Part shown: one piece after another, positions 1 through 20,344 of the stretch | How the letters are laid out: the number at the start of each line of letters is the position of its first letter | How positions within the stretch are numbered: the first letter of the stretch is position 1 | IMG/VR virus record: IMGVR_UViG_3300025483_000094 | Location: 1-20,344 of that record | Direction: 5' to 3' (one strand) | Source of the DNA: a virus | Length of the DNA stretch: 20,344 nt | The notes under the pieces: model-generated | What the model saw: only the letters and a program-made list of their open reading frames with translations | Databases searched by the model: none | Told to the model about the DNA's origin: nothing | Made by a program: the position numbers and the translations under genes

Positions 1-114
1 GAGGGTGTATTCCAAAAGAATTATAAGTGGTTTGTAAGAAAGTTTGTAGGACAGGCAGGACAAAGCAAAGTTTATAACGTCGATGATTTCACCAATGGTT
101 ACATCTTCGCCTGA
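1..114 (+). CDS. C-terminal end of an upstream gene (partial)
   Basis: Frame 1 is open from the first base to a TGA at 112-114 and encodes the last 37 residues of a protein whose start lies outside the window. The piece has ordinary protein composition, with a basic aromatic stretch (KNYKWFVRKFVG) and an end reading VDDFTNGYIFA. I do not recognise the family and assign no function. The call rests on the open frame at the window edge and on the same strand and tight spacing as the following genes. A chance open stretch of 37 codons cannot be excluded. Confidence 0.5.
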   Translation, partial: EGVFQKNYKWFVRKFVGQAGQSKVYNVDDFTNGYIFA

Positions 115-150
115 TACGATAACCCCCCACTCACACTTTTCTTTTCAAAC

Positions 151-310
151 AATGTTTCAACTCCAAATCAAATACAACAAAATTGGTAACTGGGAAAACA
201 CAGTCTTCCTCCCTATGACTCAAATGAAAGCATTAGATATCATGGCAATGCATAATAAACTATGGAGTAAAGAGCACTGCTATCGTATTACCCCAGTCAG
301 CATGGTATAA
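151..310 (+). CDS. Small conserved-looking hypothetical protein
   Basis: A short protein of 52 residues if it starts at the ATG at 151 (MFQLQIKYNKIGNW...), ending MHNKLWSKEHCYRITPVSMV. The frame is open further upstream, with ATGs at 83 and 95. Those starts would add a Ser/Thr/Pro-rich leader and would overlap the preceding gene, so I prefer 151, although none of the three has a clear Shine-Dalgarno sequence. The N-terminus looks like a beta strand and the middle like an amphipathic helix. It resembles the small single-domain proteins of unknown function scattered through cyanophage genomes. No function can be given. Confidence 0.55.
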
Positions 311-338
311 TAATTAGTAACGCCCTTCATTAACAACA

Positions 339-968
339 ATGTCTGATCTTTCACCCAGTCTCGAAAACAAAATTCAACACGAGACTTACGGTTTATTTCC
401 ACTCCCTGTCACTAAATTCACTAACACTGATCATAACAAACATAAAGAAGATATCCTTAAGTGGATGTCACAACAAGATCTAAAAGAAAAGCATGGGAGA
501 GAAGCAATCTGCCATAACATTACACAGGTAGGTGATAACAACGAATGCTTAACCGCTCTCCCCTGGATCGCTGAAACTCTCATCCAAGCAGTTAATCAAC
601 ACAACACAAACGCTCACCTATTTAATACTAACTTCGCTATCCAAGACTCTTACTTAGAGATCGCAGATACACAAGCAATCTATGCACCACACGAACACTC
701 TAATTGTTTATTCTCACTCACCTACTTCATTAACTTTAACCCAGACCAACATTGCCCCCTTAAGTGGAGACGTAACGTTGCCTCTAATTTCTATCCTGTC
801 ATGCAATTTGATTCAAAAGGTTTCACACCTTATAACATGACAGAAGCAACATTCAATATCTCAGAAGGTGATATCATCATTCATCCCTCAAACATTACTC
901 ATGGATTTGATGCTAACCCCACAGGCAATAGAATTACACTCACTGCACAAATCGTCCCCATTGCTTAA
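339..968 (+). CDS. 2OG-Fe(II) oxygenase superfamily protein
   Basis: A 209-residue protein resembling the putative 2-oxoglutarate/Fe(II)-dependent oxygenase family often found in cyanophages. What is visible: a central APHEHSNCLFSLTYFINF stretch (residues 116-133) matching the family's His-rich metal-binding strand (typically H-x-H followed by a small-residue 'SGVYY' strand), and a distal GDIIIHPSNITHGFD segment (177-191) whose His188 would be the second iron ligand. Arg198 about ten residues later is well placed to bind the 2-oxoglutarate carboxylate. These enzymes couple oxidative decarboxylation of 2-oxoglutarate to hydroxylation of a substrate, which is unknown for the phage members. The strand usually reads 'SGVYY' and here reads FSLTYF, so it is a divergent member. 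It ends just before a regulatory gap, and no Shine-Dalgarno sequence is evident at its start. Confidence 0.75.
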   Translation: MSDLSPSLENKIQHETYGLFPLPVTKFTNTDHNKHKEDILKWMSQQDLKEKHGREAICHNITQVGDNNECLTALPWIAETLIQAVNQHNTNAHLFNTNFAIQDSYLEIADTQAIYAPHEHSNCLFSLTYFINFNPDQHCPLKWRRNVASNFYPVMQFDSKGFTPYNMTEATFNISEGDIIIHPSNITHGFDANPTGNRITLTAQIVPIA

Positions 969-977
969 TAACTACCA

Positions 978-1030
978 TATTCCACAGTTATTAACAAGTT
1001 TTCCACAACTTTGCGCGTTTCTGTGGAATA
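978..1030. other. Cluster of three DnaA-box-like words in an inverted repeat
   Basis: TATTCCACAG (978-987) and its perfect reverse complement CTGTGGAATA (1021-1030) flank a 33-nt spacer. The spacer holds TTTTCCACA (999-1007), which is the form reported for cyanobacterial DnaA boxes. An AT-rich stretch (about 1027-1052, AATAAATTAAATATCTAATT...) follows directly. Two boxes point one way and the third points back. This could be a DnaA-binding or origin-like site, or only a long-loop hairpin ending the upstream transcript. Binding is inferred from the words alone. Confidence 0.35.
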
Positions 1031-1074
1031 AATTAAATATCTAATTAAATATACTTTTGCGATCTAAATGCCCT

Positions 1075-1082
1075 TATAAATA
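1075..1082 (+). promoter_or_regulatory. T4-type late promoter box
   Basis: An exact TATAAATA, the core of T4-like late promoters recognised by the phage late sigma factor (gp55 type), lies in the gap between the oxygenase and the micro-operon. It would start transcription about 10 nt downstream, near 1092. It faces the same way as all the genes, so the four small genes and those beyond could be read late in infection as well as from the sigma70-like promoter at 1137. Confidence 0.6.
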
Positions 1083-1136
1083 TGCAGACTTATAGTCACC
1101 TCGGACTGTAACACATAAGGGCAAGGATTACAACAG

Positions 1137-1165
1137 TTGACAGATCCTCAAAGATCCTCTACAAT
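1137..1165 (+). promoter_or_regulatory. Strong sigma70-type promoter (early-type)
   Basis: A perfect -35 TTGACA (1137-1142), a 17-nt spacer and a -10 TACAAT (1160-1165, one mismatch to TATAAT). The predicted start near 1172 leaves a leader of about 17 nt before the ATG at 1189. The spacer and -10 edge carry a direct repeat of AGATCCTC (1142-1149 and 1152-1159), a possible operator. This is the form expected of a phage promoter used by unmodified host RNA polymerase, so the small genes behind it may be expressed early. Confidence 0.65.
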
Positions 1166-1188
1166 TCACACATAGTCAACACACTTTC

Positions 1189-1362
1189 ATGGGACGGACT
1201 TACAAACGAAACGACCTCCACAACTCTCGTAGACCGAAAAGTATCAGAGAGAAACGTCAATTTAATGGTAGTAAAAAACCTACCAATTATGACAGTTATT
1301 CTGATGACTATTCCACTCGCTACGATAACAACAACACCAAGGAGGATTACAACCGTGAATGA
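1189..1362 (+). CDS. Small basic-headed hypothetical protein (57 aa)
   Basis: Begins MGRTYKRNDLHNSRRPKSIR and is rich in Arg and Lys over the first 30 residues. The second half turns to Tyr, Asp and Asn (NYDSYSDDYSTRYDNNN). The low-complexity, charge-segregated sequence suggests an unfolded or nucleic-acid-binding protein rather than an enzyme; this is inference. It is the first gene after the sigma70-like promoter, with a leader too short for a clear Shine-Dalgarno site. The stop codon overlaps the GTG start of the next gene by 8 nt, so the two are probably translationally linked. I do not recognise a named family. Confidence 0.65.
   Translation: MGRTYKRNDLHNSRRPKSIREKRQFNGSKKPTNYDSYSDDYSTRYDNNNTKEDYNRE
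1338..1357 (+). promoter_or_regulatory. Ribosome binding site deciding a GTG start
   Basis: AAGGAGG (1339-1345) lies 9 nt ahead of the GTG at 1355 inside the end of the preceding gene. It is among the strongest Shine-Dalgarno sequences seen in the window. It argues for the GTG start rather than the in-frame ATG at 1265, which would add 30 residues lying wholly inside the coding sequence of the gene upstream. Confidence 0.65.
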
Positions 1363-1468
1363 CATTGACAACGATTGGATTGATGACATACTCGCTGAGG
1401 ATTCACCTGAGTATGATGACTTAACTGAAGACACACTATCCGACACCTACTCTGGAGAATACGAATGA
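1355..1468 (+). CDS. Hyperacidic mini-protein (37 aa)
   Basis: From the GTG at 1355 the product is 37 residues, of which 10 are Asp and 5 Glu, with no Lys or Arg at all, giving a predicted net charge near -15. It includes DNDWIDDILAEDSPEYDDL, which has Trp and Ile/Leu spaced like a short amphipathic helix. Such composition recalls DNA-mimic or partner-masking peptides of phages, but that role is only a hypothesis. It directly follows a gene with a strongly basic N-terminus. The next gene starts inside its stop codon (ATGA at 1465-1468), which implies coupled translation. Confidence 0.55.
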   Translation: MNDIDNDWIDDILAEDSPEYDDLTEDTLSDTYSGEYE

Positions 1469-1629
1469 AGACTATTCAACTCGCCACACATCCCCCAGTT
1501 AATATCAAGATCTGGGAGAAGAGTAGGAAATACTTTTGGGCATACGATTACGATGGTTGTCCTAAGTATGGTCCATTCAAATCACAGCACCAAGCACACA
1601 ACGATGCTGTATCATTCTCTGAAGCATGA
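1465..1629 (+). CDS. Small hypothetical protein (54 aa)
   Basis: Starts MKTIQLATHPPVNIKIWEKS and continues with RKYFWAYDYDGCPKYGPFKS, ending in a helix-like segment (HQAHNDAVSFSEA). The aromatic strand-turn-strand pattern followed by a helix looks like a compact alpha/beta mini-domain. Its ATG overlaps the stop of the 37-residue gene, and its own TGA overlaps the ATG of the next gene (ATGA at 1626-1629), so it is the middle of a coupled chain. The 'tw.aydydgc..yG.f.s..eA..da' pattern is familiar from small unnamed phage proteins, but I cannot give a function. Confidence 0.6.
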   Translation: MKTIQLATHPPVNIKIWEKSRKYFWAYDYDGCPKYGPFKSQHQAHNDAVSFSEA

Positions 1630-1847
1630 GTGACACCTATGGCAGTAAGATCGCCTCTATTCCTATTAGTTTAGAGGTGCTCCTTGATCTATACGATGAG
1701 GGACAATTGCCACCAGATGAGCAAATCAAACTAGCACAGAGTTTAATAGACTTAGATCTAGATGATTACCTCACACAGTATCAACAATTCTGTGACTATT
1801 GCATTGCCGAAGGACTATGTTATGATGTAGAGGTAGGTGACACATAG
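1626..1847 (+). CDS. Small acidic hypothetical protein (73 aa)
   Basis: The last member of the four-gene chain, with its start overlapping the previous stop by 4 nt. The sequence is acidic and mostly helical, with a clear segment SLEVLLDLYDEGQLPPDEQIKLAQSLIDLDL followed by DYLTQYQQFCDYCIAEGLCYD carrying three cysteines. The 'lp.deqi.laq.LID.....YL...Q.fcdy.i..Glc' arrangement resembles small helical proteins seen repeatedly in T4-like cyanophages, where no function is known. It may be a small regulator or inhibitor, but nothing here decides that. Confidence 0.65.
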   Translation: MSDTYGSKIASIPISLEVLLDLYDEGQLPPDEQIKLAQSLIDLDLDDYLTQYQQFCDYCIAEGLCYDVEVGDT

Positions 1848-1971
1848 GCAGTGTATCTTGCCGTGTTATGTGTAACGCCGAAGGCGGTATATAAAAAAGG
1901 TATACTTCCCTAACCTACAACAGTATCCCATCGCCTTCGAGATACTATCCATATTAAAAAATTTTTCCAGT
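1848..1971. other. Gap with nested inverted repeats before the HNH gene
   Basis: Four structures are visible. CACATA (1841-1846, ending the previous gene) can pair with TATGTG (1867-1872). CGCC-GAA-GGCG (1876-1886) is a short tight hairpin. CGAAGGCG (1879-1886) is also the perfect reverse complement of CGCCTTCG (1932-1939). GTATA (1887-1891) can pair with TATAC (1901-1905). The short hairpin and the 1879/1932 pairing are mutually exclusive. A run AAAAAATTTTT (about 1956-1966) sits just before the endonuclease start. These could be a terminator, control of the endonuclease, or marks of its insertion. Confidence 0.4.
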
Positions 1972-2430
1972 ATGAAAATTCTCCCCACAAGATTTCCAAG
2001 GTATAGCGTGAGTGATACTGGAAAGGTTTTTTATGATGGTAAAGAGATTGCCGCCCACCCTAGAGGAAACCTTACGAAGGTCAACGATAGTCGTTATATG
2101 GCGGTGAATATATCAATCTATGATGAAAACGGAAAGTTTGCGAAACAGGTAAAGCATTATGTGCATCGCCTAGTTGCCGAAGCATTCATACCAAATCCAG
2201 AAAATCTTTCTGATGTGGATCATATTGATTGTATAAAAGACAATAACGATGTAAGTAACCTTCGATGGGTTTCAAGGGACGACAACATGGCAAGGAATCG
2301 ATTACCGAATGGGACGATATGCAAACGTGGAAGTTATTATATAATGGAAGATGGGAATTGGATATTGATTCCAAAGAAAGACCACGCCAAGTATGGTATC
2401 ATTCATGAAACTACGAAAACCAGTAACTGA
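1972..2430 (+). CDS. HNH homing endonuclease (NUMOD4/HNH type)
   Basis: A 152-residue free-standing endonuclease of the type that spreads between phage genomes by cutting uninterrupted relatives. Residues 5-20 (TRFPRYSVSDTGKVFY) form a NUMOD4-like DNA-binding start. The HNH nuclease core runs from VHRLVAEAFIPNPENL (64-79; His65) through DVDHIDCIKDNNDVSNLRWV (81-100). His84 is the expected catalytic residue, Asn91/Asn92 lie in the metal-binding region and Asn105 in NMARN closes the motif. All key residues are present, so it looks intact. It has no stop/start overlap with its neighbours and is set off by inverted repeats on its left and a hairpin on its right, consistent with a mobile gene dropped between late genes. 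Confidence 0.85.
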   Translation: MKILPTRFPRYSVSDTGKVFYDGKEIAAHPRGNLTKVNDSRYMAVNISIYDENGKFAKQVKHYVHRLVAEAFIPNPENLSDVDHIDCIKDNNDVSNLRWVSRDDNMARNRLPNGTICKRGSYYIMEDGNWILIPKKDHAKYGIIHETTKTSN

Positions 2431-2434
2431 TTAT

Positions 2435-2471
2435 ATTGCTCCTAAGGTAACCACCACTCCTTGGGAGCAAT
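2435..2471 (+). terminator. Strong hairpin after the HNH gene
   Basis: The arm TTGCTCCTAAGG (2436-2447) pairs with CCTTGGGAGCAA (2459-2470) over 12 positions with one G-T pair, and A2435/T2471 extend it to 13. The loop is 11 nt. It lies 5 nt past the endonuclease stop and is followed by TTTCAATATATT, a weak U-tract, so it fits a terminator or an RNA end-stabilising stem. Confidence 0.6.
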
Positions 2472-2493
2472 TTCAATATATTACCATAACCCT

Positions 2494-2532
2494 CTCAGAG
2501 ACCCTCAGGATCGCCTGTGGGGCGTGTCTGAG
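2494..2532 (+). terminator. Second stem-loop upstream of the hydrolase gene
   Basis: CTCAGA (2494-2499) pairs with TCTGAG (2527-2532). Inside it, CCTCAGG (2503-2509) and CCTGTGG (2514-2520) pair around an ATCG tetraloop with one T-T mismatch. No T-run follows, so it is a weaker terminator candidate. It could instead shape the leader of the gene starting at 2557. Confidence 0.35.
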
Positions 2533-2556
2533 TAAGATTACGAGACTAACTAAGGT

Positions 2557-3069
2557 ATGACTACTAATTCAATGACAAGAGGAGAAAAATATCTTTCTCT
2601 TGTAGAGGAGCACAAGGATTTATTAGACCTCCCATGGACTGGAAGGAGACTCTACGGGTGCTACGAGATCATTCGTAAGTATATGAAATGGAAGCATGAC
2701 TACGACATGATTGACTTCAATGCTCGTGGAGTGATTCGATTTACTGACGATGCAATTGAAGAGCAGAAGGGAGAATGGATCTTCCGTAGTGAGTGGGGAG
2801 ATGAGTTAGTGCAATGGGATGATCTTCGTGTTGATGATATCCTAGTCCTTAGATTGTATACCACACCACTGGGCGGATCGTATTCCGTGGGAGGAGACAG
2901 TCGTATTCCTAATCATGGTGGTGTGTATCTAGGAGATGGATTCCTTTTACATCATCCATATGGAGATGTATCACAGATTGCAGATCTTTACAATCCTGCG
3001 TTTGCTGTTTATCAGCAGGCATGTGTTGGAGCACTGCGTTGTTGTGAAATAATTTCCGAGTCTACATAA
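2557..3069 (+). CDS. NlpC/P60-like cell-wall hydrolase (putative tail hydrolase)
   Basis: A 170-residue protein with the layout of an NlpC/P60 cysteine peptidase, the enzymes that cut peptide bonds in murein and often ride on phage tails (lambda tail protein K type). The N-terminal GRRLYGCYEIIRKYM (29-43) matches the Cys-bearing helix, giving Cys35 as nucleophile. PNHGGVYLGDGFLLHHPYGDVS (118-139) matches the 'H-x-G-I-Y-x-G-dg..lH' strand pair, giving His120 as catalytic His, with His132/His133 following. The canonical 'DC' before the helix is replaced by GC, so it is a divergent member. Its place before structural genes suggests a job in penetrating the cell wall during injection, which is inference. 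Confidence 0.65.
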   Translation: MTTNSMTRGEKYLSLVEEHKDLLDLPWTGRRLYGCYEIIRKYMKWKHDYDMIDFNARGVIRFTDDAIEEQKGEWIFRSEWGDELVQWDDLRVDDILVLRLYTTPLGGSYSVGGDSRIPNHGGVYLGDGFLLHHPYGDVSQIADLYNPAFAVYQQACVGALRCCEIISEST

Positions 3070-3093
3070 AGTAAAACTGAATACATATGAGTT

Positions 3094-3258
3094 ATGAGCA
3101 AGAGGTATGTGCTAGAAGTAGAAGTAGATGAGCATGGAGAGTGTTTCGTGACACTCCCTGATGAGATGCTTGAAGAGACTGGATGGGATGTAGGAACTGA
3201 ATTAGAATGGTTAGAAGAGACTGATGGATCTATTATTCTAAAAGAGATTCTTGAATAA
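3094..3258 (+). CDS. AbrB/MazE-like small protein (54 aa)
   Basis: A 54-residue protein running MSKRYVLEVEVDEHGECFV, then TLPDEMLEETGWDVGTELEW and TDGSIILKEILE. The pattern 'strand-dG-strand-LPdEml-e-tGw-d-vGt-l-e...dGsiiL' is that of the swapped-hairpin AbrB/SpoVT/MazE fold, used by transition-state regulators and antitoxins to bind DNA. The family resemblance is clear, but no toxin gene is adjacent and the protein lacks the longer C-terminal tail that antitoxins use to hold a toxin. A free-standing DNA-binding regulator is the simplest reading. It is acidic, which is unusual for a DNA binder, so another role is possible. It lies 24 nt after the hydrolase. Confidence 0.65.
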   Translation: MSKRYVLEVEVDEHGECFVTLPDEMLEETGWDVGTELEWLEETDGSIILKEILE

Positions 3259-3288
3259 AAAAATCGTAAAAACCGCGTGTGACTCTAA

Positions 3289-3555
3289 ATGACTAATAGT
3301 GAAGAAAAATCCGTCCCACAATTTGAAAGTGATACAGAATACTTTAAGTGGGCGTTTGAGCAAATCAGTAAGAGCATCAAGAATCTTGCGGAGCGTCAAG
3401 CAGTATTGGAGCAAGCGTTTCAGAGACTACCGCCTCCTGGTGCGGATATGGTGAAGTATAAGATTCCAGGTGATGATGAATACAGCAATCTCAAGGAATT
3501 ACTAGATAATATCTTTGAGCGGCTAAATACGATTGAAACCGTTAACGGTATATAA
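3289..3555 (+). CDS. Small coiled-coil-like protein upstream of structural gene
   Basis: An 88-residue protein with two helical stretches. FESDTEYFKWAFEQISKSIKNLAERQAVLEQAFQRL (12-47) has regular hydrophobic spacing that fits a coiled coil, and the end NLKELLDNIFERLNTIETV is a second one. Between them is a Pro/Gly-rich break (PPPGADMVKYKIPGDDEY). Its TAA stop overlaps the ATG of the 1255-residue gene by one base (TAATG), so the two are translationally coupled and it may serve as an assembly partner or chaperone for that protein. I do not recognise the family. Confidence 0.65.
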   Translation: MTNSEEKSVPQFESDTEYFKWAFEQISKSIKNLAERQAVLEQAFQRLPPPGADMVKYKIPGDDEYSNLKELLDNIFERLNTIETVNGI

Positions 3556-6500
3556 TGGCAGCGTATGTTGAGGAAACTGCACGCAGTTACCCCAATCCAA
3601 TATCATCACAAGAAATGGCGGGTAGTTTCAAACGACCATCGTCGTCGAAATATCGCTCGCATGAATCTGTACCATTAATGGGGACAGGCACCGATTATCA
3701 GATTGTATTTCAAGGTGCGGGACCTGGATCATATCCTCTGGGAAAAGACTCTGTACACTATATTGGGGATAATGATAAGACCTGTGTAGGAAATTGTGAT
3801 GGAGAGCGTCAAGCGATCTATCGTTTCTGGAGAAGTAATAAAAGAGATCATAAGTATACAATCACACCCAAGGTCCTAGAGAAGGATATGGGTAATGAGA
3901 ATGAAGATTGGCAGTCAGCAGCAGGTGGTTATAGAGCAGAGCCAAAGAATGGTAAACCTGTATTTTATTTGCTAAGAGAGCAACTAGAGAATACTGTCCC
4001 TCTGAAATTATTCTATTCATATTGGCCTGACAATACATTGCTACATGCTGGTAGTGGTAATCCTTCAGGTGTCAGTATAGGTAATGGTAAAGGCAAGTAT
4101 GCTGACCTGGGTGTCATTGGGTATGTCTATACCTCACAGCAGAGCAACACAGTGCCACTGTATCACTACCGCTACGGTAACTACAGTGCTGGTAGTGGTA
4201 AAGACATTGATGACTTCTATACTATCGACCCAGCCCAGGAAGTCAACCTAGGTGGTGGTCCTATACCTCCCAAAAAGCAACGTGGTGGAGATTGGCAGTA
4301 TCAAGGTATCGAGTGTTATGTTTATAGCAATGAAGATCCGAATGCACCTAAGAAACAATATAGAGATGTAGGTAAGATCGGTCCTACTGGTCAGTGTATT
4401 AATAAGCGCGGTTGGTATGCATTCCAAGCAGACGACCAACCCTTTAACTGGAGAATTTATAACCGAGGAGGATATCCTGGTGGTTATGGTAATGGACCTA
4501 GTGGTCAAACTCCAGGTGTGTTGGGATTTGGTAATCCAGATAATGCTGAGATATTAGATGAAGAAGCAAACTTTGAGTGGTCGTATGGTCTGAATGGTGC
4601 AATCAAAGGAGCGGTGCCACGCTTCCTGGGATTTGAGGATAGTTATGACTCACAGTATTACTATTATCTTTACGACACAACATATCCTTGGAATGGTCCG
4701 ATCTTTGGTATTCAGTATCAGCTGAATGATGTCCCATGTTGTCCTAACACTACATGCCCAGATGAGAGCTCAGGTAGACCTAGACCTTGCTGTGTACCCA
4801 ATGATCACTTCTACTCTCATTTCTACGAGATCCGTGAAGATTCATGGGAGACAACAAAGACACGCATCAGTATTAATGACATCAGCACCAATGGTGTGAA
4901 AGAGGCATTCCAGAATATCGATACTGATAGTCGTCGTATTCTCTTCCGCTATACATCTACTACTGGTAGTTTCAAACGAGGAGATACGCTTAACGGTTGG
5001 ATCATCGGATCTGTAGTTTACTTTGGTGATGAGTTGAGAGCAGGGATGATTGAGCTCAATGCTGGTGCAGTGGGCGACAAGTTTACATACAATGGCACTA
5101 TTACTTCTGCAGATGGTGCGACTGCTATTGTCCTTGCAGGATATGGTATTCCTAATAAGGGAGCGTTTGCAGGTGTTTATGAATTCCCTAAGCGCATTTC
5201 TTACTACACAGTAGAGATTAACCCTAGAGCACTCATCCCTTCACGCACACTTGACCAGGCAACTGCGGAAGCAGTGATTGATAATAATGGATCGATTACA
5301 GAAGTGCTCGTTATTGGCGGTGGTCGTGGGTATAAGAATCCAACTATTGAGGCAATTAACCCCAGAGTATTAGATGCATTCTCTCCTGGAGACAAATCTA
5401 GGTTTATGCAAGACGGTGTTGTACGGGCACCAGAGAATGAAATCTCAGCATCCTTCTTAACTCCTGACTCTTCTAATCAGATTGACAATAACGTGCGCGA
5501 TACGTTTCTTGATTATGGTGTAGACATAGGTGAGATACCCTTTGCTTCAGATAAAAATGCAGAAAAAATCAAACTTAAGAAAGCAATCCTAGAAGTATCT
5601 GAGATTGATGAGGACGGAAGCATCATGTCGATCCGTGTGGTTGATGGTGGTGCGGGATATAACCAATCAGAGCCACCAACTGTGATGATTGTTGAGCCTG
5701 AGACATTTGATTATAAGTCACCAGAGATTGCAGAGGGCAATGAAAAGCAGGTAAAGCAAACTATTACACAGATGGGCACGGACTTTGCTTCAAAGTTTAA
5801 GGATGCAATGCCTGCAACTGAGTTTAATCAATTCAATAACTTCATGCAGACCTCGTTTGTTACCGCAACTGCAGGACCAAAGACCGCAGTTACTGATACT
5901 TACCTGCGTGTGCCCGATCGTGAAGACGGAGCAGAGACAAAGTATTGCTTTAATATCCCTGCAAAGTGTATTTCTATTCCTGTATCTGGCACTTTGACAT
6001 CAATTCCCTCTAACTGGGAGTCTCTATTTACATACACAACTGCTGATCCTGGCGTTGCTCAGTGGTATAAAGAGTCCACTGGATTGATCTCACAAGGATT
6101 TGCTCAAGCTGATGCATTTATTGATAACATGAGTAGTGCTTACGGTGCATTTGGTGGATCAAACTGTATCACCTCAGCGCAACCTAAACTGTATAATGTT
6201 AGAAGATGGTTTGACATGCCTTGTGCATACCTCGCTGCTGGTGGCAATGCGGCAGGTGAGCAAAAAGCATACGGTTATCTAGTATATAAGTATGGTGCAT
6301 CAGAAGAGCAAGAGGCATCATTCCGTGTCTCTATGGAAGTTGAAGGTAAGGTCATAGGATCAATGGGATCTGACTTTATGGACTTCCTGGATAATTTCCC
6401 TAAACCACAATTAACACCTACAAGAAAAGTGTCAGGTGCATACAGAACTTGGAGTTGTAGACAGAGTGGTGTTGATGGTAGATGTTATCGCGACCCAACA

Positions 6501-7322
6501 AATTCCAGCGACATTATTTTTGTGCCTGTTGGTCTGGATGAAAATACGTTTGATTATAACCGTAGTGGATACACTGAGTATCAGCAGTTTAAGCTCTGGT
6601 TGGGAGATAACCTAACTGGTGGTGGACTGACTTCTGGGACTACATCTTGGTCATGGACTGATGATGAGACTACAACAACTACTACAACTGATCCTGAAAC
6701 GGGACAGTCAACAACAACATCTACCACTACAAGTTATGGTGGCAGCACAGGATCTGCATACACTGCATTCACTGTAGACTGCAGTCCTAATCCTGGCAAT
6801 ACTAATGTGCCCAACGCTGATTGTTGGGATAAGTATGTGCGTGCCACAGGAGCGCCCTCAGACGCTCCTCTAAACGTTTACTGTGGATATGATGTAAATG
6901 GTAACGGGATCGGTGGAAAGCGATTCTGGGAGATCACAGGACCCTCTACGGGCACGATACCTGATGGATACACAACACCTACGGGTGCTGTAAATCCTTT
7001 CTGCTCTACTTGCGTCGGATCATCAACATTTCCCATATGGTCTATTCTCTTTGGTGGTGGTCCTCCTTCTGCAGGTCTAGATAATGTGAATGATGCATCT
7101 ATTGCTGTTGATCCTCAGCGTATCTACAATCATGGTGATGGTGTGGGCAAAGTTATGCAGATGGGATCATATGATGGCACCATGCTAGTTAGAAACTGGT
7201 TGACTGGTGGCACACTTGCTTTAAGTAGGACCATTCGCAACATGGGTAACCCATACTTTGATGAGTGTAATGGATTAAATAACTGGAGAGCAGGTAATGA
7301 AATTAACGACGACGTAATTTAA
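3555..7322 (+). CDS. Large virion structural protein with DUF5648-like repeats (1255 aa)
   Basis: A 1255-residue protein, probably part of the tail tip or a tail fibre. Residues about 86-260 hold up to three repeats of the DUF5648 kind. The clearest is VPLYHYRYGNY...DDFYTIDPAQE...WQYQGIECYVY (199-259), and QAIYRFWRSNKRDHKYTITP (from about 86) is another. These units occur in secreted and surface proteins. A Cys-rich loop (CCPNTTCPD...PRPCCVPNDHFY) lies near 394-424. Two GGxGY repeats (about 579-600 and 690-715) match those of the giant protein at 11530. A Thr-rich linker (about 1036-1062) precedes a Cys-containing C-terminal domain. The gene starts inside the stop of the small gene before it, and a PAAR-like gene follows after 1 nt, which points to a spike or hub role. 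No lysozyme domain was seen, so I do not call it gp5. Confidence 0.7.
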   Translation: MAAYVEETARSYPNPISSQEMAGSFKRPSSSKYRSHESVPLMGTGTDYQIVFQGAGPGSYPLGKDSVHYIGDNDKTCVGNCDGERQAIYRFWRSNKRDHKYTITPKVLEKDMGNENEDWQSAAGGYRAEPKNGKPVFYLLREQLENTVPLKLFYSYWPDNTLLHAGSGNPSGVSIGNGKGKYADLGVIGYVYTSQQSNTVPLYHYRYGNYSAGSGKDIDDFYTIDPAQEVNLGGGPIPPKKQRGGDWQYQGIECYVYSNEDPNAPKKQYRDVGKIGPTGQCINKRGWYAFQADDQPFNWRIYNRGGYPGGYGNGPSGQTPGVLGFGNPDNAEILDEEANFEWSYGLNGAIKGAVPRFLGFEDSYDSQYYYYLYDTTYPWNGPIFGIQYQLNDVPCCPNTTCPDESSGRPRPCCVPNDHFYSHFYEIREDSWETTKTRISINDISTNGVKEAFQNIDTDSRRILFRYTSTTGSFKRGDTLNGWIIGSVVYFGDELRAGMIELNAGAVGDKFTYNGTITSADGATAIVLAGYGIPNKGAFAGVYEFPKRISYYTVEINPRALIPSRTLDQATAEAVIDNNGSITEVLVIGGGRGYKNPTIEAINPRVLDAFSPGDKSRFMQDGVVRAPENEISASFLTPDSSNQIDNNVRDTFLDYGVDIGEIPFASDKNAEKIKLKKAILEVSEIDEDGSIMSIRVVDGGAGYNQSEPPTVMIVEPETFDYKSPEIAEGNEKQVKQTITQMGTDFASKFKDAMPATEFNQFNNFMQTSFVTATAGPKTAVTDTYLRVPDREDGAETKYCFNIPAKCISIPVSGTLTSIPSNWESLFTYTTADPGVAQWYKESTGLISQGFAQADAFIDNMSSAYGAFGGSNCITSAQPKLYNVRRWFDMPCAYLAAGGNAAGEQKAYGYLVYKYGASEEQEASFRVSMEVEGKVIGSMGSDFMDFLDNFPKPQLTPTRKVSGAYRTWSCRQSGVDGRCYRDPTNSSDIIFVPVGLDENTFDYNRSGYTEYQQFKLWLGDNLTGGGLTSGTTSWSWTDDETTTTTTTDPETGQSTTTSTTTSYGGSTGSAYTAFTVDCSPNPGNTNVPNADCWDKYVRATGAPSDAPLNVYCGYDVNGNGIGGKRFWEITGPSTGTIPDGYTTPTGAVNPFCSTCVGSSTFPIWSILFGGGPPSAGLDNVNDASIAVDPQRIYNHGDGVGKVMQMGSYDGTMLVRNWLTGGTLALSRTIRNMGNPYFDECNGLNNWRAGNEINDDVI

Positions 7323-7323
7323 C

Positions 7324-7857
7324 ATGGCATATGGATTTCTAAAACCTGTTGCATCGCTGAATGGTCTCCCATGCTCAGGACATGGGCTTTGTATACCATC
7401 CACCATTCACTCTATACAGGCGTGCGGCACGCCTCCAATCCCCTACAGCATCGTTATTAAGAATTTTACATGCTGGTGGCCTCCTTTGCCACTAATTCCG
7501 TTGACAGCGGTCAACCCATTTAGGGCAACTGTGCTTGTAAACATGCTTCCTATCATGACGATGGGTGATGTTTTCATTAATCATCCAGCAGTTTGTACAA
7601 ATATCATCATTTATTTGTGTCCTTGTGGCAAAGGTATCTGTGCGATCCCTACTCCTATCCCCTGTAGTCCTCTAACTATCGAAGATATGGGTGTAATTGG
7701 ACACCCAAGAATGGTTATGGCAACAACTCTGACAGTTTTTGCACTCAAATTGCCTGTTGCACGCATCCTAGACCCCCTCGGATTCGGATTTCCTGGTTTC
7801 TCTTACCCTTGTTCGTCGGTTGTTGCCTTCGGACACCCCACTGTGTTGTCCTCATAA
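7324..7857 (+). CDS. PAAR-like spike-tip protein
   Basis: A 177-residue, very hydrophobic protein with the repeating strands of PAAR proteins, which form a sharp metal-stapled cone on the central spike of contractile tails (T4 gp5.4) and type VI secretion systems. FRATVLVNMLPIMTMGDVFINHP (67-89) and TLTVFALKLPVARILDPLG (135-153) match the PAAR pattern 'tV.vng.p.aR.gD', including the literal PVAR. The end VVAFGHPTVLSS matches the closing strand. Ten cysteines and several histidines (for example CPCGKGIC, 99-106) could bind metal or form bridges, more than the usual three His and one Cys. At 177 residues it is longer than the classical size of about 100. It follows the 1255-residue gene after 1 nt, so they are probably partners. 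Confidence 0.75.
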   Translation: MAYGFLKPVASLNGLPCSGHGLCIPSTIHSIQACGTPPIPYSIVIKNFTCWWPPLPLIPLTAVNPFRATVLVNMLPIMTMGDVFINHPAVCTNIIIYLCPCGKGICAIPTPIPCSPLTIEDMGVIGHPRMVMATTLTVFALKLPVARILDPLGFGFPGFSYPCSSVVAFGHPTVLSS

Positions 7858-7874
7858 AGCAAATCTGCTATAAT
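7846..7874 (+). promoter_or_regulatory. Possible sigma70-type promoter at the end of the PAAR gene
   Basis: A perfect -10 TATAAT (7869-7874) with TTGTCC (7846-7851, four of six matches to TTGACA) at the ideal 17-nt spacing. The predicted start near 7881 lies 17 nt before the ATG at 7898, which has a GGAGAAAAA ribosome site. It would separate the following small genes from the tail-tip operon. The -35 is inside the PAAR gene. Confidence 0.45.
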
Positions 7875-7897
7875 TAGTAGGTCCACAACGGAGAAAA

Positions 7898-8047
7898 ATG
7901 GCAACTCGAAGCAAAATCGGTATCTCAGGCACTAATTTCATTCCTGGTAAACCCAAAATTACTCGCCAAGGTAGATCTAAGAATACAAAATATGCCGCGA
8001 CCTCACGAAACCAAGCGAAAAAGAAATACCGTGGACAAGGCCGATAA
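7898..8047 (+). CDS. Small strongly basic protein (49 aa)
   Basis: Reads MATRSKIGISGTNFIPGKPK, then ITRQGRSKNTKYAATSRNQA and KKKYRGQGR. Lys and Arg dominate and there is no Asp or Glu, so it is highly basic and probably binds nucleic acid or an acidic protein surface. GGAG (7890-7893) lies 4 nt ahead of the ATG. The protein resembles a short basic protein I associate with T4-like cyanophages, found next to baseplate genes without a known role. The next gene in another frame begins inside it. It may follow its own sigma70-like promoter (7846-7874). Confidence 0.7.
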   Translation: MATRSKIGISGTNFIPGKPKITRQGRSKNTKYAATSRNQAKKKYRGQGR

Positions 8048-8198
8048 GGTGAAGACCACTCCAGAGTTGGTAAAAGAGGCAAATGAGTCACTTTACCACG
8101 CAACGATGAATCTTCCTAATGCCGCAAAGCACTGCGGCATGACAGAAAGAGAAATGAAAATGACATTTAGAGAATTCCTTAAATATCAGGAGCAATGA
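7992..8198 (+). CDS. Small HTH-like protein (68 aa, or 49 from GTG 8049)
   Basis: The frame starts with an ATG at 7992 and overlaps the basic gene by 56 nt in a different frame. A GTG at 8049, directly after that gene's stop, would avoid the overlap and give a 49-residue product. The shared core TPELVKEANESLYHATMNLPNAAKHCGMTEREMKMTFREFLKY is helical. 'NLPNAAKHCGMTEREMKMTFREF' has the shape of a helix-turn-helix in which 'AAKHCGMTEREM' would be the helix and turn. That suggests a small DNA-binding regulator, though short helical proteins often mimic this pattern. The start is undecided. Confidence 0.6.
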   Translation: MPRPHETKRKRNTVDKADKVKTTPELVKEANESLYHATMNLPNAAKHCGMTEREMKMTFREFLKYQEQ

Positions 8199-8201
8199 AT
8201 C

Positions 8202-8711
8202 ATGCGAGATCTCCTCTTCATTAGTCAGGATAAAGAAATAGCTCTTATCCAAGAGTTGATTTACAAGATCAAAATGGCACGTCTTGACATTCATCCGTCT
8301 AAAACTTGCTTTCTTTGTGTATCTCCTGACTATTCAAGCATCGTTGCTCAACATTTGAGTCATGGTTTGTCAATGGATGGGGAGATTTTTCACATTGAAT
8401 CAGTAAATGTCAACTTCCCAGACGAAAGTGCTAAGAAATATCAACTTGATTTTAGTCTCAACTTTGCAGAATGGGTCTTAGAATGGGAAAACTTCGTCCT
8501 CATTGAGGCAGGAGTGATCCGAGGTGGCACTTACACCTGGATTACCAAGACTATGGATGACTTCACACCCAACAGACCATATACAGTAGCACTTGCTGAG
8601 AATATTGGAAGCAAGTTTTCTTCTGATTTTGTCGGAATGTATTATGACGATAGTAAAGAAGACCTACATTACTGGTGGGAGCGCCCCAATAACCATTGGG
8701 ACTGGCACTAA
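8202..8711 (+). CDS. Hypothetical protein, possibly phosphoribosyltransferase-like
   Basis: A 169-residue protein starting 3 nt after the previous stop. Its visible plan is alpha/beta: KTCFLCVSPDYSSIVAQHLSHGLSMDG (34-60) looks like a strand-turn-helix, and ENFVLIEAGVIRGGTYTWITKTMDDF (about 96-121) resembles the type I phosphoribosyltransferase signature (hydrophobic strand, acidic pair, then a 'TGGT'-like loop). Here the acidic pair is reduced to a single Glu (LIEAGVIRGGTYT), so PRPP binding is uncertain. The end is rich in Trp and His (HYWWERPNNHWDWH). If a true phosphoribosyltransferase it would act in nucleotide or cofactor salvage, but its setting among tail genes and the altered motif also allow a reshaped structural or binding role. 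Confidence 0.55.
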   Translation: MRDLLFISQDKEIALIQELIYKIKMARLDIHPSKTCFLCVSPDYSSIVAQHLSHGLSMDGEIFHIESVNVNFPDESAKKYQLDFSLNFAEWVLEWENFVLIEAGVIRGGTYTWITKTMDDFTPNRPYTVALAENIGSKFSSDFVGMYYDDSKEDLHYWWERPNNHWDWH

Positions 8712-8746
8712 ATACAAGTGTAAGCGATAGCAACCGCTATAAAAGT

Positions 8747-8774
8747 TCTGTTTCAATTACCAACTAGAAACAGA
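8747..8774 (+). promoter_or_regulatory. Hairpin abutting a start codon
   Basis: TCTGTTTC (8747-8754) and GAAACAGA (8767-8774) are perfect 8-nt complements around a 12-nt loop. The last paired base is the A of the ATG at 8774, so the stem covers the ribosome-binding region. A small ATAGC-AACC-GCTAT hairpin lies just upstream (8727-8740). It may limit or time translation of the 62-residue gene, and through it the gp25 gene that overlaps that gene's end. Confidence 0.45.
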
Positions 8775-8962
8775 TGGCTAACAACCCGATTCCTGACCAA
8801 GGAAACGAATTCATTAAATCTGGGATGACGCTTATAACTGACCCCAGAAGTGATAAATATCTCAACAAAGTGCGTAAGCACAGTAACGATCCTCCCCAAG
8901 ATCGAAATTCAAAATGGTGTGGTGGTAAAAATGGGTTTGACGACTATGTAGAAAGGATGTAA
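8774..8962 (+). CDS. Small hypothetical protein coupled to gp25 (62 aa)
   Basis: A polar 62-residue protein: MANNPIPDQGNEFIKSGMTL, ITDPRSDKYLNKVRKHSNDP, then NSKWCGGKNGFDDYVERM. It lacks obvious helices in its middle and looks like a short flexible structural or assembly protein. Its stop overlaps the first base of the gp25 start (TAATG at 8959-8963), so its translation is linked to that of the baseplate wedge. I recall no named family. Its start is buried in the hairpin at 8747-8774. Confidence 0.65.
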   Translation: MANNPIPDQGNEFIKSGMTLITDPRSDKYLNKVRKHSNDPPQDRNSKWCGGKNGFDDYVERM

Positions 8963-9375
8963 TGCCATCTTACCGATTCAGATCTGAAAAATACGTCAGT
9001 AGAGGATACAAGGACTTGTCGATTACCTTCAAGTCTAATCCATCTACTGGCGATTTTGGCATAGTCAAAAATGAAAATGCGATTAAGCAAGCAGTTAGAA
9101 ACCTTTTATTGACTGATCTTGGTGAAAAACCTTTCCAACCCTCTGTTGGGTCTAGGATAAAAGGTCTTTTGTTTGAACCTTGGGATGTTTTTAGCGCAGA
9201 TGAAATAAAAGGAGAGATTAGAAACTGCTTAAGTCGTCTAGAACCTAGAATTGTGGTTACTAGAGTCGGTCTTCAGGATGATTCGGATATAAATGCTATT
9301 GCAGTTGAGCTTGATTATACTATTGTTGGTGAAACTGTTGTCCAAACTATCGAGTTTCTCTTAGAGAAGGCATAA
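8962..9375 (+). CDS. 25: Baseplate wedge subunit gp25
   Basis: A 137-residue protein of the gp25 family (phage T4 gp25, P2 gpW-like, type VI TssE), which links the wedges to the sheath and starts sheath assembly. The family core is plain: DFGIVKNENAIKQAVRNLLLTDLGEKPFQPSVGSRIKGLLFEPWDVF (31-77), with the EKPF-P-x-x-G motif (55-63) that corresponds to 'ERPF-P-x-x-G' in the family and the LLFEP ending. A C-terminal sheet follows (INAIAVELDYTIVGETVVQTIEFLL). Length is close to T4 gp25 (132). It sits directly before gp6 with 1 nt between, as in T4-like phages, where the two proteins bind each other. An in-frame GATAAATA (8852-8859) upstream could be a late promoter but may be coincidental coding sequence. 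Confidence 0.93.
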   Translation: MPSYRFRSEKYVSRGYKDLSITFKSNPSTGDFGIVKNENAIKQAVRNLLLTDLGEKPFQPSVGSRIKGLLFEPWDVFSADEIKGEIRNCLSRLEPRIVVTRVGLQDDSDINAIAVELDYTIVGETVVQTIEFLLEKA

Positions 9376-9376
9376 A

Positions 9377-11524
9377 ATGTCAGCAATTCCCTCACAACTT
9401 ACTTCTCTGGACTTCTTTGAGATCAAAGAATCCATCAGATCCTACCTCAGGACCCGTAAAGAGTTTACGGATTACGATTTTGAGGGAAGTAGCGCATCGT
9501 ACTTGATCGATATCCTTGCTTATAACACATATTATACAGCATTCAACGCTAATATGGCGCTGAATGAATCATTTCTTGAAACTGCAACCGTTAGAGACAA
9601 CATTGTCCGCATTGCAAAGCAGTTAAACTACACTCCTAGGTCGATTAAAGCACCTAAAGCGTGTATCAAGATCGAAGCACAGGCAGAATTATCGCTAAAT
9701 GGTATCACATTTCCCGAATTTGCGACTTTGAAGAAGGGAGATGTGTTTGTTGCGGAAAATGCACTCGATGCTTTTACGTTTACGCTCACAAAAGACATTA
9801 CAGTCCCTGTAAATTCCGCAACTGGACTGGCGGTCTTCAATAATGTCATCATTTATCAGGGCAATCTGCTCGCATACAACTATACAGTTGATTATACCAA
9901 GCAACAGGAGTTTCTAATCCCTGCAGAAAACGTAGATACCGATCTTCTCTACGTTGACATCTCTCCAAACGCGCAATCTTCGGAAACTGACACCTACAGT
10001 TTGGTCAATAACGCTACTTCGTTGACAGAAACCTCCAGAATCTACTATTTGGAGGAAACTGACGATCTCAGATATCGCCTAATCTTCGGTGATGGCGTTT
10101 TGGGACGCAAATTGATCGATGGTGAATACATCAGACTGGAATATGTGCAAACTGACGGTGTATCCGCAAACGGATCTAAGTCATTTAGCTTCATTGGCAA
10201 CATCATGGACTCTGATGGGCGTGTGTTGCCCACTTCGGGTATGAAATTGACTGTCTTGGAAGCAGCTCAGCAAGGTGAAGATCGCGAAACGGGTCTGAGC
10301 GTCAAATTCAGAGCACCTAGAGCGTATGCAACGCAAAACCGTGCTGTGACAGAGAATGATTACGAGCACATCGTCTCTGAAGTGTATCCTCAGGCAGCAT
10401 CAGTTACTGCATACGGCGGAGAGAGACTTTCTCCACCAATTTACGGTAAAGTCTTCATCGCTATCCGTCCTAAGACGGGCACAAAACTCAATGCGAGCAC
10501 AAAAGCGAAAATCAGGAATGATTTGAAGAAATTCTCGGTTGCATCAATCGATCCTGTCATCGTTGATCCCACTTCTTACTACATTATTCCCAAATCTTAC
10601 GTTTACTACGACGGAAACCAAACTTCCAACACTGGATCGCAACTTGGCACCAAAGTATTGCAGTCAATCGACCAATTTAACAAAGCAGGCCAAACAAACC
10701 GCTTTAATAACCGTATTGACGGATCTAAGTTTGGTGCTGTAATCGATAACAGCGATACATCCATTGCTGGTAGCGTAACTCAGATTACTTTGGGTCAAAA
10801 TCTGGATGAATTCACTTGGGGTCAGGTATTTACCCAATGTTTGGATTTTGGCAACAGAATTTACGATCCTTCAGCGTATGCTGGTAACCAGGGAAACACT
10901 GGTGGTGGCAATGCTGGTAACCAGGGAAACACTGGTGGTGGCACAGATGCCGATGGTAACATCGGTGGGTCAAAATGCGATCCTTCATTCTCTGTGGTCA
11001 AGTCTGGCACTTTCTATGCAACTGGTTATACCGAAGATCTGGTAAATCTTGCACTTGATGAAACAACTGGCGCTCAGATCATCACTCCTGCATTCAATTC
11101 CAACGTTAGCACTGAAGTTTTGGTCCCTGTCAATATCAGAGACGATGGTAAGGGTAATCTGATGCTTGTCACTAAACGTGATGAAACAGAATTGATTCTC
11201 AACCCAACAGTAGGCACGGTTGACTACGGATCTGGCAAAGTTTGCGTTGGTCCTCTGGCAATTTCTGATACTCCTGATAATTCAGAAAGACTACCCATTC
11301 AGGTCGTGCCTTACAGTGGATCTATTGATATTCCACCTGGCGTTGATCCCACAATCTTCAATCCAGCGGTTAATCCAATCGACTATACGATTAATACAAT
11401 TCCTATCCCCTCCTTCGATCCCAACAACTTCTCGGGATACAACTTCGGTCCTACAGGGGGTATAAATATCATTGATTACCCAATGGATTCTTTCGAGTAT
11501 CCAGTGCCAGACGGTTGTTTCTGA
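9377..11524 (+). CDS. 6: Baseplate wedge subunit gp6
   Basis: A 715-residue protein of the gp6/baseplate-J family, which forms the inner ring of the baseplate as a dimer and joins neighbouring wedges. The N-terminus is diagnostic: LDFFEIKESIRSYLRTRKEFTDYDFEGSSASYLIDILAYNTYYTAFNANMALNESFLETATVRDNIVRIAKQLNYTPRS (11-89). The GDGVLGRKLIDGEYIRLEY segment (about 238-256) is the J-domain hallmark. It is longer than T4 gp6 (660) because of a Gly/Asn-rich linker made of a perfect 33-bp tandem repeat (10878-10943) and a C-terminal extension ending with several Pro/Asn/Ile repeats. A late promoter box lies within its last codons (11461-11468). The next gene starts 5 nt after its stop. Confidence 0.92.
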   Translation: MSAIPSQLTSLDFFEIKESIRSYLRTRKEFTDYDFEGSSASYLIDILAYNTYYTAFNANMALNESFLETATVRDNIVRIAKQLNYTPRSIKAPKACIKIEAQAELSLNGITFPEFATLKKGDVFVAENALDAFTFTLTKDITVPVNSATGLAVFNNVIIYQGNLLAYNYTVDYTKQQEFLIPAENVDTDLLYVDISPNAQSSETDTYSLVNNATSLTETSRIYYLEETDDLRYRLIFGDGVLGRKLIDGEYIRLEYVQTDGVSANGSKSFSFIGNIMDSDGRVLPTSGMKLTVLEAAQQGEDRETGLSVKFRAPRAYATQNRAVTENDYEHIVSEVYPQAASVTAYGGERLSPPIYGKVFIAIRPKTGTKLNASTKAKIRNDLKKFSVASIDPVIVDPTSYYIIPKSYVYYDGNQTSNTGSQLGTKVLQSIDQFNKAGQTNRFNNRIDGSKFGAVIDNSDTSIAGSVTQITLGQNLDEFTWGQVFTQCLDFGNRIYDPSAYAGNQGNTGGGNAGNQGNTGGGTDADGNIGGSKCDPSFSVVKSGTFYATGYTEDLVNLALDETTGAQIITPAFNSNVSTEVLVPVNIRDDGKGNLMLVTKRDETELILNPTVGTVDYGSGKVCVGPLAISDTPDNSERLPIQVVPYSGSIDIPPGVDPTIFNPAVNPIDYTINTIPIPSFDPNNFSGYNFGPTGGINIIDYPMDSFEYPVPDGCF
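10878..10943 (+). repeat. Perfect 33-bp tandem duplication in gp6
   Basis: Two copies of a 33-bp unit (10878-10910 and 10911-10943), identical in DNA, encode AGNQGNTGGG twice. Identity at third codon positions implies a recent duplication or recombination rather than protein-level selection. It lies in a flexible linker, where copy number can change without harm to the fold. Confidence 0.9.
11461..11468 (+). promoter_or_regulatory. T4-type late promoter box inside the end of gp6
   Basis: An exact TATAAATA, preceded by a run of G. It would start transcription near 11478, about 50 nt before the ATG at 11530, and thus serve the giant gene alone. It also encodes Ile-Asn-Ile of gp6. Only two exact copies of the box were found in the window, and both sit at sensible distances ahead of transcription units. 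Confidence 0.55.
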
Positions 11525-11529
11525 GATAG

Positions 11530-14500
11530 ATGCAAAACAAAAACATTAACGTATCTGATCGCGTCGAAGGTCAACTACCTGAGTTTATCAGGGAAGAGGA
11601 TCAGCAGTTTGTCAATTTTCTCTTCGAGTATTACAAGTCTCAGGAGAAAACAGGCAGACCATACGATATCCTTAACAACCTTCTGAATTATCTCGACATA
11701 GACGAGTATAATATTCAGAATCTTTCTAGCGACACACAACTACTTTCCGATGTAGGTCTCAACGAAGACAAATTGGAAGTAGAAGGGATTGATGGATTCC
11801 TGGATCAGAATGGATCCATCCTGGTTGACAATGAAGTCATGTACTATGAGTCTGTGACTCGTGGTCCTGATGCTATTATCACTCCTGGTGTATCTATTGC
11901 CCAGTTTGATAAAAAGAAACAACAACTGGAAAATCCTTTTACACTGTTCGATGGTGTAAGATCACAGTTTACTCTGAATTTCCTTGGCACGCCTGTTTCT
12001 CCTCCAAGTGCTGAGCATCTTATTGTAATTACTTACAATTACTTCAATATCCCTGGGGTTGACTACTACCTTGAGGGAGATGAGATCCGTTTCACCACTC
12101 CACCCCGTCAAAGGACTGGTGTTGACAACTCAGACTTTACTCAGATCGTTTATCTGGTTGGTTATGCAAACCAATCTATTTTGACATTGGATTCCGTCCC
12201 ATTTGCCGAGTGGCAGGGTGGACATAACTATCCAATGCGTCTCAACACTCAGGCATACCGTCCTACATCAGAAATTGGTCTGATTGTTAACAGAAACGGT
12301 AAACTCCTCAAGCCTTACGAAGATTACTCCGTATTTGAAGACACACTGATCTTTGATGCACAACTGGGTGCTGCTGATACCATTCACATCCACTCTGTTG
12401 AGTATATTGCACCTTCATATGGATCTGGTGCAGATGCGATTGTCCAGGTATCTCCAAGCGGTACGGTCGATCGCTTGATCTCTAAGTCGGGCGGTAGTGG
12501 TTACCGTTTGGACTTCAATCCAAAGGTTACCATCATCTCAAAAAACGGTGAGGGTGCAACTGCTAAGTCGCTGATTGGTGGCGTTAAGGATATTCGTCTT
12601 ATTGACGGTGGACAGGGTTATACATCATACAACCCACCAATTCCTGTCATCGCTGAGCCCACAAACAGCAGCGGTAGTTTTGCTGTGCTGTCTTTGACTG
12701 TTGATGATACAACAGGACAAGTCGATTCTATTACCATCGAGAATTCTGGTAGTGGATATGACTTCATTCCCGCTATTACGTTTAGAAACCCCGCTGGTGC
12801 TGTAATTACTCAACCTCAGATTGATTCTGAAGGTAGACTTGTCCCCAACAGCATTGAAGTAACTGAATTTGGTCAAGGATACTCCAATCCTCCCATTGTC
12901 TATCTTGATCCTGCTCCTGAAGGCGGTATCAACGCTCAGGCAGTTTCTAGAATCAACCAGGACGGTCAGGTCTATGAAGTCCTGATCACAAATAGAGGTA
13001 GAGGGTATACAACACCCCCTAGAGCTCGTATTATCCAACCTGTGGGCGCACAGGTGCTTGACGTGACCGTTGCATCGGGATCTGTCACCAATATCGAAAT
13101 GCTGACTGGTGGACAAGGTTATACCGATGCTCCTTCCGTCTATATCGTTGACGATCGCAAAGATGCTTACGGTGTGCCTATCGGAGGCACTGGTGCAGAA
13201 GCAATTGCAACAATCTTCAATGGCGAGATCACTGATATCAACGTTGTCAATTTTGGTGAAGGATATTCATCTGAATTCCCTCCTAAAGTCTATATTGCTC
13301 AACCTCGTGCTGCTAGAGCGTCTGTAGACGTTGGTTTTGATGAAGTTACAGGTTTTGATATCATTGAGCGTGGGCAGGGTTACTCCCCCTCAGCATTCTT
13401 GGGGATATCTCGTGGTGTGTCTGGTCCTGTTGGATACGATCAACTCAGCAACGAAATCTATGCTGGTGAGAGTGCCCTGAGGCAGTCTACACACCCCCAG
13501 GGGTCGATTGTCACCAATCTGGACTCTCTCTTCCTAAAAGAGGTTTTTGATAAGTTTAGAAGACAGTTTCTGCCTACTATTGACGTTGACTTTAGCAAAG
13601 TCAACCCTGTGCAAGTCATTAAGACCATTAAAGACTTCTATATCTCAAAAGGCACAGAGCTTGCTACTCAGTATCTGTTTAAGATCCTGTTTGGTGAAAA
13701 TATTTCCATCTTCTACCCTAAAGATGAGATTCTCAGTCCTTCTGCAGCAACCTGGGTGGTTGACACCGTGTTGCGTGCTGAATTGCTCGAAGGTGACCCT
13801 GCTAACCTGATCGATTCTCAGTTGAATCAGTATGCTGACCCCGTTGACCAAAATATTAAGGCAGCAAATGCTTTGATTGAGAATGTCATCACTATCATCG
13901 AAGGTACTGACACAATTTACGAATTGGCAATCTCAGAGGAAACTCTGACTGGCGAATTCAAGATTCCTTACAAAACTACTCTGGTAGAACCTCTGTCTAC
14001 TGAGGGTCAGATTATTACTGTTGACTCTACCATCGGATGGCCTGCTAGAAACGGCACAATCCGTATTAATGATCAGGAAGAGGTCCAGTATAAGGAAAAA
14101 TCTCTTAACCAGTTTATCGAATGCACCAGAAGTAGGAATGGTGTTGTTGAGGATTGGGATCCTGGCACTGTGGTCCAATCGGATATCTTTGTGTATGTCA
14201 ATAGAGGCACAGCACAAGAATGTAAGATGCGTGTCCTGGGTATTGCTGAAGCAGGCACTACCGTGCTGGATGATACTGGATCTTATTACATTCAGGGTGA
14301 CAAACTAAAAGTTGCTAACCTGGGATCAACAGCACTTGATGAAAGACTGTCTTCTTGGTTGTATAACGTCAAGAAACTGATCAAGGTTAATCGTGTTGAG
14401 TCTGGTGGTGTTAATAACCAGACTGCAACTGTTTATTGTGATAATCCCCACGGTCTGCTGGTTTCTGATCAGGTGACAATCTATGGTGCAAACCCCGTTG

Positions 14501-17500
14501 TATATAACGGCACCTTTACAGTCACATCTCGTATTGACCCCTTAACTTTCTCTTATCAACTTAACACACCCACCGATATCATACCTCAGGGTAATATCTT
14601 GCTGTCAGTTGACCTTAACAGAGGTAAGTCAAACCAACAGTCAATTAACAAGGTTGTAAGTGAGTTTACGACTAATATCCAAAACTCCTTCTTTAATGAT
14701 ACTTATGTGTATGTGGCAGCATCTGGTCTGCCCAACTACAAGATTGGTCCTTTCATTGGATCGGCGCTTATCCCTGGTAACCAGCGTAAACTGCTGAGAT
14801 TCCCCAGGTCTGTCCAGACCATCTCTGAGCGTCAGGATGTTGCTACAAACTCACCTATTGGTGCATGGATCAATGGTGTATCTATCTGGTCCTATAAGTC
14901 TTCTGAATTTGTCCAATTTGGACCTCTGACAGCGGTTACAGTTACCAATAAAGGCGAAAACTATGATGCTGGTAACAAACCAAACCTTGAAATTACAGGT
15001 GGTGGTGGCACAGGTGCTGCTGGTGAAGTTATTGTTAATGGTAGTCTGACATCTTTTACTGTCACTAACCAAGGTAGTGGTTATACAGAATCACCTCTGG
15101 TTTCTATCGTTGGTGGCGGTGGTAGCGGTGCAACTGCACAAGCAGTTATCACTGGTGGTCGTGTTACCAGAATCCTGGTTGAGCAGCAAGGTAGTGGATA
15201 TATTTCTCAACCTAGCGTTGCTATTACTGGTGGCGGTGGCACAGGTGCAACAGCAATTGCTAACGTCCGTGGTCCTATTTCTGGTGTTAACATCACCAAC
15301 TTCGGCAGTGGATATACTTCAGATCCCACAGTTAGAGTCAACTCTGGTGAAGGTGCTCTGGCACAACCCATTGTGATCAATGGTCGTATCGTATCTATCG
15401 CTATTATTAACTCTGGTAGTGGTTATACCACTGCACCTAACGTAATCATCAATGGTGATGGTTTTGGTGCTATTGGTATTGCAACTATCGGCACCATTGG
15501 TGAAGACAAAGGACGTGTGTTGTCTGTGACCATTACCAATAAAGGTGTTGGATATACACAAGGCAATACTACAGTCAGACTTCAGTCTATCGGTGAGATG
15601 GCAACATTCACCCCTGAAGTGTTTAAGTGGAATAGAAACCTGCAGTATGACCTTGTTAATAAGTATGACTTCTCTAGAGGATACGTCTTCACTGGATATA
15701 ACAACCAGTTTGGTGGCGAATATGCTCACCTAAGTGACCCTAAAGAGTTGCGTTATGTGGTGGGTGATAACGTATTCTTAGATCCCGTTACTCAGCAATT
15801 CCAAGAGCTTGAGTCAAACTACAAGCACTCTCCGATCATCGGTTGGGCATTTGACGGTAACCCTATTTACGGTCCTTATGGATACATTGATCCCACTGAT
15901 CAAAACAGTGGCATCAGAAGACTGCGTACGTCCTATAAACTGAAAGATAACGTTGTTTTTGACGAAGCAACAAATCCAAACCCATCTCGTGTAGATGGTC
16001 CAACCATTGCGGACTATCCTGCTGGATCGTTTGTAGCAGACTACACCTACGACTTCCAGTCTGGTGACTTGGATAACTACAATGGACGATTCTGTAAGAC
16101 ACCTGAATACCCCGATGGCACTTACGCATACTTTATCACAATTGATGCGTCAGATGCTGGTATTGCAGAATTCCCATACATTGTTGGACCCCAGTTTAAC
16201 TCTCAGCCCGACGCGTGGAATTTCAACCAGGCAGCAACACAAGAAAATATCCCCTCTGACGTTGTAAGATACAGAGACCCCTATGTTGACGTTGACATTG
16301 ACATCGATCGTCAACCTAACCAAGAAGCAGATGTCCTGACGACTGAGGTCGAAGGATATCCCATCATCTTTGAAATCCAAGATAGCAACAATGATGGTCT
16401 GATTGATGCTAACGAGCAGCAAGAGATTCTTGAGATGTCTGAAGAGGCAACTCTACAAATCTATGACTACTTCCCTCAAGTATCGGCAGAATCTAGAGTT
16501 GATATCGAAGTTGAGACAACCACTCAATTTGAGAATGCTCAGATTGACGGTTTTGTGATTGAAAACCCTGGTGAGTCTTATCAGGTTAATGATACTGTCT
16601 TCTTTGATAATAAAGACACTGGTGGATTCGGTGCATCTGCAATTATCGAATCTGTTAAAGGTCAAACTATTCTTGGTTACACCAAGGAGATGATTGGCGA
16701 TCGCCCTTATGGTGTTATCACCACTGAGGTTGAGCACGAGTTGCGTCAGCAAGACGTTATCATTGTTAACTCACGTCCTATCACCGACAACACCAACAAA
16801 TCTTTTAGAGTTAAGGTTGTTGCTGGTGTTGAGAATATCCGTGTCCTGCAAGAGGGTATTGGATATAACGTTGACATTCCTCCCACTTTTGAGTTGATTA
16901 CTACTCAGGGTCAGGATGCTGCATTGCGTCTGAATCTGCAAAATACTGGTCAAGTGCAAACTGCAGACATCATTAACTCTGGTAATGGATACGATCCTGC
17001 GAATCCTCCTCAGATTCGTGTTTCTCATCCCCAGCAGTTTAAGAAGACTCGTTATTGGATTACTGACTATCTGGAAGCAACAGGTAAACTGACTGTTAAT
17101 GATGTTGTCCAGTCACAAGATCGCTATACCTATATTTGCGGTAGTGTTACTGAGCCTGATGGTGACCAGTCAGCAATTCTTGCCAAGTTTGATGACTTGG
17201 GACAACTAATCTGGGAGCGTACACTGATTCCCCAGAATGCTAATCAAAAGCGTGCCGAATTCATCACTATGACTCTTGAGGAGTCAGAAGAAAACGACCT
17301 CATTTATGTAACAGGCCAAACATATGATCCCAGTAACGATGTCTACAACCCTGACATCTGGATTGGTCTATATGAGTCTGGTTTTGATAATGCTGCTGCT
17401 CCCTCAGGTATTCTGAAGTGGCAAAGAGCAATTGGTGGTATCTCTGGCAGTACAAGACGTGATTATGTTACGTCTATCCGCCTCGACCAAGAAAAGCAGA

Positions 17501-20344
17501 TTTATCTGGCAGGTTATACTGATTCTAACTCACCCGATCCTTATGATATGTGGGTTATTCAGTGTAACCCCGAAGGAGACCTTGTAGAGAAGCGTAAGAT
17601 TGCTTCTGAAGATGGATCTGAGAAAATTTCTCAGATTGAGTGGATCTCAAATGATCGCTTCTTGTTTATCGGTGAAAACGAAGAGAATAACGACTGCATC
17701 TTCGGTGTATTCTTCTACGATGGTGCAAATATTGAAATTGATTATATTCGCCAGATCCCAGTGGTTGGTGGATACGTCAGAGACCCACAAATGGCATTTG
17801 ACGAGTATGGTGATGCTATTATCGTTTGGAATGTCTACAATAGCGCCGCGGCCAAGTATGATAAAGTCCAGATTAGCAAATTCCCCTATGCAAGTGCAAA
17901 TACTGGTTGGGAATGGACTAAGACCGTAACTGTAAGTGGAAATTTCCTCTCAATTAAGCACGCTGGAATTTCCGTTGATGTATTTGGCAACTATACCTTA
18001 GTATGTGACGTTGCTGGTGCTCAAGATGAAAGATATGCTCTGATTGAGTATATGAAGTATGATGGCACCCTTATTACAGAAACTAAGGTTGCAGATCCTG
18101 GAAATATTGGTTTCCAAGCGAAGAAGCACGTTGTTGACAACTCAGGCGACTGCATTATCGTTGCAGATCGTCGTCAGAGTGATCAGATTGCTTCATATCG
18201 TTTTAATGACGCTAATCTGTCTCTTGACTTCACTAAGCAAGACCTAGCAACAGTTGTCTACTCAGATCCTGGAAATACTGCACACGATACATCAATTTAT
18301 CGTTTTGGCACTGGATCGATGCGTTTGGATGCTGCAGCACCTGTAGCATATACCAATCTTGCTAAAGAAACTCAAGAATGGAGCATTCAGGCATGGTTTG
18401 CTATGAATGGCACTGCACATGGCACAAATCATCAACCAGTCTTCTTTGATATTACTCCTACTGCAGGTGTCCCCATCAGAGTGTCTATTGATGGCGATGC
18501 AACCTCACCTAACTATGAGCGTGTCCTTTTGTATGTAAATGATGTCCAAGTGGCGTCTTCTACTACAACAACCAACTGGACTTCCTTTGCTGGTGGAGTT
18601 TGGGTCCATATGACCTTCCAGAAGCGTGAAGAGTCTCTAGGTCTCTATCGTTACGAGGTATACGTCAACGGTAACCAGCAAATCACCTTCCAGAGCACTG
18701 ATGACATCTATGTTGATGATCTGTCACTGGCAGGTCCTCAAACTGCTCCTAATGCTACAAATTGCTTTATCGGTCACATTGATGACGTGGTTATCGATGA
18801 TATTGCTCCTCATGCAACAGGTAGCTATACTGTGCCCACTGAAGAGGTTGAAATTACCACTTCTATCTCCGATATTACCCTTATCAAGTTTGATAGACTT
18901 CAAACCAATAAGGACAATACTTATACATTGACAAATGTCAGAAATCATGGAAGTATCTCATTTACCGATGCTTCAACTCTGACATCTTGGTATGCACTGA
19001 ATATGCCTGCTCTGAGTGTATGGGAGATCGGACCTGGCGGTCTGCAAATCCTGGATATGTCCCAGACCTTCTCTACGCTGAATCCTGGCACTTATACTTT
19101 CAGCAGTGAGAGAGACTCCTTTGCATCGAAGACATCTACTGTCCCATCACCTCTTGGTAAGAAACTGCTAATTGAAGCAGATGTTGTCAATAAATTCTAC
19201 ATGCGTGATGCATTGTATCAGAAGATTGACAATGTGCTCAACTTTACGTTTAATCAAGATGTAAAACTGACTAAAGGGTCTATTCTGCAGCAATTCAATG
19301 CAGCAGGCGTTACTACTGCTTATGGCACGATCGTAAACGTCCCTACAGGCACTCTGCAGGATCCTGGTGTTGGCACCGTTTATGAAGTTGGTAAAATCTT
19401 CGGCACTTTTAACAATACTGATAGATTCCGCACAACTGCTGGTGATGTCAATGAAATTGCTGGCGAATACTTTGATAGCGAAGAGCCAGAATCACCCTGG
19501 CAGGCATCGACAGCATACCTTGCTCAGGACAAAGTTTACTATCAAAATCGTATCTATCAAGCACAGGGTGCTGGCACCTCTGGCACTATTCCTCCAACCC
19601 ACACTGACGGTGTTGTAAGTGATGGTGTTATCAACTGGGCATTTATCGATGCTGCAGGTAAGTTTGATATCGATCTTCTGCAACATCCTTACCCACGTCC
19701 TCAATACATCGGTAATGACATGCCTGAATGGCTGCCTCACCGTTTGTATGCTGTTGGGCAGAAAGTTTGGTATCGCCTCAACGTATATGAGGTAGCACCT
19801 AGCGGTGGTGGCGTTACTACCACTACACCTCCCATTCACACCACTGGTGACGTTTCTGACGGCACTGTGACCTGGAGATTCGTAGAAACTCGCGAGCCTA
19901 TCAGCGATTATGCTCGCTTCATGGAATATGATCTGGGCAACCACTATCAGGTCAGAATCGAAGAAATCCATCCTGGATCTCAGTATATCGTTGGTGACGT
20001 TGTTTCTCTGAGAGAAACTAACATTGAGCTGGCAGAAGATGAGAAGAGTGTCAGAATCGTCGGATTCCCCTCAGTCAAGAAGATTCGTGCTACTGCTCAA
20101 CTTGCGAAGGACATTATTCGCACTGGTGGTGAAGCACGCACAGATCATGTATATTGCACATCTAATTCACCACACTTCTATCAGTCTGGAGATATCATCT
20201 TCACTGAAGGTTTCCAAGGCACACAATTCAATGGATCCTTCTTTATTGATCAGATTCTAGGCACCAGAGAGTTTACCTTTGCAATTAGAGATATTGCAAC
20301 TGATGATCCTACATTTAATGCAAATTCGATTGCTAGCGTCAATA
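11530..20344 (+). CDS. Giant mosaic virion protein (partial, at least 2938 aa)
   Basis: The frame opens at the ATG at 11530, 5 nt after gp6, and has no stop before the window ends. The start is supported by position and by VEGQLPEFIREEDQQFVNFLFEYY, a plausible phage structural N-terminus. Visible order by residue: N-terminal domain (1-300); GxGY repeats (314-625); a conserved phage module FLKEVFDKFRRQFLPTIDVDF...FYISKGTELATQYLFKILFGENI (about 668-725); further beta domains; GxGY repeats (1134-1357); YHYH domain (1433-1556); EF-hand-like loop (1618-1629); GxGY repeats (1673-1834); beta-propeller-like stretch (1838-2247); LamG/ConA-like domain (about 2251-2437); two tandem binding modules (2656-2787). 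It holds the position of T4 gene 7, and the N-terminal part may replace gp7 as wedge organiser, with the rest as an adhesion arm. That role is inference; cyanophages carry very long proteins here, sometimes labelled VrlC-like. It is probably expressed late from the 11461 box. Confidence 0.85.
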   Translation, partial: MQNKNINVSDRVEGQLPEFIREEDQQFVNFLFEYYKSQEKTGRPYDILNNLLNYLDIDEYNIQNLSSDTQLLSDVGLNEDKLEVEGIDGFLDQNGSILVDNEVMYYESVTRGPDAIITPGVSIAQFDKKKQQLENPFTLFDGVRSQFTLNFLGTPVSPPSAEHLIVITYNYFNIPGVDYYLEGDEIRFTTPPRQRTGVDNSDFTQIVYLVGYANQSILTLDSVPFAEWQGGHNYPMRLNTQAYRPTSEIGLIVNRNGKLLKPYEDYSVFEDTLIFDAQLGAADTIHIHSVEYIAPSYGSGADAIVQVSPSGTVDRLISKSGGSGYRLDFNPKVTIISKNGEGATAKSLIGGVKDIRLIDGGQGYTSYNPPIPVIAEPTNSSGSFAVLSLTVDDTTGQVDSITIENSGSGYDFIPAITFRNPAGAVITQPQIDSEGRLVPNSIEVTEFGQGYSNPPIVYLDPAPEGGINAQAVSRINQDGQVYEVLITNRGRGYTTPPRARIIQPVGAQVLDVTVASGSVTNIEMLTGGQGYTDAPSVYIVDDRKDAYGVPIGGTGAEAIATIFNGEITDINVVNFGEGYSSEFPPKVYIAQPRAARASVDVGFDEVTGFDIIERGQGYSPSAFLGISRGVSGPVGYDQLSNEIYAGESALRQSTHPQGSIVTNLDSLFLKEVFDKFRRQFLPTIDVDFSKVNPVQVIKTIKDFYISKGTELATQYLFKILFGENISIFYPKDEILSPSAATWVVDTVLRAELLEGDPANLIDSQLNQYADPVDQNIKAANALIENVITIIEGTDTIYELAISEETLTGEFKIPYKTTLVEPLSTEGQIITVDSTIGWPARNGTIRINDQEEVQYKEKSLNQFIECTRSRNGVVEDWDPGTVVQSDIFVYVNRGTAQECKMRVLGIAEAGTTVLDDTGSYYIQGDKLKVANLGSTALDERLSSWLYNVKKLIKVNRVESGGVNNQTATVYCDNPHGLLVSDQVTIYGANPVVYNGTFTVTSRIDPLTFSYQLNTPTDIIPQGNILLSVDLNRGKSNQQSINKVVSEFTTNIQNSFFNDTYVYVAASGLPNYKIGPFIGSALIPGNQRKLLRFPRSVQTISERQDVATNSPIGAWINGVSIWSYKSSEFVQFGPLTAVTVTNKGENYDAGNKPNLEITGGGGTGAAGEVIVNGSLTSFTVTNQGSGYTESPLVSIVGGGGSGATAQAVITGGRVTRILVEQQGSGYISQPSVAITGGGGTGATAIANVRGPISGVNITNFGSGYTSDPTVRVNSGEGALAQPIVINGRIVSIAIINSGSGYTTAPNVIINGDGFGAIGIATIGTIGEDKGRVLSVTITNKGVGYTQGNTTVRLQSIGEMATFTPEVFKWNRNLQYDLVNKYDFSRGYVFTGYNNQFGGEYAHLSDPKELRYVVGDNVFLDPVTQQFQELESNYKHSPIIGWAFDGNPIYGPYGYIDPTDQNSGIRRLRTSYKLKDNVVFDEATNPNPSRVDGPTIADYPAGSFVADYTYDFQSGDLDNYNGRFCKTPEYPDGTYAYFITIDASDAGIAEFPYIVGPQFNSQPDAWNFNQAATQENIPSDVVRYRDPYVDVDIDIDRQPNQEADVLTTEVEGYPIIFEIQDSNNDGLIDANEQQEILEMSEEATLQIYDYFPQVSAESRVDIEVETTTQFENAQIDGFVIENPGESYQVNDTVFFDNKDTGGFGASAIIESVKGQTILGYTKEMIGDRPYGVITTEVEHELRQQDVIIVNSRPITDNTNKSFRVKVVAGVENIRVLQEGIGYNVDIPPTFELITTQGQDAALRLNLQNTGQVQTADIINSGNGYDPANPPQIRVSHPQQFKKTRYWITDYLEATGKLTVNDVVQSQDRYTYICGSVTEPDGDQSAILAKFDDLGQLIWERTLIPQNANQKRAEFITMTLEESEENDLIYVTGQTYDPSNDVYNPDIWIGLYESGFDNAAAPSGILKWQRAIGGISGSTRRDYVTSIRLDQEKQIYLAGYTDSNSPDPYDMWVIQCNPEGDLVEKRKIASEDGSEKISQIEWISNDRFLFIGENEENNDCIFGVFFYDGANIEIDYIRQIPVVGGYVRDPQMAFDEYGDAIIVWNVYNSAAAKYDKVQISKFPYASANTGWEWTKTVTVSGNFLSIKHAGISVDVFGNYTLVCDVAGAQDERYALIEYMKYDGTLITETKVADPGNIGFQAKKHVVDNSGDCIIVADRRQSDQIASYRFNDANLSLDFTKQDLATVVYSDPGNTAHDTSIYRFGTGSMRLDAAAPVAYTNLAKETQEWSIQAWFAMNGTAHGTNHQPVFFDITPTAGVPIRVSIDGDATSPNYERVLLYVNDVQVASSTTTTNWTSFAGGVWVHMTFQKREESLGLYRYEVYVNGNQQITFQSTDDIYVDDLSLAGPQTAPNATNCFIGHIDDVVIDDIAPHATGSYTVPTEEVEITTSISDITLIKFDRLQTNKDNTYTLTNVRNHGSISFTDASTLTSWYALNMPALSVWEIGPGGLQILDMSQTFSTLNPGTYTFSSERDSFASKTSTVPSPLGKKLLIEADVVNKFYMRDALYQKIDNVLNFTFNQDVKLTKGSILQQFNAAGVTTAYGTIVNVPTGTLQDPGVGTVYEVGKIFGTFNNTDRFRTTAGDVNEIAGEYFDSEEPESPWQASTAYLAQDKVYYQNRIYQAQGAGTSGTIPPTHTDGVVSDGVINWAFIDAAGKFDIDLLQHPYPRPQYIGNDMPEWLPHRLYAVGQKVWYRLNVYEVAPSGGGVTTTTPPIHTTGDVSDGTVTWRFVETREPISDYARFMEYDLGNHYQVRIEEIHPGSQYIVGDVVSLRETNIELAEDEKSVRIVGFPSVKKIRATAQLAKDIIRTGGEARTDHVYCTSNSPHFYQSGDIIFTEGFQGTQFNGSFFIDQILGTREFTFAIRDIATDDPTFNANSIASVN
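12469..13405 (+). repeat. GxGY repeat block 1 in the giant protein
   Basis: Eight or so units of the pattern 'i..gGxGY...PP.v.i..p...A.a...' occur at residues 314-625, for example SKSGGSGYRLDF, LIDGGQGYTSYNPP, IENSGSGYDFIP, VTEFGQGYSNPP, NRGRGYTTPP, LTGGQGYTDAP, VNFGEGYSSEFPP and IERGQGYSPSA. Each unit is about 35-45 residues. They form chains of small beta units in phage and bacterial surface proteins. Confidence 0.8.
14929..15600 (+). repeat. GxGY repeat block 2, Gly-rich
   Basis: Six units (residues 1134-1357) that are more alike than those in block 1. The ITGGGGTGA, IVGGGGSGA and ITGGGGTGA linkers are similar in DNA as well (GGTGGCGGTGG words near 15000-15245), and GSGYTESP, GSGYISQP, GSGYTSDP and GSGYTTAP follow in turn. 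The closeness suggests expansion by recent duplication. A final unit, KGVGYTQGNTTVRL, is more divergent. Confidence 0.8.
15826..16197 (+). other. YHYH domain within the giant protein
   Basis: Residues 1433-1556 follow the YHYH domain closely. They open with HSPIIGWAFDGNPIYGPYGY (1433-1452). About 80 residues on comes DLDNYNGRFCKTPEYPDGTYAYFIT, matching 'lDecNGr-c-TPEyPdGtYhYf'. The stretch closes with FPYIVGPQF. The motif that names the domain (YHYH) is changed to YAYF. The domain occurs in secreted bacterial proteins and in cyanophage structural proteins. Its function is unknown. Confidence 0.8.
16381..16416 (+). other. EF-hand-like calcium loop in the giant protein
   Basis: Residues 1618-1629 read DSNNDGLIDANE, with Asp1, Asn3, Asp5, Gly6, Ile8, Asp9 and Glu12 all at the canonical positions of a 12-residue calcium loop. 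A helix follows (QQEILEMSEEATLQIYDYF). A dockerin-like or single EF-hand calcium site could stiffen the join between the YHYH domain and the next repeats. Confidence 0.6.
16546..17040 (+). repeat. GxGY repeat block 3 in the giant protein
   Basis: Three divergent units at residues 1673-1837: IDGFVIENPGESYQVNDTVFF, VRVLQEGIGYNVDIPPTFEL-type, and ADIINSGNGYDPANPPQIRV. They share the 'xxGxGY...PP.i.v' plan of blocks 1 and 2 but differ in length and spacing, suggesting older copies. They separate the EF-hand-like loop from the propeller-like part. Confidence 0.65.
17041..18270 (+). other. Beta-propeller-like stretch in the giant protein
   Basis: Residues 1838-2247 contain repeating four-strand units with a shared phrase: DLIYVTGQTYDP...NPDIWIGLYES, QIYLAGYTDSNSPDPYDMWVIQ, and DRFLFIGENEENNDCIFGVFF, later NYTLVCDVAGAQDERYALIEYM and DCIIVADRRQSDQIASYRF. 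'iyltGyt...d.wv...' repeats are typical of SBBP-type beta-propellers, which often bind proteins or sugars. The number of blades (five or six visible) and closure are not certain. Confidence 0.55.
18280..18840 (+). other. LamG/concanavalin-A-like domain in the giant protein
   Basis: Residues about 2251-2437 have the LamG-like order: TSIYRFGTGSMRLDA (start strand), EWSIQAWFAMNG (core 'wsiqaWf' strand), PIRVSIDGD, ERVLLYVNDVQVAS, GGVWVHMTFQKRE (hallmark 'W.Hma..r'), RYEVYVNGNQQIT (hallmark 'vYvNG') and NCFIGHIDDVVI (closing 'iGhiDDv.i'). Such domains bind carbohydrates or proteins on cell surfaces, so a role in host adsorption is likely but inferred. Confidence 0.75.
19495..19890 (+). other. Two tandem carbohydrate-binding-like modules
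   Basis: Two copies of a unit of about 60 residues occur at 2656-2707 and 2733-2787. The first reads PWQASTAYLAQDKVYYQNRIYQA...TIPPTHTDGVVSDGVINWAFI. The second reads EWLPHRLYAVGQKVWYRLNVYEV...TTPPIHTTGDVSDGTVTWRFV. The pattern 'W....Y..gd.V.y..n.Y.a...g.s....P.Hs.G...DGtv.W.f' is that of small chitin-binding-like (CBM5/12-like) modules of phage tail proteins. A sugar-binding role is likely but not shown. Confidence 0.65.

Follow-up and report, generated by a model that had tools for sequence, protein, structure and literature searches.

Phage T4 has six copies of gp7, which is monomeric (PMC3004832). In phage XM1, the gp7 counterpart anchors two sets of separate spikes by means of an internal loop and its C-terminus (PMC10457771). 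For cyanomyophages and pelagimyophages, the published inference is that gp7 is absent and that VrlC replaces it (PMC7029224). In virions of the cyanophage S-SZBM1, S-SZBM1_208 (6,619 aa, 724 kDa) was detected by mass spectrometry with 71 peptides, and no long tail fibres were seen by TEM (PMC9146016). ORF122 of S-CREM2 was represented by 91 peptides in virion mass spectrometry (PMC10665884), and in chemostat cultures of S-PM2d strong parallel selection fell on structural and hypothetical proteins of very large size (PMC9910659).

Here we analyse a window of 20,344 nucleotides, the whole of the stretch taken from the virus record IMGVR_UViG_3300025483_000094 (IMG/VR). A giant frame at 11530-20344 very probably encodes the N-terminal part of a cyanomyovirus gp7, the baseplate wedge organiser, with a split core equivalent to T4 gp7 ~645-909 and with inserts that would serve as host-contact arms. 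This core is divided among several short, collinear pieces with large inserts between them. The frame, the two genes directly upstream of it and all the domains described below lie on the plus strand.

Genomic context and homologues

The giant frame starts with an ATG five bases past the stop of gp6 (9377..11524; phrog_219, E 2.8e-200), a baseplate wedge protein, which is itself preceded by the baseplate wedge protein gp25 (8962..9375; phrog_261, E 2.6e-49); the gene at the same position is annotated as gp25 in P-TIM40 and S-SM2. The gene order is gp25-gp6-[giant]-gp8, after which come VrlC or gp10-like genes; the part from gp8 onward is taken from relatives. T4 has gene 7 in the corresponding slot, so the assignment to the gp7 slot made in the initial annotation holds: gp25 and gp6 are present in the window and the gp8-slot gene is present in relatives. 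Gp105 of Sinorhizobium phage phiN3 and gp055 of Pelagibacter phage HTVC008M are orthologues of about 1,010 residues that fill this slot. The latter gene (I899_gp055, 14506-17556) bears the label 'head closure Hc2', and PHROG 701, 460 and 3465 carry the categories 'head and packaging' or 'connector'; all of these look like misannotations.

Further upstream, the window encodes a PAAR-type spike-tip protein (7324-7857; phrog_281), comparable to T4 gp5.4, whose gene immediately precedes gene 6, and a 1,255-residue protein (3555-7322) with DUF5648 above the cut-off and a match to a baseplate-wedge PHROG (phrog_719). Genes of similar size to the latter are found upstream of gp25 in P-TIM40, S-SZBM1 and S-WAM1. 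Two other genes encode an HNH endonuclease (1972-2430; HNH_3, E 7.5e-12), probably a homing endonuclease, and a putative 2OG-Fe(II) oxygenase slightly under the Pfam cut-off (339-968). A late-promoter-like sequence, NATAAATA, at 11461 was not above chance, with three occurrences in the window and about three expected.

The window protein matches PHROG 701 over residues 6-2934, and 278 phage records contain a homologue that spans 80% or more of it. The best of these, at 57-59% identity, belong to the cyanophages P-TIM40, S-SZBM1, S-WAM1 and P-RSM6, and the matches identify the window as part of a T4-like cyanophage genome. Among isolates, homologues measure 7,351 residues in P-TIM40, 6,737 in S-WAM1, 6,619 in S-SZBM1, 6,603 in S-TIM4, 5,195 in P-SSM2 and 4,156 in S-SM2. 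Those of P-TIM40 (PTIM40_99), S-WAM1 and S-SZBM1 (S-SZBM1_208, 'baseplate wedge initiator', PHROG 701) occupy the same slot and are orthologous across all 2,938 residues; in P-TIM40, the LamG region (residues 2100-2500) is far more divergent than the remainder. The giant is typical of a cyanomyovirus family that already bears the annotation 'baseplate wedge initiator', so the design that had at first been taken as unusual is standard in cyanomyoviruses. It had also been proposed to look for the protein in virion mass spectra, where two of its homologues, S-SZBM1_208 and S-CREM2 ORF122, have in fact been found (PMC9146016; PMC10665884).

A gp7 core in separate segments

Profile searches were run against 177,635 distinct PDB sequences. 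The profile built from the family of window residues 1-1130 (A1) matched only T4 gp7 and KP1 gp7, with E values of 1.8e-4 and 2.6e-4, placing window residues ~700-727 on gp7 731-758. A profile of segment C (A3), described below, again matched only these two gp7s, at E 0.0096 and 0.15 (the latter for T4 gp7), over gp7 862-909. With the profile of the short homologues (A4), gp7 was once more the only match (E 2.8e-6 and 1.2e-5), over gp7 645-830, and a weak second piece was seen at gp7 862-910. The similarity to T4 gp7 ~645-909 is therefore found with A1, A3 and A4. A small alignment of HTVC008M relatives and phiN3 (A2) gave no gp7 match against the PDB, where the wider A4 profile succeeded. No significant match to T4 gp7 1-640, the N-terminal domains contacting gp10, gp8 and gp9, appeared in the PDB searches with A1 and A4.

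In short and giant homologues alike (852 to 8,576 residues), segments A, B with the part following it, and C of the core are collinear. Segment A (residues 1-41; 11530..11652) is predicted to be helical and is aligned, via the short homologues, to T4 gp7 from ~645; where the ~1,010-residue orthologues are aligned with the giants, it covers window residues ~1-36. Segment B (residues ~660-735; 13507..13734) consists of helices and contains the signature KDFYISKGTELATQYLFKILFGENISI (residues 701-727), equivalent to T4 gp7 ~731-758. Segment C lies beyond the window, at residues ~3,340-3,600 in the giants (near 3,540 in relatives). An insert of ~570 residues separates A from B, and one of ~2,600 residues separates the beta-domain that follows B from C; the tail after C comprises ~3,000-4,900 residues in the large forms and ~1,650-2,650 in S-SM2 and P-SSM2. 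A match at window residues 1042-1068 (E 0.05) was weighed as a possible further copy of segment C and then discarded.

The predicted fold agrees with the profiles. An AlphaFold (AF2) model of window residues 1-1130 has a mean pLDDT of 73, with segments A and B modelled at middling confidence (pLDDT 55-70). Residues 740-908 of this model superpose on T4 gp7 762-844 (Z 8.0-9.1), and this beta-domain (13735..14253) directly follows segment B, in register with the sequence match. For the AF2 model of an 852-residue homologue (pLDDT 78), three gp7 structures took the top ranks with Z 9.6, 9.3 and 7.3, the next row scoring 6.7; a Z of about 9 is only moderately above the 7-8 typical of models that lack a clear match. 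The alignment of this homologue spans gp7 705-891 and skips the insert ahead of segment C, and Foldseek placed T4 gp7 first for it (E 5.1e-4, probability 1.00). For the whole 1,130-residue model, Foldseek returned mostly meaningless long alignments, with T4 gp7 at rank 4 (E 0.009), so only the domain-level comparison is informative. A T4-type core fold is found, then, in the window model as well as in that of the 852-residue homologue.

The initial annotation had pointed to residues 1-320 and 650-900 as the parts to compare with the T4 wedge proteins. Both regions do contain gp7 likeness, but it extends over residues 1-41 and ~660-908, with a third piece beyond the window, and residues ~110-627 are an insert. 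Its idea that wedge and adhesion modules share a single chain is borne out, given that the core is recognised by profile and by fold and that adhesion-type modules occupy the same frame. Overall, the earlier interpretation as a gp7-slot mosaic was largely right, except that the one-chain design is standard in cyanomyoviruses and not a one-off.

A different assignment follows from the published view that these phages lack gp7 and have VrlC in its place (PMC7029224), in which case the giant would be an accessory baseplate protein sharing only one domain with gp7. This view was put forward for cyanomyophages and pelagimyophages in particular, and VrlC is indeed present as a separate gene after gp8. 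However, a gp7-core orthologue occupies the gp7 slot of phages that also have VrlC, including HTVC008M, so the two genes coexist. In a six-frame search of six genomes, only the giant gene was matched by the core sections of the gp7 profile, the other matches of this profile falling on GxGY-type repeats, and on this search we reject VrlC in place of gp7 as an explanation of the slot. We consider the accessory-protein assignment unlikely as a whole. Given the coexistence of the two genes, the statement that gp7 is missing is probably wrong, and that comparison appears to have missed gp7 because only short, split segments of it are conserved.

It is also conceivable that the giant, encoded beside gp6, takes no part in the wedge and is simply a tail fibre or adhesin of great length. 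Most of the chain does consist of fibre- and adhesin-type modules, and PHROGs labels related families 'tail fiber' or 'virion structural protein'. Against this, two independent profiles and the fold comparison all point to a gp7 core, and the core sections of the gp7 profile match no second gene in the six genomes; we regard this assignment as very unlikely.

Extent and integrity of the frame

The frame runs for 2,938 codons and is stop-free up to the window edge, as first described. Since the window is a virus record of 20,344 bases, the gene is cut by the contig end and not by a stop. A stop-free run of this length has a chance probability of ~10^-77 at the window's base composition, and compared with the closest relative, dN/dS is 0.08-0.16 in each 400-codon block, which indicates purifying selection over the whole length. 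These two results rule out a chance open frame. The least conserved stretch of the protein is residues 2100-2500, where the LamG-like domain sits.

An uncultivated contig 89.6% identical across all 2,938 residues has a single uninterrupted frame of 6,845 residues, and a second one, 93% identical, has nearly the same C-terminus. A third contig (57% identical; G005, IMGVR_UViG_3300006329_000001, 73012-98742) contains one open frame of 8,576 residues, the longest homologue seen. Complete homologues range from 4,156 to 8,576 residues, with shorter homologues down to 852. The frames of relatives extend 11-17 kb further than the window edge, which rules out a stop just past it, one of the outcomes that had been named as fatal to the original proposal. 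Considering that the closest complete relative has 6,845 residues, the stop is expected ~11.7 kb past the window edge, and the gene at 11530..20344 would represent the first 2,938 codons of ~6,845. By sequence comparison, the window frame is thus the first ~43% of a predicted tail-baseplate protein of roughly 6,800 residues. Purifying selection and the uninterrupted frames of relatives together argue that the frame is neither a chance run nor a fused gene pair. That the mosaic is an artefact, either an assembly chimera or the frameshift between two genes against which the initial annotation had warned, might be suspected of a metagenomic fragment ending within a gene, but its probability is negligible, given that the same uninterrupted frame recurs in isolate genomes and in independent contigs of 89.6% and 93% identity and that purifying selection is uniform along the chain.

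Inserts and adhesion-type modules

Insert 1 within the gp7 core (residues ~110-627; 11857..13410) is beta-rich and confidently modelled, and contains eight GxGY repeats of ~40 residues; homologues of the S-SM2 and P-SSM2 type lack it. Insert 2 (14254..20344; from residue ~909 up to the window edge) parts segment B from segment C and ends near residue 3,480 in relatives. The GxGY repeats, already remarked on at the outset, are well above chance: the window protein has 15 motifs (8 at residues 322-615, 5 at 1182-1339 and 2 at 1776-1818), compared with a mean of 1.1 and a maximum of 5 in shuffles. The motif count delimits a second block of five repeats at residues ~1160-1360 (15007..15609). A PDB search with the GxGY block alone gave no match. 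Between the beta-domain and this second block, residues 947-1030 (14368..14619) form a small beta-barrel whose fold resembles phage endosialidase domains and domains of the E1 enzymes UBA1/UBA6. This was taken as a common small barrel rather than as kinship with either.

Among the modules of insert 2 proposed in the initial annotation, the YHYH domain (residues 1393-1540; 15706..16149) is certain (PF14240, E 3.5e-28), while the others proved weaker. The EF-hand-like calcium loop (residues 1618-1629; 16381..16416) is present as a sequence pattern, DSNNDGLIDANE, which is its sole basis. The propeller-like stretch corresponds to a weak match to the beta-propeller repeat SBBP in Pfam, below the cut-off (17443..17529). 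A LamG/concanavalin-like domain does match at residues 2276-2423 (18355..18798; PF13385), but its 26.3 bits fall just under the cut-off of 27.6. The two sugar-binding-like modules can be recognised by eye as CBM_5/12-like copy 1 at residues 2655-2706 (19492..19647) and CBM-like copy 2 at residues 2734-2785 (19729..19884), and the first is included in a stretch resembling a cyanophage tailspike receptor-binding domain (19240..19650; PDB 7eea, E 1.8e-7); the CBM_5/12 profile (PF02839), however, scored 20.3 bits with the whole protein and 23.9 with the C-terminal part alone, under the cut-off of 26.2. A further LamG-like domain, well above the cut-off, occurs in the tails of several relatives. 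The inserted modules may function in host recognition.

The gene after the giant (PTIM40_100, 38044-39624, in P-TIM40; S-SZBM1_207 in S-SZBM1) has a stretch in common with the YHYH region of the giant (positions 1422-1550 of the phrog_701 profile). This similarity suggests that modules may be copied between neighbouring genes.

Phycobiliprotein-like repeats in the tails of relatives

Helical repeats of ~130-160 residues that resemble phycobiliproteins, 3-9 per protein, occur in the C-terminal tail of relatives. They span residues 4019-5856 in the relative G001, 4020-6351 in P-TIM40 and 4193-5734 in S-WAM1, and so lie outside the window; they are assigned to the phage of the window only via relatives 90-93% identical to it. 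A profile of 22 repeats matched 136 PDB chains at E up to 10, and the best 60 of these 136 were all phycobiliproteins or close relatives, led by phycocyanin alpha (E 7.1e-7). Against PF00502 (cut-off 22.2), the whole tails scored 52.8 bits in S-WAM1, 46.6 in S-SZBM1, 28.0 in P-TIM40 and 26.7 in G001, that of S-TIM4 falling below the cut-off; no single repeat was seen above the cut-off when scored alone. In a profile-profile comparison, the repeats matched phycocyanin alpha with 92% probability, versus 0.2% for an unrelated control alignment, and a profile built from phycocyanin alpha alone matched the tails weakly. The cysteine of bilin attachment is kept in 38 of the 46 repeats and the neighbouring aspartate (CxRD) in 41 of them, aligned to the CARD motif of phycocyanin; by alignment numbering, these residues are the probable equivalents of phycobiliprotein Cys84 and Asp87. 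A query of two repeats retrieved 323 phage records, and every one of them bears the name of a Synechococcus, Prochlorococcus, cyanophage or marine phage. We found no description of such phycobiliprotein-like phage repeats in the literature searched.

The tail repeats are likely homologous to phycobiliproteins. Whether the cyanomyovirus baseplate carries captured phycobiliprotein domains of host light harvesting, most of them keeping the bilin cysteine and aspartate, is in our estimate an even question. Were this so, the six gp7 chains would put dozens of phycobiliprotein-like domains on each virion. A virion structural protein built from host light-harvesting domains would be unexpected. The repeats may act as spacers within the structure, as decoys or as ligands of host components, or may even bear bilins that a phage or host lyase attaches.

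Proposed baseplate design and comparison with known systems

In the design we propose, segments A, B, the beta-domain and C would refold into one gp7 core within the (gp6)2-gp7 wedge, with one giant chain per wedge and six per baseplate. The inserts and the tail would project outwards as arms bearing beta-repeat, YHYH, LamG and carbohydrate-binding-like modules. Upon contact of these arms with the cell surface, the signal could pass directly to the wedge via the one covalent chain. Cyanomyoviruses would then have replaced the docking of spikes by building recognition modules into gp7 itself. The lack of long tail fibres in TEM of S-SZBM1 fits built-in recognition modules, although it is not proof of them.

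The predicted baseplate would unite the wedge organiser and host-contact modules in one covalent chain of ~700 kDa, an alternative to the separate gp9-gp12 and long fibres of T4. The analysis also identifies gp7 in cyanomyoviruses and pelagimyoviruses, where published comparisons had counted it as missing. As far as we have checked, the split-core anatomy that ties the giant to gp7, the correction concerning the missing gp7 and the phycobiliprotein-like repeats are new.

Compared with T4 gp7 (PDB 5iv5, 5hx2) and KP1 gp7 (9f4a), the giants occupy the same slot and have a core equivalent to residues 645-910 by profile and by fold. T4 gp7, however, has 1,032 residues, with ~640 of them ahead of the core and only ~17 between the beta-domain and segment C, whereas in the giants the N-terminal domains were not detected and huge inserts and a tail are found instead. 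The proteins of about 1,010 residues from phiN3 (gp105) and HTVC008M (gp055) share the slot and the same collinear core segments with the giants, but they have no YHYH or LamG match and no phycobilisome-like repeats. In Vibrio phage XM1, gp17, a minimal gp7 of 242 residues, is the third chain of the wedge (PMC10457771), and by analogy the giant may resemble it in working principle. The host-binding spikes of XM1 are separate proteins, whereas the recognition modules of the giant would lie within its own chain.
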